Below are positions 1-64,000 of a DNA stretch of 64,000 nucleotides, one piece after another (the first letter of the stretch is position 1; every line of letters begins with the position of its first letter). A model generated the notes under the pieces. It made no database searches and was not told the origin of the DNA. It saw only the letters and a list, made by a program, of their open reading frames with translations. The DNA is from Bacillota bacterium (GTDB lineage: Bacteria > Bacillota > Clostridia > Lachnospirales > CAG-274). Both the position numbers and the translations under genes were made by a program. Location: positions 1 through 64,000 of the forward strand of contig JAFYGI010000051.1 in NCBI GenBank assembly GCA_017543265.1. Reading direction: 5' to 3'.

Positions 1-804
1 GGGCTTTGCATCGATGTTTTTGATCGCCTTTGTGGGGCACTTTTCGGTGCATACGCCGCATTGCGTACATTTTTCGTAATCTACCTTTGCCAGGAAGTTT
101 GTGACCGAAACAGCCGCACTCGGGCAGTTGCGCTCACACATCTTACAGCCCATACAAGCATTGGAGCAGTTGTCCTTGCTCTGCTTGGGCATATCGTTTG
201 AGTTGCAGGCAACGCGCACCTTCATATCGGCAGGCACAAGCTCTATTACATGCTTGGGACAAGCCTTTACGCAGGCACCGCAGGCAACACATTTATCCTC
301 GTTTACAACGGCAACGCCGTTTACAATGCTTAAAGCATCAAACTTACACGCCCTTACGCAGTTGCCGTCACCCAGACAGCCGTATGCGCAGGACTTTCTG
401 CCGCCCGAAACACCGTTTTCAAGGTCACAGTCGGACTCGCCGTAGTAATCAAACTTGGTCTTTGCCGCGTCACAGGTACCGTTACACTTGACAAAAGCAA
501 CCATTTTTGCGCCTTCCTCGGCCTTGATGCCCATTACCTCGCCGACCTTTGCCGCGCAGGCAGCACCGCCTACGGGACAGGCATTTACGGGAGCCTTGCC
601 CGATGCGATAGCCTCCGCAAGGGCATCACAGCCCGCATAGCCGCAGCCGCCGCAGTTTGCACCGGGCAGACACTCTCTTACAAGGGGTACCTTCGGATCC
701 TGCTCAACTTTAAGCTTGATGGATGCCAGACCAAGGCCTGCACCGAAGAGAATACCCATACCGCCTATACTTACTACAGGCCAAAGTATACTTGTTATAT
801 CCAT
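1..804 (-). CDS. rnfB: RnfB, electron transport complex iron-sulfur subunit (partial)
   Basis: Ferredoxin-type subunit of the Rnf complex, which couples ferredoxin oxidation and NAD+ reduction to Na+ or H+ translocation. The ORF starts at an ATG (802-804) and runs off the left edge, so 268 codons are visible and the C terminus is missing. An N-terminal hydrophobic anchor is followed by a cysteine motif, CPGANCGGCGYAGC, near residue 50, diagnostic of RnfB. Several CxxCxxCxxxC ferredoxin clusters follow, such as CVACGACVKACP and CTQCGVCTEKCP. It is the last gene of rnfCDGEAB, the usual clostridial order. A GGGGGTG ribosome site precedes the start. Identification is certain; only completeness is unknown. 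Confidence 0.96.
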   Translation of the reverse strand, partial: MDITSILWPVVSIGGMGILFGAGLGLASIKLKVEQDPKVPLVRECLPGANCGGCGYAGCDALAEAIASGKAPVNACPVGGAACAAKVGEVMGIKAEEGAKMVAFVKCNGTCDAAKTKFDYYGESDCDLENGVSGGRKSCAYGCLGDGNCVRACKFDALSIVNGVAVVNEDKCVACGACVKACPKHVIELVPADMKVRVACNSNDMPKQSKDNCSNACMGCKMCERNCPSAAVSVTNFLAKVDYEKCTQCGVCTEKCPTKAIKNIDAKP

Positions 805-822
805 TTTCAATGCACCCCCTTA

Positions 823-1395
823 TTATAACATACCCGAAAAGCCCAAAAAGGCTATCGCCATTAAACCTGCGGTTATCAGCGCTATCGGGAAGCCCTCGAG
901 CGACTTGGGGATATTGCACTTTGCAACGCGCTCTCTTATGCCCGCGAAAAGTATGATGGCAATGGCAAAGCCTATTGCGGCACCGATACCGTTTACCACG
1001 GATGCGATAAAGCCGTAGCCGTCGTTCATGTTGTTAACGGCAACACCCAGAACCGCACAGTTTGTGGTGATAAGGGGCAGATAAACGCCAAGTGCCTGAT
1101 ACAGCGACGGAGAGGATTTTTTGATAAACATCTCAACCAGCTGAACCAGTGAAGCAATAATAAGAATAAATGCAATGTTGTAAAGATACTCTATTTGCAG
1201 CGGTACCAGTATAAACTTGTGCACCAGCCATGTTGCGGCCGAAGCAAGCGTAATAACGAAAACTACGGCGATGCCCATGCCGCTTGCCGTCTCTACCTTT
1301 TTGGAAACGCCAAGGAAGGGACAGATGCCCAAAAACTGCGAAAGCACGAAGTTATGAACAAAAATTGCACTTAATAATATCAAAAACAAATTCAT
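823..1395 (-). CDS. rnfA: RnfA membrane subunit
   Basis: Integral membrane subunit of the Rnf ferredoxin:NAD+ oxidoreductase. The 190-aa product is almost entirely hydrophobic with about six membrane segments, as in RnfA/NqrE. It contains the typical early segment VLSQFLGICPFLGVSKK, whose cysteine lies in a membrane segment as in the family. The internal stretch TTNCAVLGVA also matches. It sits between rnfE and rnfB with 14- and 18-bp gaps, so it is translated from the same message. Length matches the family (about 190 aa). Confidence 0.96.
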   Translation of the reverse strand: MNLFLILLSAIFVHNFVLSQFLGICPFLGVSKKVETASGMGIAVVFVITLASAATWLVHKFILVPLQIEYLYNIAFILIIASLVQLVEMFIKKSSPSLYQALGVYLPLITTNCAVLGVAVNNMNDGYGFIASVVNGIGAAIGFAIAIILFAGIRERVAKCNIPKSLEGFPIALITAGLMAIAFLGFSGML

Positions 1396-1409
1396 TTCTC
1401 CGCACCCCC

Positions 1410-2012
1410 TTATTCAGCCTTTTTGCCGCTGCGCAGCTTATTGACAAGTACCATTAAAAATGCAAGTGACAAAAACGCACCCGGAGGAAGTATCATCACA
1501 AGTGTTCTCGGGAATGCTTCGGGAAGCACGGTGTAGCCCAGAAGAGAGCCGTTGCCCAGAAACTCGCGTACAGCGCCCAGAACAAACAGCGCAAATGTAA
1601 AGCCCAGACCCATGCCGATACCGTCAAACAGCGACGCGATGGGGCCGTTCTTACCCGCAAATGCCTCCGCACGGGCAAGGATGATACAGTTTACAACGAT
1701 AAGCGGGATATACACGCCCAGCGCCTTTACAAGGCTGGGGGGGGCGTATGCGTTCAAAAGCATCTCCACTATCGTAACGAAGCTGGCGATAACCACAACA
1801 TAGCAGGGTATACGCGCCTCGTCGGGTACAAATTTTCTTATAAGCGAGATAACCAGGTTGGAGCAGGCAAGCACCGCAAGGGTGGAAAGACCCATGCCCA
1901 GGCCGTTTATCGCGCTGGAGGTAACGGCAAGTGTGGGACACATACCGATTACCTGTACAAAGGTGGGGTTTTCGTCGATAATACCGTTTTTAATAATTTT
2001 TACGGGATTCAT
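1410..2012 (-). CDS. rnfE: RnfE membrane subunit
   Basis: Integral membrane subunit of the Rnf complex, homologous to RnfA but inserted in inverted topology. It is 200 aa with six predicted membrane helices. The start NPVKIIKNGIIDENPTFVQ and the motif VIGMCPTLAVT carry the membrane cysteine, and a second half-site reads PLIVVNCIILARAEAF. The start codon overlaps the end of rnfG at 2012, which implies translational coupling. RnfA and RnfE together form the membrane core holding an Fe-S centre in the family; the cysteines expected for it are present here. Confidence 0.95.
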   Translation of the reverse strand: MNPVKIIKNGIIDENPTFVQVIGMCPTLAVTSSAINGLGMGLSTLAVLACSNLVISLIRKFVPDEARIPCYVVVIASFVTIVEMLLNAYAPPSLVKALGVYIPLIVVNCIILARAEAFAGKNGPIASLFDGIGMGLGFTFALFVLGAVREFLGNGSLLGYTVLPEAFPRTLVMILPPGAFLSLAFLMVLVNKLRSGKKAE

Positions 2013-2599
2013 TACTTATTCCCTCCTTTCAGATTTTTCTCGTAATAATCATAAGCCTCGTTTACGGCATTTACTACCGCGGTGGAAGTTATGGTCGCGC
2101 CCGTTATGGCCTCCAGCTGTGTGTCGGAAGCACCGCTGCCCTTTAATACCGTAAGGGGAGCCTGCTTGCCGCTGTCAAACTGGGGCGAGAGCTTTGTTTC
2201 GGCATTTGCGCCAAGGCCGGGGGTCTCGGAGTGGGAAACCACCTTAACACCCGTTACGGTGCCGTCCTTGTCGATGCCCACCATAAGGTTAAGGCCTGCG
2301 CTGAAACCCTTTGTCGTAATTGAAAAGGCATAGCCGCCGTCGCTGTTTTTGCTGTAGGAGTTGATGATGTCGCTTTCGGGTACCTCGACAGGGTCGTCGT
2401 CAAAGGTGATGGGAAGCGCATCAATTTCCTCATCCTTGGCCGTTGTGGGTAAAAATACCGCTTTCATAGCCTTTTGTGTGGATGCCTCTTTCTTTTGGGC
2501 AATGGTAGGTGCGGTAGCCGCATTTACGCCGCCGAGAGCAGCCGCAGCAATACCCGCGATAACAAGAAGCGAACCGCCTGTTTTAACTATAGGATTCAT
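2012..2599 (-). CDS. rnfG: RnfG, covalent flavoprotein subunit
   Basis: Membrane-anchored FMN-binding subunit of Rnf. One N-terminal helix (about residues 9-28) anchors a domain outside the membrane. The C-terminal FMN motif reads ITGATITST near residue 166; the second threonine is the expected phosphoester attachment site (family consensus SGATxT). The HSETPGLGANAE segment, near residue 123, is also typical. At 195 aa it has the usual length. It overlaps rnfD by four bases (2596-2599) and touches rnfE, consistent with one polycistronic message. The first motif residue is Thr rather than Ser, a common variation. Confidence 0.95.
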   Translation of the reverse strand: MNPIVKTGGSLLVIAGIAAAALGGVNAATAPTIAQKKEASTQKAMKAVFLPTTAKDEEIDALPITFDDDPVEVPESDIINSYSKNSDGGYAFSITTKGFSAGLNLMVGIDKDGTVTGVKVVSHSETPGLGANAETKLSPQFDSGKQAPLTVLKGSGASDTQLEAITGATITSTAVVNAVNEAYDYYEKNLKGGNK

Positions 2600-3591
2600 G
2601 CCTTCTTCGCCTCCTTTGCCTTTTTCACCGCACCGAAGATGGTAGGTCTCGTATATCTGTCAATAAGCGGAACACAAAGGTTCATTAAAAGGATAGAATA
2701 CGAAACGCCCTCGGGGTAACCGCCGAATACGCGGATAAGTGTCGTTAAAAGACCGCAGCCTATACCCATTATTATCTGACCCTTGGGTGTTACGGGTGAG
2801 GATGCATAGTCCGTTGCCATAAAGAACGCACCGAGCATAAGACCGCCCGTGAAAAGCTCGTAAACGGGTACTCTGTTGGGAGCGATGCCCGTTGCCTTGA
2901 AAATAAAGGTCAGTACAAACACAGTTAAAATGTATGTAACGGGTATCTTCCAGCTGATGACCTTTCTTATCATAAGATAAACGCCGCCAAGGATAAGTGC
3001 AATGGCGCAGGTCTCGCCGATACAGCCGCCGATATTGCCGATAAGGGCATTTATAAGGTCGTTTTGTGTAACTGTTATCGCGCCCTCTTTTATCTGTGCA
3101 AGGGGTGTTGCCTGTGTTGTTGCATCAAGCGCACCGATAACGCCGTAGCCCGTTGCGCCGAATGCGGCACCCGTTGTATATGTCGGGTAGGATGCTACCA
3201 AAAACGCTCTTGCACCCAAAGCGGGGTTCATAAAGTTCTGGCCTAAGCCGCCGAAAAGCTGCTTAACAATGATTATCGCAAAGAACGCGCCCACAATGGG
3301 TACCCAAAACGGTGCCGAAGCGGGGAGGTTCATTGCAAGCAAAAGACCCGTGATAACGGCCGAAAAGTCACACACGGTCACCTTCTGCTTTGCGGCCTTC
3401 TGATAAAGTGCCTCAAAGGCTACTGCGGACACAACGGATATAACCATAAGTGCCGCTGCCCTTGCACCAAAATACACTATGCCCATTACCGCAGCGGGCA
3501 AAAGTGCTATAACCACATCACGCATTACCGAGCTTATGGTGTCCTTGGAGCGAACATGAGGCGTCGAGGAAACCATTAAATTATTTTCCAT
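2596..3591 (-). CDS. rnfD: RnfD membrane flavoprotein subunit
   Basis: Polytopic membrane subunit of Rnf with covalent FMN in well-studied homologues. The 331-aa product has about eight to ten membrane helices. The FMN-threonine region reads DATTQATPLAQIK near residue 175. The threonine is kept, but the glycine usual two residues before it (xGATPL) is Gln here. Other family stretches are present, including the FGGLGQNFMNPALGARAF segment. It overlaps rnfC by 11 bp and rnfG by 4 bp. The Gly-to-Gln change is noted as a variation; it does not by itself suggest loss of flavin. Confidence 0.94.
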   Translation of the reverse strand: MENNLMVSSTPHVRSKDTISSVMRDVVIALLPAAVMGIVYFGARAAALMVISVVSAVAFEALYQKAAKQKVTVCDFSAVITGLLLAMNLPASAPFWVPIVGAFFAIIIVKQLFGGLGQNFMNPALGARAFLVASYPTYTTGAAFGATGYGVIGALDATTQATPLAQIKEGAITVTQNDLINALIGNIGGCIGETCAIALILGGVYLMIRKVISWKIPVTYILTVFVLTFIFKATGIAPNRVPVYELFTGGLMLGAFFMATDYASSPVTPKGQIIMGIGCGLLTTLIRVFGGYPEGVSYSILLMNLCVPLIDRYTRPTIFGAVKKAKEAKKA

Positions 3592-4942
3592 TTTTCTCGG
3601 CCTCCTTCCTTGCTCTTATAATGCCCATAACAGTACGCTTTGTTATGCGCAGGCTTTGCGCCAGATGGCGCTTTGCGGGACAGACAAAGCTGCACGAGCC
3701 GCACTCGATGCAATCCACGCCGTTATGCGCCTCAAAGGCATCGTAATCCTTTGCAAGGGCATCCTGATTAAGCTCCAGGGGCATAAGACCCATCGGGCAG
3801 GCACCCACGCACTTGCCGCAGCGTATACAGTTGCTTTCCTCGGGGAGAGTTGCCTCTTCCTTTGTCATGCAAAGAAGCGCGGATGATGTTTTTACAAAAG
3901 GAACATCGATATTGTAAAGCGCGGGACCCATCATGGGGCCGCCTGCGATTATCTTGGCGCAGTCGTCCTTAAGGCCGCCCGTTGCCTCGATAAATTCCTT
4001 TATATTCATACCTATTCTTATTTGGTAGTTGCCGGGGTTGTTCACGCCGTTGCCCGTAATGGTAACGATACGGCGCATAAGCGGACGGTTTTTGACAACG
4101 GCACGCTCTATGGCAAGCACGGTATCCACATTGTCCACTATACAGCCCACACTTGCGGGCAGGCCGCCGCTGGGCACCTCTCTGCCCGTTACGGCATAGA
4201 TAAGCTGTTTTTCGGAGCCCTGCGGATACTTGCATTTAAGCGCAAGCACCTCTATATTCGGGTAGCTTTCGGCTGCCTTTGTAACGGCCTCCAGAGCATC
4301 CATTTTATTGACCTCTATAGCTATATAGCCCTTTGCCTTGGGGTGGAGCTGAAGCATAACGTCCAGACCCATAACAAGACGGTCTGTCTTTTCCAGCATA
4401 ACGCGGTGGTCGGTGGTAAGATAAGGCTCACACTCGGCCGCATTTACGATAATGCTGTCTATCTCCTGTCCGGGCGGGGGATTAAGCTTGATGTGCGTGG
4501 GGAAGCCCGCGCCGCCGAGGCCTACTATGCCCGCATTTTTTACCTTGTCAAGTATTTCCTCCCTTGACATGGACTTGTAGTCGTTTTCGTCGGTCTCCTT
4601 GCCTATCGAAGGATCCTCCTCAAATTTACCGTCGTTTTCGATAATGATGGATTTGACTGTTGCCCCGCTCGGTGTAAGCATGGGCTTGATGTCCACGACC
4701 GTACCCGATACCGATGAATGTATGGGTGCACAGACAAAAGCGGTCGCTTCCGCTATCTTCTGACCCAACAGCACTCTGTCGCCCTTTGCGACGATAGGCT
4801 CGCACGGTGCGCCTATGTGCTGGCTGACGGGAAATACCATCAATGCCCCCTCTTTGGGCATAAGTATCTCTATAGGCTTTTGGTTTGTAAAGGCCTTGCC
4901 GTCAGGCGGATGAATACCTCGTTTAAAGGTGTGAAGATTCAT
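3581..4942 (-). CDS. rnfC: RnfC, NADH-interacting iron-sulfur subunit
   Basis: Peripheral subunit that exchanges electrons with NAD(H) in the Rnf complex. The 453-aa product has a short N-terminal lipoyl-like fold and an NADH/FMN-binding core with GLGGAGFPTHIKL near residue 141. Two C-terminal [4Fe-4S] motifs follow: CIRCGKCVGACP (about 372) and CIECGSCSFVCP (about 410). It is the first gene of the operon; an AAAGGGG ribosome site lies about 10 bp upstream of the ATG at 4940-4942. Length agrees with clostridial RnfC. A promoter candidate lies at 5018-5046 on the minus strand. Confidence 0.96.
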   Translation of the reverse strand: MNLHTFKRGIHPPDGKAFTNQKPIEILMPKEGALMVFPVSQHIGAPCEPIVAKGDRVLLGQKIAEATAFVCAPIHSSVSGTVVDIKPMLTPSGATVKSIIIENDGKFEEDPSIGKETDENDYKSMSREEILDKVKNAGIVGLGGAGFPTHIKLNPPPGQEIDSIIVNAAECEPYLTTDHRVMLEKTDRLVMGLDVMLQLHPKAKGYIAIEVNKMDALEAVTKAAESYPNIEVLALKCKYPQGSEKQLIYAVTGREVPSGGLPASVGCIVDNVDTVLAIERAVVKNRPLMRRIVTITGNGVNNPGNYQIRIGMNIKEFIEATGGLKDDCAKIIAGGPMMGPALYNIDVPFVKTSSALLCMTKEEATLPEESNCIRCGKCVGACPMGLMPLELNQDALAKDYDAFEAHNGVDCIECGSCSFVCPAKRHLAQSLRITKRTVMGIIRARKEAEKNGK

Positions 4943-5017
4943 TAAATGAACGCCCCTTTCTTATATTTATACTGCCCCGACACCCTTGTATACGGTCTGT
5001 CGGAACCCCTAAATTTT

Positions 5018-5046
5018 ATATTACAATATTTTCGCGGAAAATGCAA
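5018..5046 (-). promoter_or_regulatory. Putative promoter of the rnf operon
   Basis: Read on the minus strand, TTGCAT (5041-5046) and TAATAT (5018-5023) are separated by 17 bp in an AT-rich patch about 75 bp upstream of rnfC. The -10 is not perfect, so this is a candidate only. Confidence 0.45.
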
Positions 5047-5157
5047 TATAAATTAAAAAATAAACAAACTTTATTCGCCCGCCCCGCAAACGGGGTGCAC
5101 AAAAGCAAAAGTCCGCGGTGATTTTTTTGCGGCGGCTGCGAAAAACAAAAAAATAAC

Positions 5158-5186
5158 TTGTATTGTGACAAGATTTACAGTATAAT
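5158..5186 (+). promoter_or_regulatory. Promoter of pectinesterase-prs-rlu unit
   Basis: TTGTAT (5158-5163), a 17-bp spacer, and a perfect TATAAT (5181-5186), 34 bp upstream of the ATG at 5221. A good AAGGAAAGG ribosome site lies in between. It is divergent from rnf. Confidence 0.75.
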
Positions 5187-5220
5187 GTAAATATATGAAA
5201 GCACAAGGAAAGGTGAAAAC

Positions 5221-6141
5221 ATGAAGCTTATCGTAGCAAAGGATAAAACCGGGGATTTTGAGACCGTACAGGACGCTCTGGACAGCGTAAAGGCGGGTGA
5301 AAGTGCGGAAATATTTATAAAAAACGGCTTTTACTTTGAAAAGGTCATCATTGACAAGCCAAATGTGACCCTGACGGGCGAAGATACGGAAAACACCGTT
5401 ATCATCTATAACGACTGTGCATACCGAAAAGACGCAAACGGCGAGTATCTGGGCACCTTTGCCACCGCCACCCTTGAGGTGACGCAAAACGGCAAAAACA
5501 CCCTTATACAAAACCTTACCATTGAAAACAGCGCGGGCTACGGCAAGATAGTGGGTCAGGCGGTAGCGCTCAGCGCGGGCGGCGACAGATCGTCGTTCAA
5601 AAACCTGCGTCTTATCGCAAGGCAGGATACGCTTATGCTGATACCCTGCTATATAGAGGCACAGCAATATCCCGACCTTTATATCAGGCAGTATTTTGAA
5701 AACTGCTATATAGAGGGCGATGTGGACTTCATTTTCGGCGGCGCGACTGCGGTATTTAAAAACTGCGACATTTACTGCAAGCACCGTCCCGCGGGCTACA
5801 ACTGCTTTGTTACGGCAGCCTGCACGCCCGAAAACATAAAATACGGCTTTGTATTTATAGGCTGCCGCATAGACGGGGATGCCGAAAAGGGCACCGTCTA
5901 CCTTGGCAGACCGTGGCTTCCGGGCGCAAGGACGGTATTTATCGACACCGAGGCAACGGACGTACTCTGCCCCGAGATATGGAGCAGATGGGGCAAGGAC
6001 AGGATGCACGATGCGGCCTGCTATGCCCAGAACAGCTTTACCGACAGGGAAAAGGTGGCCGCATGGACGGACATACTTACAGACGGGCAGGTAAAGCAGT
6101 ACACGGCGGAAAACATTTTTGGCGACTGGAGACCCTTTTAA
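5221..6141 (+). CDS. Pectinesterase (carbohydrate esterase family 8), no signal peptide
   Basis: Removes methyl esters from homogalacturonan. The 306-aa right-handed beta-helix shows all CE8 catalytic blocks: GFYFEK (36-41), GQAVAL with Gln113, ARQDTL with Gln135-Asp136, DFIFGG with Asp169, and LGRPW with Arg230 and Trp232. The protein begins directly with the fold and has no signal peptide or membrane segment. It therefore probably acts in the cytoplasm on imported, partly methylated oligogalacturonides; that role is inference. It is followed after 14 bp by prs and sits behind its own promoter. No pectate lyase or sugar transporter is nearby. Confidence 0.93.
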   Translation: MKLIVAKDKTGDFETVQDALDSVKAGESAEIFIKNGFYFEKVIIDKPNVTLTGEDTENTVIIYNDCAYRKDANGEYLGTFATATLEVTQNGKNTLIQNLTIENSAGYGKIVGQAVALSAGGDRSSFKNLRLIARQDTLMLIPCYIEAQQYPDLYIRQYFENCYIEGDVDFIFGGATAVFKNCDIYCKHRPAGYNCFVTAACTPENIKYGFVFIGCRIDGDAEKGTVYLGRPWLPGARTVFIDTEATDVLCPEIWSRWGKDRMHDAACYAQNSFTDREKVAAWTDILTDGQVKQYTAENIFGDWRPF

Positions 6142-6155
6142 AGGAGCGATGACAT

Positions 6156-7115
6156 ATGGATATAGGAAGCGGCAGCATAAAGATATTTACCTGCAACGGC
6201 AACCGTGCGCTGGCCGAGAGGATAGCAGACAATCTGGGGCTTAAAGTGGGCGAATGCGTTGTGACGAAATTCAGCGACGGCGAGATAAGCGTAAGGATAG
6301 TCGATACGGTGCGCGGCGCGGATGTCTTTATTGTGCAGCCAACCTGCTTTCCCGTAAACGACAACCTTATGGAGCTTCTTATAACCATTGATGCGGCAAA
6401 ACGTGCCTCCGCAGGCAGGATAAACGCCGTTGTGCCGTATTACGGCTATGCACGCCAGGACAGAAAGGCCAAGCCGCGCGAGGCGATAAGCGCCAAGCTG
6501 GTGGCAGACCTTATAACCAGCGCGGGTGCGGACAGGGTGATAACGATGGACCTGCACAGCGCACAGATACAGGGCTTTTTCAATATACCCGTGGACCATC
6601 TTTCGGGTATGCATATAATCGCCAATTATTACCTTAATAAGTACGAAAACATATCCGAGGACTTTGTGGCCATGTCGCCCGACCTTGGAAGTGTGGCGCG
6701 TACACGCCGCTTTGCGGAGCTTTTGAACATACCGCTTGCCATAATAGACAAGCGCAGGCCAAAGCCCAATGTTTCCGAGATAATGAACATAATAGGCGAG
6801 TTTAAGGACAAAAACGTAATTTTATTTGACGATATGATAGACACCGCAGGCACCATAACAAACGCCGCAAACGCCGTAAAGGAGCGGGGCGCGAAAAATG
6901 TCTACGCCTGCTGTACCCACCCCGTATTAAGCGGTGCGGCGACGGAGCGGATAAGCTCCAGCGCAATAAGCGAGCTTGTAGTGCTGGACACGATACCCCT
7001 CAGCGCGGAAAGGAAGATAGGCAAGATACGCCAGCTTTCCACGGCAAAGCTGTTTGCGGATGCGGTATACCGCATACACGAGGGTCTGCCCCTTTCCAAG
7101 ATAAGGGAGATGTAG
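6156..7115 (+). CDS. prs: Ribose-phosphate pyrophosphokinase
   Basis: Makes phosphoribosyl pyrophosphate from ribose 5-phosphate and ATP, for nucleotide, histidine and NAD synthesis. The 319-aa protein has the class I features: flexible loop YYGYARQDRK (about 107-116), DLHSAQIQGFF (about 130), and the PRPP loop ILFDDMIDTAGT (about 227-238). A strong AAAGGAG site precedes the ATG. It sits 14 bp after the pectinesterase and 4 bp before the pseudouridine synthase. Length is normal (about 315-320 aa). Confidence 0.97.
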   Translation: MDIGSGSIKIFTCNGNRALAERIADNLGLKVGECVVTKFSDGEISVRIVDTVRGADVFIVQPTCFPVNDNLMELLITIDAAKRASAGRINAVVPYYGYARQDRKAKPREAISAKLVADLITSAGADRVITMDLHSAQIQGFFNIPVDHLSGMHIIANYYLNKYENISEDFVAMSPDLGSVARTRRFAELLNIPLAIIDKRRPKPNVSEIMNIIGEFKDKNVILFDDMIDTAGTITNAANAVKERGAKNVYACCTHPVLSGAATERISSSAISELVVLDTIPLSAERKIGKIRQLSTAKLFADAVYRIHEGLPLSKIREM

Positions 7116-7119
7116 GCCT

Positions 7120-8085
7120 ATGCAAAGGCTTATCATTGACGGCGGCAGCGCGGGCGGACGGCTGGACAAGTACCTGATGAAATATCTCAACAGGGCACCC
7201 AAGTCGTTTGTTTACAAGATGCTGCGCAAAAAAAACATAAAGCTTAACGGCAAAAAGGCCGCGGGCAGCGAGATATTACAGGCAGGGGACGAGCTTTGCC
7301 TATACCTTGCGGACGACACCGTGGCGCAGTTTCGGGCGGATATGCGCATAAAAGCACAGCACACCGCCCCCGACATAGTTTACGAGGACGAAAATATAAT
7401 TGCCGCCCGAAAGCCTGCGGGTATGCTGGTGCAGGGCGACAAAAACGAGGATGCGGAAAATCTCAACGATATTTTGCTATGCTACCTTGACGAAAAGGGC
7501 GGGCTGGACGGCATATTCAAGCCCGGCATCGCAAACAGGCTCGACCGCAACACGGGCGGACTGGTGCTTATGGGTAAAAATCTTGCCGCGGCGCAGGCGC
7601 TTGCAGAGGCTCTGCGCGAAAACAAGGCCGACAAGACCTATATTGCGGCGGTCTGCGGCAGGGTGGACGAAAGCGGCGGGATAAGCGGCTGGCACACCAA
7701 GGACGATAAAAACCGCGTGCTTATAACCCGCGAAAAAAGGGCGGGGGCAAGCCCCGTAAAAACGCTGTACACCCCCCTGTTTACGGGCGAAAGATACAGC
7801 ATTTTAAGCGTAAAGCTGATAACGGGAAAGTCGCACCAGATAAGAGAAAGCCTTTTGGTCGCGGGACACCCGATAATCGGCGACCCAAAGTACGGCGACC
7901 CAAAGGAAAACGCATTTTTCAGGCAGAAATTCGGCCTGACCCACCAACTGCTGTACGCGGTCAGCTTTGAATTAAGGGATATGCGGGGCATACTCGAATA
8001 TCTCAACGGCAAAAAAATAGAATGCAGCCCCGATAAGCGGGCACAGAAAATACTTGAACATATAAAAAAGAGCGCACCGGGTTAA
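7120..8085 (+). CDS. RluA/RluD-family pseudouridine synthase
   Basis: Converts uridine to pseudouridine in rRNA or tRNA. The 321-aa protein has an N-terminal S4-like RNA-binding segment (residues 10-60, AGGRLDKYLMKYL) and the RluA catalytic domain. The catalytic aspartate lies in NRLDRNTGGL (about 143-152). Most relatives have HRLD; here it is NRLD. The exact target site cannot be read from sequence. The stop codon (8083-8085) overlaps the stop of the convergent NUDIX gene by two bases, inside a two-way terminator. Confidence 0.9.
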   Translation: MQRLIIDGGSAGGRLDKYLMKYLNRAPKSFVYKMLRKKNIKLNGKKAAGSEILQAGDELCLYLADDTVAQFRADMRIKAQHTAPDIVYEDENIIAARKPAGMLVQGDKNEDAENLNDILLCYLDEKGGLDGIFKPGIANRLDRNTGGLVLMGKNLAAAQALAEALRENKADKTYIAAVCGRVDESGGISGWHTKDDKNRVLITREKRAGASPVKTLYTPLFTGERYSILSVKLITGKSHQIRESLLVAGHPIIGDPKYGDPKENAFFRQKFGLTHQLLYAVSFELRDMRGILEYLNGKKIECSPDKRAQKILEHIKKSAPG

Positions 8086-8100
8086 TATGCGCTCTTTTTT
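8064..8100. terminator. Two-way intrinsic terminator inside two overlapping gene ends
   Basis: A perfect 13-bp inverted repeat, AAAAAAGAGCGCA (8064-8076) and TGCGCTCTTTTTT (8088-8100), with an 11-base loop containing TTAA (8082-8085). That TTAA supplies the stop codons of both convergent genes. U-tracts exist on both strands. Confidence 0.92.
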
Positions 8101-8678
8101 ATATGCTGCTTTACGGCCTTTACAACGGCTTTATCGGCGGGCAGCCAATCCACCGTGTCAAGGGTATCGGCCGTGAGCCATTTTACCGCCGTATGCTCCT
8201 TCAAAACGGGTCGGCCGCCCGAAAATCCCGCCAAAAAGCAGTCCATATACAGCCTGAAGCGGGGATAGTCGTATTCCGCGGTGCAAATATGCCCGTCTAT
8301 GCTTATATCCGCGTCCAATTCCTCTTTTATCTCGCGGACAAGTGCCTGCTGCGGGGTCTCGCCGACCTCGACCTTTCCGCCGGGGAACTCCCACCTGCCC
8401 TTGTATTCGCCGCTGCCGCGCTGTGCCGCCAGCATCTCGCCGCTGTCCGAGACTATGACCGCCGCAGCCACTTTCACAAGCGGCCTGTATTTTCCGTCGG
8501 CGCAAAGCACAAGCTCCGTGCCCTCCGCCGCGCCGATAAAGGCCAGCCAGTCCTCCGTCATTTCCGTTTTTGTTTCTCCCGCCGCGCCCGCAAGCGTGAC
8601 CAGCGCCCTTGCGCCGTCCTCACATTCCTCGCAGCCGTATACGGCCTCTTCTATGCTTTTTATTGTGTATATATCCAT
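8082..8678 (-). CDS. NUDIX hydrolase, MutT-like, with N-terminal extension
   Basis: Probable (d)NTP-cleaning pyrophosphatase of the MutT type. The Nudix box is intact: GGKVEVGETPQQALVREIKE at about 102-121, then EL. The signature WEFPGGKVE is typical of 8-oxo-dGTP diphosphatases. About 65 N-terminal residues precede the Nudix fold and are not recognised. The gene starts inside the end of the HD-GYP gene (19-bp overlap), so it is probably co-transcribed with the signalling operon. The stop overlaps the convergent pseudouridine synthase gene. Substrate is inferred from the family only. Confidence 0.88.
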   Translation of the reverse strand: MDIYTIKSIEEAVYGCEECEDGARALVTLAGAAGETKTEMTEDWLAFIGAAEGTELVLCADGKYRPLVKVAAAVIVSDSGEMLAAQRGSGEYKGRWEFPGGKVEVGETPQQALVREIKEELDADISIDGHICTAEYDYPRFRLYMDCFLAGFSGGRPVLKEHTAVKWLTADTLDTVDWLPADKAVVKAVKQHIKKSAY

Positions 8679-9748
8679 AATTCACCGCCGTTTCGGGACT
8701 TATCCTCAAAGCGTTCGGGGTATACGTCCTTGATGCGCATTTTATATTCCTTATCCTCGTTTATCATCTGTATCATAATTTCGGCAAACTTCGGGTCAAA
8801 CTGCGTACCCTTGCCCGTTTCCAGCTCGGAGCGGATATAGTCCTGCGAAAATACCTCGTGATAGCTTCTGCGCGAGGACATGGCATCATAGGCATCGGCC
8901 ACGGCTATTATCCTTGCCTCGGGCGGGATATTTTCGCCCGCAAGGCCGTCGGGATAACCGCCGCCGTCATAGCGCTCATGGTGCCAGCGTGCGCCGATAG
9001 CCAGCTGCGGCATTTCGGTTATGTTTTTAAGTATATCGTAGCCCATGACGGGGTGAGTCTTTATGATGGCATATTCCTCGTCGGTAAGGCGAAACGGCTT
9101 GTTTATAACGGTATCGGGGACACCTATCTTGCCGACATCGTGCAAAAGCCCCATCATGCGTATCTCCTCGCACTTTTTTGCGGAATAGCCCGCACGCCTT
9201 GCAATAAGGCTGGCATACTTGGCCACACGCTCCGAATGGCCGTTTGTATAGGTATCCTTTGCATCTATCGCGCCCGCAAGCGTAACAACGACCTGCATGG
9301 AAAGACGCTCGTTTTTCTCGTGCTCGCTTATGACCTCCGCACTTTTGCGCTCCACCTCGGTCTGGAGGCTGTTCTGAAGACGCAAAAGCTCCAGCGTATG
9401 CTCCACACGCAGCAAAAGCACCTCGGGCACAAAGGGCTTTTTGATAAAATCCATCGCACCCGCCGACAGACCGAGGGTCTCCGTTTCCGCATCATCGTCC
9501 GCGGTAAGGAAGATAACGGGCACGGCCGCCGCCCAGCCAAGCCCTTTCAGCCTTGACATCGTTTCCAGACCGTCTATGCCGCCCATGTGTATATCCAGCA
9601 GTATAAGGTCGGGGACGGGGCTGCCCGCAAAGGCCAGCAGGGACTCGCCCGAGTCAAGACAGCTTACCTCGAAGCCCGCGCCCTTAAGTATATGCTCCGC
9701 CGCCTTGCGGTAAAGAAAATCATCATCAACAACCATTATTCTGTACAT
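8660..9748 (-). CDS. REC-HD-GYP response regulator (cyclic di-GMP phosphodiesterase)
   Basis: Response regulator expected to hydrolyse cyclic di-GMP. The ATG at 9748 is chosen because a GGGGAGG site precedes it and MYRIMVVDDD begins the receiver; an upstream in-frame start lacks this. The receiver (1-120) has the acidic pair DDD and the phosphoacceptor in LILLDIHMGG. The HD-GYP domain (about 155-345) keeps LLHDVGKIG and HHERYDGGGYPDGL, so the metal-binding and GYP motifs are intact. It lies 22 bp after the GGDEF gene. Together they form a cyclase/phosphodiesterase pair, both with receivers, downstream of one hybrid kinase. Phosphotransfer between them is inferred. Confidence 0.95.
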   Translation of the reverse strand: MYRIMVVDDDFLYRKAAEHILKGAGFEVSCLDSGESLLAFAGSPVPDLILLDIHMGGIDGLETMSRLKGLGWAAAVPVIFLTADDDAETETLGLSAGAMDFIKKPFVPEVLLLRVEHTLELLRLQNSLQTEVERKSAEVISEHEKNERLSMQVVVTLAGAIDAKDTYTNGHSERVAKYASLIARRAGYSAKKCEEIRMMGLLHDVGKIGVPDTVINKPFRLTDEEYAIIKTHPVMGYDILKNITEMPQLAIGARWHHERYDGGGYPDGLAGENIPPEARIIAVADAYDAMSSRRSYHEVFSQDYIRSELETGKGTQFDPKFAEIMIQMINEDKEYKMRIKDVYPERFEDKSRNGGELWIYTQ

Positions 9749-9770
9749 TTTTAAACCTCCCCGGGAAGAA

Positions 9771-11129
9771 CTACTGTCTGCGCCGTCTTTCCCTCTCGTC
9801 CAGATCGTCGGCATATACGGCCTCGGTAACATATTCTATGCTTACCCTTTTTGAAAATTCCGTTTTGTTCCACTGCTCCGTCACACGGTCAAGCACCTTT
9901 CCGATATTGTCGGAGGACATTTCGGGCAAAAGCAGGAAAAAGCTGTTGCTGCGGTACTGCATCATAATATCGCTTTTGCGCAGGGAGCGGTCAAGTATCC
10001 CGCCGAACTGCTCCGCGATCGCGGCAAGCTCCGCCCCGCCGATGCCGCCCGAAAACGGCTTTACGGTAAGCAGCGCCTTGTAGGCCATGCCGCGGTAGCT
10101 TTGTATGTAGCGCATCATAAAGCGGTAGACCTGCCCGAAGGAGTCCTGTCCAAGCCACAGCGCCGAGTCGGATATATTTCTTTCCTCAAACACCATGCTT
10201 AGCTTGTGCATGGTCTGCTCGGGCGTTTCCTCACCGTCGGTATTGCCCGCATAATTTTGCATATACACCGCATAGCCGTGTTTTTCGTTTTGCTTTACAT
10301 AGTACAGCGCCTTGTCCGCCATATTGAAAAGCGACTCATAGTCCCTGCCGTGCTGCGGCACAAAGACCGCACCCGCCGACACGCCCAGGGGGATATTCAT
10401 ATCCTCCCCCATAAGGCTGCGTGCAGCGCTCAAAAGCTGCTCGTTCACGCGCCTTACCACGGATGCCACCGTCTTTTCGGAGGTCTCCCCGCCGATAAAT
10501 ACCACAAACTCGTCACCGCCTATCCTGCCGACAATGTCGTCCGTGCGGATATTGCGGCGCATAACATCGGCAAAGGCGGTAAGTATCTTGTCGCCCATAT
10601 CATGGCCGTAAATGTCGTTGACCAGCTTAAAATTGTCAAGGTCTGTCAAAAGCAGGGTGCCGCTTTGCGTACAGCAGACCTCCGAAAGCTCCCGCGTGAC
10701 ATGGCTTTTGTTGTAAAAGCCCGTAAAGCTGTCCGTTGTCGCCTCGGCGGTAAGGCTGTCTATGCGCTCTATATTTTTGATGATATTGTCCACCCTTTTA
10801 AGCAGTACATCGGGGCGGAACGGCTTGCGGATAAAATCGTCCGCACCCATGGCAAAACCCTCGCCCTCAATGTCGCCGCTCTCGTCCGCAGTCATAAAAA
10901 CAACGGGGATATGCACGCCGTAGCGCTCCTGCAGGCATTTGTGCATCTCAAACCCGCTCATGCCCGGCATAAGCAGGTCGGAAAGTATCATATCGGGTCT
11001 TTCCCGCTCGTACACCTCCAGCGCCTCGCCGCCCGACGATGCGCATACCGTTTCGTAATCCGCCGACAGCACCCTTTGTGCGACCTTCAGCATCATTTCC
11101 TCGTCGTCAACTATCATAATTTTCCTCAT
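9771..11129 (-). CDS. REC-GGDEF response regulator (diguanylate cyclase) with degenerate second GGDEF-like tail
   Basis: Receiver plus diguanylate cyclase, making cyclic di-GMP from two GTP. The receiver spans 1-120 with Asp51 in SDLLMP. The GGDEF domain (about 130-290) has the intact active site RIGGDEF at 202-208. The product-inhibition I-site RTDD lies at 195-198, five residues upstream. A further 150 residues (300-452) resemble a worn GGDEF fold: LRKSDIMMQYRSNSFFLLLP matches the RxxD-xx-RxGGDEFxxxLP layout without the GGDEF residues. It lies 11 bp after the hybrid kinase. The tail assignment is by pattern and is less sure than the rest. Confidence 0.95.
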   Translation of the reverse strand: MRKIMIVDDEEMMLKVAQRVLSADYETVCASSGGEALEVYERERPDMILSDLLMPGMSGFEMHKCLQERYGVHIPVVFMTADESGDIEGEGFAMGADDFIRKPFRPDVLLKRVDNIIKNIERIDSLTAEATTDSFTGFYNKSHVTRELSEVCCTQSGTLLLTDLDNFKLVNDIYGHDMGDKILTAFADVMRRNIRTDDIVGRIGGDEFVVFIGGETSEKTVASVVRRVNEQLLSAARSLMGEDMNIPLGVSAGAVFVPQHGRDYESLFNMADKALYYVKQNEKHGYAVYMQNYAGNTDGEETPEQTMHKLSMVFEERNISDSALWLGQDSFGQVYRFMMRYIQSYRGMAYKALLTVKPFSGGIGGAELAAIAEQFGGILDRSLRKSDIMMQYRSNSFFLLLPEMSSDNIGKVLDRVTEQWNKTEFSKRVSIEYVTEAVYADDLDERERRRRQ

Positions 11130-11140
11130 AATACCTCTCC

Positions 11141-14100
11141 TTATTTTTTAAGTGCCGCCTCTATGTCCTTGACGGTCTTGTTGTATATCTCCATAAGCTG
11201 CGGATTGTCGGCTATGATGTCCGAAACACGCTCTTCCTTTGCCGCGTTTTCGTGCCACAGCGCCCGCTCCGCCAGCTTGTCCGCGCCTATCATTTTAGCC
11301 GTGCTTTTAAGTGCGTGCACGCGCGTGCGGTAATCCTTCCAGTTGGCTGTTTCAAGGTCGTGCAGTATCTCGCGCGACTTTTCCTTTGCACCCTCGGCAA
11401 AGGCAGCCAGCATCTCCGCGTAAAATTCCTCGCTGTTCATGGCATAGCCAAGCCCCGCCTTTGTGTTTATGCCCGCCGCTTTAAGCTGCTCCACGGGGGA
11501 GTTTGGCAGGCCCGCGGGAGTGTCCGCCCTGTCTGCGGCAGTACCGCCCGATACCGTCTTTTGCGGCGGCAGATACTTTTCAAGCATCTTTTCAAGCTTG
11601 TTTACCTCTATGGGCTTGGAAAGATAATCCGCAAAGCCCTCGCTTATATATTTTTCCTTCGCGCCCGCAACGGCATTGGCGGTAAGCGCGATAACGACCG
11701 TGTCCGCAGGCAGCAGACCCCTGTCCTTTATGATATGCAGGGTCTGTACACCGTTTTTGCCCGGCATCATATCGTCAAGGAACACAATGTCGTAATGCTT
11801 GGCGCTTATGCGCTCTATACAGCCGTCGCCGCTTTCGGCAACATCGGGCACTATACCGCAGCGCTTCATAAGTCCCGCGGCCACTTTAAGGTTCATATCG
11901 TTGTCGTCCACCACAAGCACATCGGCATTTTCGGTCATGAGCCGACCCTCGCCGCCGCCCTGCATATCGGTCGTCATGCCCACAACATACTCGCCTATCG
12001 GGGACTTGTCTATCACCTTCTGGCCGAGACGGAAGCTGAACACGGAGCCCTTGCCGTACTCGCTTTCCACCTCCAGAGCGCTGCCCATCATGTTAAGGAG
12101 CCTCTGCACAATGGAAATGCCCAGACCCGTGCCCTCTATACTGCGGTTTTTCTCCGCATCGAGCCGCCTGAACGACTGGAAAAGCGCCGATATATCCTCG
12201 GGCTTTATGCCCATGCCCGTATCCTTTACCGCCACCTGCATCTCGTAATTTTCCGCATCGGTATATCTGCCGCCGATACGCAGGGTAACGCTGCCGCTGT
12301 GCGTGTATTTTACCGCATTTGTAAGTATGTTTGTTATTATCTGCTTTATGCGCAGGTCGTCGCCGTAAAGTGTCCTGGGGAGCGCGGGGTCGATGTCCGT
12401 TATAAGCTCCAGCCCCTTTTTGTGCGCACGCTCGGTTATCATATATACCATGTCGTCAATAAGCCCCACGGTATCGTAGCGTGCCTGTATTATCTCCATT
12501 TTGCCGCTTTCTATCTTGGCATAGTCCAGAATACTGTTTATAAGCTCCAGCAAAGTGCTGCCCGCCCTTTTTATGTTGTTGGAGTATTCCTGTATATCGC
12601 CGCCCGTGTTTTCCCGCAGTATCATTTCGTTCATGCCCAGCACGGCATTTATGGGCGTGCGTATCTCATGGCTCATCTGCGCCATAAACTGCGACTGTGC
12701 CTTTTCCGCAGCCAGCGCCGCATCCGCCGCCTCGGACAGCCTGCGGTTCACATCCTGCTGCCAGCGTATCAGGCGGTTTATCAGCACGGTAACGGCGGCA
12801 ATGCAAAGGCCGAAAAGGAAAAGGAACAAAAGCGAGAGCAAAACCGAGGTGCCGAATATGCTCCACCAGCTGTTGACCACCATAACGGTAAAGCCCGATG
12901 TGTTGTTCTTTTTGGACATACAGGTCATAAAACTGCCGTTGTAGTCGCGTATCACGGCGGATGTACTGCTGTGGTAGGCGCTGCTGTAGTCGGTGTCCTC
13001 TATACTGGTCATTTTGCCTTGGGACATCTGATAGTCGCTGTTGGGGTGGTTTATGATAACGCCGTCGGAGTCCACAAGAAAGGCATAGCCCGTTTTTGTG
13101 TAGCTTTCGCCCAGCACGTTCACCAGCTTGTCCATAAAGAAATCTATGCCGAATATGCCGAGAAACCTGCCGTTTTCGCCGTAGACCACCTGTGACATGG
13201 TTATACAGTAGTTGCCCGTCTGCTCGTCATAATAGGGGACGGAAATGTTTTTGCCGTCCTGCGACCTTTCCGTATCTATGTACCATTGGCGTTTTTCCAC
13301 CTTCCAGTCCTCGTCGGGCTGCCAGCCGTTGTTCATTATAACGGTATGCTCTTTGTAGGGGTTGGCCATGTAGCAGACCGAGATCTCGGGATAGTTTTTG
13401 ACCACATCATCCAGCCATTTTACCGCGCTGTCGTAGTCGTCCATCAGCTCGGGGCGCTCGGATATGATGTTGGTGAACATACTTAAAATGCTTTGCTGCT
13501 TTGTTATCCATTGCTCCAGCTGGTCGTCATAGACCACGGTCTCGCCCGCCATTTTGCTCTCGCCCCAGCCGCGTGCGGAGTTTATGCTTATTATCTGACT
13601 GCTGACAAGCGCAAGCAGCAGTATGGCAATAACGCCGTTTCGCGCCAGACGGCTCGCCTTGGGCAGGTTTATCTGCTTTTGCGGCGTATTTTTTTCGTTT
13701 TCCTCGGAAACTATGGACGAGAACGAGAAAAGGTTGTCAAACATCTCCGAAAGCTGAATGCACGACTCCTTTATCTCGCTGACATCCTCCGCGGAGCCGC
13801 CGTGCCTTGAAAGCATGGAATTACAGCGTGTGAGTGCCCTGTTAAGGGGGTCGCGCAGCTCCACCGAAAGCCCCGACAAAAACTCTTCCTTTACGGCAAG
13901 TGCCTTTTCGGACTTGACGCGGTTATGCACACTTCTTAAATAAAGCACGATTATAACGACCACCATAAGCAGGTTTACGGCGGTATTGACCATTATCTGC
14001 CTGTAGCTGTCGCGGTACAGCGCCCAGTTGTCCACGCAAAGTATCATATACCACCTGTTGCTTGTTTCGCTGCTGAAAATGGTCTGTGTCCTGCCGTTCA

Positions 14101-14860
14101 GCTTTACGCGGAAGCTTTGATGCTCCATGGAGGCAATTACTCTTTTAAAAACGTCCGTGTATTCCGACAGCCTCAGCTCAAGATCGGAGCCGACGTAGCT
14201 CATATCCGTATAGCCGACTATCATGCCCTTTTGGGTGACGATAAGCGCCGTCCTGTCGGTGTCCTGCGTCATTTTGGATATGGACTCCTGAAGTCTGGAA
14301 AAGTTGTAGTCGGCGGCTATTACCGTATCGTGGTCGGAAAGCATGGTGGACACGGTAAAACACATATCGCCCGTTATAATGTCGATATAGGGCTCGGTTA
14401 TAAATATCTCGCCGAAATTTTCCGCCGCACCCTTGTACCACACTCTTTCGGTGGCGTGGAAGTCCTCGGGCGCATCAAAGCCCGGTATCACCTGCCAGTT
14501 TGTGCCCGCGATATAGATATTGGTGCAGGCACCGTCCGTCGCCTCCGACTGGGCGCGGCGCTGCTGTATTATGTATTCCTCCAGCGTCTTGTAGCCGTCG
14601 TCAAGGTCCACAAGCTGCTCCGAGCCTATGGCGGCACGCATGACTATACGCTCCGCCTCGTCGATGGTGCCCTCCAGGTCGTTTCTGATACTGTCCAGCT
14701 GTACACGGCCTATTTCCTCGGTCTGCGCCGACATAACGCCGAAGATGACACTTATATTCATAAATATTACCAAAAGCAGGGCAAGCGTGATAAGCGATAT
14801 CCTGAAATAATCCACCGCCGTACCGCGGTATACCCTGTAATCCCCGCCGATCTTCTTCAT
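11141..14860 (-). CDS. Hybrid histidine kinase with two sensor halves, a pseudo-HisKA, REC and HPt
   Basis: Large membrane phosphorelay kinase (1239 aa). Order: membrane segment 21-43, extracytoplasmic Cache-like domain 45-285, membrane segment 290-310, HisKA-like helices 320-390, membrane segment 407-427, second Cache-like domain 430-665, membrane segment 668-695. Then come an active HisKA with His731 in MSHEIRTP, HATPase (NILTNAVKYT, DTGMGI, GTGLGI), receiver with Asp1029 in FLDDMMP, and HPt with His1182 in VHALKSTA. The first HisKA-like segment reads LSVELRDPLN, with Val333 where the phospho-histidine belongs, and no ATPase follows it. It therefore looks like a fused, catalytically dead sensor half. 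GGGAGG ribosome site; 24 bp after the RT gene. Confidence 0.93.
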   Translation of the reverse strand: MKKIGGDYRVYRGTAVDYFRISLITLALLLVIFMNISVIFGVMSAQTEEIGRVQLDSIRNDLEGTIDEAERIVMRAAIGSEQLVDLDDGYKTLEEYIIQQRRAQSEATDGACTNIYIAGTNWQVIPGFDAPEDFHATERVWYKGAAENFGEIFITEPYIDIITGDMCFTVSTMLSDHDTVIAADYNFSRLQESISKMTQDTDRTALIVTQKGMIVGYTDMSYVGSDLELRLSEYTDVFKRVIASMEHQSFRVKLNGRTQTIFSSETSNRWYMILCVDNWALYRDSYRQIMVNTAVNLLMVVVIIVLYLRSVHNRVKSEKALAVKEEFLSGLSVELRDPLNRALTRCNSMLSRHGGSAEDVSEIKESCIQLSEMFDNLFSFSSIVSEENEKNTPQKQINLPKASRLARNGVIAILLLALVSSQIISINSARGWGESKMAGETVVYDDQLEQWITKQQSILSMFTNIISERPELMDDYDSAVKWLDDVVKNYPEISVCYMANPYKEHTVIMNNGWQPDEDWKVEKRQWYIDTERSQDGKNISVPYYDEQTGNYCITMSQVVYGENGRFLGIFGIDFFMDKLVNVLGESYTKTGYAFLVDSDGVIINHPNSDYQMSQGKMTSIEDTDYSSAYHSSTSAVIRDYNGSFMTCMSKKNNTSGFTVMVVNSWWSIFGTSVLLSLLFLFLFGLCIAAVTVLINRLIRWQQDVNRRLSEAADAALAAEKAQSQFMAQMSHEIRTPINAVLGMNEMILRENTGGDIQEYSNNIKRAGSTLLELINSILDYAKIESGKMEIIQARYDTVGLIDDMVYMITERAHKKGLELITDIDPALPRTLYGDDLRIKQIITNILTNAVKYTHSGSVTLRIGGRYTDAENYEMQVAVKDTGMGIKPEDISALFQSFRRLDAEKNRSIEGTGLGISIVQRLLNMMGSALEVESEYGKGSVFSFRLGQKVIDKSPIGEYVVGMTTDMQGGGEGRLMTENADVLVVDDNDMNLKVAAGLMKRCGIVPDVAESGDGCIERISAKHYDIVFLDDMMPGKNGVQTLHIIKDRGLLPADTVVIALTANAVAGAKEKYISEGFADYLSKPIEVNKLEKMLEKYLPPQKTVSGGTAADRADTPAGLPNSPVEQLKAAGINTKAGLGYAMNSEEFYAEMLAAFAEGAKEKSREILHDLETANWKDYRTRVHALKSTAKMIGADKLAERALWHENAAKEERVSDIIADNPQLMEIYNKTVKDIEAALKK

Positions 14861-14884
14861 TGCAAAACCTCCCGTGACCGTCCG

Positions 14885-16117
14885 TTATTTACTGTTTGTC
14901 CGCACCGCCAAATCCCGCTGTGCGGCTTGTTTTTGATACTTGTAGTATTCGTTTACAAGGCTGCGGCGGCCCATAGCCCTTATGTCGGCATAGCTCAGCT
15001 TGTAGTTGCCCTTGTAATGCCTGCCGCTGTACAAATATCTGATATATTCAAGCATATAGCCGTCTATTTCCTTTAATCCGTCCGCGGTGGTGAGCACGGG
15101 GAAAAACCACCTGCTCCACGAAAAATCCCCATCGCGCATATCGTCGTAAAACTTGCGGTCAAAGTGCTTTATAAGCGCCTTTGCCGCCTTTTCGCAGGGC
15201 AAGTTCTTTTTTACGCGCCACCTGTAAAGTGCCTTTGCCTTGCGCCTTATCTTGCCCTTTATCTTCTTTTTGGAGGCAGCCGACAGGTCTATCCTGCCGT
15301 TTACATAGCCGAAGCCGAGAAAATCCCAGCTTTCGCCCGGCGCAGTAACGCTGCATTTGTCCGTATTTATTTCAAGACCCTTTTTTGTTATTATCTGCGT
15401 GAGCCTGTTTTTGTAATACTCCGCCTGCTGCGCCGTATCCACAAAAAACACCATATCGTCCGAATATCTGTAAAAGGGTATGCCCTCGCCCACAAACCAG
15501 TCGTCCAGCTCCTTTAAATAGATGTTGGCAAAAAAGGGCGACAGGGGACAGCCCGCCATTGCGCCCCTGTTTTCGTAAACAAGGCTGCCGTTTTCGTATG
15601 CCGCATCGGTCAGCAGAAGCTCCTTTAAAAAGGCCTTTAGCCGCGGGTCGTCGTCTATGATATCATCCAGCGCCGCCGCAAGCTCTGCCGCGGGAATGGA
15701 GTTAAAATAGTTATGTATATCCGTTTTGACACAGTATTTGCCGCCAAGCCCCCGCACGGCCATTATGCGCCTTATGGCCTTTTGCGCGGTATGCGCCTTC
15801 CGGAAGGAATAGCAGGCCTCGCTGAGCTTATTGTCGTACTTGTACAAAAACGCGCAAAGCAGCTTAAGCACCCAGACCTCGTCATCGGCAAAGCGGTACA
15901 CAATGCGCTTTTTGCCCGTTTCAAGCTTGTTGACAAGGCACTTTTGGGGCGCGGAGAGGTGCAGGCCGTTTTGGATAACACGCATATAGCCCTCGTCCTC
16001 TATGTATTTTTTAAGTTTTCTTTCCTCGAACGGGCGCAGATGCCCGCCCGCCTTTTTCTCCGCCAGAAAGTCAAGCCAGTTTTGCTTTACGCAAAGCCCG
16101 TCCAATAAGCTGTCCAT
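14885..16117 (-). CDS. Reverse transcriptase, unassigned single-domain family
   Basis: RNA-directed DNA polymerase of 410 aa. Start at ATG 16117 is preferred: GAGGTG lies 5 bp upstream. A TTG further up (16144) falls within a hairpin. RT blocks are intact: KTDIHNYFNSI (Asp133), AGCPLSPFFANIYLKELD (188-205), catalytic YSDD (218-221), and FLGF (266-269). The thumb region has WSRWFFP (334-340). There is no maturase X domain, no HNH endonuclease, no DGR-type SQ motif after motif 3, and no clear retron NAxxH/VTG pair. It is preceded by a structured leader RNA and followed 24 bp later by the hybrid kinase. Function unknown; a role in defence or regulated cDNA synthesis is inference. Confidence 0.92.
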   Translation of the reverse strand: MDSLLDGLCVKQNWLDFLAEKKAGGHLRPFEERKLKKYIEDEGYMRVIQNGLHLSAPQKCLVNKLETGKKRIVYRFADDEVWVLKLLCAFLYKYDNKLSEACYSFRKAHTAQKAIRRIMAVRGLGGKYCVKTDIHNYFNSIPAAELAAALDDIIDDDPRLKAFLKELLLTDAAYENGSLVYENRGAMAGCPLSPFFANIYLKELDDWFVGEGIPFYRYSDDMVFFVDTAQQAEYYKNRLTQIITKKGLEINTDKCSVTAPGESWDFLGFGYVNGRIDLSAASKKKIKGKIRRKAKALYRWRVKKNLPCEKAAKALIKHFDRKFYDDMRDGDFSWSRWFFPVLTTADGLKEIDGYMLEYIRYLYSGRHYKGNYKLSYADIRAMGRRSLVNEYYKYQKQAAQRDLAVRTNSK

Positions 16118-16127
16118 AACACACCTC

Positions 16128-16156
16128 AAAAACGGGGCCTGCAATGCAGCGCCCCG
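16128..16156 (-). terminator. Terminator-like hairpin between leader RNA and RT
   Basis: On the minus strand CGGGGC-g-CTGC-ATT-GCAG-GCCCCG (16156 to 16133) is followed by TTTTT (16132-16128). The RT ribosome site GAGGTG (16127-16122) begins at once. It could end most transcripts as a free RNA, with read-through making the RT. Confidence 0.65.
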
Positions 16157-16299
16157 CAGTAGAAAAAGAGAAATCGCTTTGAAGCGAACTACCTTAGTAG
16201 TTCAGCACGGGGCTGAACGGATACCCGATGTCTGCAAACCGTTTTATGCGGTATCCGCTTCGTCCTTCGCAGACGTATAAAATACATTCTCTTTTACAC
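16128..16299 (-). ncRNA. Structured leader RNA upstream of the reverse transcriptase
   Basis: About 170 nt between a promoter and the RT ribosome site. On the minus strand AAAAGAGAA (16287-16295) pairs perfectly with TTCTCTTTT (16164-16172), closing the element. Inside are GTCTGC/GCAGAC (16269-16274 with 16230-16235), TTCAGC/GCTGAA (16201-16217), CTAC/GTAG (16189-16200) and TCGCT/AGCGA (16174-16187). GGATACC/GGTATCC (16219-16225 with 16250-16256) could form an alternative or pseudoknot. The 3' part is a GC-rich hairpin with a U5 tract. Architecture resembles retron or DRT template RNAs (a1/a2-like end pairing), but the sequence family is not recognised. Boundaries are inferred. Confidence 0.6.
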
Positions 16300-16304
16300 T
16301 CCTA

Positions 16305-16310
16305 ATTATA
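16305..16310 (-). promoter_or_regulatory. Extended -10 promoter of leader RNA and RT
   Basis: TGATATAAT on the minus strand (TATAAT at 16305-16310, TG just upstream) is an extended -10. Only a weak TTACAT lies 17 bp further upstream. Transcription would start near 16299, at the 5' end of the folded leader. Confidence 0.6.
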
Positions 16311-16568
16311 TCACACACATATATAATATGTAAATGGGGAAAGTCAAAAAATCATCCTTTCGGTAAGTCAAGTTATTGCAAAGCGCTTGGCAGGCAAAAA
16401 CGCAAAATTCATCCGTTCCGATTTTTTATTTATTGTCCCTTTATCCGTACAACAACCGTGCAACAAGTCGAAAACATCATGCAAAAATGCGGCCGACATC
16501 ACGGGGGAGTGCTGATTTACCGTGGGTCGGGAGAATTCATCCAATCGAACATATTTTCTATTTTTTTA
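16311..16568. other. Gene-free region between RT leader and sigma-like gene
   Basis: This 258-bp stretch holds no ORF with a ribosome site. It has short imperfect direct repeats (AAGTCAA at 16351 and 16366; TTCATCC twice, near 16410 and 16536). It separates two divergent transcripts. No known motif was recognised. Confidence 0.4.
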
Positions 16569-16597
16569 TTGACACAACACGAAATGTGGTGTATAAT
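16569..16597 (+). promoter_or_regulatory. Perfect consensus sigma-A promoter with an inverted repeat
   Basis: TTGACA (16569-16574), 17-bp spacer, TATAAT (16592-16597): both boxes are perfect. The spacer carries an imperfect inverted repeat, ACACAACA and TGTGGTGT (7 of 8 pairs), which could be an operator. It drives the gene at 16670. Confidence 0.85.
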
Positions 16598-16669
16598 CAT
16601 GTTAAAGCCGAGTAAATAAGGATTTCGCAAATAGATAAAAAACACGATATGTGATAATGGAGGGATACT

Positions 16670-17104
16670 ATGACAGCAAAATTTTTTCTGAATCAGATAC
16701 GGCGCATCACAATGCGCATAAAGTTCAAGCAGCAGGAGATAGCGGAGATGGAGGCGAACATCAAGGATCTGCACGGGACAAACTTTGACGATGTAAAGGT
16801 ACAGCAAAGCTGTACGGGCGGCGCGGGCTTCGAGGACATGGTGGCCTATACGGAAAACCTGCGTGCGGAGCTTAACCGCGATCTTGCCGCACTTGCAAAG
16901 TGCCGCCACGATATTATATCCAAGCTTAATATGCTTGAAAAAGAGAGATATTCACGGGTATTGTTTTTAAAATATGTCAAGCTGATGGATTATGCGCAGA
17001 TAGGTACCGTAATGGGATATTCGGTCAACTATACGCGCGAGATACACAGTAAGGCGATAAGGGAGTTTGAACACCTGCTTATGCAGATGAAAAAAGCGAT
17101 GTAA
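16670..17104 (+). CDS. Small regulator with sigma-70 region 4-like helix-turn-helix (DUF1492-like)
   Basis: A 144-aa protein with an N-terminal coiled-coil stretch (about 15-90, rich in K, E, A). The C-terminal HTH, DYAQIGTVMGYSVNYTREIH (about 106-125), has the layout of sigma region 4 and of phage late regulators. It resembles the DUF1492/RinA-type proteins found in Bacillota phages and integrated elements. No phage structural gene is nearby. GGAGGG precedes the ATG by 6 bp. It has a perfect consensus promoter and is divergent from the RT leader. Its target is unknown; control of its own promoter or of the RT is speculation. Confidence 0.6.
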   Translation: MTAKFFLNQIRRITMRIKFKQQEIAEMEANIKDLHGTNFDDVKVQQSCTGGAGFEDMVAYTENLRAELNRDLAALAKCRHDIISKLNMLEKERYSRVLFLKYVKLMDYAQIGTVMGYSVNYTREIHSKAIREFEHLLMQMKKAM

Positions 17105-17121
17105 TATTTTGCCGCAATGCC

Positions 17122-17167
17122 AAAAAGCGGATGTATCTTCCCATACAAGGGAGATATATCCGCTTTT
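17122..17167. terminator. Two-way terminator hairpin, repeat family with 27511-27573
   Basis: AAAAGCGGATGTATCTTCCC pairs with GGGAGATATATCCGCTTTT across a six-base loop. Convergent between 17104 and 17188. The arms match the terminator after tRNA-Arg (shared GAGATATATCCGCTTTT). Confidence 0.85.
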
Positions 17168-17187
17168 GTCGTTTGTTCAAGGCACGC

Positions 17188-17577
17188 TTACTCCGGGTCC
17201 CACACAAGTACAGCCACTCCGCCCAATATCTGTATAGCGGCCAGGCCGTAAAGCATATTTACAAAATCGGGCTTATTGACGGTGCGGGCGGGTGCCGTTT
17301 TGTCGTAGTAAACGGTGACCCTCTGTCCCACCTGTAAATCTTTGTCGTGGGAGATGATAAAGGTGTCGTACTGCTTGCCCTCCACGCTGTAGCTTACGCC
17401 CACAACATTTTGCCTTTCGGTAGGTGCAAGGTTTGTTACAACGGCAGATGTCTTGCCCGATGCAAGGCGCACGGAGTTCCAATGGTTGTACTCCGTAAGC
17501 GAGTAGGATGCGGTCAGCACACCGCCGACTATAAGCAAGGTGCTGACGGTGATATTTCTCATTCTTTCAACGGTCAT
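17188..17577 (-). CDS. DUF3592-like membrane protein
   Basis: A 129-aa protein with two membrane segments (about 9-28 and 106-125) flanking a small domain outside or inside the membrane. The middle matches DUF3592: VEGKQYDTFI, then LQVGQRVTVYYDKTAPAR. This is the family in which a VGxxVxVxYxPxxP segment follows a short beta fold. Function of the family is unknown. It lies 14 bp after the MoxR gene with a GGAGG site and ends at the convergent terminator. Confidence 0.7.
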   Translation of the reverse strand: MTVERMRNITVSTLLIVGGVLTASYSLTEYNHWNSVRLASGKTSAVVTNLAPTERQNVVGVSYSVEGKQYDTFIISHDKDLQVGQRVTVYYDKTAPARTVNKPDFVNMLYGLAAIQILGGVAVLVWDPE

Positions 17578-17591
17578 TTTTCTTCCTCCGC

Positions 17592-18545
17592 TTATTTTTC
17601 GGCGATCAGCTTGTCGATAAGGTCTGCGGCGCTTACATTGTCGCTGAGCGCCTCAAAGTTGAGCAGCAGCCTGTGGCATAAAACAGGCTTTGCGACTGCC
17701 TTTATATCGTCAAAGCTGACATTGTAGCGTCCGTTAAGCACGGCCATTATGCGCGATGCGGTTATTATCGCCTGCGCCGCACGGGGGCTTGCGCCCGAAA
17801 GTATGTATTTTTTCGCCTGCTCCCAGCCGTTTTCGGGGTGGGTCTTGGTGATAAGCTCCATTGCATAGGTCATTACCGCATCCGCAACGGGCACCAGCTT
17901 TGCCGTCTGCGCTATCTCGTCAAAAAGCGTGCTGTCGGCCACCTTTTGGGGCGGCTCCTGCGCCTTTGCGGTGGTAAGCTCGACTATCTGCGCCAGCTCC
18001 TTTGCACTTGGGAATGACACATTCAGCTTGAACATAAAACGGTCCAGCTGTGCCTCGGGCAGGGGGTAGGTACCCTCGGACTCGATGGGGTTTTGCGTTG
18101 CCAGCACAAAAAACGGCGACGGCAGCTTGTAGGTGTTTTTGCCAACGGTGACTGTTTTTTCCTGCATGGCCTCCAGCAGCGCACTTTGTGTCTTGGGCGT
18201 TGCACGGTTTATCTCGTCGGCAAGCACGATGTTTGCAAACACGGGGCCTTTCTGGAAAACAAAGCTCTGCTCGTCCTTTACAAAAATATCCGTACCCGTT
18301 ATATCCGACGGCATAAGGTCGGGGGTGAACTGTATACGCGAAAACTCCATATCCAGCACGCGGCCTATGGTCTTTACAAGCTGTGTCTTGCCAAGACCTG
18401 GCAGACCCTCAAGCAGTACGTTTCCGCCCGCTATCATGCCGATAAGCACAAAGTCTGTTATCTCCTTCTGACCGATTATGGCCGTGCCTATCTCCTGTCT
18501 GACCCTTTCAAACATTTCATTGAGCTGCTTTATTTTTTCTTCCAT
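17592..18545 (-). CDS. MoxR-type AAA+ ATPase
   Basis: AAA+ chaperone-like ATPase of the MoxR/RavA group (317 aa). Walker A is GLPGLGKTQL (about 48-57) and Walker B is VLADEINRA (about 109-117). The sensor 1 region reads VLATQNPIESEGTYPLPEAQLDRF. The C-terminal lid has GASPRAAQ. Members usually act with a DUF58 protein and a VWA protein to mature enzyme complexes or envelope proteins. Here the only DUF58 gene visible is 43 kb away at 61803. The start overlaps YihY by 29 bp; GGAGGAG precedes it. Confidence 0.93.
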   Translation of the reverse strand: MEEKIKQLNEMFERVRQEIGTAIIGQKEITDFVLIGMIAGGNVLLEGLPGLGKTQLVKTIGRVLDMEFSRIQFTPDLMPSDITGTDIFVKDEQSFVFQKGPVFANIVLADEINRATPKTQSALLEAMQEKTVTVGKNTYKLPSPFFVLATQNPIESEGTYPLPEAQLDRFMFKLNVSFPSAKELAQIVELTTAKAQEPPQKVADSTLFDEIAQTAKLVPVADAVMTYAMELITKTHPENGWEQAKKYILSGASPRAAQAIITASRIMAVLNGRYNVSFDDIKAVAKPVLCHRLLLNFEALSDNVSAADLIDKLIAEK

Positions 18546-19497
18546 TTCTTTCTCCTCCGTTTATCTTTCCCGCCCTTTTCACACGTCTGCGGGTCAGTTT
18601 TTCAAAGTCTATCGTCCTTTCGGACAGGTCGTATTTTTTGGCACTTTTGTCCCGCGGCGGCTTTTCCTCTATGCCCAGCTTGTCCCGCAGGAAGGCCTTG
18701 TCCTCCAGCACCGCATTGCCCTGACAGCCCACCAGCAGCACCACGCACAAAAGATTCAGCCACAGCGCCGACACAAACAGCGCACCGATACTGCCGTATA
18801 CCGCGGAATACCGTGCATAGTTGTTGATGTAGATATTGAATATCCTTGACAGCAAAAACCAGCCGCCCAGCGTAAACAGCGTGCCGGGCATGATGTTAAG
18901 CGGCTTTACCCGCACATTTGCCCCCAGCTGGTACACCAGCAGTATCACCACCGTGATAACAATGACCATCAAAAGCTTTACCACGGCCGAGGTATCGCTT
19001 GGCAGCGCCTTTAAAATATGCAGATGCACAAGCGCCTGATTTATCTGGCTGCGCAGGATAAGTATATATATGGACAGGGTTATCGTCAGCATAAACATAA
19101 GCATAAGAAACAGGCTTATAAGGCGCGTGAAGATAAAATTACGCTTTTCGCGCACGCCGTAAGCGCGGTTTATGCCCTTGATAAGGCTGTGAAAGCCCGA
19201 TGATGCGCTGTACAGCGCAATGGCAAGGCTGACCGACATCAGTCCCGCGTGCCGCGCATAGACCGTTTCCTCCAAAAAGGCGGTTATTACCGCAGCCACA
19301 TCCGGCGGAAAATCGTTCAGCACATAGTCCACATATTCGCTGTATTCGATTTTTAAATGTGCAACAATGGTCAAAAAGAATATCAAAAACGGGAACACCG
19401 ACAGCATAAGCTTGAATGTAAGCTCGTTTGCGTAGGCGATAAGGTCGTTTTTGAGTACACGATCGACCACTTCCTTAAAAAATATGAATAGCCTCAT
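18517..19497 (-). CDS. YihY/BrkB-family membrane protein
   Basis: Integral membrane protein of 326 aa with about six segments. Family features: FKLMLSVFPFLIFF near the N terminus, LYSASSGFHSLIKGINRAY (about 95-113), and the end YSAVYGSIGALFVSALWL (about 229-246). The 60-residue C-terminal tail is cytoplasmic, charged and rich in K and R. YihY proteins were once called ribonuclease BN by mistake; the function is unknown, possibly transport. It overlaps the Mur ligase gene by 23 bp and MoxR by 29 bp, implying coupled translation. Confidence 0.88.
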   Translation of the reverse strand: MRLFIFFKEVVDRVLKNDLIAYANELTFKLMLSVFPFLIFFLTIVAHLKIEYSEYVDYVLNDFPPDVAAVITAFLEETVYARHAGLMSVSLAIALYSASSGFHSLIKGINRAYGVREKRNFIFTRLISLFLMLMFMLTITLSIYILILRSQINQALVHLHILKALPSDTSAVVKLLMVIVITVVILLVYQLGANVRVKPLNIMPGTLFTLGGWFLLSRIFNIYINNYARYSAVYGSIGALFVSALWLNLLCVVLLVGCQGNAVLEDKAFLRDKLGIEEKPPRDKSAKKYDLSERTIDFEKLTRRRVKRAGKINGGERNGRKNKAAQ

Positions 19498-20785
19498 CGT
19501 ACCCCTCTATTTCCCTCAGCATGGCCGCGGTACCCAGTATACAGACAGTATCGGCCGACTTTGCCGCAAGCCTTGCGGCAGCCCCCATATCGTCGGCAAA
19601 CACCCCGCCGCGCACACAGTCAGCCTGCGCCCTGTCAAATTTGTAATGCGGGTTTTGTAAACGGGTAAATATTATCTTGTCGGCGATGTCCGATATCTCG
19701 CGGGCAACGCCCCTGTAGTCCTTGTCAGCGGGCACGGCCAGTACCGCCGCCAGAGACGTTCTTTTTATTTTTTCAAGTATCGGCTTTATAAATGCGGCGG
19801 ATATGCCGTTTATACAGCAGTCCGCCACCGTAAGCGGCGACCTTGATATTATTTCAAGCCTGCCGCGCCATACAATGCTTCGCGCGGCTAAGGCCGTTTT
19901 TTCCTTGTCCGTGTTTCCCAGTATATCCTCGCACACGCAAAGCGCCAGCGCAAAGTTACGCGCCTGATGCTCGCCCAGAAGCGGGATATGCAGCTTTTCG
20001 TATCTGTTTTTGGGCGTTACCGCGTCAAAATCGGTGCCGTTTTCGCTTAAAACAATGTTTTCGCAGTAAAAATCACGCCCGTAGGTCTTTAGCACAACGC
20101 CGCAGTCTGCCGCCCGTTTTTCAAGTATTTCACATACCTTTGGGGTCTGCTGCGCACTGTAGGCGCATTTTTGTCCCCCGACTATTATGTGCGACTTGTC
20201 AAAGGCTATTTCTTCAAGCCCGCCGCCCAGCTCCCGCGTGTGCTCCTCAAATATGGTGTTTATCACCGAATATTCGCGGCCGAGGTTGTTTACATCGTCG
20301 TATAAAACGCCCTTGCCGCACTCAAATATATTATAGTCCGTTTTGCCGTAAAAATGCAGCAAAGCGGCCATTACCTGCACGGCAACGGGGCTTATATACT
20401 CCCGCTCGCCTATGGTAATGTCCATCAGCTCCAGCGTGGGCGCAAGCCTGTCACAATGCTTTATAAGCTCCTCATCGGGTATCGGCACGCCGTTAAGGCG
20501 TATCCTTTCGTTAAAGTCGAATATATGCGGGCTTGTCAGAAGCCCCGTGTTTTTGCCGTGGGCACGCAGGATATCGTTTATCATCACCGACACGGAGCCC
20601 TTGCCCTTGCTGCCCGTAACAAGTATGTTTTTTGCGCCGCATCTTTCGTCAAGCTGACGTATGACCGTGCGCGTATATTCGGGATGTCGCTTTTCGCTGT
20701 CGGGCGCGTTGTAGTCAAGCCGCCTGCCCACCAGCATATAACTGCGGTATATAAGGTCCTCCGCCTGTTTTTTTGTGGTTATCAT
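19475..20785 (-). CDS. Mur ligase-family protein, FolC-like with variant P-loop
   Basis: ATP-dependent amide ligase of the FolC/Mur superfamily (436 aa). The P-loop reads VTGSKGKGSV (about 56-65), where classical folylpolyglutamate synthases have GTNGKGS. SPHIFDFNERIRLNG (about 85-99) matches the folate-ligase group. The central domain contains GKGVLYDDVNN. LLGEHQARNFALAL (about 270-283) and WRGRLEIIS (about 310) are typical of FolC. It is paired with a RimK-like ATP-grasp gene 12 bp upstream. Glutamylation of a folate or other cofactor is the default guess; the substrate is not known. Confidence 0.82.
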   Translation of the reverse strand: MITTKKQAEDLIYRSYMLVGRRLDYNAPDSEKRHPEYTRTVIRQLDERCGAKNILVTGSKGKGSVSVMINDILRAHGKNTGLLTSPHIFDFNERIRLNGVPIPDEELIKHCDRLAPTLELMDITIGEREYISPVAVQVMAALLHFYGKTDYNIFECGKGVLYDDVNNLGREYSVINTIFEEHTRELGGGLEEIAFDKSHIIVGGQKCAYSAQQTPKVCEILEKRAADCGVVLKTYGRDFYCENIVLSENGTDFDAVTPKNRYEKLHIPLLGEHQARNFALALCVCEDILGNTDKEKTALAARSIVWRGRLEIISRSPLTVADCCINGISAAFIKPILEKIKRTSLAAVLAVPADKDYRGVAREISDIADKIIFTRLQNPHYKFDRAQADCVRGGVFADDMGAAARLAAKSADTVCILGTAAMLREIEGYDEAIHIF

Positions 20786-20797
20786 AATTTCTCTGTC

Positions 20798-21637
20798 CTA
20801 TGCCCTGTCCGTTTTCAAACGGATGATGCCCTGCGCGGCATTTACGCCGCAGGCCGTTTCTATGCCCTCTATCCCGGGGGTAATGTTTATCTCGCAGAAA
20901 ACATAGCCGTCCCTGCCGAATAAAAGGTCTATGCCGAGTACGTCCGTCCGCGTTTGGGCGTAGATGTCGGCAGCTATTTTTTTGATGTCCGCATCGGCGG
21001 GGTATGCCGTTACGTCCGCACCCAGCGCAAAATTGGCCTTAAAGCCGCTTTTTGCCGTGCGCTGCATACAGCCGACCACCTCGCCGCGTATGGCAAGCAT
21101 ACGCACATCCCTGCCGCGGGATGTGGATATAAACTGCTGAAAAAGCAGCTCCGTATCCCTGTATTTTTCGCAAAGCGCCGCATACTGCTCCCCGTTTTCC
21201 ACAAGATAGACCATGTTCCCCCGGGAGCCGCAAAGCCCCTTTGCAACAAAGGGCAGACCGACGGCGCAGACTATTCTTTCCATATCCGTGCCCGCACAGG
21301 CCAGCAGCGATACGGGGCGCGACATGGCGGACGAGCTTATGTCAAGCTGTCTTGATTTATCCACATATTTGTTTATTTTGTCGATGGCGTTGACGGAAAC
21401 ATCGCCAAGTCGGGCGACAGCGTCCTTGATATTGCCGTATTTAAAGCGGTTTATGACCATATCGGCCTTTTCGAGCCTTTCCCCGCGGCAGATAAGGCCG
21501 TCCGCCGTCAAAACGGTATCGCACACACCGACTATGCGCATATCCATACCCGCCCTTGCGCCCTCCTCCATAAGGCGGCGCGAGGTGTAGGCACCGCGCA
21601 TATCCGTATATTTTTCGGTTATATATCCCCTCATCAT
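20798..21637 (-). CDS. RimK-like ATP-grasp ligase
   Basis: ATP-grasp enzyme of 279 aa in the RimK/glutamate-ligase group. It would form an amide bond between a carboxylate and an amino acid or peptide through an acyl-phosphate. Visible features: an ATP-clamp segment LPFVAKGLCGSRGNMVYLV (about 129-147), LFQQFISTSRGRDVRML (about 165-181), and the metal end VFCEINITPGIEGIE (about 248-262) with Glu and Asn ligands. It is closely spaced with a FolC-like ligase. The start overlaps the stop of the FeS gene as ATGA. Two adjacent in-frame ATGs exist. Substrate unknown. Confidence 0.85.
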   Translation of the reverse strand: MMRGYITEKYTDMRGAYTSRRLMEEGARAGMDMRIVGVCDTVLTADGLICRGERLEKADMVINRFKYGNIKDAVARLGDVSVNAIDKINKYVDKSRQLDISSSAMSRPVSLLACAGTDMERIVCAVGLPFVAKGLCGSRGNMVYLVENGEQYAALCEKYRDTELLFQQFISTSRGRDVRMLAIRGEVVGCMQRTAKSGFKANFALGADVTAYPADADIKKIAADIYAQTRTDVLGIDLLFGRDGYVFCEINITPGIEGIETACGVNAAQGIIRLKTDRA

Positions 21638-22518
21638 GCTTCACCGTCTGCGGGGCGCACCCTGCCGTCATAGCCGAAATGCAGGGCCTTTTCGGGACAG
21701 GCGCTCACGCACTCGCCGCAGCGTATGCACTCCGCGCTGTTCGGGTCGTGCGTAACATTCACGCCCATTTTGCATACCGCCGTACACCTGCCGCAGTCTA
21801 TACACCTGCTTTTGTCAAGGGCAAGGCGGGTAAAGCTTATCTTTTGGAAAAGCGCATAAAACGCACCAAGCGGGCAGATATAGCGGCAAAACGGACGATA
21901 TATCATCATGGATGCCGCCAGAGTCAGCACCAAAAGCGTGGATTTCCACAGGAAAAGCCCGCCTACGGCACCGCGCATACCGTCCCACAAAAGCACAAGG
22001 GGAACACCCGCCTCCAGCGTGCCCGCGGGGCATATGTACTTACAGAAAAACGGCACGCCCGAGCCGCTGCCGCCGCGGTAAGCAAGGGGCAGCACCACCA
22101 CAAAAAGCGCAAGTATGACATATTTTAAATACCTTAGCTTCCTGTCGGCCTTTTCGGGCACGGTTATCTTGGGTACGGGTATCATGTACAAAAGCTCCTG
22201 TATAAGGCCGAACAAGCACAGCCAGCCGCAGACAAAGCGTCCCGCCAGTATGCCCGCCATTGCGAGCCAGCCCAGCACATAAAACCCCGTCTGCCGCCGC
22301 CTGCCGTCAAAAAGCGATTGCAGACCGCCTATCGGACAGGCACCCAGCGCACCCGGGCAGGAATGACAGTTGAGCCCCGGCACACACAGCTTTTTAAGCC
22401 TGCCGCTGTATATACTTTTGTCCAAAAAGCCCTTGATGTATGCGTTTTGCAAAAGACCGAAGCCGAACTGCACGGCCTTTCTTTTGCGCATACCCTTTTT
22501 TATATCCTTGTTATCCAA
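21634..22518 (-). CDS. NapH/MauN-like membrane iron-sulfur protein
   Basis: Membrane electron-transfer protein (294 aa). There are four to five membrane segments with two CxxxCP-type loops between them: CGWLCLFG (about 97-104) and CKYICPAGT (about 155-163), then CRYICPLGA (about 210-218). Two C-terminal [4Fe-4S] clusters follow: CIDCGRCTAVCK (about 237-248) and CIRCGECVSACP (about 262-273). This is the NapH/YccM architecture. An N-terminal CHSCPGALGACPIGG adds more cysteines. The most likely start is TTG at 22518, overlapping the end of the CXXC microprotein; an ATG nine codons in is an alternative. Confidence 0.88.
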   Translation of the reverse strand: MDNKDIKKGMRKRKAVQFGFGLLQNAYIKGFLDKSIYSGRLKKLCVPGLNCHSCPGALGACPIGGLQSLFDGRRRQTGFYVLGWLAMAGILAGRFVCGWLCLFGLIQELLYMIPVPKITVPEKADRKLRYLKYVILALFVVVLPLAYRGGSGSGVPFFCKYICPAGTLEAGVPLVLLWDGMRGAVGGLFLWKSTLLVLTLAASMMIYRPFCRYICPLGAFYALFQKISFTRLALDKSRCIDCGRCTAVCKMGVNVTHDPNSAECIRCGECVSACPEKALHFGYDGRVRPADGEA

Positions 22519-22648
22519 TTCCTATACACTCCAGACATACCTTCGTGGCTTTCTGTGCCACGGTCTCGGGCTCGCCGTTCACCATGCCGTACATTACCAT
22601 AAGTGCGGCGGCCACAAATATCACATATTTTAAAGCTGCTTTTTTCAT
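22511..22648 (-). CDS. CD1871A-like CXXC microprotein
   Basis: A 45-aa membrane-anchored microprotein. It starts MKKAALKYVIFVAAALMV, a single hydrophobic helix, and ends KVCLECIGIG with a CxxC pair. This is the layout of the CD1871A-family CXXC proteins of Clostridia, which accompany NapH-like FeS proteins and TlpA thioredoxins. It sits 6 bp after the TlpA gene and overlaps the start of the FeS gene by 8 bp. It is easily missed because of its size. A role as a small thiol or electron carrier is inferred from its neighbours. Confidence 0.82.
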   Translation of the reverse strand: MKKAALKYVIFVAAALMVMYGMVNGEPETVAQKATKVCLECIGIG

Positions 22649-22654
22649 AGCCTG

Positions 22655-23380
22655 TCACCCTTTTTTAAGGTTTTCCTTTATGGCCTTTTCCCACTCGGCC
22701 TTGCTTAAAGAGCCCACATAGCCCTCGTCTATCACCTTGCCGTTTTTGTCCAGGAAAAATGTTGCGGGCACATAGTTTGACGCAAATTTCCCGTCCAGCT
22801 CGCTCGTCTCTATCAAAAGCGGGTAGGTTATGCCAAGGTCGCTCCTTATGTCAAGGGCATCCCTCAGCACGCTCTCGTCTATATCGCCGTAGGCGGCTAT
22901 ATCGCAGGTAAGACCCACAACGCCGAAGCCCTGCGGCCTGTACTTTTTGTAAAGTGCCTCTATATCGGGCATTTCCTCCAGACAGGGGCCGCAGAAGGTG
23001 CCCCATACATTTACCATGGTCACATCGTTTTGGCTGACTATATCGCCAAAGCGCATACTCCTTTTGTCGATGTCCGATACCTTGTAAAACATAAGGTCCT
23101 CCCACTTTGACTCGTCAACCACGGCGCTTGCCTGCGTATCGGAGGTCTCGCTTGCCTGCGTATCGGCAGCTTCGCTTGCCTGTGTGTCGGAGGTCTCGCT
23201 TGTCTGCGTATCGGCAGCTTCACTTGTCTGCGTATCGGCAGCTTCACTTGCCTGTGTGCCCGTTTCGGTGTCCGAAGCTGCGGGCGTGTCGGCATCTGTG
23301 CCGCCTGTGCTGCCCGTACTGCCCGCACAGCCCGAAAGCATACAGGGTAAGATCAGTAATAATGCCGCAAATCTTTTCAT
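22655..23380 (-). CDS. TlpA-like thioredoxin lipoprotein with repeat linker
   Basis: Secreted thiol-disulfide protein (241 aa). The ATG at 23380 is chosen because GAGGAGAGG precedes it and a lipoprotein signal follows; the lipobox is MLSGC (Cys near residue 18). Residues 25-85 are a low-complexity Ser/Thr/Glu/Asp/Gln linker built of an 8-residue repeat such as ASETSDTQ. The thioredoxin domain (90-241) has WGTFCGPCLEEMP, with the CxxC active pair CGPC, and the cis-proline segment YVPATFFLDKNG. It probably hands electrons to or from the CXXC microprotein and FeS protein next door. Confidence 0.92.
   Translation of the reverse strand: MKRFAALLLILPCMLSGCAGSTGSTGGTDADTPAASDTETGTQASEAADTQTSEAADTQTSETSDTQASEAADTQASETSDTQASAVVDESKWEDLMFYKVSDIDKRSMRFGDIVSQNDVTMVNVWGTFCGPCLEEMPDIEALYKKYRPQGFGVVGLTCDIAAYGDIDESVLRDALDIRSDLGITYPLLIETSELDGKFASNYVPATFFLDKNGKVIDEGYVGSLSKAEWEKAIKENLKKG
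23126..23265. repeat. 24-bp tandem repeat coding for the TlpA linker
   Basis: Five full 24-bp units (23126-23149, 23150-23173, 23174-23197, 23198-23221, 23222-23245) and part of a sixth. Units begin GCTTGCCTGCGTATCGG with a few substitutions. The length keeps the reading frame, so copy number can change without breaking the gene. Confidence 0.92.
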
Positions 23381-23394
23381 AACAGCCTCTCCTC

Positions 23395-25305
23395 TCAAAT
23401 ATCCTTTAACCAATCCGTCGGTACCGCATCGCTTGGCATTCTCCAGTCGCCGCGCGGGCTGAGGCTGACCGAACCCACCTTGGGGCCGTCGGGCAGACAG
23501 CTGCGCTTGAACTGCTGACTAAAGAAGCGCCAATAGAAGTTTTTAAGCCACTTTTCAAGTGTTTCATCGTCGTATTTGTCCTTAAACGCCTGCTTTGCAA
23601 GGAAAAGTATCTTGTCCGCGGGGAAGGACATACGCATCATGTTGTAGAGGAAAAAGTCATGCAGCTCATACGGGCCGACATTGTCCTCCGTTATCTGGGT
23701 TATGTTGCCCTCCTTGTCGGGCGGGAGCAGCTCGGGCGAAACGGGCGTATCCAGCACATCGTAGAGTGCCACCTTCAAAAGCGGCTTGTCCGTGTAGTCC
23801 GCAACATATTTTACCAGATATTTTATAAGTGTTTTGGGTATGGACGCATTCACGCCGTACATACTCATGTGGTCGCCGTTGTAGGTCGCCCAGCCGAGCG
23901 CCAGCTCACTCAGGTCGCCCGTGCCCACAACAAAGCCGTTGTAGCGCCCCGCAATGTCCATAAGCACCTGCGTTCTCTCGCGTGCCTGGGAATTTTCGTA
24001 GGTAAGGTCGCGCACATACTTGCTGTGGCCTATATCGCCGAAATGCTGTAAAACGGCGTTTTGTATGTTTATCTCCATAAAGGTCGTGCCGAGTGCCTCG
24101 CACATTTTTACCGCGTTGTCGTGTGTCCTTTGGGAGGTACCGAAACAGGGCATGGTCACGGTTATTATATCCTTTTTGTCGCGGTTTAAAAGGTCAAACG
24201 CCCGCGCTGTCACAATAAGCGAAAGCGTGGAGTCAAGCCCGCCGCTTATGCCTATTACAACATGCTGCGCGTGAACGTGCTCTATACGCTTTTTAAGCCC
24301 CTGCGCCTGTATATCCATAATGGTCTTGCAGCGGTATTCGCGCCTGCCCTCGTCGGACGGCACAAAGGGGTGGGGATCCACAAAGCGGCGCAGGTCGGTG
24401 TTGTCCGCGGGTATATGCTCAAAGCAAACCGCGGTATGCTCCCTTGTGTCGGGGCGGAAGCTGGTGTTTTTGCGCCTGTGCGCCGCTATGCTCATAACAT
24501 CCGTGTCCGCATATATTATCCCGTTTTCAAACAGCGTGCTTTCCGCAAGGATATGGCCGTTTTCGGCAATTATATCATGTCCCGAGAACACCACGTCGGT
24601 CGTGCTTTCGCCGTCGCCCGCACAGGCGTAGATATAGCCGCAGATAAGCCGTCCCGACTGTCCCGAAACAAGGTCGCGGCGATACTCCGCCTTGCCCGTT
24701 ATCTCGTTGCCCGCCGAAAGATTGATGATGATATTTGCCCCCGCAAGTGCGTGGCGTATGGACGGCGGGTCGGGTGCCCAAAGATCCTCGCACAGCTCCG
24801 CCGCAAAGGTAAAATCCTTGTTGTTTTTGTCCCCGAAAATTATATCCGTGCCAAAGGGTATGTCCCGCTCGCCGCCTGCAATGCCGACATATCCGCTGTC
24901 CTTTGGTGCGGGTGAAAACCAGCGCATTTCGTAAAACTCGTTGTAGTTGGGAAGATAGGTCTTGGGTACAAGCCCCAATATCCTGCCCTTATGCAGGATC
25001 GCCGCACAGTTGTACAGCTTGTTTTTATACACAAAGGGCAGTCCTGCGGCAAATATCATTTCGATATCCGCAGTCTCCTTTGCAATTTCGGCAAGAGTCC
25101 TCTCCGCCTCGTCAATAAGCGCACTCTGCCCGAAAAGGTCGCCGCAGGTGTAGCCCGTTATGCAAAGCTCGGGCAGGACAAGCAGCTCGGCGCCGTTTCG
25201 GTATGCCTCGTTTACAGCCTTTAATATCTGCTGTTTGTTGTATGAGCAGCAGCCTACCTGTACCTTCGGTGTCGCTGCCGCCGTCCTGATATATCCGTAA
25301 CGCAT
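23395..25305 (-). CDS. nadE: Glutamine-dependent NAD+ synthetase
   Basis: Last step of NAD synthesis: amidation of deamido-NAD using glutamine. The 636-aa protein has an N-terminal nitrilase-type glutaminase (1-270) with the catalytic Glu in LPELCITGY, Lys in VPKTYLPNY, and Cys in ELCEDLWAP. The C-terminal ammonia-dependent synthetase (about 330-620) has the PP-loop GISGGLDSTLSL. GGAGGG precedes the ATG, and a promoter lies at 25340-25368. It starts the long minus-strand run down to 17188. Confidence 0.97.
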   Translation of the reverse strand: MRYGYIRTAAATPKVQVGCCSYNKQQILKAVNEAYRNGAELLVLPELCITGYTCGDLFGQSALIDEAERTLAEIAKETADIEMIFAAGLPFVYKNKLYNCAAILHKGRILGLVPKTYLPNYNEFYEMRWFSPAPKDSGYVGIAGGERDIPFGTDIIFGDKNNKDFTFAAELCEDLWAPDPPSIRHALAGANIIINLSAGNEITGKAEYRRDLVSGQSGRLICGYIYACAGDGESTTDVVFSGHDIIAENGHILAESTLFENGIIYADTDVMSIAAHRRKNTSFRPDTREHTAVCFEHIPADNTDLRRFVDPHPFVPSDEGRREYRCKTIMDIQAQGLKKRIEHVHAQHVVIGISGGLDSTLSLIVTARAFDLLNRDKKDIITVTMPCFGTSQRTHDNAVKMCEALGTTFMEINIQNAVLQHFGDIGHSKYVRDLTYENSQARERTQVLMDIAGRYNGFVVGTGDLSELALGWATYNGDHMSMYGVNASIPKTLIKYLVKYVADYTDKPLLKVALYDVLDTPVSPELLPPDKEGNITQITEDNVGPYELHDFFLYNMMRMSFPADKILFLAKQAFKDKYDDETLEKWLKNFYWRFFSQQFKRSCLPDGPKVGSVSLSPRGDWRMPSDAVPTDWLKDI

Positions 25306-25339
25306 CTCATCCCTCCGCTCGTTTTGTACTCATAAGATG

Positions 25340-25368
25340 ATTATACCATTAAACGAACGGTACTGCAA
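25340..25368 (-). promoter_or_regulatory. Promoter of nadE
   Basis: On the minus strand TTGCAG (25363-25368), 17-bp spacer, TATAAT (25340-25345), 35 bp upstream of the nadE start. Confidence 0.8.
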
Positions 25369-25479
25369 TTGTTTTTTTATATATGCATTCAAGGGTTCGG
25401 CTCTTTATGAAATGAATTCTTTTTATTTTTTATATTATTATATTTATTAATATTATTATATTATTAATTTATTATTATG

Positions 25480-25542
25480 TTTGCCCTTGGTTTGCCCTTC
25501 GTTTGCCCTTTGTTTGCCCTTCGTTTGCCCTTCGTTTGCCCA
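25480..25542. repeat. 11-bp tandem array, TTTGCCCTTCG type
   Basis: Five complete 11-bp units and one partial: TTTGCCCTTGG, TTTGCCCTTCG, TTTGCCCTTTG, then two more TTTGCCCTTCG. Two further units lie at 25590-25611. The period does not fit codons. Confidence 0.9.
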
Positions 25543-25700
25543 CTTTTCGGCAGTCATCTCTCGTGTGCCGCTTATACAGCGGCTTTGGGCTTGCCCTTCG
25601 TTTGCCCTTTTTTCGTGATTTTCTTTTCACTTGTTTGTACTTGGCATATTTTTTTACCATCGAGCCGTCTGTTTTTATGTTTGCCTTAAATTATTTTACC

Positions 25701-25755
25701 TTGAATTGCCCTTGAACTGCCCTTGAACTGCCCCCGAACTGCCCTTGAACTGCCC
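25701..25755. repeat. 11-bp tandem array, TTGAACTGCCC type
   Basis: Five 11-bp units with one or two changes each (TTGAATTGCCC, TTGAACTGCCC twice, CCGAACTGCCC, TTGAACTGCCC). A related single unit is near 25810. The shared GCCCTT core and period link it to the array at 25480. Confidence 0.9.
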
Positions 25756-25840
25756 CTTTTTTACCGCCCGCCCCCCGTACACCGCTTACATAGCCGCTTA
25801 CACCCCGCCCCTGAACTGCCCCTTTTCCGTTTACGGATAT

Positions 25841-25919
25841 AAAAAAGGACTCGCTTTGCAAGTCCCGAAAAAATAAAAAAACTATTTAATTTTACCTTGG
25901 GTTTTCCCCAACCTTTCAC
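25841..25919 (-). ncRNA. Candidate orphan small RNA (promoter plus terminator, no ORF)
   Basis: A minus-strand promoter (25926-25954) points at a terminator hairpin, GGACTTGC-AAA-GCGAGTCC (25865-25847), followed by TTTTTT (25846-25841). The unit would be about 79 nt. It also contains a TTGGG-GAAAA-CCCAA hairpin near its 5' end and a U/A-rich middle. No start codon with a ribosome site is inside. No known family was recognised. Confidence 0.55.
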
Positions 25920-25925
25920 ACTACC

Positions 25926-25954
25926 ATTATACCACAGTTGACGTATGTTTTCAA
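25926..25954 (-). promoter_or_regulatory. Promoter of candidate small RNA
   Basis: On the minus strand TTGAAA (25949-25954), 17-bp spacer, TATAAT (25926-25931). The -35 abuts the 10-bp AACGTT repeat array. Confidence 0.7.
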
Positions 25955-25960
25955 TCTGTT

Positions 25961-26000
25961 TTTCAACGTTTTTCAACGTTTTTTAACGTTTTTCAACGTT
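25961..26000. repeat. Four 10-bp repeats with AACGTT cores
   Basis: TTTCAACGTT, TTTCAACGTT, TTTTAACGTT, TTTCAACGTT in exact 10-bp register (25961-26000). Each has the palindrome AACGTT, so a dimeric protein could bind one helix face. Confidence 0.85.
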
Positions 26001-26067
26001 TTTTTTATGAAAAATACAGATTTTATATGTTTTTTGCCGTAAGTATTTTATTAATAACGGCAAGCCC

Positions 26068-26191
26068 CGCAAATAATTTCGGCTTACAGTGGGGGAACAA
26101 TCAACCGCAAAGATGGATGCGGACAATTGCGCAGCAATTGGCTTTTGGCTTTAGCCAAAAGTTGTGACACTGACGCCGAAAAACATTTGCG
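26068..26191. repeat. Palindromic dispersed element, long copy
   Basis: Ends are inverted repeats: CGCAAATAATTTCGGC (26068-26083) and GCCGAAAAACATTTGCG (26175-26191). Inside are three hairpins: CCGCA/TGCGG, AATTGC/GCAATT, and CTTTTGGC/GCCAAAAG. A short copy is at 55865-55920. No ORF; it resembles a MITE or REP-type sequence. Confidence 0.75.
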
Positions 26192-26250
26192 TTTTTGCCT
26201 GCCGGCGTTGTCGCATACGTTTCGTTTGTTATAATACTGCTTACAGCACA

Positions 26251-26270
26251 GCTTGTAAACGTTTATAAGC
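26251..26270. repeat. Near-perfect 20-bp palindrome
   Basis: GCTTGTAAAC followed by GTTTATAAGC: nine of ten pairs match. It lies about 110 bp upstream of the transporter promoter. Could be an operator; no family recognised. Confidence 0.5.
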
Positions 26271-26378
26271 AACTTAAACTTGGCTCCCCTGAAAGGCGTG
26301 TGCCGCGAAGCGGGAGGCTCGGTCGCTTTGCTCCCTCGGCTAATGCAAAAAACGGGAAAAGGCAAAAGTATTTTTTCC

Positions 26379-26407
26379 TTGCCAAGGCCGCGAAATGGTG
26401 GTATAAT
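26379..26407 (+). promoter_or_regulatory. Promoter of DMT transporter
   Basis: TTGCCA (26379-26384), 17-bp spacer, TATAAT (26402-26407), 35 bp upstream of the ATG at 26442. Confidence 0.8.
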
Positions 26408-26441
26408 ATCAATGTTGCTGAAAAACGAAAAGGCGGGACGT

Positions 26442-27377
26442 ATGGACAGAGAGCAGAAGGAAAGAGCCTTTTACACCAAAAAGGCTGTTATATTGATAAT
26501 AGCGGTAATAGCCATGGCTCTGTGGGGCAGTGCGTTCCCTGCGATAAAGATAGGCTATGAGGTATTTCGCATCACGGACGGCACGGCAGCGGACAAGCTG
26601 GTGTTTGCGGGGGTACGGTTTATACTGGCGGGACTTTTGGTGACGGCGTACAACTGCGCGGCAAGCAGAAGCCTTGTACTGCCGCAAAAAAAGGATGCAC
26701 GCGGCATAATACTGCTGGCGCTGGTGCAGACGTGGCTGGAGTATATCTTTTTTTACATCAGCCTTACGCATCTTTCGGGCGTAAAGGGCAGTATAATAAA
26801 CGCAATGGGCAACTTTTTTGCCGTGATACTGGCGGCGATATTCCTTAAAAACGACAAAATGACGCTTGCAAAGGTGGCAGGCTGTGCGCTCGGCTTTGCG
26901 GGCATAGTTATCTGCAATCTCGGCGGCGGTATAGAGTCGGGGTTTTCGCTGATGGGCGAGGGCTTTATGATGCTGGCTGCCTTTTGCTTTGCAATGGGCG
27001 GTGTCATTACCAAAATTTACGCACAGGGCACCGAGCCTGCCGTGCTGACGGGCTCTCAGCTTGCACTCGGCGGCGTTATGCTGTGTGTGACGGGTGCGGC
27101 CTTTGGCGGCAGGATAGCGTTTTACGGCATGGGCTGTGTGTGGAGCATGGCATATCTGGCGGTACTGTCCGCGCTGGCGTTTACGCTGTGGGCAAAGCTG
27201 ATAAAATATAACCCCGTGGGCAAGATATCACTTTTCGGGTTTTTGAACCCCGTTTTCGGCGTTATTCTGTCGGGGATATTCCTCGGCGAAAATTTCTTTG
27301 ATATACGTCCCGTTGCCGCACTTGTCATGGTCTGCGTGGGTATATATATAGTTAATTATCGAAAAGAGAGCCAATAA
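26442..27377 (+). CDS. DMT-family transporter (EamA)
   Basis: Ten-helix drug/metabolite exporter of 311 aa, with two EamA repeats (about 18-155 and 170-305). Helix 1 contains ALWGSAFPAIKIGYE; the second repeat ends ILSGIFLGENFFDIRPV, the usual EamA sequence ahead of the last helix. ATG 26442 is preferred because the promoter -10 at 26402-26407 excludes longer forms. The ribosome site is weak (AGGCGG). Substrate unknown; family members export amino acids, nucleobases or metabolites. Confidence 0.88.
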   Translation: MDREQKERAFYTKKAVILIIAVIAMALWGSAFPAIKIGYEVFRITDGTAADKLVFAGVRFILAGLLVTAYNCAASRSLVLPQKKDARGIILLALVQTWLEYIFFYISLTHLSGVKGSIINAMGNFFAVILAAIFLKNDKMTLAKVAGCALGFAGIVICNLGGGIESGFSLMGEGFMMLAAFCFAMGGVITKIYAQGTEPAVLTGSQLALGGVMLCVTGAAFGGRIAFYGMGCVWSMAYLAVLSALAFTLWAKLIKYNPVGKISLFGFLNPVFGVILSGIFLGENFFDIRPVAALVMVCVGIYIVNYRKESQ

Positions 27378-27434
27378 GACCTTGGCGAAAATGTAATTTT
27401 TCGCCGGAGGCCGTAGGCCAATAAGGCCTTTTGT

Positions 27435-27506
27435 GCGCCCTTAGCTTAATGGATAGAGCATTCGACTCCGGATCGGAAGGTAGGGGTTCGATTCCCCCAG
27501 GGCGCA
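27435..27506 (+). tRNA. tRNA-Arg (CCG)
   Basis: Acceptor GCGCCCT pairs with AGGGCGC; D-arm GCTT/GAGC; anticodon stem TTCGA/TCGGA around loop CTCCGGA, giving anticodon CCG. T-loop TTCGATT. One A-C mismatch is seen in the outer T-stem pair. CCA is not encoded. Confidence 0.93.
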
Positions 27507-27510
27507 GTAC

Positions 27511-27573
27511 AAAAACAGCGGATATATCTCAAATGCGGGCTTTCCCGCAGGGAAGAGATATATCCGCTTTTTT
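27511..27573. terminator. Two-way terminator after tRNA-Arg
   Basis: AAAAACAGCGGATATATCTC pairs with GAGATATATCCGCTTTTTT, enclosing a second hairpin, TGCGGG/CCCGCA. It also serves the convergent micro-gene ending at 27581. Arms match the hairpin at 17122-17167. Confidence 0.88.
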
Positions 27574-27580
27574 AATGACG

Positions 27581-27715
27581 TTATCTGTCCTTGGGCAGCT
27601 CGTATGCCCCTATCAATGCTTTTTGCAGTATATATGCGGCATCGCCGGCGGTGACAAAGTTATCCGTGTCCGCATAGACGTTTGCGCACGCCGCCGATAT
27701 CCTGCTTTTTATCAT
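27581..27715 (-). CDS. Stand-alone dockerin-like micro-gene
   Basis: A 44-aa product. Residues 15-41 (ADTDNFVTAGDAAYILQKAL onward, then IGAYELP) match the calcium-loop/helix half-repeat seen at the C terminus of secreted ruminococcal proteins and in dockerins (DxDxxxTAxDAAxxLQ). No signal peptide is present and only one repeat. It has a GGGAGG site 7 bp before ATG and a strong promoter (27760-27788), so it appears to be a real transcription unit, not debris. Function unknown; a calcium-binding or docking peptide is a guess. Confidence 0.65.
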   Translation of the reverse strand: MIKSRISAACANVYADTDNFVTAGDAAYILQKALIGAYELPKDR

Positions 27716-27759
27716 GTGTATACCTCCCTTGTCGTTTTATCCGTTTTGTATTATCTATT

Positions 27760-27788
27760 ATTATAATCCCTTTCGGGGAAACGGTCAA
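27760..27788 (-). promoter_or_regulatory. Promoter of dockerin-like micro-gene
   Basis: On the minus strand TTGACC (27783-27788), 17-bp spacer containing TCCC/GGGA, TATAAT (27760-27765). Divergent from the DUF1015 promoter. Confidence 0.8.
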
Positions 27789-27885
27789 GACGGGGGATTT
27801 TTGCGTTTTTGCCGTCGGCGTTATTGCGGCTCACCAAAATCCCTGCCGTTATTAACAAAAACCGAAAAGTCAAATGATTATCATA

Positions 27886-27915
27886 TTGAAATCCACCCCC
27901 GATATATGGTATAAT
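27886..27915 (+). promoter_or_regulatory. Promoter of DUF1015 gene
   Basis: TTGAAA (27886-27891), 18-bp spacer, TATAAT (27910-27915). Confidence 0.72.
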
Positions 27916-27968
27916 GTAAGCATAAATGTAAACTTTTCCGCGCAAGCGGTTTATCAAGGAGGTACTAT

Positions 27969-29204
27969 ATGTCAGTATTACGCGCGTTCAAGGGTTATCG
28001 TCCCACGGCAGAGCTTTGTCCCAAGGTGGCCGCTCTGCCCTACGATGTTATGTCCTCGGCAGAGGCAAGGGAGATGGTAAAGGGCGACCCCTATTCGTTT
28101 TTACACGTTGACAGGGCGGAGATAGATCTGGATCCGTCCGTTGACATCTACAGCCCGCAGGTCTACCAAAAGGCGGCGGACAACCTTAAAAAGATGATAG
28201 ATGACGGCATCTACATCCAAGACAAGGAGCCCTGTATGTACATCTACCGTCTTACCATGGACGGCAGGAGCCAGACGGGTCTTGTTGCCTGTGCTTCGAT
28301 AGACGAGTATATCGAAAACAAGATAAAAAAGCACGAGCTTACACGCGAGGACAAGGAGCAGGACAGAATTCGCCACGTTGACACCTGCAACGCCAACACG
28401 GGCCCCATTTTCCTTACCTACCGCGCAAAGGACGATATAGACGCACTTATTGCGGCCGAGACTGCAAAGAACCCCGTTTACGACTTTGTGTCCGATGACG
28501 GCGTGGGACATACCGTTTGGGTAATATCCGACAAGGCCGTTATTTCGGCGCTTGAGGGTGCATTTGCAAAGGTGCCCGCGCTTTATATCGCGGACGGCCA
28601 CCACAGAAACGCATCGGCGGTAAAGGTAGGCCTTAAACGCCGCGGTGACGGGGATTACGACAAAAACGCGGAGTTCAACTTCTATCTTGCGGTAGCCTTC
28701 CCCGACAAGCAGCTTCACATCATGGACTACAACCGTGTTGTAAAGGACCTTAACGGCAGGACAAAGGAGCAGTTCCTTGACGAGATATCAAAGTGCTTTG
28801 ACGTTAAAAAGGCGGAGGACGGACACCCCAAAAAGGCGCTGGACTTCGGTATGTACCTTGACGGAGCATGGTATATGCTTACGGCAAAGTCGGGCAGCTT
28901 CGATGCGGCCGACCCCGTTGGCAGCCTTGATGTTTCCATACTGCAAAACAACCTGCTTGCGCCCGTGCTGGGCATAGGCGACCCGCGCACCGACAGCCGT
29001 ATTGCGTTTGTCGGCGGCATACGCTGTCTGGAGGAGCTTGTCAGGCTTGTGGACAGCGGCAAAATGGCCGTTGCCTTTGCAATGTATCCCACAAGTGTTG
29101 CACAGCTTATGGAAATTGCGGATGCGGGCAAGATAATGCCGCCCAAATCCACATGGTTTGAGCCCAAGCTGCGCAGCGGTATTTTCATCCACGAATTGAG
29201 CTGA
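27969..29204 (+). CDS. DUF1015-family protein
   Basis: 411-aa cytoplasmic protein of the DUF1015 family, common in Clostridia, often near serine biosynthesis genes. Typical segments: N-terminal AFKGYRPT...LPYDVM (about 5-28), FLHVDRAEID (about 44-53), and the signature IADGHHRNASA (about 205-215). The end segment is a conserved PPKSTWFEPKLRSGI. Biochemical function is not established. An AAGGAGG ribosome site precedes ATG 27969. No neighbouring serine gene is seen, though glyA lies far downstream at 62909. Confidence 0.9.
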   Translation: MSVLRAFKGYRPTAELCPKVAALPYDVMSSAEAREMVKGDPYSFLHVDRAEIDLDPSVDIYSPQVYQKAADNLKKMIDDGIYIQDKEPCMYIYRLTMDGRSQTGLVACASIDEYIENKIKKHELTREDKEQDRIRHVDTCNANTGPIFLTYRAKDDIDALIAAETAKNPVYDFVSDDGVGHTVWVISDKAVISALEGAFAKVPALYIADGHHRNASAVKVGLKRRGDGDYDKNAEFNFYLAVAFPDKQLHIMDYNRVVKDLNGRTKEQFLDEISKCFDVKKAEDGHPKKALDFGMYLDGAWYMLTAKSGSFDAADPVGSLDVSILQNNLLAPVLGIGDPRTDSRIAFVGGIRCLEELVRLVDSGKMAVAFAMYPTSVAQLMEIADAGKIMPPKSTWFEPKLRSGIFIHELS

Positions 29205-29208
29205 TAAA

Positions 29209-30270
29209 ATGAAATTTATACACTGTGCCGATATACATCTCGGCTCACGCATGGATTCACGGCTGCCCGCCGACAAGGCGCTCACGCGCAGGGCGGAGGT
29301 GCGCAAAAGCTTTTTGTCCATGCTGGACTATGCACGGCAGCGGGATATATCACTTATCGTAATGGCGGGGGACGTTTTTGACGGCGATACTCCCGCCATT
29401 TCCGACAAGGAGTTTTTCTACGATGCCGTGAAGGCCCATGCGGATATTGATTTTTTGTATCTGCGCGGCAACCACGACAGCCAAGGTGCCTATAAAAACG
29501 ACAGTATCGAAAATTTAAAGACGTTTTCCGACAGCCTTACGCACTATGACCGCGGTGATGTGCATTTTTACGGCATAGAGCTTACTGCACAAAACCACAC
29601 GGACTTTTACGACAGTCTTTCGCTGCCCGAAAGCGGCAAAAACATACTTATTTTACACGGTCAGACAGGCTCTTCCCAAGGGGAGGGTCTTATTTCGCTG
29701 CCGCTTTTGCGCGGCAAGGGCATAGATTACCTTGCACTCGGGCATATACACTCTTTTAAGACGGACAATCTGGACGAGCGCGGCATTTACGCCTACAGCG
29801 GCTGTCTTGAGGGACGGGGCTTTGACGAGACGGGCGAAAAGGGCTTTCTGGTCGTGGATACCTCGGATATGCGCCCCGAATTTGTGCCGTGTGCCGCACG
29901 CACCATACACGAAATAGAGGTACCGCTTGACGACACCCACAGCGTATACGAGGCTTTGACGGCTGTTCGGGACAAAACCGCGCTTCCAAAAAAGGATATC
30001 GTGCGCGTTATCCTCACGGGCGAAACGGATTACGACACCGACACCCTTGTAAACGATGTCCTTTCGCAGCTTACGCCGAATTTTTTCTTTGCATCGGTCA
30101 AAAACAAAAGCAGCCGCCGCATAGACATCTCGCTTTACAAGGACGAAATATCCCTGCGCGGGGAATTTGTGCGCACCGTGACCCAAAGCCCCGACTACAG
30201 CGATGAGGAAAAGCGGCTTATCCTCGAAACGGGGCTTAAAGCACTGGCGGGGAGGGAAATAACGGTATGA
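29209..30270 (+). CDS. SbcD/YhaO-like metallophosphoesterase nuclease
   Basis: DNA repair exonuclease subunit (353 aa) of the Mre11/SbcD/YhaO class. Metal motifs are intact: FIHCADIHLGSRMDS (3-17), VMAGDVFDGD (about 51-60), LRGNHDSQG (about 86-94), LHGQTG (about 148), and LGHIHSF (about 179-185). The C-terminal capping part is less conserved. It follows DUF1015 by 4 bp. It overlaps the next gene by 4 bp, which encodes the matching ATPase, so the two are a Mre11/Rad50-like pair. Confidence 0.93.
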   Translation: MKFIHCADIHLGSRMDSRLPADKALTRRAEVRKSFLSMLDYARQRDISLIVMAGDVFDGDTPAISDKEFFYDAVKAHADIDFLYLRGNHDSQGAYKNDSIENLKTFSDSLTHYDRGDVHFYGIELTAQNHTDFYDSLSLPESGKNILILHGQTGSSQGEGLISLPLLRGKGIDYLALGHIHSFKTDNLDERGIYAYSGCLEGRGFDETGEKGFLVVDTSDMRPEFVPCAARTIHEIEVPLDDTHSVYEALTAVRDKTALPKKDIVRVILTGETDYDTDTLVNDVLSQLTPNFFFASVKNKSSRRIDISLYKDEISLRGEFVRTVTQSPDYSDEEKRLILETGLKALAGREITV

Positions 30271-32777
30271 AGATGATATCCTGCCATATAGAAAATTTCG
30301 GCACGCTGAGTAATTACGACCGCACCTTTGACAAGGCGCTTACCTGCGTATGCCTTGAAAACGGCTCGGGCAAGTCCACGCTTGCCGCCTTTATACGCGC
30401 CATGCTTTACGGGCTGCCGCAGGACAAGACAAACAGCACCTTTAACGACAGGCGGCATTATGCGCCCTTCAACAGCCAAAAATTCGGCGGCAGCATAACA
30501 CTTGAAAAGGACGGCAAGACCTACCGCATAGAGCGGGACTTCGACCGAAAAAGTCCGTCCAGGGACAGCGTAAAGCTGTTTTGCGGTGCAGACGAGATAC
30601 CCGTTCCCGCCGAGGGCACGGGCAAGTTTCTGCTCGGCTTTAACGAGGACTCATTTTTGCGCAGCGTTTATCTGGACTGCGCCGATACGGAGCTGGGTGC
30701 CACAAGCGATATACGCGCCAGACTGGCGGGCTTTGTGGGTATGTCGGATGACGGCACGGATATTACGGCGGCGCTGGAGCTTATAGACAAGCCCCGCAAG
30801 CAGATAAAGGGCGAAAAAAAGACCAAAAGCAGCCTGATCGCGCTGTGCGAGGCGGAGCGCAACGAGGTACTCGGCGAAATAAGCGAGGCAGGCGTGCAGT
30901 CCGCGGGACTTGCGGAATGTTACGGACAGATAAACGAGCTTGATGCAAAGATAAAGCAAGATGATGCGCTTTTGACGCATATAAACGAACAGCGCGTGAT
31001 ACTGGGCAACAAAAAGACCTACGAGGGCCATTTGAAAGAGTACGAAAACCGAAAGGCCGCGCGTGACGAGATAGTCCGAAAATACCCCAAGGGTCTGCCG
31101 AGCCTTGACGAGCTGACACATCTGAACGAGCATATCACCGCATATATCAGGCTTTCGGGAGAGCTTAAAAACACGCGCCTTTCCGATGAGGACACGGCAA
31201 AGCTTGCAGAGCTTGAAAAAATGTTTGCAAAGGGACTTCCTACGGACGGCGAAAAGGCGGAAATATCCAAAAAGCTGAGGGAGGCCGGCGGGCTTGATGC
31301 AAAAATAAGCGGGCTTGAAGCCCAAAAGCCCACCGAGCATCAGCTTGACCTGATACAGCGTTTTTCCGCGGAGCCGCCCGACGATGCCTTTACCGAAAAG
31401 GCCGAGGGGCTTGTAAAACGCTGCAATACGCTGCGCACCGAGATAGATGCGCTTTTGACCGCAGCTGACGCACAGCCCCGCAGGGGCGTAAACATCCCCG
31501 TTTTTGCGGCGGCTGTGATATTGCTTGCCGCAGGCGTGCTGCTTGCGCTTAAAGTGAATATATTGGCGGGCACGGTGCTTATCGCCGCAGGTGTGATACT
31601 TTTCGCCTTTGCCGCACCGCACAGGCGGGACAGCGGCCGGGCGAACGAGACCGCCATGCGCAGCGCACAATGCAGGCAATGCGAGGAAGAACTGCGGGAA
31701 ATGCTTGTAAAATACCGATATTATACGGCAAATGGCGCGGTCTCCGACTATGCGGAATTTAAAAACGACCTTTCGGAATACGGCGACTATGTAAAGACAA
31801 AAGCGGACAACGACCGGGAACTGCGCGGCTGTTATGCGGCGCTTGATGCCGTACAGCGCGATATATCGGAGTTTTTCGCAAAATACGGCATGGACGCGGA
31901 TGCCCATGATGCGCTTGCAAGGCTTATGAGCTTATCGGACAGCTTTACGCGGCTGAAAAGCGACAGGGAGAGACTTGAAAATGAGGCCTCAAATATAAAC
32001 AGGCAGATTTCGGGGCACAAAAAATTTATCTCTGACATCGGCGAAAAATACGGCATAGCCGACCCCGCCGCGGATATAAACACGCTTGAAAGCGCAAGGC
32101 AAAGCCTCGATACCGCCGAAGCAGAGGTGGAAAAGGCCAAAAAACGCGCCGAGGATTTTAAGGCGCAAAACCGCATTGACACGGACATTGACGAAAATAC
32201 CGCAGAAAACGCCGAGCAGCTGAAAAGCGATCTTGAAGAAAAGCGGCTTACCCTGGTCAAGCTGAAAAACGCGGCAAACGGCAAAAATGCCGCGCTGGAA
32301 AGAAAGGCCGAGCTGGAGGACAGGCTGAAAGCGCTTGACGAACGGCTGAAAGCACTTGAAAGCCGCCGCAGGATACTTACGGCGGCGCGGGATATGCTCT
32401 CGGCCGCGGAACAGGCGATAAACGACAAGTATGTCAAGCCCGTCAGGGACAGCTATCTTGTGTATGCAAAAATGCTGTCGGACGTTCCGGGCGAAAGGGT
32501 GAGCATGGACAAGGACTACCGCCTTTTCTTTGAGCGAAACGGCGAAAACCGCGATGCGGCGCATTTAAGCACGGGACAGCGCAGCCTTTGCTCCCTTTGT
32601 CTGAAGCTGGCGCTTACGGACAATATGTTCCCGAATGACCGCCCGTTTCTGGTGCTGGACGACCCCTTTGCGGGACTTGATGCCGCAAATATGCAAAAAG
32701 CCGCTAAGCTTGTAAAAAAGCTTGCAAACGATAGACAGATAATATATTTTTGCGCACATGAAAGCCGCAAGGTGTAA
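30267..32777 (+). CDS. SbcC/YhaN-like ATPase with membrane hairpin
   Basis: Rad50-like ATPase of 836 aa. Walker A region is LENGSGKSTLAAF (about 31-43); the first glycine of the motif is Leu, as in the YhaN-like clostridial group. Signature LSTGQRS (about 769-775) and Walker B FLVLDDPFAGLD (about 795-806) are intact. Long coiled coils fill the middle, interrupted by two adjacent membrane segments (about 410-455), a YhaN feature that tethers the complex to the membrane. It works with the nuclease encoded just upstream. It ends at a terminator and is convergent with the HD-GYP sensor gene. Confidence 0.91.
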   Translation: MKMISCHIENFGTLSNYDRTFDKALTCVCLENGSGKSTLAAFIRAMLYGLPQDKTNSTFNDRRHYAPFNSQKFGGSITLEKDGKTYRIERDFDRKSPSRDSVKLFCGADEIPVPAEGTGKFLLGFNEDSFLRSVYLDCADTELGATSDIRARLAGFVGMSDDGTDITAALELIDKPRKQIKGEKKTKSSLIALCEAERNEVLGEISEAGVQSAGLAECYGQINELDAKIKQDDALLTHINEQRVILGNKKTYEGHLKEYENRKAARDEIVRKYPKGLPSLDELTHLNEHITAYIRLSGELKNTRLSDEDTAKLAELEKMFAKGLPTDGEKAEISKKLREAGGLDAKISGLEAQKPTEHQLDLIQRFSAEPPDDAFTEKAEGLVKRCNTLRTEIDALLTAADAQPRRGVNIPVFAAAVILLAAGVLLALKVNILAGTVLIAAGVILFAFAAPHRRDSGRANETAMRSAQCRQCEEELREMLVKYRYYTANGAVSDYAEFKNDLSEYGDYVKTKADNDRELRGCYAALDAVQRDISEFFAKYGMDADAHDALARLMSLSDSFTRLKSDRERLENEASNINRQISGHKKFISDIGEKYGIADPAADINTLESARQSLDTAEAEVEKAKKRAEDFKAQNRIDTDIDENTAENAEQLKSDLEEKRLTLVKLKNAANGKNAALERKAELEDRLKALDERLKALESRRRILTAARDMLSAAEQAINDKYVKPVRDSYLVYAKMLSDVPGERVSMDKDYRLFFERNGENRDAAHLSTGQRSLCSLCLKLALTDNMFPNDRPFLVLDDPFAGLDAANMQKAAKLVKKLANDRQIIYFCAHESRKV

Positions 32778-32782
32778 AAAAA

Positions 32783-32822
32783 CCGAGGCACTTCGGAGCT
32801 TATCCGTATGCCTCGGCTTTTA
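32783..32822 (+). terminator. Terminator after YhaN-like gene
   Basis: CCGAGGCA pairs with TGCCTCGG, followed by CTTTTATT. Lies between two convergent genes. Confidence 0.8.
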
Positions 32823-32832
32823 TTATGTTTTG

Positions 32833-35769
32833 TTACGCATTTTCCGCATCGCGTTTTTTGCCTATTTTTCCGTCGGCGATAAGCTGCAGCATACAGTCCA
32901 CCACCTCGGGGTCGAGCTGTGTGCCCGAAACGCGCTTTAACTCGTCCTTTACGACCTGTATATCAAGCTGTTTTCTGTAGGGGCGGTTTGAATACATGGC
33001 ATCAAAGGTATCCGCAACGGCGATTATCTTTGCAAGCTGCGGTATTTCCTCATCCTTAAGACCCTTGGGATAGCCGCGGCCGTCGGGACGCTCATGGTGC
33101 AGACGCGCACCCAGCGCCAGCTTGGGCGCTATTGCAATATCCTTTAAGATCTCGTAGCCGTTTTGCGAATGGCTTTTAAGTATCTCGTATTCCTCGTCCG
33201 TTGCGCGACCCGGCTTATTGAGTATCTCGTCGGGTATGCTTATTTTGCCTATATCATGCAAAAGTGCGATATTGTATACCTCCTCGGCATCCTCCGCGCT
33301 GTAGCCCAGCTTCTCCGACAGCATTTTTGAATACAGCGCCACACGGAAGGAATGACCCCTTGTGTACTTGTCCTTCATATCTATACACTTTGCAAAGGCC
33401 TGTATTATCTCGTTTATGTACTGCTTTTGCTCCTGCTGTTTTTTAAGCAGCTTTTCCGTCTTCTTTTTAAGGTAGATATGCACCGCCACGGCCAAAGCCG
33501 CCAGCACCGCAAGTGCCGCCAGCGCCCTGAACGGCGTCGTTTCGTAAAGCGCCTTTTTCTTTACCACGGTTATATCCAGCCGCTCGCGCTCGCTGCCGCC
33601 GAGGGTGTCTATAATGCCCAGATGGAAGTTGTAGGTGCCGCCGCGCAGGTTTGTATAGCTGACGGGCTCCATATCCTGCTTGGTAAGGTTTACCGTGTTT
33701 TCGTCAAAGCCCTCCAGCCGATAGCATACGCGCGGATTTTTAAGCGAATACGTCAGCACATAGTCGTATATGGTCAAACGCTTTGTGCCCGCAGGCACCG
33801 TCACCTTTGAGCCGATAACGGGGTAAAATTTGCCGTCCGCCTCCACATAGGGCACGGTGAGCCTTATATCGCTCAGATCGGTGTCGTTTTTGTCAAGGCT
33901 GATGCGCACAACGCCCGTGCCGCCCGACATATAAAGCTCGTTATTCTCGTCCAGCGCGCTGGAGGAGTTTACCGTCGCCACGCAGGGCAGACCGCTTTTT
34001 GTGTCGTAGAACTGATATTCGGGCTTGTCGCCGCTTATCATGCTCTGTACGGAGGCAACATATATGCCGTTGCTTGAAAGCACCCATACACGCCCCAGAT
34101 TGTCGGGGAAGATGTCAAAGTTGTTGGAGTACGGGAAGCCCGTTACCGTGGTTATGACATCGTCCTTGGCATAGGCTATGGAGTTGCTTGTGATTATCCA
34201 GTAAACGCCGTTTATATCGTCACGTTTTATTTTAAGTATGACCTCGCTTTTAAGCCCCTTGTCCGTGCCGTAGCGCTTGATGTCGCCGTCCTTTATGCGG
34301 TATATGCCGTCACCGTCGCTGCCCAGATACACCTCACCGTCATCGCCGCTTGCTATGCACAGTATCTCGGCATTGGCGATACCGCTGCGGTTTTCGTAGG
34401 AGGCTATCAGCTTGTCGTCCTTTACTATGTAAAAACCGCCCGTACAGGACACCGCCATACGCCCGCCGCTTATCTCCTCTATGGTACGGAAGCGCATGGA
34501 CGGGAAGCCGTCCGCCTCGCCGAAGCTTTTTATGCTGCCGTCCTTATGCAGGCATACAAGGCCTTTCTCGCCGAAGGTGCATATCCACAGATTGTCGGAG
34601 GAGTCCTTTTTGATACAGCGTATCCTGACATTGCCAAGATACCCGCAAAGCGGGTCGTCCACCTCGTTAAGATCCATATCCGTGACCTTCAGGCCGCGGT
34701 CGGTGCCTATGTAAAGCCTGTTGTTGTACAGACAGGTGCTGTTTACAACGCCCGTTTCTATGCCCGCCGCCATATTTACATTCATAAACTGGCTGGGGGC
34801 TATTTTAAGCACGCCCTGTCTGGAGGAAGCAAACCACAAATTACCCTCGTAATCGCCCATCATGTCGTCTATGGAGTCGTCTATGGGCAGGTTTGTAAGC
34901 CCCGAATACCGCATATCCTCCGTAAAGCGGCCTATGCCCCTGTCGGAGCATATCCACAGCAGACCCGCATATTTCATTATGCGGTTTATATGCTCCTGCG
35001 GCGCGGTCGAATAATGCTCCAGCTTTTTAAAGCTGTCGTCTATGCTGCCGTAGTACACGGACGAACGCTCCGTACCCATGTACAGCGCACCGTCCTTTTC
35101 CTTGTCCGCCGTAATGCAGCAGACGGTATCGCCCTCGCCCGCAATGTCGGGGTACACCGTTTTAAGCTGCTTGTCCTCCACCACAAATACATTGCCCTTT
35201 GAGGTAAGGCCGTAAATGCGGCCGTCGCTGCCGCTGTCAAGTCCCTTTATATACTCGCCGTAGATGCTCGGGTCGTCCATGTTGTGCAGTACGCCGTAGG
35301 TGTCGATATAGACCATGCCAAAGGTGGTCGCGGCAAAGATATTGCCGTCTGCATCCTCTTTTATGGAGCGTATGGAGGCCGAATGAAGCCCCTCCTCGCG
35401 GCCGTAAAAGCGAAAATCGTTGTTTTCGTATACCGCAATGCCCGCATCGTTGGTGCCTATCCACAGCCTGCCCCTGCTGTCCTCGTAAAGGCAGATAACG
35501 CTGGATATGCCCATCGAGGAGTCAAAGCGGTAAAAATCCGACCCGTCATAGCGCACCAGACCGCTGTAGCTGCCTATCCACACAAAGCCGTCCGACGTTT
35601 GCAAAACGGTATTGGCCTCGGATGTGGGCAGACCGTTGCTGCGGTCGTACAGCACGGTGGTATAGCCCGCGCCCTCTCTTATAACATCCTTCTCCTGCGC
35701 ATTTACCGCCGCTGTCGTCAAAACCGCCGCCAGCACCAGCGCAGCGCATTTTTTTAAATGATAAAACAA
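32833..35769 (-). CDS. Beta-propeller/Y_Y_Y sensor with HD-GYP output
   Basis: Membrane sensor of 978 aa. A signal peptide (1-24) is followed by a two-component-regulator type propeller with repeats such as DGFVWIGSYSGLVRYDG and GRLWIGTNDAGI (about 35-620). A Y_Y_Y domain spans about 650-740, with a membrane helix at about 756-776. The HD-GYP domain (about 790-960) has LLHDIGKISIP and HHERPDGRGYPKGL intact. This puts a cyclic di-GMP phosphodiesterase behind a sugar-type periplasmic sensor, in place of the usual kinase. The start is TTG at 35769, with GGGGGAG five bases upstream; no in-frame ATG is near. It lies 11 bp after the cysteine desulfurase gene. Confidence 0.92.
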   Translation of the reverse strand: MFYHLKKCAALVLAAVLTTAAVNAQEKDVIREGAGYTTVLYDRSNGLPTSEANTVLQTSDGFVWIGSYSGLVRYDGSDFYRFDSSMGISSVICLYEDSRGRLWIGTNDAGIAVYENNDFRFYGREEGLHSASIRSIKEDADGNIFAATTFGMVYIDTYGVLHNMDDPSIYGEYIKGLDSGSDGRIYGLTSKGNVFVVEDKQLKTVYPDIAGEGDTVCCITADKEKDGALYMGTERSSVYYGSIDDSFKKLEHYSTAPQEHINRIMKYAGLLWICSDRGIGRFTEDMRYSGLTNLPIDDSIDDMMGDYEGNLWFASSRQGVLKIAPSQFMNVNMAAGIETGVVNSTCLYNNRLYIGTDRGLKVTDMDLNEVDDPLCGYLGNVRIRCIKKDSSDNLWICTFGEKGLVCLHKDGSIKSFGEADGFPSMRFRTIEEISGGRMAVSCTGGFYIVKDDKLIASYENRSGIANAEILCIASGDDGEVYLGSDGDGIYRIKDGDIKRYGTDKGLKSEVILKIKRDDINGVYWIITSNSIAYAKDDVITTVTGFPYSNNFDIFPDNLGRVWVLSSNGIYVASVQSMISGDKPEYQFYDTKSGLPCVATVNSSSALDENNELYMSGGTGVVRISLDKNDTDLSDIRLTVPYVEADGKFYPVIGSKVTVPAGTKRLTIYDYVLTYSLKNPRVCYRLEGFDENTVNLTKQDMEPVSYTNLRGGTYNFHLGIIDTLGGSERERLDITVVKKKALYETTPFRALAALAVLAALAVAVHIYLKKKTEKLLKKQQEQKQYINEIIQAFAKCIDMKDKYTRGHSFRVALYSKMLSEKLGYSAEDAEEVYNIALLHDIGKISIPDEILNKPGRATDEEYEILKSHSQNGYEILKDIAIAPKLALGARLHHERPDGRGYPKGLKDEEIPQLAKIIAVADTFDAMYSNRPYRKQLDIQVVKDELKRVSGTQLDPEVVDCMLQLIADGKIGKKRDAENA

Positions 35770-35780
35770 ATCTGCTCCCC

Positions 35781-36908
35781 CTATCTCGGCTGAAATTTGC
35801 GCAGCACGGGAACGTGCTTTAACAGAGCCTCACGCACACATACCGCCTCATCACTTGTGTTGGCGGCATTAAAACTCAGGCGCAGAGCGCTTTCGCCCCT
35901 GCCCTCGTTTAAAAGATCCACTATTTTAAGCTTGTTTTTGAGCCGCGCGGAGCAGGCAGAGGAGGTCGCGGTATATATCCCGTCCGCCTCCAGCGCGTGC
36001 AAAAGCACCTCGCCGCGCACACCCAAAAACGAAAGATTTAATATATACGGGCTGTCCAAAGCACCGTTTACATAAACATCGGGCAAAAGCTCCGTCAGCT
36101 TTAAAAGCTCGCTTTTGACCGAAGATACGTTTTTTGCCTTTTGTTCAAGGTCCCTGCCGCCAAGCTCGGCCGCAAGGCCAAAGCCCACAATGCCCGCAAG
36201 GTTTTCCGTGCCCGGGCGCAGACCCCTTTCCTGACTGCCGCCGAAATGCAGGTTCTCCGTCCTTGTGCCGTCTGCGATATACAACGCGCCCACACCCTTT
36301 GCGCCGCCTATCTTGTGGCTGCTTACGCTTATAAGGTCGGCCTTTTTTGGCAGGGCGTGCTTGCAGAAGGCCTGCACGCAGTCGCAATGAAATTTACAGC
36401 TTGGATTTTTGGCCTTTACGGCCTTTATTATGCCGTCAATGTCCTGCATTGCGCCCGTTTCGTTGTTTACATACATTATGCTGACAAGAGTCGTTTTTTC
36501 GTCCACCGCGGCACTCAACTCATCAAGGCTTATATGCCCGAAGGTGTCCACGGGCAGGTACACCACATCAAAGCCCAGCTCCTCCAGATGCCGAAAGCTG
36601 TCGGTCACGGACGGATGCTCCGTTGTCTGCGTTATCACGCGCATACCGCGGCTTTTGTAGGCCAGCGCCGTACCGATGACGGCGGTGTTGTTGGCCTCGG
36701 TGCCGCCCGATGTAAAGTAAAGATTTTTGGCATTTACGCCCATAGCGCGGGCGACCTTCTCCCTTGCCCCGTTCAGGGCCTGCTCCGATTTAAAGCCAAG
36801 CTCGTGCAGGGAGGACGGATTGCCCGTATACTCCAGCATACTCTCATACATTTTTTGCGCCGCCTCGGGCAAAACAGCCGTTGTGGACGCATTGTCAAAG
36901 TATATCAT
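35781..36908 (-). CDS. Cysteine desulfurase (NifS/IscS group)
   Basis: PLP enzyme (375 aa) that takes sulfur from cysteine for Fe-S or tRNA thiolation. PLP lysine in SVSSHKIGGAKG (about 196-207), HCDCVQAF (about 172-179; the usual HxDxxQ), and catalytic Cys in ATSSACSARLK (about 314-324). No iscU or nifU is next to it, so the acceptor is unknown. It overlaps the rsmE stop (ATGA, 36905-36908). Confidence 0.94.
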   Translation of the reverse strand: MIYFDNASTTAVLPEAAQKMYESMLEYTGNPSSLHELGFKSEQALNGAREKVARAMGVNAKNLYFTSGGTEANNTAVIGTALAYKSRGMRVITQTTEHPSVTDSFRHLEELGFDVVYLPVDTFGHISLDELSAAVDEKTTLVSIMYVNNETGAMQDIDGIIKAVKAKNPSCKFHCDCVQAFCKHALPKKADLISVSSHKIGGAKGVGALYIADGTRTENLHFGGSQERGLRPGTENLAGIVGFGLAAELGGRDLEQKAKNVSSVKSELLKLTELLPDVYVNGALDSPYILNLSFLGVRGEVLLHALEADGIYTATSSACSARLKNKLKIVDLLNEGRGESALRLSFNAANTSDEAVCVREALLKHVPVLRKFQPR

Positions 36909-37639
36909 CCCTCGTCCTCCAGTCGGTGCAAAAGAATAACCGCGGTCACAAGTCCCGCCGTTTCCGTGCGCAGGATACGCCTTCCAAGCGTAACGGGCAT
37001 AATGCCGCTTTCCCGCGCAAGCTCTATTTCCTCGGGCGAAAAGCCCCCCTCGGGGCCGATAAATACGGCTATGCTTTTGCCCTTAAAGCCGTCACAAAAT
37101 TGTTTAAGGCCGTTTTTTTGCTCGTTTTCGTAGGGTATAAGGCGGCCGTCGCATTTTTTGCTGTCCTCCACCGCCCGCTCAAAGGTCATTATATCCCCGA
37201 CAGCGGGTATCCTGCCCCTGCCGCATTGCTCGGCGGCGCTTTTGGCTATCTTGTTCCAGCGCTCCAGCTTTTTGTCCGCCTTTTTGTCCCAGTTTACAAC
37301 ACTTCTGCACGTCTTTACGGGGATGATCTCACACACGCCTATCTCAACACATTTTTGTATTATAAGCTCGGCCTTGTCGCCCTTTGGCAGCCCCTGATAC
37401 AGGGTTATCTTTACGGCGGGCTCGTTTAAATTAAGGTGCTTGTCAAGTATTTTGGCGGTAACGCATTTTTTGGTTATTTCGGTTATCTCGCACTCGTAGT
37501 CCGTGTCGCTGCCGTCACCGACGGTTATCCGCTCGCCCACAACACAGCGCAAAACGCGCGAAAGGTGCAGGCTGGTCTCCTCGTCAAGCTGTATGGTGTC
37601 GCCCTGTATATTCTCGGGCAGGGTAAAATATTTTGGCAT
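36905..37639 (-). CDS. rsmE: 16S rRNA m3U1498 methyltransferase
   Basis: SPOUT-class methyltransferase (244 aa) methylating U1498 of 16S rRNA. N-terminal PUA-like part contains HLSRVLRCVVGERITVGDG (about 27-45). The SAM-knot end reads FIGPEGGFSPEEIELA (about 190-205) and TLGRRILRTETAGL (about 215-228), both diagnostic. It follows prmA by 55 bp, as in many Bacillota. Confidence 0.95.
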   Translation of the reverse strand: MPKYFTLPENIQGDTIQLDEETSLHLSRVLRCVVGERITVGDGSDTDYECEITEITKKCVTAKILDKHLNLNEPAVKITLYQGLPKGDKAELIIQKCVEIGVCEIIPVKTCRSVVNWDKKADKKLERWNKIAKSAAEQCGRGRIPAVGDIMTFERAVEDSKKCDGRLIPYENEQKNGLKQFCDGFKGKSIAVFIGPEGGFSPEEIELARESGIMPVTLGRRILRTETAGLVTAVILLHRLEDEG

Positions 37640-37694
37640 TTCGCTCGTCCTCTTTTTGGCTTTTTCGGGGCATACCGCCGCCCCGTTTTGCGGC

Positions 37695-38672
37695 TTATCC
37701 CTTTATTTTTGCGGTAATGCTGACCCACTCGTCCTTGTAGTCGGTGTCCAGCACCTCAAGACCCGCGGCCTCCATTGCGTCGTACACATCCTGCACACGC
37801 TCGCGTATAATGCCGCTCGAAATAAAAATGCCGTCCTTTTTAAGCTGTTTTCTTACAAGCGGCGATATTGCGCAGATAACATCCGCGATGATATTGGCCA
37901 CCACTATATCGTATTTTTCGTAGCCTATCTCGTCCTGCAAAGCCTTGTTGTCGATAACATTTCCGCTGGTGACGTAATATTTGCTGCGGTCTATGCCGTT
38001 AAAATCGGCGTTTTCGTAGGCCGTTTTTATGGCGTTTGCATCAATATCCACCGCAAAGGCGCTTTTTGCACCCAAAAGCAGGGAAACAATGGACAAAATA
38101 CCGCTGCCGCAGCCAAGATCGGCAACAACGCTGTTTTCGTTGACGTATTTTTCAAGCCGAAGCATACAAAGCTGGGTGGTCTGGTGCAGACCCGTGCCGA
38201 AAACATGGCCGGGGTTGATATTGAATACCACACGTCCCTCGGGATTTTCGACCTCCTCCCAGACGGGCTTTATCAAAAGCCTGTCGCCCACGGTAAAGGG
38301 CTTGTAGAAGTCGCGCCACTTGTTGAGCCAGTCCTCGTCGTTAAGGTTTTCCGTGGTCTCCACCGCAAGCCTGCCAAGGTCTATGCCTATGTCCATGCTT
38401 TTAAGCCTTTCCAGCCCCGCACGCACGTTCATAAGTATCTCGCTGCCGTAGGGGTTGTCGCTTACATATATTATAAGCTTTGTTTCGCCGACGGGCTTGT
38501 TTAAAAGCTCCTCGTCAACATAGTCCCAGTATGTACTGCTTTCGGACAAAAACTTTTTAAGCTCGTTGTCGTCCTCCACCTGTATACCCGTAATGCCCGT
38601 TTCAAGCAGCATTGCGCTGACGGGCTCTATGCCCTCGGTGGTGGTGTATATCTTAACTTCCGTCCATTCCAT
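37695..38672 (-). CDS. prmA: Ribosomal protein L11 methyltransferase
   Basis: Trimethylates ribosomal protein L11 using SAM. 325 aa. The N-terminal L11-binding part starts WTEVKIYTTTEGIEPV. The class I SAM site is VADLGCGSGILSI (about 182-194), and VVANIIADV (about 259-267) is the N-motif. PGHVFGTGLHQTTQLC (about 156-171) is diagnostic. It starts 3 bp after the histidine kinase stop, so the two-component genes and prmA share a message. Confidence 0.95.
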   Translation of the reverse strand: MEWTEVKIYTTTEGIEPVSAMLLETGITGIQVEDDNELKKFLSESSTYWDYVDEELLNKPVGETKLIIYVSDNPYGSEILMNVRAGLERLKSMDIGIDLGRLAVETTENLNDEDWLNKWRDFYKPFTVGDRLLIKPVWEEVENPEGRVVFNINPGHVFGTGLHQTTQLCMLRLEKYVNENSVVADLGCGSGILSIVSLLLGAKSAFAVDIDANAIKTAYENADFNGIDRSKYYVTSGNVIDNKALQDEIGYEKYDIVVANIIADVICAISPLVRKQLKKDGIFISSGIIRERVQDVYDAMEAAGLEVLDTDYKDEWVSITAKIKG

Positions 38673-38675
38673 ATT

Positions 38676-40052
38676 TCATTCTCCTTTTTCGGTTATTATC
38701 GGCAGCTCAAACCTGAACACCGTACCCTCGCCGGGTGTGCTTTCCACGGTTATTTTGCCCTTATGCACCTCGGTTATCCACTTAACCATGGACAGACCCA
38801 GACCCATACTGCCGCCCGTGTCGTTGCGTGCGGGGTCCTCGCGGTAAAAGCGGTCGAATATCTTGGTAAGGTTTTCCTTTTTTATGCCTATGCCGTTGTC
38901 GCTTACCATACCCACGACACAGTTATCCCTGCGGGTTATGCTGACCTTTACCCAGCCGCCGTCCCTGCCGTATTTTATTGCGTTGGTCACAAGGTTTACC
39001 AGCATGCGCGTAAGCATGGACTGGTCGCCCGTAACGTAAATGTTTTTGTCGATATTTTTAATAAGCTGTATGTCACGCTGTACCGCCTGTATCTCCAGTT
39101 CCTCCATGACCATGGTCATAAGCTCGCCGTAGTCAAACTCCTCCATGTGCAGCACCTTTGTCAGATCGCCCGTGCGCGAAAGCGTAAGCAGCTGATTTAT
39201 AAGCGTTGACATCTTTTTTGCCTGCTTGTGCACCACCTGCATCGACTCGCGCATTTCCTCTATATCGTCAAGGTCGCTTGCATACTCACACTCGCTTAAA
39301 ATGACGGTAATGGGCGTGCGCAGCTCGTGCGAGGCATCGTCCGTAAACTGCTTTTCTCGCTCAAACGCCTTTTGCAGACGTTCAAAAAGCGAGTTAAAGC
39401 TGGTAGCCAGCATACCGAACTCGTCGTTTGAGTTTATGCCGATACGCTGCGAAAGGTCGGAGCTGTCCTGAATGTTGTTGGCCAGATTGCTAAGCTTTGC
39501 AAAGTAGGAAAAGGCATTGCCCGTTATGGCGCTGCCGCCCAGCACCGCAATAAGTATGATAAGCGGCAGTATAATAAGCGCCGAGGAGATAATGGGGTAC
39601 ACATACGCATCGTTTATAAGCATGGGTACACCCGTAACGCCGCGCAGGTAATACTTGCTTTTTTCTATCTCGGTCTCTATCTCATAGACGTACCAGCGCT
39701 CCTTGGTCTTGGTGTTTTGCGCTATAGTGACCGAATTGGGCGGTATATTTATATTTGACGGCATACCGGGCGGGTTAAAGCCGCGTATAAGCAGGTGATT
39801 TTTGTCGTAAAGCACCAGCATAATGGAGTTGCCGCTTGTGATATAGCTTGTGTTAAAGGTTATGGTGCCGTTTTCGTCTTCCTTTGCGTTTGCCGCCATA
39901 TCGTTGACAAAATTTATAAGGTCGGTGCGCTGCCGTGCCTGTATAAGCGTGGTGCCCAGCGCGACCAGTATAATGACCGACGAACAGGTGATAAGCACCA
40001 TCGCCAGCGTATACCAAAGGGAGACCTTGCTGCGTAATGTCAAGCCCCTCAT
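38676..40052 (-). CDS. Sensor histidine kinase
   Basis: Membrane histidine kinase of 458 aa. Two membrane segments (about 13-33 and 156-176) flank an extracytoplasmic domain of about 120 residues. HAMP follows (about 180-232). HisKA has the phospho-His in DDASHELRTPITV (about 240-252). HATPase boxes: LVTNAIKYGRDGG, VSDNGIGI, and SMGLGLSMV. It abuts the response regulator. The signal is unknown. Its partner is OmpR-like. Confidence 0.95.
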   Translation of the reverse strand: MRGLTLRSKVSLWYTLAMVLITCSSVIILVALGTTLIQARQRTDLINFVNDMAANAKEDENGTITFNTSYITSGNSIMLVLYDKNHLLIRGFNPPGMPSNINIPPNSVTIAQNTKTKERWYVYEIETEIEKSKYYLRGVTGVPMLINDAYVYPIISSALIILPLIILIAVLGGSAITGNAFSYFAKLSNLANNIQDSSDLSQRIGINSNDEFGMLATSFNSLFERLQKAFEREKQFTDDASHELRTPITVILSECEYASDLDDIEEMRESMQVVHKQAKKMSTLINQLLTLSRTGDLTKVLHMEEFDYGELMTMVMEELEIQAVQRDIQLIKNIDKNIYVTGDQSMLTRMLVNLVTNAIKYGRDGGWVKVSITRRDNCVVGMVSDNGIGIKKENLTKIFDRFYREDPARNDTGGSMGLGLSMVKWITEVHKGKITVESTPGEGTVFRFELPIITEKGE

Positions 40053-40724
40053 TTAATCCTCCTTGAGAATATATCCCGAGCCGTATACCGTGTGTATAAG
40101 CTTTTTGTCGTAGCCGCTGTCTATCTTTTTGCGCAGATACCTGATGTAAACATCCACGATATTGCTGCCGCCGTCAAAGGACAGATCCCAGGCGTTCTGC
40201 TCTATCTGCTCGCGCGAAAGCACCACGTTTTTATTGCGTATAAGATATTCAAGTATGGTAAATTCCTTGGATGAAAGCTGTATAACATTGCCGCCGCGCG
40301 ATACGGTGCGCCTGTTCATATCCATCTCCAGATCGGCCACCTTAAGCACATTGGCGGTAAAGGCCGTGTTGCGCCTGAACAGCGCCCTTATGCGGGCAAG
40401 AAACTCGTCAAAGGCAAAGGGCTTTACAAGGTAATCGTCCGCACCCGCATCAAGACCCGCCACGCGGTCCGACACCGAGTCACGCGCCGTCAGTATAAGC
40501 ACGGGCGTTACATTGCCCCTGGCACGCATTTCGCGCACTACCTCAATGCCGTTTTTGCGCGGTATCATAAGATCCACCACTACTGCGTTGTATTCTATGC
40601 TCAATATATACTCCAGCGCCGTTTCCCCGTCAAATGCGCTGTCAACGGAGTATCCCTCTTTTTTAAGACGCTTTGAGATAACATTGTTAAGATTGGGCTC
40701 GTCCTCAACGACTAATATTCGCAT
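40053..40724 (-). CDS. OmpR/PhoB-family response regulator
   Basis: DNA-binding response regulator (223 aa). ATG 40724 chosen: GGGAGG precedes it and MRILVVEDE begins the receiver. Receiver Asp51 in VVVDLMIPRKNG; Lys in YLVKPFAF. The winged helix (about 125-222) ends YIRYLRKKIDSG and HTVYGSGYILKED, standard for OmpR/PhoB. It is first in the run RR-HK-prmA-rsmE-desulfurase-HD-GYP sensor. Promoter at 40759-40787. Confidence 0.96.
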   Translation of the reverse strand: MRILVVEDEPNLNNVISKRLKKEGYSVDSAFDGETALEYILSIEYNAVVVDLMIPRKNGIEVVREMRARGNVTPVLILTARDSVSDRVAGLDAGADDYLVKPFAFDEFLARIRALFRRNTAFTANVLKVADLEMDMNRRTVSRGGNVIQLSSKEFTILEYLIRNKNVVLSREQIEQNAWDLSFDGGSNIVDVYIRYLRKKIDSGYDKKLIHTVYGSGYILKED

Positions 40725-40758
40725 AAATAATACCTCCCTGAAATTAGTTCTACTTTTG

Positions 40759-40787
40759 ATTATAACATAAATTGTATCCATATACAA
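40759..40787 (-). promoter_or_regulatory. Promoter of two-component system and downstream genes
   Basis: On the minus strand TTGTAT (40782-40787), 17-bp spacer, TATAAT (40759-40764). Confidence 0.75.
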
Positions 40788-40863
40788 GAAATTTTAAGGA
40801 AACACCAAACAACCCCTTTCCCCCGCAGATGGTGATATGTATATATGATGATTTTCGTATTTT

Positions 40864-40892
40864 TTGCCCTGCGGTTGCATAAGCTTTATAAA
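40864..40892 (+). promoter_or_regulatory. Promoter of small anchored protein
   Basis: TTGCCC (40864-40869), 17-bp spacer, TATAAA (40887-40892), followed by an ACGGAGGG ribosome site. Confidence 0.65.
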
Positions 40893-40914
40893 AAAGTTTT
40901 AACGGAGGGCAGAA

Positions 40915-41319
40915 ATGGGTGCGAAGATATATGTCGTTAAGCTCAGGCAGATATTAAAGGCCGTGCTTGCGCTGGCGCTGGCGGCCGCGGTGATAATAAC
41001 GGCGGCAATCATTATAAGCCGCAGCAGCAGGCCTACATACGCCCCGGGCGTTTACTGCGCGGGGATAATGCTGCGGGGCTCGCCTGTCAATGTGGAGGTA
41101 GAGGTGTCCGCACACCGCATAGAAAGCGTGCGTCTGACAGGGCTCAGCGAAACACAGCAGGTATTTTATCCGCTGTTTTCCACATCCGCCGAGGAAGTGG
41201 CCGACAAAATAGTTGCCGAGCAAAGCTGTGATATAGACATTGACAGCGATCACTCCGTCACGGGCAGCCTGATATGCGATGCCGCAAGACAGGCGCTGGA
41301 GGGCGCAATAAAAAACTAA
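40915..41319 (+). CDS. Small membrane-anchored protein resembling an FMN-bind domain
   Basis: 134 aa. One membrane helix (about 12-34) anchors a domain outside the cell. The fold pattern is that of FMN-bind domains (as in RnfG): a strand set VNVEVEVSAHRIESVRL, then a C-terminal helix DAARQALEGAIKN after DSDHSVTGSLI. Where RnfG has the flavin motif SGATxT, this protein has HSVTGS, so covalent FMN is not expected. Function unknown. It is divergent from the two-component genes and may be under their control, which is inference. Confidence 0.5.
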   Translation: MGAKIYVVKLRQILKAVLALALAAAVIITAAIIISRSSRPTYAPGVYCAGIMLRGSPVNVEVEVSAHRIESVRLTGLSETQQVFYPLFSTSAEEVADKIVAEQSCDIDIDSDHSVTGSLICDAARQALEGAIKN

Positions 41320-41327
41320 GGCACAAT

Positions 41328-41363
41328 AAAAAATCCCGGGCTGTGAGAACCGCGGGATTTTTT
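41328..41363 (+). terminator. Terminator after small anchored protein
   Basis: AAAATCCCG (41330-41338) pairs with CGGGATTTT (41353-41361), followed by T's. Confidence 0.85.
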
Positions 41364-41428
41364 ATTTGCTGTAATACGCTTATGTGCGTATCAGGGGGGT
41401 TATATATAAATATAAAAGGAGGGGTATG

Positions 41429-41818
41429 TTAAGACTCCGTGCGGAGCATTTTAAGCGCCTGACCCGCTTTTTCCAGCATACCGCACAGCTGCTCCATAAA
41501 GCCGAGCTGGCGTGTGTGCATTTCGTCAAGCAGGCTGTACGCCACTTGTTGGTTGGGTATGTTATGTATGCTTTGTACATTTGTCATATCCCGTGCCGCC
41601 GTATATACCTGCTTTACGCTGTCGTATGCGCGGGCATATTCGGCATAGGCCGTCATCTGTTCCTTGTTAAGGCAGGCGTGTGTGCGTGCGTAATGCTGCA
41701 TCTCGCCGGCTATCATTGTATTGTTTTGCTTTGCTGTATTAAGCATATCAACTATCGTTTGCTGATTGGATTCTATAGAAAGCAGTATTTCGTCTATACT
41801 TTTTGTCATCTCTTCCAT
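41429..41818 (-). CDS. Unrecognised small helical protein
   Basis: 129-aa soluble protein, predicted all-helical, with no signal peptide and no known motif. It is rich in Met, Gln, Glu and Ala and contains heptad-like stretches (about 1-45 and 95-125), so an oligomerising helical bundle is likely. AGAGGAG precedes ATG 41818. It stands alone between a terminator and tRNA-Leu. I do not recognise a family. Confidence 0.55.
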   Translation of the reverse strand: MEEMTKSIDEILLSIESNQQTIVDMLNTAKQNNTMIAGEMQHYARTHACLNKEQMTAYAEYARAYDSVKQVYTAARDMTNVQSIHNIPNQQVAYSLLDEMHTRQLGFMEQLCGMLEKAGQALKMLRTES

Positions 41819-41926
41819 GTCTGCCTGCTCCTCTCTTTCCTTTATGTCTATAGTATATCATCGAAAAATTAAAAAATCATTGATATATTTATTAAGTATT
41901 TCTTAAGAAAACGAAAGAATTAAAGC

Positions 41927-41955
41927 TTGACAACGGGCATATTTTATATTATAAT
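41927..41955 (+). promoter_or_regulatory. Promoter of tRNA-Leu
   Basis: TTGACA (41927-41932), 17-bp spacer, TATAAT (41950-41955): both boxes perfect. Confidence 0.88.
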
Positions 41956-41972
41956 CTTTGTGTTGACGACTT

Positions 41973-42056
41973 GCCGATGTGGCGGAATTGGCAGACGCAC
42001 TTGACTCAAAATCAAGCGAATTTACATTCGTGCCGGTTCGAGTCCGGCCATCGGCA
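41973..42056 (+). tRNA. tRNA-Leu (CAA)
   Basis: Acceptor GCCGATG pairs with CATCGGC. Anticodon stem CTTGA/TCAAG around loop CTCAAAA, giving anticodon CAA. A long variable arm (GCGAATTTACATTCGT) marks it as class II. CCA is not encoded. Confidence 0.95.
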
Positions 42057-42060
42057 CTCG

Positions 42061-42087
42061 CCGCAGGGTATCTCCCTGCGGCTTTTT
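42061..42087 (+). terminator. Terminator after tRNA-Leu
   Basis: CCGCAGGG (42061-42068) pairs with CCCTGCGG (42074-42081), followed by CTTTTT. Confidence 0.92.
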
Positions 42088-42108
42088 ATCTTTTAATGAG
42101 GGACGATT

Positions 42109-42456
42109 ATGGATACACAGGACAAATGCCCCGTATGCGGCAAATACACCTTTGAGGACGAATATGATATATGCCCCGTGTGCGGCTGGGAAAACGACCC
42201 CTTGCAGGCGGCCGACCACAACTATCCCGGCGGCGCAAACGCACTTTGCGTAAACGAGGCAAGGATAGAGTATTTTTTGCTTAGCGGCAAAAGCACCGCA
42301 GAAAAGGCGGCGCACATAAGGCAAAACTACAAAAGCAAGATGGAGCTTGCCGCGCAAAAATACATGGATGTCGCGTGGAGCGAGGAACAGGGCGAGGAAT
42401 ACGAGCGGATACGCCAAAAATATATAGATATACTAAACAAACTTTTAAACGGCTGA
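42109..42456 (+). CDS. CPCC-family cysteine-rich protein
   Basis: 115-aa soluble protein with two CPVCG knuckles, DKCPVCGKYTF (about 4-14) and YDICPVCGWENDP (about 20-32), then NYPGGANALCVNEAR (about 39-53). This is the CPCC domain, probably binding one zinc. Such proteins are common small accessory genes of unknown function in Bacillota. It may be read from the tRNA-Leu promoter past its terminator or from its own start; no separate promoter was seen. Confidence 0.85.
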   Translation: MDTQDKCPVCGKYTFEDEYDICPVCGWENDPLQAADHNYPGGANALCVNEARIEYFLLSGKSTAEKAAHIRQNYKSKMELAAQKYMDVAWSEEQGEEYERIRQKYIDILNKLLNG

Positions 42457-42475
42457 TTTGTTTCGGCCGTTTTTT
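42448..42475 (+). terminator. Terminator after CPCC gene
   Basis: AACGGC pairs with GCCGTT, followed by TTTTT; the left arm overlaps the stop codon. Confidence 0.75.
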
Positions 42476-42532
42476 GGTTAATACACAATAAAATTTAAGA
42501 TAATCTTTCGTTTTATATTTCATAAGATATGT

Positions 42533-42538
42533 TATAAT
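42533..42538 (+). promoter_or_regulatory. Possible -10 of GH18 gene
   Basis: TATAAT (42533-42538) 20 bp upstream of ATG 42558, with a weak -35. The GGAGG ribosome site lies between. Confidence 0.4.
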
Positions 42539-42557
42539 TATATGCGGAGGAAAAATC

Positions 42558-44252
42558 ATGGAAATAAAAGTACGAAAAAAACGCAGGCGGCTAAGACCCG
42601 AAATAAAACTGGCATTTATGCTTATCGCGGCATTTTTGCTGCTTACCTTTATCGGCATGGGCCGCGGCAAAAAAACAAATTATTACCGCAGCCGCGGGCT
42701 GGATGCGACAAAGACAAACCTTGTCATAGACAGCACCCCCGCAGGCGAATGCACCGCCGAATACGACGGCATACGCTATATAACGCTGTCCGCCGTAAAG
42801 CAGTACATAGACCCCGACATTTACTATAACCCCGACGAGGGGCGCGTTATAATAACCGCAAACGACAAGGTGGTCAGGCTGCACGCGGACGGCTGCACCG
42901 TCAACGGCGAGGCGCTGGAGCTGAATTTTTCGGTGTATGACGATGCGGGGAGCATTTATCTGCCGCTGGAGACCGTGGAAAGGGTGTACGGCCGCAGGCT
43001 GAGCTTTATATCCGACAAGACCAATATGCTGTCCGTTGACGGCGACAGCCATGACAGCGGCAAAACAAGCAAGAAAACACGGCTGTATGCCGCACCCGAC
43101 AAAAAGGCGTATTACGGCAGTCTGCCCAAGGATGCGCTTGTATACTGCTACGGGCAGGAGGACGGCTTTTACCTTGCAAAGGTGATGAGCGAGGGCGAAA
43201 TGTGCGGCTTTGTGGGCTATATCCCCGCCGACAGGGTCGAGATATACGATTTTCGCGGCACAGACCCGACAGCGGACGATATCTTACAGGCAAGGCAGGC
43301 GCAGTACCCAAGCGGCCGTGTGGATCTGGTTTTTGATCAGATATCAAACGCATCGGGCGCGGCGGTCACAATGTCAAACGGCGTGCCCGAGGGTGTGAAC
43401 GTGCTTTGCCCCACTTGGTTTTCGTTCAAGGACGAGGGCGGCGAGGTGATAAACAAGGCCAATGCCGACTATGTGAAATGGGCGCACCAAAACAATGTGT
43501 ATGTGTGGGGGCTTGTGACAGACAACTTTACATCGGAGATAAGCCATGCGGTGCTTTCGGACGACAAAACGCGCGAATACGCCATAAAGCAGATAGCTGC
43601 CTATGCCGATATGTACGCTTTGGACGGCATAAACATAGACTTTGAGGCCGTGCCGAAGGACGACAGCGAATACTGGATACAGTTTTTGCGCGAGCTTGCG
43701 CCCGTCTGCCGCGAGCATGGGCTGGTTTTAAGCTGCGACCTGTTCGTGCCGAAGATGTGGTCGCTGTACTACAACAGAAAGGCCGTAGGCGAAATTGTCG
43801 ATTATGTGATAGTTATGGGCTATGACGAGCATTACCGCGGCGGTGACGAGGCGGGCAGCGTGGCAAGCCTTGACTGGTCGGTGCAGGCCGTTACCGCCAC
43901 GCTTAATGCGGGCGTGCCGAAAGAAAAGCTGATACTTGGCGTGCCGTTTTACACCCGCATCTGGACGGAGAGCGCAAACGGCGGCCTTGACAGCGCGGCC
44001 TATTCAATGGACGATGCACACGCGATAATGCAGGCCAACGGCGCGGAGTTTACCTATGACGAAAAGACGGGGCAAAACTACGCCGAATACACCGATGCCG
44101 AGGGCAGGCACCGCTGCTGGCTGGAGGATGAACAGAGCATAAAAAAACGCGCGGCACTTGTCAGGGAGCATGACACGGCAGGTATAGCCGCATGGAAGCT
44201 GCGCATGGAAAAGGACGGGATATTCGGCATTATCAGCAAGGAGATAAAATAA
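42558..44252 (+). CDS. Membrane-anchored GH18 glycosidase-like protein
   Basis: 564-aa cell-surface protein, probably acting on peptidoglycan or chitin-like sugars. N-terminal cytoplasmic basic stretch and a membrane anchor (about 18-36). A copper-amine-oxidase-N-type stalk (about 55-150) is followed by an SH3-like segment (about 165-230, TRLYAAPDKKAYYGSL), then the GH18 barrel (about 250-560). The catalytic motif DGINIDFEAV (about 351-360) has the acid Glu. IVMGYDEHYRGG and GVPFYTRIW are further GH18 landmarks. Family members include SleL/YaaH-type muralytic enzymes. GGAGG site upstream. Confidence 0.9.
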   Translation: MEIKVRKKRRRLRPEIKLAFMLIAAFLLLTFIGMGRGKKTNYYRSRGLDATKTNLVIDSTPAGECTAEYDGIRYITLSAVKQYIDPDIYYNPDEGRVIITANDKVVRLHADGCTVNGEALELNFSVYDDAGSIYLPLETVERVYGRRLSFISDKTNMLSVDGDSHDSGKTSKKTRLYAAPDKKAYYGSLPKDALVYCYGQEDGFYLAKVMSEGEMCGFVGYIPADRVEIYDFRGTDPTADDILQARQAQYPSGRVDLVFDQISNASGAAVTMSNGVPEGVNVLCPTWFSFKDEGGEVINKANADYVKWAHQNNVYVWGLVTDNFTSEISHAVLSDDKTREYAIKQIAAYADMYALDGINIDFEAVPKDDSEYWIQFLRELAPVCREHGLVLSCDLFVPKMWSLYYNRKAVGEIVDYVIVMGYDEHYRGGDEAGSVASLDWSVQAVTATLNAGVPKEKLILGVPFYTRIWTESANGGLDSAAYSMDDAHAIMQANGAEFTYDEKTGQNYAEYTDAEGRHRCWLEDEQSIKKRAALVREHDTAGIAAWKLRMEKDGIFGIISKEIK

Positions 44253-44253
44253 C

Positions 44254-44288
44254 AAAAAGGGAACGGCTTGCGGCCGCTCCCCTTTTTT
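44254..44288. terminator. Two-way terminator between GH18 and cyclophilin genes
   Basis: AAAAGGGAACGGC pairs with GCCGCTCCCCTTTT; A- and T-tracts on both sides. It overlaps the stop codon of the cyclophilin gene. Confidence 0.85.
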
Positions 44289-45369
44289 AATTTTTAATTT
44301 CTATTGAATTTATAACTACAGGCTCCAGCGGTTTATCGTTTGCATCGGTCTTTACCGCCGCTATTTTATCAACGGTATCCATGCCCGCGTAAACCTGGCC
44401 GAAAACGGTATAATCCATATCGAGATACGGACAGCCGCCGTTATTTTCGTACTCGTCTATAAGGCTGTCGGGGAAAGCATCGCCGTAGGTCACGGCCTTG
44501 CCGTTACCGTCACGGTAGTATGTTTCGTTTTTCATGCCCCTGAGCATTTCAAGGGAGCGTTTCGTATCGCTGCCTATATCCCTGCACTGCACTATATAAA
44601 ACTGGCTGCCGTTTGTATCGGGGCCCGCGTTTGCCATACACAGCGCACCGCGGAAATGGCGCAGGTCAAGGCTTACCTCGTTTTCAAAATCCTTGCCCCA
44701 GATGCTTTCGCCGCCCATGCCCGTGCCGTCGGGGTCGCCGCCCTGTATCATAAAATCGTTTATGACACGGTGGAAGATAACGCCGTTGTAATAGCCGTTC
44801 CGGGCGTGGGTGACAAAGTTTTCAACGGCCTTTGGCGCATACTGCGGGAAAAGCCTTACACTTATATCGCCCATATTTGTATGCAGGACAGCCGTTGTTT
44901 CACCCGCCTGCGGTGCATCAAGCTGGATAAAGCGCCTCTCGTCCTCGGTCTTGATTATGCGTGCGGTCTTGGCGGCACTGTCCCATTCCACCTTTGCGCC
45001 TATGGCCTCGGACACGGCACGCAGGGGGATGTAAAAATGTCCGTCAATTATCTGCTGCGGCACATCGGGCTTAACAAGGTTGTTTTCGCCTGTGCGGGTA
45101 TTAAGGCAGTAAAAGCCGTTTTCGCCGCTTTTTATATCTATGGAGTAGCCCGCGCCCTTAAAGTTTGCGGTCTTTGTTTCGTTTGTCCATTCCACGGCAA
45201 AGCCCAGCTTTTCAAAAACGCCGCGCACGGGCACAAGCGTTCTGCCGTCAACTATCACCGCATCCGAGTCTATCGGGCTGCCGTTTACCGTTATATTCGC
45301 CGTTGCTGCCGCATTTGCCGCACACGACATTGCCATTGCAAACAAAACTGTTAAAATTGCCTTTTTCAT
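44287..45369 (-). CDS. Secreted cyclophilin with copper-amine-oxidase-N stalk
   Basis: Peptidyl-prolyl isomerase of 360 aa. A signal peptide (1-21) is followed by a stalk domain (about 24-140), with [16 protein letters not shown] and [16 protein letters not shown] as its two repeated motifs. The cyclophilin domain spans about 158-358, with [19 protein letters not shown] (active Arg, then Gln) and [15 protein letters not shown]. It probably assists folding outside the membrane. The same stalk type occurs in the convergent GH18 protein. The start overlaps the rsmI stop. Confidence 0.93.
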
Positions 45370-46214
45370 TTGTTTTCTCCCTTTATTATGCCGTAGACCT
45401 CACGCTTGCCTATCCCTCTGTCCTTTGCGACAGCCTTCATGGCGCTTTTTTCGTCCATGCCCTTATCAAGATACATTTTAAAATGCTGCTCTATGGTCAT
45501 TTGGGCGGCCTCGGCCTGTTTTTCCTCTTCTATATCGCGGTATTCGCGCCCCTCTATAACTATGACAAATTCGCCCTTTGGCTCGTTTTGCTCGTAATAG
45601 GCCGCAAGCTTGTCAAGGGGCAGCTTATTGACATTTTCGTAGCGCTTTGTCAGCTCCTTTACGCAGGCCGCGGGACGGCTGCCCAAGGTGTCCGCAAGCT
45701 CTTTCAGGGTGTTTTTAAGGTGGTGGGGTGCCTCGTACAAAATAATGGTGGCGGTTTGATTTTTAAGCCCCTCCAACACCTGCTTTCTTGCGTTTTTCCC
45801 GCTTGGAAGAAAGCCCTCGAAAACATAGCTGCGGCTCGAAAGCCCGCTCAAGACCAGCGCCGTTACCGCCGCCGTAGGCCCCGGCACCACCGTAACGGGG
45901 ATACCGTTTTCGTAGCAAAGCTTTATCATATCCTCGCCCGGGTCGGAAATGCCGGGCATACCCGCATCCGTCACAAGGGCGATATTTTTGCCGTCCAACA
46001 GCCGGCGCACAAGCTGCGGCCCCTTTTCGGCCTTGTTATGCTCGTGATAGCTGGTCAGCGGCGTTTTTATATCGTAATGGTTCAAAAGCTTGACGCTCTG
46101 GCGCGTGTCCTCGGCGGCGATAAGGTCACATTCCTTCAGGGTGCGCAGACAGCGCAGGGTCATGTCCTCGATATTGCCGATGGGCGTGCCGCAGACAAAT
46201 AATGTACCGCTCAT
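45366..46214 (-). CDS. rsmI: 16S rRNA C1402 2'-O-methyltransferase
   Basis: Methylates the ribose of C1402 in 16S rRNA. 282 aa. Signature [16 protein letters not shown] (7-22) and [15 protein letters not shown] (about 34-48); the SAM site is in [11 protein letters not shown] (about 85-95). The final 50 residues form the HTH-like tail found in RsmI. It follows the trmN6-like gene by 9 bp, as in the conserved Bacillota cluster. Confidence 0.96.
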
Positions 46215-46223
46215 TTTAAGACC

Positions 46224-46964
46224 TCAATTGTAAAAAATATCGTTTACCTCTTTTGTATAAACATTTCCCGCCGCGTAGATTATCATGGGTGCCTGTACCT
46301 CCAGATGCGGCTTGCCGTCCTTTGCAAACTCGATAAGCACCATAGAGGGTGCCTTGTCGATGCAGGCGTGTACAAAACGCATCACCTTGGGCTCCAGTCG
46401 GTGCTTTTTGCTAAGCTCGAAAATATCCGCAAGGCGGTTGGTGCGGTGCACCATATAAAGCCTGCCGCCGTATTTGAGCATTTTTGCCGCCGCCGCAAAT
46501 ACATCGTCCAGCGTACACATTATCTCGTGGCGGGCTATGGCCTTGCCGCCGATATCGTTTACCGCACCGCTTTTTGCCTTGATATACGGCGGGTTGCAGG
46601 TCACGACATCAAACATATGCGCGTTGTATATGCTGCCCAGCTCCTTAAGGTCGCAGCACTCCATAAATATCCTGTCTTCCAGCTTGTTGTATTTTATGCT
46701 GCGCCTTGCCATATCCACGTTGTCGGCCTGTATCTCTACCCCGACAAATTGGTCGCAGCCTGTTTTTGCCTCCATAAGTATAGGCACTATGCCGTTGCCC
46801 GAGCACAGATCCATAACGATCTCGCCCGGCTTGGCCTTTGCAAAGCCCGATAAAAGCACCGCGTCAAGCCCGAAACAGAATTTTTCGGGGTCCTGTATCA
46901 GCATATAGCCGTTGCGGTGCAGATCGTCCAGTCTTTCTCCCTTTTTTAATAAATCCTTACCCAT
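46224..46964 (-). CDS. TrmN6/YabB-like tRNA1(Val) adenine methyltransferase
   Basis: SAM-dependent N6-adenine methyltransferase (246 aa), family YabB/YfiC/TrmN6, probably modifying A37 of tRNA-Val. SAM motif VMDLCSGNGIVPILM (about 50-64); catalytic NPPYIKAKSG (about 119-128). N-terminal LIQDPEKFCFGLDAVLLSGF (about 22-41) is the family's opening. It lies 3 bp after ricT. Confidence 0.9.
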   Translation of the reverse strand: MGKDLLKKGERLDDLHRNGYMLIQDPEKFCFGLDAVLLSGFAKAKPGEIVMDLCSGNGIVPILMEAKTGCDQFVGVEIQADNVDMARRSIKYNKLEDRIFMECCDLKELGSIYNAHMFDVVTCNPPYIKAKSGAVNDIGGKAIARHEIMCTLDDVFAAAAKMLKYGGRLYMVHRTNRLADIFELSKKHRLEPKVMRFVHACIDKAPSMVLIEFAKDGKPHLEVQAPMIIYAAGNVYTKEVNDIFYN

Positions 46965-46967
46965 TTT

Positions 46968-47837
46968 TTAATCATCCATCAAATTTTTAAGATCGTCTTT
47001 TGATATGCGTTCTTCCTTGGTATGCTTGCGCTTGACCACCTTTATCTCGGAGGGGTCAAAGAACATTACTTCCTTTTCGTCCTCGCCCGTGTCCACGGCG
47101 GCCTTTATTATGCGGCGCAGCACGCTTACGCTGAGCACCTCGCCCGTGCCGTGATCGGTCTGTATTATATCGCCCTCGTGCGGCAGGTTTTTGTTGAGAT
47201 ATTCGTAGGTATCCTGCTCGTATTTAAGGCAGCACATAAGTCTGCCGCAAATGCCGCTTATTTTGGTGGGATTAAGCGAAAGCCCCTGGTCCTTGGCCAT
47301 TTTTATACTTACGGGGTGAAAATCGCCAAGGAAGGTGGCGCAGCAAAGCGAGCGGCCGCAGACACCTATGCCGTTTAGCATTTTTGCCTCGTCGCGCACG
47401 CCTATCTGCCTGAGCTCTATCCTTGTTTTGAATATGGCCGCCAGATCCTTTACCAGATCGCGGAAGTCTATCCTGCCGTCCGCGGTAAAGAAAAATATTA
47501 TCTTGTTCATGTCAAAGGTCATTTCAACATCCGTGACCTTCATGCCAAGGTTATGGCTGTCAGCACATTTCTGGCAGGTCTCCTTTGCTTTTTTGGCCTT
47601 TTCCTTGTTGTCCTCTGCTATCTTTTTGTCTTTTTCGGTCGCGGGACGTATTATTTTTTTGATGGGCGCGCCGAAATCCGACGTGTCCACATCACGGTTT
47701 TCAAGCTCCACCGTGCCGTATTCCACGCCGCGCACGGTCTCCACGATAACGCCGTCACCGCGCTTGAATGTATTGCCCGCGGGGTCAAAATAGTATATCT
47801 TGCCCGCTTTTTTAAATCTGACACCGATAACTGTCAT
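46968..47837 (-). CDS. ricT: PSP1/RicT-family protein
   Basis: RicT (YaaT), part of the Ric complex that in Bacillus helps RNase Y act on mRNA. 289 aa; ATG 47837 has an AGGAGAGGTG site upstream. PSP1 domain cysteines: CGRSLCCATFLGDFHPVSIK (about 165-184) and GRLMCCLKYE (about 204-213), the conserved FeS-ligand pattern. It follows holB directly. The partners RicA and RicF are not in this window. Confidence 0.92.
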   Translation of the reverse strand: MTVIGVRFKKAGKIYYFDPAGNTFKRGDGVIVETVRGVEYGTVELENRDVDTSDFGAPIKKIIRPATEKDKKIAEDNKEKAKKAKETCQKCADSHNLGMKVTDVEMTFDMNKIIFFFTADGRIDFRDLVKDLAAIFKTRIELRQIGVRDEAKMLNGIGVCGRSLCCATFLGDFHPVSIKMAKDQGLSLNPTKISGICGRLMCCLKYEQDTYEYLNKNLPHEGDIIQTDHGTGEVLSVSVLRRIIKAAVDTGEDEKEVMFFDPSEIKVVKRKHTKEERISKDDLKNLMDD

Positions 47838-47839
47838 TG

Positions 47840-48823
47840 TCACCTCTCCTTTATCCTGTAAAACAGCTCCTCCACAACGTACTGTATGCTGCCGTTTACG
47901 GCCATGCGGCCGCGTGCCTGTTCCAGCGCATCGCAGGCCTTCATAAGCTGACGTGTGCTGAAAGCGGCGCATACACTGTCCAGCCGATCAAGCCGGGTGC
48001 TGTGTATAAGGTGCTGTGTATTGCCCGTGGTCTTGTATATAAGAGCATCTCTGAATATATAATACATTAGGCGGAGCAATGTGTCAATATCCCCGCGGCG
48101 GTCTTTTGCAAATACGCCGCAGTTTGAAAACAGCTCCACTATGTCCCACTTTTTTATATTTGTGCATATATCAAAGGCCGCCGCCGTCAGGTCGGCAAAG
48201 CCCTCGTCCGTGTCCAGCTCCAGCGTACGCCCGACTATACCGCGGGCATAGTGCGACAGCGTGTCCGCCCGCTCGGCCGTAAAGCCCCTGTCTGTGAGAT
48301 ATTTTTTAAGCATGGGTTGCGGCAGGGGGCGCAGCTTGAAAAGTATGCAGCGCGAAAGTATGGTGGGCAGCAGCTTATTGAAGTTTTGGCACAAAAGCAG
48401 GAACACCGCAAATGACGGCGGCTCCTCCAATGTCTTTAAAAATGCGTTTTGCGCCTGCGGGTTCATCGTGTCCGCATCGCTAATAACAAAGACCTTGTAC
48501 CTGTAGCTGAACGGCCGTGTCATTATGGCGGCGTTTATCTGCTCGCGCACGGTGTCCACCTTTATTGATTTTTCCTCGGATATGTATATCACATCGGGGT
48601 TGTTGTTGTCGTCAAAGGCGCGGCAGGAGGCGCAGACTCCGCAGGGGGCATCGCCGCCCGCCTCGCAGTTGAGGGTCTTTGCAAACGCCCTTGCAACGCT
48701 TGTTTTGCCGCTGCCCTTTTCTCCGTCAAAAATATAGGCATGGCCGACACGTCCGCTGCGCACCGCCGTTTTAAGACTTTTTATCAACATATCATTGTTT
48801 AAAATGCCGTCGTATCCGTCCAT
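47840..48823 (-). CDS. holB: DNA polymerase III delta' subunit
   Basis: Clamp-loader subunit (327 aa). P-loop GEKGSGKTSVARAF (about 34-47); zinc-type cysteine cluster CEAGGDAPCGVCASC (about 54-68). Sensor region DADTMNPQAQNAFLKTLEEP (about 112-131) is diagnostic for delta'. LSRCILFKLRPL follows. The gene lies between tmk and ricT, as in Bacillus (holB-yaaT). Confidence 0.93.
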   Translation of the reverse strand: MDGYDGILNNDMLIKSLKTAVRSGRVGHAYIFDGEKGSGKTSVARAFAKTLNCEAGGDAPCGVCASCRAFDDNNNPDVIYISEEKSIKVDTVREQINAAIMTRPFSYRYKVFVISDADTMNPQAQNAFLKTLEEPPSFAVFLLLCQNFNKLLPTILSRCILFKLRPLPQPMLKKYLTDRGFTAERADTLSHYARGIVGRTLELDTDEGFADLTAAAFDICTNIKKWDIVELFSNCGVFAKDRRGDIDTLLRLMYYIFRDALIYKTTGNTQHLIHSTRLDRLDSVCAAFSTRQLMKACDALEQARGRMAVNGSIQYVVEELFYRIKER

Positions 48824-48833
48824 TTACCTACCC

Positions 48834-49466
48834 TTAAATACCCTTTTGCTCAAACAGCCTTTCTATGTATTCCACAATTTCCCTGTGGATATCGTCAATG
48901 CTTTTAAGCGCGTCTATCACCTTGATACGCTTTTTGTTGCGGCGTGCAAGCTGCATATAGCCGCCGTACACCATCCGGTGGAACTTTTCGTTCTCGCTTT
49001 CCATGCGGTCAAGCTCCTTTTGCTTTTTCTTGCGCTCTATGCCGTCGCCCGGCTTAAGGCGCAGGAAAAATGTTATATCGGGCTCCAGAGAGTCCACCGC
49101 ATATTTGTTTATATCCTTTACCGTTTTTATGCCAAGACCCCTTGCGCAGCCCTGATACACAAGGCTGGAGTCCAGAAATCTGTCGCTTATCACTATGCCG
49201 CCATCGTTGAGTACGGGCATAATGTCACACGCAACGTGCTGCGCCCGCGCGGCCGCGTATAAAAGCGCCTCCGTAACGGGGGTCATTTCCGTATTTTCCT
49301 TGTCTATTATCAGCTCGCGTATTTTTTCGCTTATCATGTTGCCGCCGGGCTCGCGCGTGCAGACCACATAAAAGCCCCTGTCCTTGAAATACTGCTCCAG
49401 CAGGCGTATCTGCGTGGTCTTGCCCGAACCGTCGGTGCCCTCTATGCTTATAAATAATCCGGACAT
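48834..49466 (-). CDS. tmk: Thymidylate kinase
   Basis: Phosphorylates dTMP to dTDP. 210 aa. ATG 49466 chosen because AAGGAGA precedes it; six upstream codons lack a ribosome site. P-loop FISIEGTDGSGKTTQ (about 4-18), DRxx motif DRFLDSSLVYQG (about 91-102), lid ERKKKQKELDRME (about 140-152). The ribosome site lies inside the end of recX. Confidence 0.96.
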   Translation of the reverse strand: MSGLFISIEGTDGSGKTTQIRLLEQYFKDRGFYVVCTREPGGNMISEKIRELIIDKENTEMTPVTEALLYAAARAQHVACDIMPVLNDGGIVISDRFLDSSLVYQGCARGLGIKTVKDINKYAVDSLEPDITFFLRLKPGDGIERKKKQKELDRMESENEKFHRMVYGGYMQLARRNKKRIKVIDALKSIDDIHREIVEYIERLFEQKGI

Positions 49467-49480
49467 ATCCCGTCTCCTTA

Positions 49481-50095
49481 TCATTGCTCGTTTTTGTACT
49501 GCTCCAGGGCGTTTTTGGCCGTTTCGATGTCAAAGCCGCGCCTCAGCAGAAAATCCATGTGTTTTTTATATTCCTTTGCATCGGACAGCGGCGCTTTTAT
49601 GCGTTTTTCCAAAAGCTTTTGCGCCTTTTGCCGCATTACCTCGTCCGTGCCCTCAAAAAAGGGTGCGGCCGTATCGGCATCTATTCCCCTTGCCGCAAGC
49701 TCGGCCAGTATGCGCCGCCTGCCCCAGCCCTTTAAATTAAGGCAGTCACGCACAAAAAGCCTTGCATAGTTTTTATCGTCTATTATTTTGTACTTTTCAA
49801 GCAGCTCCGTCACGCGCCCGATGATCTCGTCGGAATACTCGCCGCGAAGCTTCTGCACGACCTCTTTTTTGGTACGCGCCTTAAAATCAATATATTTAAG
49901 CGCAGTTTCCCTTGCCTTGATAAAGACCAGCTGCTCCATTATCGCATCATAGCGCTCGGGCGAAAGCTCCTCGCCCTCCTTAAGCTTGTAATACAGCAGG
50001 TCAACGCCGTCTATGCCAAAGGAAAAGCTGCCGTCTATAAAGACATTGTACCGCCCCGACCGCTTTTTCTGCGGCGTTATTGCAGTTATTTTCAT
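49481..50095 (-). CDS. recX: RecX-like regulator of RecA
   Basis: Small regulator that inhibits RecA filaments. 204 aa, all helical with three tandem three-helix repeats: ALKYIDFKARTKKEVVQKL, ARLFVRDCLNLKGWGRRRI (about 110-128), and a C-terminal repeat ending LEQYKNEQ. The segment KGWGRRRILAELAARGID is typical. ATG 50095 was chosen; a longer form by seven codons is possible. It lies 14 bp upstream of tmk. Confidence 0.87.
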   Translation of the reverse strand: MKITAITPQKKRSGRYNVFIDGSFSFGIDGVDLLYYKLKEGEELSPERYDAIMEQLVFIKARETALKYIDFKARTKKEVVQKLRGEYSDEIIGRVTELLEKYKIIDDKNYARLFVRDCLNLKGWGRRRILAELAARGIDADTAAPFFEGTDEVMRQKAQKLLEKRIKAPLSDAKEYKKHMDFLLRRGFDIETAKNALEQYKNEQ

Positions 50096-50112
50096 ACCGC
50101 ACCGCCCCCGTA

Positions 50113-50937
50113 TCACTTAATAAAAGAAAAATAAAGCAAAACAAGGATGCCGAGCACTATCCTGTAGACACCGAAAGCCTTGAAGTCCTTTTTCTTGATA
50201 TAGCCTATAAGGAAGCGTATCGCAAGTACGGAAACGCCGAAGGAAACTATCATGCCCACGGCAAGCACGCCGAACTGGCCGAGCGTGAACATACCGCCCT
50301 TTACAAAGTATTTTAAAAGCTTTAAAAAGCTTGCGCCGAACATTATGGGTATGGCCAGGAAAAACGTAAACTCCGTTGCCACAAAGCGCGAGCAGCCCGC
50401 TATCATACCGCCGATTATGGTACTGCCGCTGCGGGAGGTGCCGGGTATGAGTGCAAGTATCTGAAATGCGCCTATAATAAGCGCCTGTTTGTATGTAAGG
50501 TCCTCCAGCTCCGTGGTTTTGGGCTGTTTTTTCCTGCCCGATTCGATAACGATAAACCACACGCCGTAAATAATAAGCATAAGCGCCACCACAACGGCGT
50601 TGTACAAATGATCATCCAGCCAGTCGTCCAGCGGCAGACCGATAACGGCCGCGGGGATGCAGGCAATGATAACCTTGTACCACAGCGTGAAGGTCTGCTT
50701 TTTCTCCGCCTTTGTTTTGGAGGGGGAAAACGGGTTGAGCTTGTGGAAAAACAGGACTATTACCGCCAGTATCGCACCCAGCTGTATAACAACATCAAAC
50801 ATTTCCTCAAACTCGGGGCTGACTATCGTCCCCGTTATCTCCTGCACCAGTATAAGGTGCCCCGTGCTGCTTATGGGCAGCCACTCCGTAATGCCCTCGA
50901 CTATGCCCAATATAAGGGCGCGTAAAAAATCAAGCAT
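50113..50937 (-). CDS. uppP: Undecaprenyl-diphosphatase (UppP/BacA)
   Basis: Recycles the undecaprenyl carrier for cell-wall synthesis and gives bacitracin tolerance. 274 aa, about eight helices. Conserved EGITEWLPISSTGHLIL (about 14-30) and IPGTSRSGSTIIGG (about 163-176). It is first in the run toward rsmI. AAGGAGG ribosome site. Confidence 0.96.
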   Translation of the reverse strand: MLDFLRALILGIVEGITEWLPISSTGHLILVQEITGTIVSPEFEEMFDVVIQLGAILAVIVLFFHKLNPFSPSKTKAEKKQTFTLWYKVIIACIPAAVIGLPLDDWLDDHLYNAVVVALMLIIYGVWFIVIESGRKKQPKTTELEDLTYKQALIIGAFQILALIPGTSRSGSTIIGGMIAGCSRFVATEFTFFLAIPIMFGASFLKLLKYFVKGGMFTLGQFGVLAVGMIVSFGVSVLAIRFLIGYIKKKDFKAFGVYRIVLGILVLLYFSFIK

Positions 50938-50956
50938 GATCTGCCTCCTTAATACC

Positions 50957-50994
50957 CAAAATAAGGGGCCGACAAAAAACCGTCAGTCCCTTAT
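50957..50994 (-). terminator. Terminator after secreted helical protein
   Basis: On the minus strand ATAAGGG pairs with CCCTTAT, with an inner GAC/GTC, followed by TTATTTT. The T-run is weak. Confidence 0.55.
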
Positions 50995-51030
50995 GATATA
51001 TTGTTTTTTGCAAATTCGATGCCGCGGGCG

Positions 51031-52782
51031 TTATTCGTAATAGCCCGTTACATTGTTTTTCTTCATCCAATCCAGCTTGCAGTCCATAAGATACTGTACC
51101 GTATCGGAATTTTTGTTGAAGAATGTCCTTAACAAATGCCTTGTCATATACAAGTCGTTATAGGTAAGATAGGGATAATCGACCATTGTGTTGTAGGTGC
51201 CCGTGTAGTACAGCGCATAGTTAAGGTTATTGCTCGGCAGCACCCATTGGTCCCTTGTATCCTCTATCGCAAGCAGCATTTTGTCCGCAAGCTCCAGATA
51301 TGGCTCGTGCTTGGTCAGGTCATACATCTTGTAAAGCAGGTTAAGCTCCGCAAGCTGATGATTGAGTGAAACGTGTGTCGGCAGATGTGTCCTTGTGTGG
51401 CCGTAGTCCTCCACCAGTATACCGCCGTTTTGTGTCTTGTAGCTGTGCTCCGCCGCATGGCTTTTGAAAAACTCGCCGTAGCGCACCAGCGCACTTAAAA
51501 ACTCCTCATTGCCGTAGGTCTTGTATGCGTTTAAAAGGTTTTCGGCAAAATCCGTGTTAAAGCGTGTGTCGTAGAAGCCCGCATCAATGCTGAAATCGCT
51601 CATCAGCCACTCCGACTGCGGCCCCGTCTGCCAGTAGCCCTGCGCATTCTGGTTTGCCATGCAGATCTTTGTCATTACATAGCCCAGCTCCCTTGTGGCA
51701 AGCAGGTCGCTGTTTTTGACAAAGCTTGCGCCCACATAGTTTGACGGATGTCTGTAAAACATATTTTCCGCATAGGGCTTGTAGTTTGCGGGGATGGGGA
51801 AATAATAACCGTCCCAGCAGAGTCTGCGCTGCTTGCTAAGATCCTGCTTAAGTGCCTCAAAATGCTTGGCGCTTGACCAGTCCGCAAGCTTGTAGTTGGA
51901 GCGCAGCACCCATATCTCGCCCATTACCTGCGTATTGCGCGGGAACTCGTAGGTAAGCCTGTAGCCCGTGTCCTCCTTTGTGATAACGACCTTCTTTTCC
52001 TGCTCGGGCACGCGCACAAGCGTAGCCGCGGTGGTGTCGTTAAGGTATACGGCGGGTACGCCTATGACCATCGACATTTTGTCGGTATTTATATACATGG
52101 TCTCGTAGGCGGTATTTTCCGTATTGGTGGACATATACCAGTTGTTGTTTGCGTCTATATAGCGTATCTCTATTTTGCTGCCGGGTATGCTGAGCCCCGT
52201 TACCAGCGGTGTCGGGTCGTTTTTCTTGAAGGTATAGCGGTGCATATAGAAAAAGTCGCCGTTTTCAAAGGTGACATTGCGCTGTTTAAGCACATAGTCG
52301 TTGTTTTCGGCCGTTTCCTCTTTCCAGTCTGCCGTATACTCCTTTGCCCACTTGTCCTTGGGAGTCTGTGCTATAATGTTATGCACGGCCAGCTCCACGC
52401 CCGTAAGCGGTATGCCGTTTGCATCAACGGGTATTTCCTGTGTGGTGGTCTCCGTGGGTGCCTCGGTCTGTGTTTCCTGCTCCTCGGTAGTGGTCTGCGT
52501 GGTGGTCACCGTTTTGGATGCCGCGCTGCTCGAGCCCTTTTTCGACCTGCCCGTCGAGCCCTTTTTGGTGGTCTTTTCGGACTTTGATGTTGTCTGCTCC
52601 GTCAGCGTGGTCGCTTCCGTAGTTTCCTCGGCAGTTGTCGTTTCCTCCGCGGTTTTGACCTCTGCGGCTTTCACCTTGCTCAGCGAGCTGCTTTTAGCCA
52701 TTGCCGCCGTGGAGAAAGCGGCCGTAAAAATTGCCGCGGCACATAAAAACGCCGCCGCATATCCGTATTTTTTATGATACAT
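51031..52782 (-). CDS. Secreted protein with low-complexity linker and helical-barrel domain
   Basis: 583 aa. A signal peptide or anchor (about 8-29) leads to a low-complexity Thr/Glu/Lys/Ser stretch (about 31-112). The remainder is a beta-type segment (about 150-300), then a helical domain (about 330-580) with repeated patterns such as NLLYKMYDLTKHEPYLELAD, which look like an alpha/alpha toroid as in D-glucuronyl C5-epimerases and polysaccharide-active proteins. No catalytic motif was recognised. It is probably an envelope protein. It stands alone, with a hairpin in its leader (52798-52830). Confidence 0.6.
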   Translation of the reverse strand: MYHKKYGYAAAFLCAAAIFTAAFSTAAMAKSSSLSKVKAAEVKTAEETTTAEETTEATTLTEQTTSKSEKTTKKGSTGRSKKGSSSAASKTVTTTQTTTEEQETQTEAPTETTTQEIPVDANGIPLTGVELAVHNIIAQTPKDKWAKEYTADWKEETAENNDYVLKQRNVTFENGDFFYMHRYTFKKNDPTPLVTGLSIPGSKIEIRYIDANNNWYMSTNTENTAYETMYINTDKMSMVIGVPAVYLNDTTAATLVRVPEQEKKVVITKEDTGYRLTYEFPRNTQVMGEIWVLRSNYKLADWSSAKHFEALKQDLSKQRRLCWDGYYFPIPANYKPYAENMFYRHPSNYVGASFVKNSDLLATRELGYVMTKICMANQNAQGYWQTGPQSEWLMSDFSIDAGFYDTRFNTDFAENLLNAYKTYGNEEFLSALVRYGEFFKSHAAEHSYKTQNGGILVEDYGHTRTHLPTHVSLNHQLAELNLLYKMYDLTKHEPYLELADKMLLAIEDTRDQWVLPSNNLNYALYYTGTYNTMVDYPYLTYNDLYMTRHLLRTFFNKNSDTVQYLMDCKLDWMKKNNVTGYYE

Positions 52783-52930
52783 ACTGCTTTCCTTTCACAG
52801 GGATCGGTTCGGATGATATATACCGACCCTTTTATAGTATTAGTAAATCTTTTAGTATTATAACATATAAAACCCTGTTATTTTATTACAATATTATTAA
52901 AAATTATGATACGAGGATTGCGTTTTTTGC

Positions 52931-52981
52931 AAAAAAGGGGCCGCGGCATTGAAGATAAGCGACCCTCAATGCTGCGACCCG
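52931..52981 (-). terminator. Terminator after YcxB gene
   Basis: On the minus strand GGGTCGCAGCATTGA pairs with TCAATGCCGCGGCCC, then TTTTTT. The stretch ATCTTCAATG is shared with the hairpin at 58059-58119. Confidence 0.85.
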
Positions 52982-52997
52982 TTACAGATCATTTTTA

Positions 52998-53465
52998 TCA
53001 GGTGTTTTTAATTTTATTTCTCAAAAAATCCAAAAGCTCCTTTGGGCAGTCCTTTTTCATCATCGGGAGGACCTGTTTGTCGGCGAGAATAATCAGAAAA
53101 TGATCCTTGGTTTCCTTTATGCCGTATAATTTTTCATATTCAATGCTTAATGAGCTGCCTTGATAATATGCTTCAAACTTATCCTCATAGAACTTGTATT
53201 GGTTTGTGTAACCGAACTTTTCCCTTTGTTTAAACGCTTTTGACGTTGTAAGTAAAAACTGTACAAGATAAAAGATCAGATAAACTCCCATTCCTGCCAG
53301 CGCAAATACAAGTGCAGCTGCCACACCGCGTCCGAGCTCCGGAAGAAAAAAGAGAATTCCCGCTGCCGCCATAATGCCGAGAGCGATCTTCTTATGTATG
53401 CTCCATACTATCTCGCGCAGATTTTGGGGAGTATATTCAAATATTGCTTCGTATAACGGTTCCAC
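52998..53465 (-). CDS. YcxB-like membrane protein
   Basis: 155 aa. Two close membrane segments (about 27-45 and 50-72) are followed by a cytoplasmic domain with the YcxB pattern: FYEDKFEAYYQGSSLSIEYEKLYGIKETKDHFLI (in parts, about 92-125) and ending CPKELLDFLRNK. Function of the family is unknown. It lies 12 bp downstream of the hydratase gene. Confidence 0.82.
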   Translation of the reverse strand: MEPLYEAIFEYTPQNLREIVWSIHKKIALGIMAAAGILFFLPELGRGVAAALVFALAGMGVYLIFYLVQFLLTTSKAFKQREKFGYTNQYKFYEDKFEAYYQGSSLSIEYEKLYGIKETKDHFLIILADKQVLPMMKKDCPKELLDFLRNKIKNT

Positions 53466-53477
53466 AACGCTTACACC

Positions 53478-55763
53478 TCATTTTTTATTTCTGTTATAGT
53501 TTATAAGACAGCCGTTTAAGATTATCTCTCTTTCGTTGTCTGTCAGCTCGCCCATTTTAAGGGTAAATTCCTTCATGCTGCCATCCTTTACGACATAGGC
53601 CTTAAACTCGCCGGCCTTATCCTTAACACCCTTTGCGACCTGCGGGATAAAGATAAAGTCGCCGTTTTCAAAGGGTAATTCACCGTCAAAGGTAAAGGGA
53701 AGCATACCCCAGTTGATAAGGTTGGAGCGGTAACGCTTTGTTGCGTATTCCTTGGCGATATTAGCCCAGCCGCCGAGTACCTTCTGACAGCTTGCGGCCT
53801 GCTCTCTTGCGGAGCCGTCGCCGGGCTTTACGGCGTAAATGGTGCTGCCGACACCCATAGTTGCCCTTGATATCTCAAAGCTCTTTTTAATGGTGTCCAT
53901 TATCGGCTTTAATTCGGGAACGGCCTCTGCGGGACATTTATCCGCAAGGATAGCCTTTTCCGCAAGCTGTATAGCCTTTGCGCGGGGCACATAGTCGGGG
54001 TCCTTACGCGAAAGTGTAAATTCCGCAAGGCCGAGAGGATTGGAGCGGTAGCTGCTTGTCTCGCCCGAGGGGATAAGCTCGTCCGTTGTGGTAACGGGGT
54101 CTGTGATAAGGCTTACCACCTTTAATAAAATATTTTCGGGAAGAGCGCTCATTTCGGGCCAATCGGTGATATTGGGACCAAGCTTCAGCTCCACGCTCGG
54201 GTCCGCCTTGCCAAAGCCGTTAAATACGCGGTTATCGTAAACCGTCTTGTTAAAGAAATACTTGGGCTTTGTGAAATCTATGCCGTCAAGCTGCTCCGCC
54301 GAGGTAAGATAGCCCTTGTTTACAGCGGTTGCGGCGATAGAACGTGCATCCATAAGCGCAACCGAGGCGATCTGACCGTTGCCCGGCTTGGAACCCTCTC
54401 TGTTGGGGAAGTTTCTTGTCGAGTGACGTATGGAAAGACCGTTGTTTGACGGAACATCGCCCGCACCGAAGCAGGGGCCGCAGAAAGCGGAACGCACGGT
54501 AGCACCTGCCGCCATGATCTTTGCAATAGCGCCGTTTTCCACAAGGCTGATAAATGTGGGCTGGCTGGAGGGATATACGCTTAATGCGAAATCGTCCGCG
54601 CCGATGGACTGACCGTTAAGGATATCCGCAACATCGCAGATATTGTCAAATGTACCGCCCGCACAGCCTGCAATAACACCCTGATCCACATAAAGTCTGC
54701 CGTTTTTGATCTTATCGCGCAGCTTGAATGTCACCTTGGGGTTGTCGATGGACTTTGCGCCCTTCTTTTCAACGTCCGCAAGTATATCTTCAAGGTTTGC
54801 GTTAAGCTCGTCAATTGTGTATGTATTGCTGGGGTGGAAAGGCATAGCTATCATAGGCTTAACCTTTGAAAGGTCAACGTAAACAACGCCGTCATAGTAT
54901 GCTACGCTGCCGGGGTCAAGCTGCTTGAAATCGCCTTCTCTGCCGTGTGCCTTGTAGTATTCCTTAATTGTATCGTCCGTTCTCCAGACGGAGGAAAGAC
55001 AGGTAGTTTCGGTGGTCATAACGTCAATGCCGTTTCTGTACTCGGCGTTGAGGTTTGAAATGCCGTCACCGACAAACTCCATTACCTTATTTTTAACATA
55101 GCCGTTTTCAAATACGGCACCGATGATCGACAGCGCAACGTCCTGCGGACCCACAAAGGGTGAGGGCTTGCCCGTAAGATAAATTGCGATGACCTGCGGA
55201 CAGTTTACATCGTAGGTCTGGCAAAGAAGCTGCTTTGCCAGCTCACCGCCGCCCTCGCCTATTGCCATGGTGCCCAGAGCACCGTAGCGTGTATGAGAGT
55301 CCGAGCCGAGAATCATCTTGCCGCAGCCCGACATCATCTCACGCATAAACTGGTGGATGACCGCCTGATGCGCGGGTACATAAATGCCGCCGTACTTCTT
55401 TGCCGCGGAAAGGCCAAACATATGGTCGTCCTCGTTTATTGTGCCGCCTACCGCACAAAGGCTGTTGTGGCAGTTGGTCAGTACATAGGGGATGGGGAAT
55501 TTTTCCATGCCCGATGCACGCGCGGTCTGTATAATACCCACATAGGTAATGTCGTGACTTGCCATGCAGTCAAATTTGATTTTTAATTTTTCGGGGTCGC
55601 CCGAGGTATTGTGCGCCTGTAAAATACCGTATGCAATGGTGTTTTTACGCGCCTGCTGCGCATCCGCCGTAACGTTTGCCGCCTGTAATGCCGCCGTGTC
55701 GTCAGCCTTTATAAGCTGTGTGCCGTTTATAAGGTAGGCACCCGTGTTATATAATTCAACCAT
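53478..55763 (-). CDS. Aconitase-superfamily hydratase (YbhJ-like)
   Basis: A 761-aa Fe-S hydratase related to aconitase and E. coli YbhJ. Iron-sulfur ligands: Cys in [11 protein letters not shown] (about 362-372) and [10 protein letters not shown] (about 429-438). [21 protein letters not shown] (about 153-173, in parts) is the aconitase substrate-binding loop. The C-terminal swivel domain contains [15 protein letters not shown] (about 684-698). The substrate is not known; YbhJ itself is uncharacterised. It has a promoter with a perfect palindrome at 55784-55803. Confidence 0.88.
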
Positions 55764-55783
55764 TTTTTGTCCTCCTGAAAAAG

Positions 55784-55803
55784 ATTATATGATATCATAT
55801 AAT
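55784..55803. promoter_or_regulatory. Perfect 20-bp palindrome at the hydratase promoter
   Basis: ATTATATGATATCATATAAT, ten base pairs on each side without mismatch. It overlaps the -10 and start region of the minus-strand promoter. This is the expected place for a repressor operator. An RNA hairpin role is also possible. Confidence 0.65.
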
Positions 55804-55827
55804 ACCATAAATCGACCGCTTATGCAA
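55799..55827 (-). promoter_or_regulatory. Promoter of hydratase gene
   Basis: On the minus strand TTGCAT (55822-55827), 17-bp spacer, TATTAT (55799-55804). AGGAGG precedes the ATG at 55763. Confidence 0.75.
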
Positions 55828-55864
55828 GTATAAATAAGCTTGGGGGCTTGCATATCGGGATATA

Positions 55865-55920
55865 GCGCAAATAATTTCGGCTTACAGCGGGAAAAATACT
55901 GACGCCGAAAAACATTTGCG
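55865..55920. repeat. Palindromic dispersed element, short copy
   Basis: Left arm GCGCAAATAATTTCGGC (55865-55881) and right arm GCCGAAAAACATTTGCG (55904-55920) match the arms of the element at 26068-26191. Here only about 22 bp lies between them. Confidence 0.75.
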
Positions 55921-55966
55921 TTTTTGCCGTGTGTTCTCTATGCGGTAGATTTTTTTGTGCATACAT

Positions 55967-55995
55967 TTGCCATTTGCGTAAAAATATGCTATAAT
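55967..55995 (+). promoter_or_regulatory. Promoter of nudC-lysR unit
   Basis: TTGCCA (55967-55972), 17-bp spacer, TATAAT (55990-55995), followed by AAGGAGGG. Confidence 0.82.
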
Positions 55996-56019
55996 TAAAA
56001 CAAAAAAGGAGGGCATGAC

Positions 56020-56847
56020 ATGATACAGGACATTGCGCCGCACAAATACCATGTGGAATACACGCCGTGTACACCCACAAGCGAGGACATACTGTTTATT
56101 TTCAGGGGCAGCGATATACTTGTGCACGAGGAGAACGGACGCACATGGTTTCCTGCCGTGGGCGGCTTTGACATAAAGTCAAGACCCGTGTTTCTTTTCA
56201 GGATAGACGATACAAATATTTTTATGACCGATGTTGACGAGGGCGTATGCTTTGAGGGCTGGAATTTTGTCAAGCCCGAGTATTTCCGCACCGCCGCACC
56301 GCATTGGAAGGCATTTGCGGGCATAACCGCGGTACAGCTTCACCGCTGGTATGCGGAAAACAAATTCTGCTCACGCTGCGGGGCAAAGACAAAGCGCGGC
56401 ACGCGCAAGCGCTGTGTTATATGCACGGAATGCGGCAAGACGGTATATCCGCGCATTTCGCCCTGCGTGATAGTCGCCCTTACAAACGGCGACCGCATAA
56501 TGCTGACAAAATACAACAAAAGCCACAGCCCCTACAGGCGCTATTCCCTTATAGCGGGTTATAACGAGGTGGGCGAGACCCTGGAGGACACCGTGCGCCG
56601 CGAGGTAATGGAGGAAGTCGGGCTGAGGGTCAAAAACATAAAATATTTCAAAAACCAGCCGTGGTCGTTCAGCGACACATTGCTGGTGGGCTTTTTCTGC
56701 GAGCTGGACGGTGACGACACCCCCACCGTGGACGAGGACGAGCTGGCCGAGGCGACATGGTTCAAGCGCGGGGACATACCCGCGACACAATCACTTTTAA
56801 GCCTGACCAACACGATGATAGAGCATTTCAGAAACAACGGGAGCTGA
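56020..56847 (+). CDS. nudC: NADH pyrophosphatase (NUDIX, zinc ribbon)
   Basis: Hydrolyses NAD(H), and in other bacteria removes the NAD cap from RNA. 275 aa. Zinc ribbon CSRCGAKTKRGTRKRCVICTEC is seen (in two CxxC pairs, about 117-138). The Nudix box runs GYNEVGETLEDTVRREVMEE (about 181-200). The NudC signature NQPWSFSDTLLVGFF (about 212-226) is present (consensus SQPWPFPxS). An ATG 5 bp upstream gives only MT, so 56020 is the start. lysR follows after 5 bp. Confidence 0.93.
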   Translation: MIQDIAPHKYHVEYTPCTPTSEDILFIFRGSDILVHEENGRTWFPAVGGFDIKSRPVFLFRIDDTNIFMTDVDEGVCFEGWNFVKPEYFRTAAPHWKAFAGITAVQLHRWYAENKFCSRCGAKTKRGTRKRCVICTECGKTVYPRISPCVIVALTNGDRIMLTKYNKSHSPYRRYSLIAGYNEVGETLEDTVRREVMEEVGLRVKNIKYFKNQPWSFSDTLLVGFFCELDGDDTPTVDEDELAEATWFKRGDIPATQSLLSLTNTMIEHFRNNGS

Positions 56848-56852
56848 GCGAT

Positions 56853-57749
56853 ATGACATTACAACAGCTGAAATATGCGATAACCGTTGCCGACTGCGGC
56901 TCCATGAACGAGGCCGCAAAACGGCTTTTTATATCACAGCCCGGTCTGTCGGGCACCATACGCGAGCTGGAGGAGGAGCTGGGGCTGGAGATATTTCTGC
57001 GCTCCAACCGCGGTATAACCATAACCCCCGCCGGCGAGGAATTTCTGGGCTATGCCCGCCAGGTCTGTGCGCAGTACGCCCTGCTTGAGGACAAGTACGC
57101 GGGCAGGCGGAGCAAAAAGCATTTCAGCGTGTCCATGCAGCACTACTCCTTTGCGGTAAGAGCCTTTGTGGACACGGTAAAGCAGGCCGACGACGGCGAG
57201 TACGAGTTTGCCGCGCACGAGACCCGCACATACGAGATAATAGAAAACGTGAAAAACTTTAAAAGCGAGCTGGGTGTCATCTATATCAACGACTTTAACC
57301 GCAAGGTCATGACAAAGCTTTTAAGCGAAAACAGTCTGGAGTTTACGCCGCTGTTTGACTGCGATACCTATGTTTACCTGTGGTCGGGGCACCCGCTTGC
57401 GGATAAAAGCGTTATCTCCATGGACGAGCTGGGGGACTACCCCTGTCTGGCCTTCGACCAGGGGCAGAACAACAGCTTTTACCTTGCCGAAGAGGTAAAA
57501 AGCACCTACGAATACAAGCGTCTGATAAGGGCAAACGACCGCGCGACCATGCTTAATATGATGGTGGGACTAAACGGCTACACCCTTTGTTCGGGCATAA
57601 TCTGCGCCGAGCTAAACGGTGACGGCTACCGTGCCGTGCCCCTTAAAGAAAACGAAAAAATGACCATCGGCTATATAAAGCGCAAGGGTGCCGCCCTTAC
57701 CCCGATAGCGAACATATATATAGAAGAGCTGCAAAAATACGGATATTGA
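56853..57749 (+). CDS. LysR-family transcriptional regulator
   Basis: 298 aa. N-terminal winged HTH LQQLKYAITVADCGSMNEAA (3-22) and FISQPGLSGTIRELEEELG (about 29-47). The rest is the ligand-binding domain (about 90-296). ATG 56853 chosen: GGGAG upstream and a standard LysR N terminus. It follows nudC by 5 bp. The ligand and targets are unknown. Confidence 0.93.
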   Translation: MTLQQLKYAITVADCGSMNEAAKRLFISQPGLSGTIRELEEELGLEIFLRSNRGITITPAGEEFLGYARQVCAQYALLEDKYAGRRSKKHFSVSMQHYSFAVRAFVDTVKQADDGEYEFAAHETRTYEIIENVKNFKSELGVIYINDFNRKVMTKLLSENSLEFTPLFDCDTYVYLWSGHPLADKSVISMDELGDYPCLAFDQGQNNSFYLAEEVKSTYEYKRLIRANDRATMLNMMVGLNGYTLCSGIICAELNGDGYRAVPLKENEKMTIGYIKRKGAALTPIANIYIEELQKYGY

Positions 57750-57791
57750 TGCAAAAAACGATTTTCCCGCACTAAAGGAGTGGATACCAAA

Positions 57792-58053
57792 ATGAAAGGT
57801 GTTATGTTGGCAAAGCGAAACTGTTGTAAGGATGCCGCTTGACGGCGCTGTCAAAGAGGGGCTGTACGATATAAGGTTTTCGGTGTACTGCAACGGTCAC
57901 GGCTATCCCGCCGACACCAAAACCGAATATTTCAGGGATAAGGAGCCAAGCGGCAACCTTGACAGCGACCTTATGTTTATAGACCCCGACTCTCCGCGTG
58001 TGATCGTAAGGGGTTTTGCCACAAAATACCCGGCCGCAGATACGACGGGATAA
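57792..58053 (+). pseudogene. Small gene with one-base frameshift near its start
   Basis: AAAGGAG is followed by ATG 57792 opening MKGVMLAK, which stops after 16 codons. One base later in frame, a 79-residue reading starts ETVVRMPLDGAVKEGLYDIR and ends at 58053. Removing one base near 57816 joins the two into a product of about 87 aa. The family was not recognised. Either a real frameshift, a sequencing error, or rare recoding. Confidence 0.5.
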
Positions 58054-58058
58054 AAAAC

Positions 58059-58119
58059 AAAAAAACGGAGCTGCTGCATTAAAGATCTCGGTATCTTCAA
58101 TGTTTCGGCTCCGTTTTTT
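58059..58119. terminator. Two-way terminator hairpin
   Basis: AAAAACGGAGC pairs with GCTCCGTTTTTT around an inner AAGAT/ATCTT stem. Lies between two convergent broken genes. Confidence 0.82.
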
Positions 58120-58120
58120 A

Positions 58121-58557
58121 TTATATTTCGTCTGCGCTGTGCACAAGCTTTGCCGACACTATCGCCGCCCCCGACAGGTAAGGCTCCAGCTTTTCCTTGG
58201 TCTTGCCCAGACCGCCGCCGCCCGAGGTGGCAAAAACAGATACCTTTTTGCCGCTCCAGTCATAGGCCTTGCAAAATGTGTTTACCACATTAGGCGCTGC
58301 GCCGTACCAGATGGGAAAGCCGAGATACACCGTATCGTATTCGGAAAAGTTTTCCACACTTCCCGCAACGGGCACATCCTTTTGCCCATTTTTTCCTTGT
58401 TGCAGCGTGCAAGCGGGTTTACCCACCTTATATCCGCCGCGGTATACGGCTGCTCGGGCACTATCTCAAATACATCAGCACCCTTTGCGGCGGCAAACTG
58501 CTTTGCTATGCCCGCCGTTTTGCCCTCGGCGCTGAAAAATATCACCAATGTTTTCAT
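58121..58557 (-). pseudogene. Flavodoxin, frameshifted
   Basis: The first frame starts at ATG 58557 (GGGAGGG upstream) and reads MKTLVIFFSAEGKTAGIAKQ, the flavodoxin phosphate loop region, up to NPLARCNKEKMGK. The second frame continues DVPVAGSVENFSEYDTVYLG, FPIWYGAAPNVVNTF and FATSGGGGLGKT, ending at 58121. One extra A in the run around 58380-58394 would restore a flavodoxin of about 145 aa. Both halves look well conserved, so the lesion is recent or an assembly error. Confidence 0.8.
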
Positions 58558-58581
58558 AAAGACCCTCCCTGTATAAAATTT

Positions 58582-59523
58582 TTATTTGTCTTTCTTTGAA
58601 GAAAGTATATTCAGCCTTATAATAAAGTCCTGCTTGTTTTTCTTGACAAGCACGTCCAGAATAACGCCTATCGCAAAGGAAATAACGCCGATGACCGCAC
58701 AGATAAGCGAGAATATAAGTGTCGGGAAGCGCGGCACCTGATGCGTTGTAAGGTACTCCATAAAAACGGGGATGAAAAATCCGACGCTTACCAGTATAAA
58801 CAGCCATGCTATCGCACCGAAGAACATCATCGGGCGGTATTCCTTGAACATTACCGCAATAGTGCGCAGCACCTTCATACCGTCGCTGAATGTGTTTAAT
58901 TTTGACACGCTGCCCTCGGGTCTGTCGCGGAAATTTATCGGTATCTCCTTTATGTTAAAACGCTTGTCAAGGGCGTTTATCGTCATTTCCGTCTCTATTT
59001 CAAAGCCCGACGAGGTAATGGGCATCATCTTTACAAAGTCATAGCTGAACGCGCGGTAGCCCGTCATTATGTCCTTTATATCGCTTTTGAAAAGCTTGTT
59101 TATAAGCCAGCGCACCAGCTTGTTGCCAAAGCCGTGGAACATACGCTTGTTCTCGCTGAAATAGGTGCTTGAAAGTCTGTCGCCTATTACCATGTCAAAG
59201 CCGTCGTTAAGCACATAATCGCACATTTCGCGTGCGTGCTCCGCGGGATAGGTGTCATCGCCGTCTATCATTATATAGCAGTCCGCATCTATATCCCTGA
59301 ACATACTGCGCACAACATTTCCCTTGCCCTGACGGTATTCCTTTCTTACGACCACGCGCTCGCCTATGCTTGTGGCGATCTCGTATGTCCTGTCGGTCGA
59401 ATTGTTGTCGTAAACGTACACGGTCGCCTCGGGCAGCGCCGCCATAAAGTCGCGCGAGACCTTTTCGACCGTCTTTTCCTCGTTGTAGCACGGTACAAGT
59501 ACCGCAATTTTTTTGTCGCTCAT
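58582..59523 (-). CDS. Family 2 glycosyltransferase, polyprenyl-phosphate type
   Basis: 313 aa. GT-A fold with VPCYNEEKTVEKVSRDF (9-25), YDNNSTDRTYEIA (about 38-50), and catalytic DxD-type MIDGDDTYPA (about 85-94). The C terminus has two membrane segments (about 233-255 and 270-292), as in DPM1/GtrB-like enzymes that load sugar on undecaprenyl or dolichyl phosphate. It follows a large membrane protein by 10 bp, a likely partner. Confidence 0.9.
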   Translation of the reverse strand: MSDKKIAVLVPCYNEEKTVEKVSRDFMAALPEATVYVYDNNSTDRTYEIATSIGERVVVRKEYRQGKGNVVRSMFRDIDADCYIMIDGDDTYPAEHAREMCDYVLNDGFDMVIGDRLSSTYFSENKRMFHGFGNKLVRWLINKLFKSDIKDIMTGYRAFSYDFVKMMPITSSGFEIETEMTINALDKRFNIKEIPINFRDRPEGSVSKLNTFSDGMKVLRTIAVMFKEYRPMMFFGAIAWLFILVSVGFFIPVFMEYLTTHQVPRFPTLIFSLICAVIGVISFAIGVILDVLVKKNKQDFIIRLNILSSKKDK

Positions 59524-59533
59524 AAGATACCTC

Positions 59534-61633
59534 CTACATCCAGAATGTCAGCGCAGACACGATGCCGTAATAGAAATTGGGGTTTGTCCACTCATGGCCG
59601 TAATCACCAAAGACAAACAGCATTGCAAAGTCGTATGCAAGGCTGAGCCCCGAAAGCACGCTTATAACATAAGCCGCTCTGTCGCCGTATTTTTCATATA
59701 ATGTGAACGCAGCCAATACAGCCGCAATAATAATAAGATACGAAAAGTCCATGTAATAGCGGCAGAGTATGCCCGCCATTTCCGCATCCGCAATGCCCAC
59801 CACAAAGGCAAAGGCGATAAGTGACAGCGCAAGGGCAAATATACCCTTTTGCTTCAGCTCGCTTTTAATGTTTTTAAGCATGACACAAAGCCATACAACG
59901 GGCTGTGATGCCAGTACGCCGCCAAACATTACCTCCATAATTGTCACACCGCCGTAATAGTTTGAAAGGTTGGCGCTTGTGATAAACGGGAACCTTGCAT
60001 AAAATGCGGGCGGCTGTATAAAGTAGGCAAATACGCCAAGCCCTATCCTGTCTATTTTAAAGCCGCGGTGTGTCATATCGTTTGTGGTAAGGTTGTAGTT
60101 TGCGCCAAAGTCAAACGGCGAGCCGAAGCGTGCCTTGTTGTACCACATGACCGCAGCGGCAACAATGACAAACGGCATTACAAATGCCAGCGTCCTTGAC
60201 ATATACTTTTCGGAAAAGAGCCGTCTTTGCCTGAACACCTGATCCCAGAAAAGCGGTATCGCCACAAAGGCCGCCATAAGATACTGCGGTCTGCACGCCG
60301 ACAAAAGCGCTATGCACGTCGAGCCGATGGCAAGCCTTGCAATGTCCTCCGGCAGCTTTTTGCTGTTTTCGGAGCTTATCCAAAAATAAAGTCCCGCCGT
60401 GACCAGCGCAAGACCCATAGTTATCGGCGTTGCGTACAGGTCGGCCTTTCGCAGGCCGAATATATAGCCGCTTGAAAACACAAACACCTGACAAAGCAGC
60501 ATATATGTCACAAACGGTATTTTTTTGAACCACCTGTCGGCTATGGCCTTTAAAAGCAGGTAGGAAAAAACGATAAATACGCAGGCGTTTATAAATACGC
60601 CCCACTGCACGGGAAACTCCTCGCCCGTTGATTTAAAATAGGGCAGATAGTACACCAGCACGGGCAATGCGCCGAAATAAACGTAATACTTACCCTCAAA
60701 ATAAGCGTGGTCCCACTTGTAGGTGGTGCCCGCCTCCGCCATTACCTGGTCGCGCAGCTTTGTATCATAGGGGTTTTCCATATCCAAAAGGGGCTGCGCG
60801 GGCTCAAAATCAAGAGCGACCTCGCCCCTTGCAAAGGCCTCCGCCAGGTCGTGATACTGCACATGGATATCCATAAAGCGGTGGTTTGTAAAGCACACCA
60901 TTGCCGATATGATGATATTTATCGCAATGGCCTCCATCACTGCACAGCGCTGTGCATAGCTCCATGTAAGGGGCTTTGCGTAAAGGCTGCTGTTTCGCCG
61001 CAAAATGTATATCGCAAGTATCACCGCATAAATAAAGCCTATCCTGAACAGGTTAAATGAAAAGGGCACGCCCTTATTGACCTGCACGCTGTTTATAATA
61101 AGCGTCTGGTTTTCGCTGCCGTTAAAGCGCAGCTTTATTTTGTCTGTCATACCCGTGCTTTCGATGGGGATGTATTTTGTGCGCTCCACACCGGCAACGA
61201 CAAGACGCTCGGGCAGCTCAAAATATTGGCTGTTGCCATCGTCTGTGGCAAATACCACAACGGCCAGCTTGTTAAAGTCCCAGACATCGCCGTTTTTTTC
61301 GCGCCCTTTGTCACGGCTCCTGACATCGACGATATCCAGATAAATATTTTTTACCTCGGCATTTATGTCTTTAAACACTATCTCCTTGTCGCCGCTCTCT
61401 TTTATCTTTATCCTGTTGTTGTCGTACATATCCACGCCCGAGCCCGCCTCATAATTCGTCAGCTCTATGGGGGTGCTGCCCAGGCCGCACCAGAAACGGT
61501 AGTTAAAAACCGTTATTTCCAGTATAAGCACGGCTATAAGTATTATATGATAGGCGTTAAGCCTGAATTTTTCATCCGCCTTCTTTTGGCCTGTCTGCGC
61601 CTTTGCGCTTCCCTTTGCTTTTGTATTTTTCAT
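59534..61633 (-). CDS. Large multi-spanning membrane protein, possible GT-C glycosyltransferase
   Basis: 699 aa. One N-terminal helix (about 27-47), then an outside domain (about 50-195), then about 10 to 12 helices to residue 690. Features such as HDLAEAFARGEVALDF (about 267-282) after helix 2 and an aromatic YFEGKYYVYFGALP stretch resemble mannosyl- or arabinosyl-transferases of the GT-C fold. No clear DxD was found. The pairing with a polyprenyl-phosphate glycosyltransferase supports a role in surface glycan decoration, which is inference. GGAG site. Confidence 0.55.
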   Translation of the reverse strand: MKNTKAKGSAKAQTGQKKADEKFRLNAYHIILIAVLILEITVFNYRFWCGLGSTPIELTNYEAGSGVDMYDNNRIKIKESGDKEIVFKDINAEVKNIYLDIVDVRSRDKGREKNGDVWDFNKLAVVVFATDDGNSQYFELPERLVVAGVERTKYIPIESTGMTDKIKLRFNGSENQTLIINSVQVNKGVPFSFNLFRIGFIYAVILAIYILRRNSSLYAKPLTWSYAQRCAVMEAIAINIIISAMVCFTNHRFMDIHVQYHDLAEAFARGEVALDFEPAQPLLDMENPYDTKLRDQVMAEAGTTYKWDHAYFEGKYYVYFGALPVLVYYLPYFKSTGEEFPVQWGVFINACVFIVFSYLLLKAIADRWFKKIPFVTYMLLCQVFVFSSGYIFGLRKADLYATPITMGLALVTAGLYFWISSENSKKLPEDIARLAIGSTCIALLSACRPQYLMAAFVAIPLFWDQVFRQRRLFSEKYMSRTLAFVMPFVIVAAAVMWYNKARFGSPFDFGANYNLTTNDMTHRGFKIDRIGLGVFAYFIQPPAFYARFPFITSANLSNYYGGVTIMEVMFGGVLASQPVVWLCVMLKNIKSELKQKGIFALALSLIAFAFVVGIADAEMAGILCRYYMDFSYLIIIAAVLAAFTLYEKYGDRAAYVISVLSGLSLAYDFAMLFVFGDYGHEWTNPNFYYGIVSALTFWM

Positions 61634-61740
61634 CTTTGTTCTCCGTATTATTTTATAAAACTGCCTATCTAAACATTATAACACATAAAATAATAATTTC
61701 AAGGCTTAATTTGCGTGTATTTTAACAACACCAAAAAAAT

Positions 61741-61769
61741 TTGAAATTTTTCGGGATATGTGCTATAAT
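61741..61769 (+). promoter_or_regulatory. Promoter of DUF58 gene
   Basis: TTGAAA (61741-61746), 17-bp spacer, TATAAT (61764-61769), followed by AAGGAG before ATG 61803. Confidence 0.8.
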
Positions 61770-61802
61770 TTTTATATCATATTTAGGCAAGGAGCGGACA
61801 AA

Positions 61803-62642
61803 ATGACATTACGCGAGGCATTCACATCGGAATACATGGAAAATCTGAAAAAAATGACGCTGCAGCTGAAGACCGAGACCACGGCGGGCGGAGGCCGCAG
61901 AAAGTCGCGCGCAAAGGGTCAGAGCGTGGAGTTTTCCGACTTTCGCAATTATGTGGCGGGCGACAGCATAAAAAACATAGACTGGAAAAGCTACGGCAGG
62001 CTTGACAAGCTGTTTATAAAGCTGTTTATGGAGGAGCGCCAGGCAAACGTGAACCTTATACCGGACACAAGCGGCTCAATGGGCTTCGGGGACAAAAAAT
62101 TGCAGGCACAGCTTCTTTGCGCCTGCCTTACATATATGTTCATGCTGAATATGGACAGGATAAATATTTATCCGCTTAACACCGCACCGCTGACCGACCT
62201 GACATCGCCAAGCAGGATAGGACAGGCCGTGGACTATCTTGACAGGCTGGAGTTTGCGGGCGGGGGCAGTCTTATACAGCAGATAAGGCCGCTGGCGCTT
62301 CGTCAGGGCACCTGCATCATTATTTCGGACTTTTTCACCGACGACAACAAAACGGAGCTTTTTAAGCTGCTTGCATACAAAAAGCAGCGCATACACGCCG
62401 TAACGCTGCTGGACAAAACGGAGCTTGCGCCCGAAAGCGGCGAGGATGTGACATTGGAGGACAGCGAAAACCTTGCACAAATGCCGCTGACCCCCGACAA
62501 GGCCGCGTTAAGGCGGTACAAGGAGGCGCTCGACCGTCACCTTGCCGATATAGCAAACGGCGTAAAGCGGGCACAGGGGCAGTTTTGCCTTGCCCCCTCG
62601 GATGTACGCATAATGCAGATAATACGACAGCTTGTGCAGTAG
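61803..62642 (+). CDS. DUF58/VWA-like protein
   Basis: 279 aa. DUF58 signature SVEFSDFRNYVAGDSIKNID (about 41-60), WKSYGRLDKLFIKLFMEER (about 61-79). VWA-type metal site DTSGSMGFG (about 88-96). DUF58 proteins work with MoxR ATPases. Here the gene is alone and has its own promoter; MoxR is at 17592, 43 kb away. ATG 61803 has the AAGGAG site. It is 266 bp upstream of glyA. Confidence 0.86.
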   Translation: MTLREAFTSEYMENLKKMTLQLKTETTAGGGRRKSRAKGQSVEFSDFRNYVAGDSIKNIDWKSYGRLDKLFIKLFMEERQANVNLIPDTSGSMGFGDKKLQAQLLCACLTYMFMLNMDRINIYPLNTAPLTDLTSPSRIGQAVDYLDRLEFAGGGSLIQQIRPLALRQGTCIIISDFFTDDNKTELFKLLAYKKQRIHAVTLLDKTELAPESGEDVTLEDSENLAQMPLTPDKAALRRYKEALDRHLADIANGVKRAQGQFCLAPSDVRIMQIIRQLVQ

Positions 62643-62838
62643 ATCGGGTTTCCCTTTTTTCTGCTTTAAGGCGCGTATACTTCGGGATTCAAAAACCACA
62701 ATTCAGTGATGTTCCCAAAAAAATATCAGCATAGACCGACAGAAAAGTCTATAAAAATAATATTTCCGTTTTATTACATTTTTTGTTTCAAGCAAAAATC
62801 ACACAAAAAAACGTAAAAACTCAAAGGTGCAGTAAAAC

Positions 62839-62867
62839 TTGACATTATACGCAATTTATAATAAAAT
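62839..62867 (+). promoter_or_regulatory. Promoter of glyA
   Basis: TTGACA (62839-62844), 17-bp spacer, TAAAAT (62862-62867). CGGAGGT precedes ATG 62909. No riboswitch fold was seen in the short leader. Confidence 0.75.
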
Positions 62868-62908
62868 AGAAGTAACTGTAATTTATTAACTTTCGGAGGT
62901 ATACCAAT

Positions 62909-64000
62909 ATGTATGACATTGAAACAGTAAAAAACGTCGATCCCGAGATAGCTGACGCCATCCTTGCGGAGCTTGACCGTCAGAGAAGCAATATAGAGCT
63001 TATTGCATCCGAGAACTTTGTATCAAAGGCAGTTATGGCTGCTATGGGCTCACCCATGACCAACAAATACGCAGAGGGCTACCCCGGCAAGCGCTACTAC
63101 GGCGGCTGCCAGAAGGTAGATATTGCAGAGAACCTTGCCATTGACCGCGCTTGCGAGCTTTTCGGCAGCAAGTTTGCAAATGTTCAGCCCCACTCGGGCG
63201 CACAGGCAAATATGGCGGTATTCTTTGCGCTTATGCAGCCCGGCGATACCTACATGGGCATGAACCTTGCACACGGCGGCCACCTTTCACACGGCTCAAA
63301 GGTAAATATGAGCGGTAAGTATTTCAACGTGGTTCCCTACGGCGTAAGCGAGGAAACAGGCACAATAGATTATGACGAGGTACGCCGCATCGCCCTTGAG
63401 TGCAAGCCCAAGCTTATCCTTGCGGGTGCTTCCGCTTACTCCAGGACAATAGATTTTGCTAAGTTTGCAGAGATAGCAAAGGAAGTCGGCGCATACTTTA
63501 TGGTAGATATGGCGCACATCGCAGGTCTTGTTGCGGCAGGTCTTCATCCCTCGCCCGTACCCTATGCGGATGTTGTGACAACGACAACTCACAAGACATT
63601 AAGAGGCCCCAGAGGCGGTCTTATCCTTACAAACGACGAGGAGCTTGCAAAGAAGATAAACAAGGCTGTATTCCCCGGTATCCAGGGCGGCCCTCTTATG
63701 CACGTCATCTCCGCAAAGGCTGTTTGCTTCAAGGAAGCTCTCCAGCCCGAATTCAAGGCTTATGCACAGCAGATAGTTAAAAACGCAAAGGCACTTTCCG
63801 ACCAGCTTGTAAAGGAAGGCTTCAACATTGTTTCGGGCGGTACGGACAACCACCTTATGCTTGTTGACCTTCGTCCCATGAATATCACGGGCAAGGAGCT
63901 TGAAACACGCCTTGACGAGGTAAATATCACCTGCAACAAAAACGCTATCCCCTTTGACCCCGAAAAGCCCGCAGTTACAAGCGGTGTTCGTTTAGGTACA
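62909..64000 (+). CDS. glyA: Serine hydroxymethyltransferase (partial)
   Basis: Interconverts serine and glycine with tetrahydrofolate. 364 codons are visible; the C terminus (about 50 residues) lies beyond the right edge. N-terminal [15 protein letters not shown] (about 29-43), [11 protein letters not shown] (about 56-66), and the PLP lysine in [16 protein letters not shown] (about 218-233). [12 protein letters not shown] is also typical. Start at 62909 by position of CGGAGGT. Confidence 0.97.

Follow-up and report, generated by a model that had tools for sequence, protein, structure and literature searches.

What kind of RNA precedes the reverse transcriptase (RT) gene in this Bacillota genome, and what would the RT do with it? 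The window, a stretch of 64,000 nt from contig JAFYGI010000051.1 (Lachnospirales, CAG-274), contains directly upstream of the RT a region that folds into several hairpins enclosed by pairing ends. Such an arrangement may belong to a retron, to a DRT in which the enzyme copies a companion RNA, or to a leader controlling RT expression.

The UG26 reverse transcriptase and the RNA before it

The RNA gene and the RT share the minus strand, with the RNA directly upstream. In PADLOC, the RT matches the RT_UG26 profile with 492.5 bits, while the next profile reaches 125.3 bits. The lower RT profiles (≤125 bits) include generic RT, UG4, UG27, UG17 (DRT10), Drt9, Drt3a and Cas1-RT; judged by profile scores alone, UG26 appears near class 2, with generic RT, UG4 and Cas1-RT also among its neighbours. 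NCBIfam returned sub-threshold RT models only. A group II intron was rejected, as the maturase model scored 119.7 bits against a cut-off of 300 and no group II intron RNA was found in the window. AlphaFold2 predicts a confident RT fold (pLDDT 91, pTM 0.84), for which Foldseek lists group II intron RTs first, followed by G2L4 and DRT9 and then by DRT2 and DGR RTs. A second, distant RT is present in the genome of the window (L002, contig C49:53332-53727; 28 % identity, E 1.6e-7).

In a retron, the paired ends would correspond to a1/a2 and the RNA to the msr-msd template of multicopy single-stranded DNA, and paired ends around hairpins just upstream of an RT do have this appearance. We nevertheless give a retron hardly any credence: UG26 is the best RT profile by a wide margin, the best retron model reaches 58.7 bits against a cut-off of 235, and the RT sequence lacks the NAxxH and VTG motifs of retron RTs. 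The retron half of the label “retron- or DRT-like”, which a sequence-only reading had given to this region, is thereby left unsupported; the DRT half is supported by the UG26 RT and its conserved, covarying companion RNA. The best reading of the system is a DRT-like RT-RNA pair resembling class 2, not a retron.

The features of the locus are given below in the direction of transcription. Helix numbers refer to two alignments, A2 with 25 RNAs and A4 with 77 RNAs, both fitted to the structure of R1, a covariance model built from 23 clostridial RNAs only, which matches the window at 16155-16305 with 81.7 bits.

16305-16334, minus strand: promoter TTTACA-N18-TATAAT with TG ahead of the second hexamer (11/12 matches)
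16164-16298, minus strand: UG26-associated ncRNA (extended RT-5 RNA), approximate mature extent, ~135 nt (R1 match, promoter, P1)
16287-16295, minus strand: 5' strand of the closing helix P1, AAAAGAGAA (fold, partner-swap, pairing counts)
16274-16286, minus strand: SL1 hairpin UGUAUUUUAUACG, immediately within P1 (helix 2; 98.7 % paired in A2 and 91.9 % in A4, with double changes)
16171-16278, minus strand: core matched by Rfam RF03026, RT-5 RNA (cmscan 57.8 bits, gathering threshold 45.7)
16266-16274, minus strand: pseudoknot strand a, GUCUGCGAA, pairing with 16238-16230
16217-16258, minus strand: P2/P3 stem-loop, GCGGAUACC / GGUAUCCGU (helices 4 and 5 in A2 and A4)
16230-16238, minus strand: pseudoknot strand b, UUUGCAGAC, within the P2/P3 loop (98.1 % of cells paired, 77 sequences)
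16186-16203, minus strand: P4 hairpin, GAACUAC / GUAGUUC (helix 6 in A2, helices 6 and 7 in A4)
16176-16183, minus strand: UUCAAAGC, candidate template loop between P4 and P1 (UUNAA conservation)
16164-16172, minus strand: 3' strand of P1, UUCUCUUUU (fold, partner-swap, pairing counts)
16128-16157, minus strand: GC-rich, terminator-like hairpin (16157-16133) with U5 (16132-16128) (sequence and MFE fold)
14885-16117, minus strand: UG26 RT, 410 aa, intact, YSDD motif (PADLOC RT_UG26)

The perfect 9-bp pairing of the ends that had been described as enclosing the hairpins is present, joining 16295-16287 with 16172-16164 over a distance of 123 nt; SL1 and the pseudoknot are additions to that description. 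The 193-nt leader folds with an MFE of −67.6 kcal/mol (z=−3.64), which none of 200 shuffles equalled. Among 2000 dinucleotide shuffles, a perfect 9-bp match arose in the same two places 10 times and anywhere with a span of at least 60 in 55 cases. The claim that chance would seldom produce such a match is hence fair but not decisive, and since the match is only modestly improbable for a single sequence, the case for the structure rests on comparison.

Conservation of the structure and linkage to UG26

The RNA itself is already described, its core being Rfam RF03026. As the Rfam model passes its gathering threshold in 18 of 20 diverse relatives too, the RNA as such is not new. Both the Rfam family and the RNA studied here lie upstream of an RT, but the Rfam model ends inside the RNA: P1 lies outside it except for two nucleotides, and the Rfam structure contains neither P1 nor SL1 nor the pseudoknot. 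A literature search, with the motif- and group-defining papers outside its scope, returned no paper naming RF03026, no RT type for this RNA and no function for RF03026, for UG26 or for COG2852 with RTs, and the sole relevant paper naming UG26 was a viral survey.

Pairing was counted in cells, which are sequences counted and not evolutionary events. In A2, 90.9 % of the cells pair compared to 37–51 % in slid controls, and in A4 91.1 % compared to 47–55 %. Double changes affect 726 cells in A4 and 212 in shuffles. Fitting to R1 favours the modelled helices in both alignments. The pseudoknot lies outside the model and is not favoured in this way, and its pairing frequency contrasts with 35–57 % after sliding and comes with 34 doubly changed cells. 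P1 pairs in 92.6 % of cells across the 77 relatives versus 66–74 % when slid by 1–3 columns, showing 241 doubly changed cells (72 in shuffles) and compensatory double changes at 12 of 12 pairs. When the partner strands of P1 were swapped between relatives, the true combinations gave −18.4 kcal/mol against −10.1 kcal/mol, none of 20,000 permutations being as good in this test, which ignores relatedness; most divergent members, the window included, nevertheless performed better than every swap. On these comparisons, the P1 closing helix, most of which lies beyond the Rfam model, is real. The sequence-only reading had named missing conservation or covariation in homologues as its refutation; both were found, against slid as well as shuffled controls. 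A tertiary pairing of the loop sequence CAAAG with CUUUG in the P3 loop was dropped by eye, as it fails in many lineages.

The RNA is closely tied to UG26 RTs. Among 295 genomes of the order, RF03026 occurs in 13 and UG26 RTs above 340 bits in 14; all 13 RF03026 genomes carry the RNA at the UG26 RT, and the remaining genome (G112), in which the RT is divided between two contigs, lacks the RNA. The class (391 genomes) contributed 13 further UG26 loci above 470 bits, with the RNA detected by R1 in each, bringing the clostridial UG26 loci with RT-5 to 26 of 27. More remote RTs, which score 284 and 204 bits, are not accompanied by an RT-5-like RNA, and most RTs at about 120–140 bits accompany group II intron RNA. 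A profile scan of named genomes gave 424 relatives including 80 UG26 loci, and in 77 of these R1 has a match on the RT strand, upstream of the gene; two of the named genomes, congeners of the window, are also in the clostridial set. Two of the three misses have upstream sequences of 59 and 126 nt only, leaving one locus (L114, 553 nt) as a true exception. A conserved ncRNA next to the RT, one criterion for class 2 DRTs, is found, with covariation, at 77/80 and 26/27 loci. UG27 and Drt9 loci, sought in the class for RNA comparison, were found in none of 196 genomes each, and the controls were silent as well. Taken together, sequence and covariation establish the structure of the RNA, its conservation and its linkage to UG26: the region is a real, conserved UG26-associated ncRNA gene. 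In working style, it would belong with DRT2, DRT3, DRT9 and DRT10.

Going by their record titles, the hosts of the 80 named loci fall into four phyla, with 46 Bacillota, 24 Bacteroidota, 9 Actinomycetota and 1 Acidobacteriota, although single phylum assignments may be wrong as most host genomes are metagenome-assembled. The RT tree requires at least 6 phylum changes, suggesting horizontal transfer, and the occurrence of UG26 is patchy within genus and order. Both patterns resemble those of defence genes and speak against a role other than phage defence, such as a domesticated cellular function. Such a role would fit the surroundings of the RT, which consist of signalling and housekeeping genes with no defence island and no defence neighbours in the window, and also the phage and plasmid records, which gave no match at 1e-20; we consider it rather doubtful. 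Viral contigs yielded two remote RT fragments only when queried with an alignment, while a single-protein query of the genomes and viral contigs gave no match at all, a result limited by the query, as the alignment query gave the 424 genome relatives. The UG26-RT-5 system likely belongs to the defence family, and anti-virus defence would be its most likely role.

On the 3' side of the RT, the window encodes two proteins at 9771-14860 (minus strand): a hybrid histidine kinase of 1239 aa that carries Cache domains, and a response-regulator-like protein of 452 aa that looks GGDEF-like by eye. This is an ordinary signalling neighbourhood. On the other side and divergent from the RNA, a perfect TTGACA-N17-TATAAT promoter (16569-16597, plus strand) precedes a 144-aa ORF (16670-17104, plus strand) weakly resembling sigma-70 family factors.

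An RNA probably made apart from the RT message

The RNA may alternatively be a cis-acting leader or attenuator controlling RT expression, as two features would allow: in most loci it immediately precedes the RT and shares its strand, and in the window the terminator-like hairpin follows it. The GC-rich hairpin with U5 ahead of the ribosome site of the RT is indeed where it had been noted, at 16157-16128, with GAGG and then the RT start codon ATG at 16117 following the U5; the hairpin is not among the hits of the consensus terminator scan. Upstream, the −10 box of the promoter ends about 9 nt before P1, and it is from this promoter and P1 that the RNA ends at 16298 and 16164 are deduced. About 1.7 sites of the quality of this promoter are expected by chance in the region. 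Several relatives have TATAAT 5–8 nt ahead of the aligned P1 start, and a −10 match of at least 5/6 is found in 14 of 25 loci compared to 8 % of control windows.

Two clostridial loci carry the RNA at a distance from the RT. In G487, the intact RNA is 1.2 kb upstream of the RT, with a gene on the opposite strand in between, and in G377 it lies 7.3 kb away on the same strand, separated by several opposite-strand ORFs and with a GC hairpin after P1. Both retain TATAAT just ahead of P1. These distances across opposite-strand genes argue for a trans-acting RNA and against a pure 5' UTR element; as many relatives also have the RNA between a partner gene and the RT, we regard the leader as very unlikely. 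The proposal that the RNA is made separately from the RT message gains support from the abutting promoter, the terminator-like hairpin and the separated loci, and RT-5 looks like an independent RNA and not like the leader of an RT mRNA. In a congener of the window (L086), about 0.3 kb separates RNA and RT, and an inverted-repeat-like sequence at about 2230-2530, perhaps a small insertion element, lies between them.

Candidate template, partner protein and possible function

In the class 2 DRTs studied to date, the enzyme copies an ncRNA encoded in cis (PMC13174585, PMC12632851, PMC12483538). In the UG26 RNAs, the loop that follows P4 and precedes the 3' strand of P1 contains UUNAA in 95 of 100 RNAs (65 UUCAA, 20 UUUAA), compared to 9 % of shuffled loops, starting at a median of 114 nt from the P1 start; in the window, UUCAAAGC can alternatively form a small hairpin. 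The U4 template of DRT9 lies at nt 123–126 and is universally conserved (PMC12483538), and the 9-nt template of DRT10 occupies about nt 107–115 of 137, as read from the described mutations (PMC12632851). UUNAA appears to sit roughly where these templates lie, the agreement being one of position only. From position and family, a template role of the RNA is plausible, and the RNA is probably the one that the UG26 RT holds and copies.

DRT10 (UG17) has an ncRNA of comparable length (137 nt), which is closed by a large stem, forms smaller stem-loops and carries its template in the central loop; it also has a third gene, as do many UG26 loci (PMC12632851). The RT profile is nevertheless UG26 and not UG17, and no A-B-A' repeat was found in UG26 RNAs. 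A DRT10-style A-B-A' template was rejected, since 25 RNAs gave no signal (mean matched length 2.04 versus 2.00 and 2.04 in two shuffles); in a broader set, A and A' were without covariation by eye. DRT9 (UG28) is likewise a two-component system of RT and ncRNA with a conserved U-containing loop late in the RNA, and its structures are among the nearest Foldseek folds of the UG26 RT, but its template is a U4 homopolymer (PMC12483538), where UG26 RNAs have the conserved UUNAA. DRT2 (UG2) shares a pseudoknotted ncRNA adjoining the RT (PMC12039810), yet it has a template of ~120 nt, whereas the UG26 RNA offers only a short free loop before P1.

With neither an A-B-A' repeat nor a homopolymer template found, the RNA might be a structural or regulatory subunit only, and the UG26 RT might make untemplated DNA in the manner of class 1 UG enzymes, which need no nucleic-acid template to polymerise (PMC13174585). 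UUNAA is conserved as strongly as a protein-binding motif would be, but the DRT9 template is just as universally conserved (PMC12483538), and class 2 systems studied so far, including enzymes among the profile neighbours of UG26, copy their ncRNA (PMC13174585). We therefore judge untemplated synthesis unlikely.

Our main reading, to which we assign a probability of about 0.6, is that this region encodes the ncRNA of a UG26 RT system in which the RT holds and copies the RNA and the cDNA serves anti-phage defence. The ~135-nt RNA would start at its own promoter and be closed by P1, containing a hairpin, the pseudoknotted stem-loop, a second hairpin and the UUNAA loop. The terminator-like hairpin would separate it from the RT coding region, with partial read-through past this hairpin into the RT. 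As the separated loci suggest, the RNA may be a trans-acting subunit of the RT complex. Family and position further suggest that the RT binds the RNA as a scaffold and makes cDNA from a short template within the UUNAA loop. This synthesis would probably be protein-primed and repetitive in the style of DRT2, DRT9 and DRT10, and its product would be used against phages. A C-terminal EYY, the candidate tyrosine primer, is common in the RTs, but its replacement in L028 (SFW) and L053 (EFH) means that the candidate tyrosines are not universal and counts against protein priming. A small partner protein would be added in many relatives, with the clade of the window managing without it. More tentatively, UG26 and RT-5 could form a DRT type of their own, in which the cDNA copied from the UUNAA loop is short or consists of short repeats and differs from what DRT2, DRT3, DRT9 and DRT10 produce, with an RNA acting in trans from kilobases away and often with a small, perhaps nuclease-like partner encoded directly before the RNA.

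The analysis unites RT-5 RNA and the UG26 RT, both database entries of unknown function, in one system, completes the RT-5 fold by P1, SL1 and the pseudoknot, indicates a candidate template and identifies natural loci in which RNA and enzyme are already apart. As every ncRNA-using DRT solved so far yields a different DNA product, an RT-RNA pair spread over four phyla tests the generality of a defence chemistry based on short-template cDNA.

The partner gene lies upstream on the same strand in about 59 of 100 UG26 loci, a count that is approximate because the single cluster was obtained by single-linkage clustering and has a 702-aa ORF and an 876-aa TIR protein among its members; most of the proteins have 130–270 aa. 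It is usually the nearest ORF (for example L094:2319-2831 and L138:2302-2835) and ends a median of 16 nt before P1 (48 loci). The partner family was not found in the genome of the window or in two congeners. PADLOC lists RT_UG26 with RTasCOG2852 as a candidate DRT; the RT of the window matches the former strongly, and four of seven tested partners of relatives match the latter weakly (best 1.1e-6), so the association was probably known to the authors of the profile. The entry differs in including no RNA, and the genome of the window in having no detectable partner. A SLATT-domain partner as in DRT10 was not found, the partners of relatives having no Pfam match, and the gene order of DRT10 is RNA-SLATT-RT as opposed to partner-RNA-RT in UG26 loci (PMC12632851). 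The predicted partner model combines an MGLFDKLLK-like helix at the N-terminus with a confidently modelled alpha/beta domain at the C-terminus. Foldseek returned nothing significant for it (best E 0.076), the scattered weak matches including several nuclease-fold proteins such as TnsA and SfsA; given these matches, and with only M1, N158 and R166 invariant, the idea that the partner may be an inactive nuclease-like domain is a guess. In one relative (L068:2945-5575), a partner-like domain appears at the C-terminus of the 876-aa protein, which also carries TPR and TIR domains and sits immediately ahead of the RNA and the RT.

Follow-up and report, generated by a model that had tools for sequence, protein, structure and literature searches.

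Between a tRNA-Arg gene and a gene that we take to encode a DUF1015-like protein (27969-29204), the window (the whole 64,000-nucleotide stretch of DNA analysed here) carries a small ORF on the minus strand. Its translation, MIKSRISAACANVYADTDNFVTAGDAAYILQKALIGAYELPKDR (27715-27581), contains one whole dockerin repeat, which amounts to half a dockerin, the full domain being made of two. The frame, promoter, ribosome site and hairpin of this ORF are all intact. The features of the locus, and one comparable frame elsewhere in the same genome, are as follows.

27434..27507, plus strand: tRNA-Arg (ccg), a neighbor convergent to the ORF, from tRNA and Rfam searches
27518..27567, both strands: hairpin resembling a bidirectional terminator, arms GCGGATATATCTC/GAGATATATCCGC, located between the ORF stop and tRNA-Arg, a member of a genome-wide family
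27581..27715, minus strand: dockerin-type single-repeat ORF, 44 aa, ATG start, from the ORF list and repeat matches, with no Pfam match
27641..27676, minus strand: calcium-loop region of 12 residues, YADTDNFVTAGD, in which Tyr replaces Asp at loop position 1
27680..27715, minus strand: the 12 N-terminal residues of the ORF, MIKSRISAACAN, with no convincing relatives and no strong hydrophobic core
27723..27729, minus strand: ribosome-binding site AGGGAGG, ending 7 nt 5' of the ATG, from the sequence
27760..27788, minus strand: putative sigma-70-type promoter TTGACC-17-TATAAT, a consensus match only (11/12)
27886..27915, plus strand: divergent promoter TTGAAA-18-TATAAT, 5' of the DUF1015-like gene, from a promoter scan
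G000:C41:60491-60574 (L042 2926-3087), own genome: second half-dockerin frame, 54 aa, one repeat, with Ile at loop position 1

The original prediction had described a stand-alone dockerin-like ORF with its own promoter, ribosome site and terminator and without a secretion signal, and each of these elements was recovered. Two predicted promoters at 11/12 or better fall within 27381-27968, that of the ORF and the divergent one of the DUF1015-like gene, where a first-order Markov control gives 0.05 on average; the entire window holds 12 such sites on both strands. At a looser threshold, 4 sites in 27300-28100 versus 2.0 (sd 1.3) in shuffles are not striking. A secretion signal is not evident in the peptide, and a simple hydropathy window detects no strong hydrophobic core: the peak value over 8 residues is 1.54, compared with 3.19 for one signal peptide found ahead of a dockerin in locus L019. 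The GC3 of the ORF is 0.60, with 0.59-0.65 for three measured neighbors and 0.29 for one paralogous dockerin tail. Elsewhere in the window, between larger genes on the minus strand, the translation of 25456-25660 repeats words such as RRANEGQTKGK.

The dockerin repeat and its calcium loop

How closely is the ORF related to dockerins? A search of its own genome (G000, a draft in 63 contigs) with the peptide gave 39 matches (E up to 10), one of them the ORF itself. Frames of 230 aa or more contain 35 of the 38 non-self matches; of the exceptions, two (C43, C33) lie less than 50 bases from a contig end and one (C41:60491) belongs to an internal short frame. Dockerin_1 is matched 71 times in the same genome at E up to 1, and 52 of these matches exceed the cut-off (4 only together with neighbors); among 14 control genomes, 9 had matches at E up to 1 and 2 had matches over the cut-off. 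In a wider set, the peptide was matched in 44 of 97 genomes, its own included, at E up to 1, and 5 of 48 family genomes carry one at E up to 1e-5. At that level the family has 15 matches other than the ORF itself. These, with E values of 5.1e-7 to 9.2e-6 (E per one genome) and 52-63% identity over about 30 residues, begin at query residues 11-15 and reside in host frames of 432-2025 aa. Judged by these alignments, the similarity of the ORF to dockerin repeats exceeds chance. A Pfam search of the peptide found no family at E up to 10, leaving the Dockerin_1 profile (PF00404) unmatched. The dockerin kinship that had been predicted thus stood, and the description of the peptide as half a dockerin-type repeat was corrected to one whole repeat.

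The N-terminal part of the peptide behaves differently from the repeat in these searches. A match to the whole peptide occurs in 1 of 48 family genomes, namely its own, and in the 47 others no intact micro-gene and no match reaching before residue 11 was found at E up to 1e-5. Weaker matches with earlier starts include, among those listed, G001:C14 (residues 3-43, 34% identity, E 0.0033, frame 734), G005:C183 (residues 4-42, frame 242) and G001:C32 (residues 7-43, frame 321), and all such listed matches lie in frames of at least 242 aa. They raise the possibility that the N-terminus is an old linker and not a signal-peptide stub. When the first 14 residues were compared with post-Met stretches near the starts of frames of at least 60 aa (loci up to L191), the best 15 scored 25-30 and look unrelated. 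At the DNA level, none of the 6 genus genomes yielded a convincing relative for the 120 bases that run from upstream of the promoter to codon 12. The best non-self match (G004:C72, 34 bases, E 0.001) falls within a coding frame, lacks an ATG at that point and was set aside as chance; the next is G002:C14 (22 bases, E 0.002). A scan of a genome contig collection with the 51-aa frame yielded 315 pattern matches and no tblastn relative, the own genome possibly being excluded from that collection. A parent or intact orthologue was not found in the genus, in one search that scored 40 of the candidates in G000, G001 and G004 and another that scored all.

The calcium ligands of dockerins occupy loop positions 1, 3, 5, 9 and 12, according to excerpts of PMC4582956. 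In the ORF these positions read Y-D-D-T-D; ligand 1 is lost, and 3, 5, 9 and 12 are retained. A set of 81 distinct repeat strings, the ORF included, was assembled from fits to a loose pattern in loci L001-L111 and the window. At position 12 all 81 have Asp, as the pattern required; at position 1 Asp occurs in 76/81, with Tyr (the 44-aa ORF), Ile (the L042 half-dockerin frame), Asn, Lys and Glu once each. Two short frames at contig ends, L016 and L040, retain Asp at position 1. The codons GTC TAT GCG GAC of the ORF correspond to GTC GAT GCG GAC in the L012 repeat (G004), and the neighboring codons align. A loop deletion of two residues was discarded as an alternative, since a single GAT to TAT substitution relative to L012 accounts for the difference without gaps. 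The ORF scored 44.8 in a 20-position leave-one-out profile (median 56.5, 11th from the bottom among the 81), and its deficit comes mostly from loop position 1. The repeat is otherwise well kept and shows no heavy decay, from which it follows that decay is recent or that constraint partly remains.

In retaining loop positions 3, 5, 9 and 12, the ORF repeat resembles the type I dockerin (Pfam PF00404, Dockerin_1), and its helix DAAYILQKAL resembles those of Dockerin_1 domains of the same genus. Unlike Dockerin_1, it has only one repeat in place of two in tandem, has lost calcium ligand 1, and comes without a partner domain, an evident signal peptide or a Pfam match. Single repeats have precedents: excerpts of PMC2930009 describe group 2 dockerins of R. 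flavefaciens FD-1 with only the first calcium repeat, at the protein C-terminus, which its authors view as either partial and non-functional or as having a single-binding mode, and excerpts of PMC4582956 describe Clocl_2271 of C. clariflavum with one of two calcium-binding repeats, at the protein N-terminus. As far as these excerpts go, the ORF shares with both the presence of one of two calcium-binding repeats only, and differs from them in that its repeat does not sit at the end of a protein but makes up most of a 44-aa peptide. A small part of the open-licence literature contained no stand-alone leaderless dockerin repeat, which is weak evidence.

A further parallel comes from the own genome. 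The 54-aa frame in L042 is, like the ORF, a stand-alone internal frame with one repeat and a lost loop position 1. Unlike the ORF, it has another sequence, is more diverged (the lowest profile score among the 81), and lies behind a gene that is presumably serine-resolvase-like. G004 has a similar resolvase-like gene upstream of DUF1015 (L046, L112).

The junction and the hairpin family

Relatives of the DUF1015-like protein, with 82-90% identity, occur in 4 of the 5 other genus genomes and not in G002. DNA similarity to these congeners ends near the start of the DUF1015-like gene; the exceptions are one 46-base piece in G004 (76%), over the promoter region of DUF1015, and some dispersed fragments 12-20 bases long. 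Each of the 4 congeners has different genes upstream of DUF1015. On the other side, the tRNA-Arg match adjoins the same gene, which we assume to encode a DMT-type transporter, in G001, G003, G004 and G005; G002 (70% complete) has no tRNA-Arg match. The far-side genes of the tRNA are common to G001 and G004, and those in the congeners differ from the genes of the window. The micro-gene locus is therefore a synteny breakpoint relative to 4 comparable congeners, with a junction common to none. Integration borne by the tRNA was rejected: with up to 3 mismatches allowed, the window shows no other copy of the tRNA 3' end. An Rfam search of 27380-27968 passed only the tRNA at its gathering score, and two other matches fell below theirs.

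The hairpin begins 13 bases 3' of the ORF stop. On the minus strand, 27505-27590 folds at -36.3 kcal/mol (z -6.7; 0/200 shuffles equal it), followed by a run of 5 T; on the plus strand, where the tRNA-Arg precedes it, the hairpin folds at -35.3 (z -6.4), with a run of 6 T. A simple terminator scan missed the hairpin at 27518-27567 and reported no terminator for the ORF. The arm pair GCGGATATATC...GATATATCCGC occurs as 12 exact pairs in the own genome versus 0 for a reversed control, and a single arm as 64 copies versus 5 for control. Exact pairs number 1 in G001 and 0 in G002-G005. On this evidence the hairpin is a member of a lineage-specific family of putative bidirectional terminators.

Loops vary across the family and the arms are conserved in sequence, which suggests a sequence-specific motif and not the copying of an element. 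The inspected members comprise 8 distinct sites (9 loci, one site being represented twice), 7 of them in the own genome and 1 in G001, and at least 4 of the 8 (L062, L198, L199 and, in G001, L197) lie between two convergent frames. Gene ends beside other members show a stop-to-hairpin distance like the 13 bases of the ORF; the micro-ORF thus ends where genes of its genome often end. Of 51 own-genome hairpin sites, 4 lie at most 400 bp downstream of a Dockerin_1 match versus 0.58 expected under uniform placement, a figure that understates chance because hairpins and Dockerin_1 matches both sit at gene ends, and 2 of the 4 matches (C6, C29) are below the cut-off. The family may be compared with uptake sequences that serve as terminators, and is perhaps more curious than the 44-aa ORF itself.

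Origin of the ORF

We propose that the ORF is probably the stub of a gene that once encoded a secreted, dockerin-bearing protein and then underwent an internal deletion. The deletion would have taken out the signal peptide core, the protein body and the first dockerin repeat. It would have fused the original promoter, ribosome site and initial codons in frame to the last repeat, with the stop and terminator of that repeat remaining in place. The product, if made, would be a leaderless 44-residue peptide with one repeat and no calcium ligand 1, and should remain in the cytoplasm, apart from secreted cohesins; a cohesin-binding function is probably absent. Several observations lead to this reading: signals intact at both ends, a single repeat, no evident secretion signal, the lost ligand, the breakpoint, and an N-terminus without a close relative. 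Since the parent was not found, it is the deletion event that we infer, and likewise the lack of function and the parental origin of the 5' signals. No relative displays a longer broken gene of this kind at the locus, and the status of the ORF as a remnant is what we infer in its place. The missing parent, the well-kept repeat, the intact signals and the neighbor-like GC3 are points against the deletion.

The same breakpoint relative to 4 congeners, together with the 120 bases that lack a convincing relative in the genus genomes, is consistent with rearrangement debris, in which the junction retained a dockerin tail that came to lie by chance behind a promoter and ribosome site of other origin. 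This would require that an 11/12 promoter, a well-spaced AGGGAGG, an in-frame ATG and a hairpin in its usual place all coincide, and we therefore consider debris less likely than the internal deletion, and unlikely overall. A mis-joined draft contig could also place the ORF at a junction unseen in the compared congeners, in a genome of 63 contigs. Such an artefact is scarcely credible: the upstream neighbors of DUF1015 vary across all 4 compared congeners, making a misjoin unneeded, and the promoters and hairpin suit their neighbors.

The intact frame, the expression signals on both sides, the neighbor-like GC3 and the loss of only a single strongly conserved position would also suit a working micro-gene, that is, a domesticated dockerin repeat encoding a small protein that acts in the cytoplasm, for instance as a partner of cohesins or a decoy for them prior to export. 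We regard this as quite improbable. A match to the whole peptide was seen in 1 of 48 family genomes, its own, the contig-collection scan gave no relative at the sensitivity of that search, calcium ligand 1 is lost, and no secretion signal is evident. A functional micro-protein is possible, and conservation lends it no support; that a leaderless 44-aa cytoplasmic protein with a calcium-dead loop and its own strong promoter keeps scaffoldin cohesins free before export, or senses unexported cellulosome parts, is highly improbable. The original prediction was thus partly supported: a leaderless dockerin-derived ORF with its own signals is there, and the reading as a dedicated cytoplasmic micro-gene, whose close matches are repeats of long dockerin frames, gained no support from conservation. 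The promoter and hairpin would delimit a transcript of about 235 nt, and one might ask whether this small RNA is what matters, and not the peptide; with Rfam passing only the tRNA in this region, and with the dockerin match and ribosome site left unexplained, the chance of this is very slim.

What is the relevance of such a stub? Were the peptide made and used in the cell, a dockerin fragment would be at work before export, which would be odd and which the evidence does not favor. The internally deleted dockerin gene suggests instead that dockerin-rich genomes can shed stand-alone repeats that resemble small genes with good signals, and surveys of small ORFs could score such shed repeats as new proteins.
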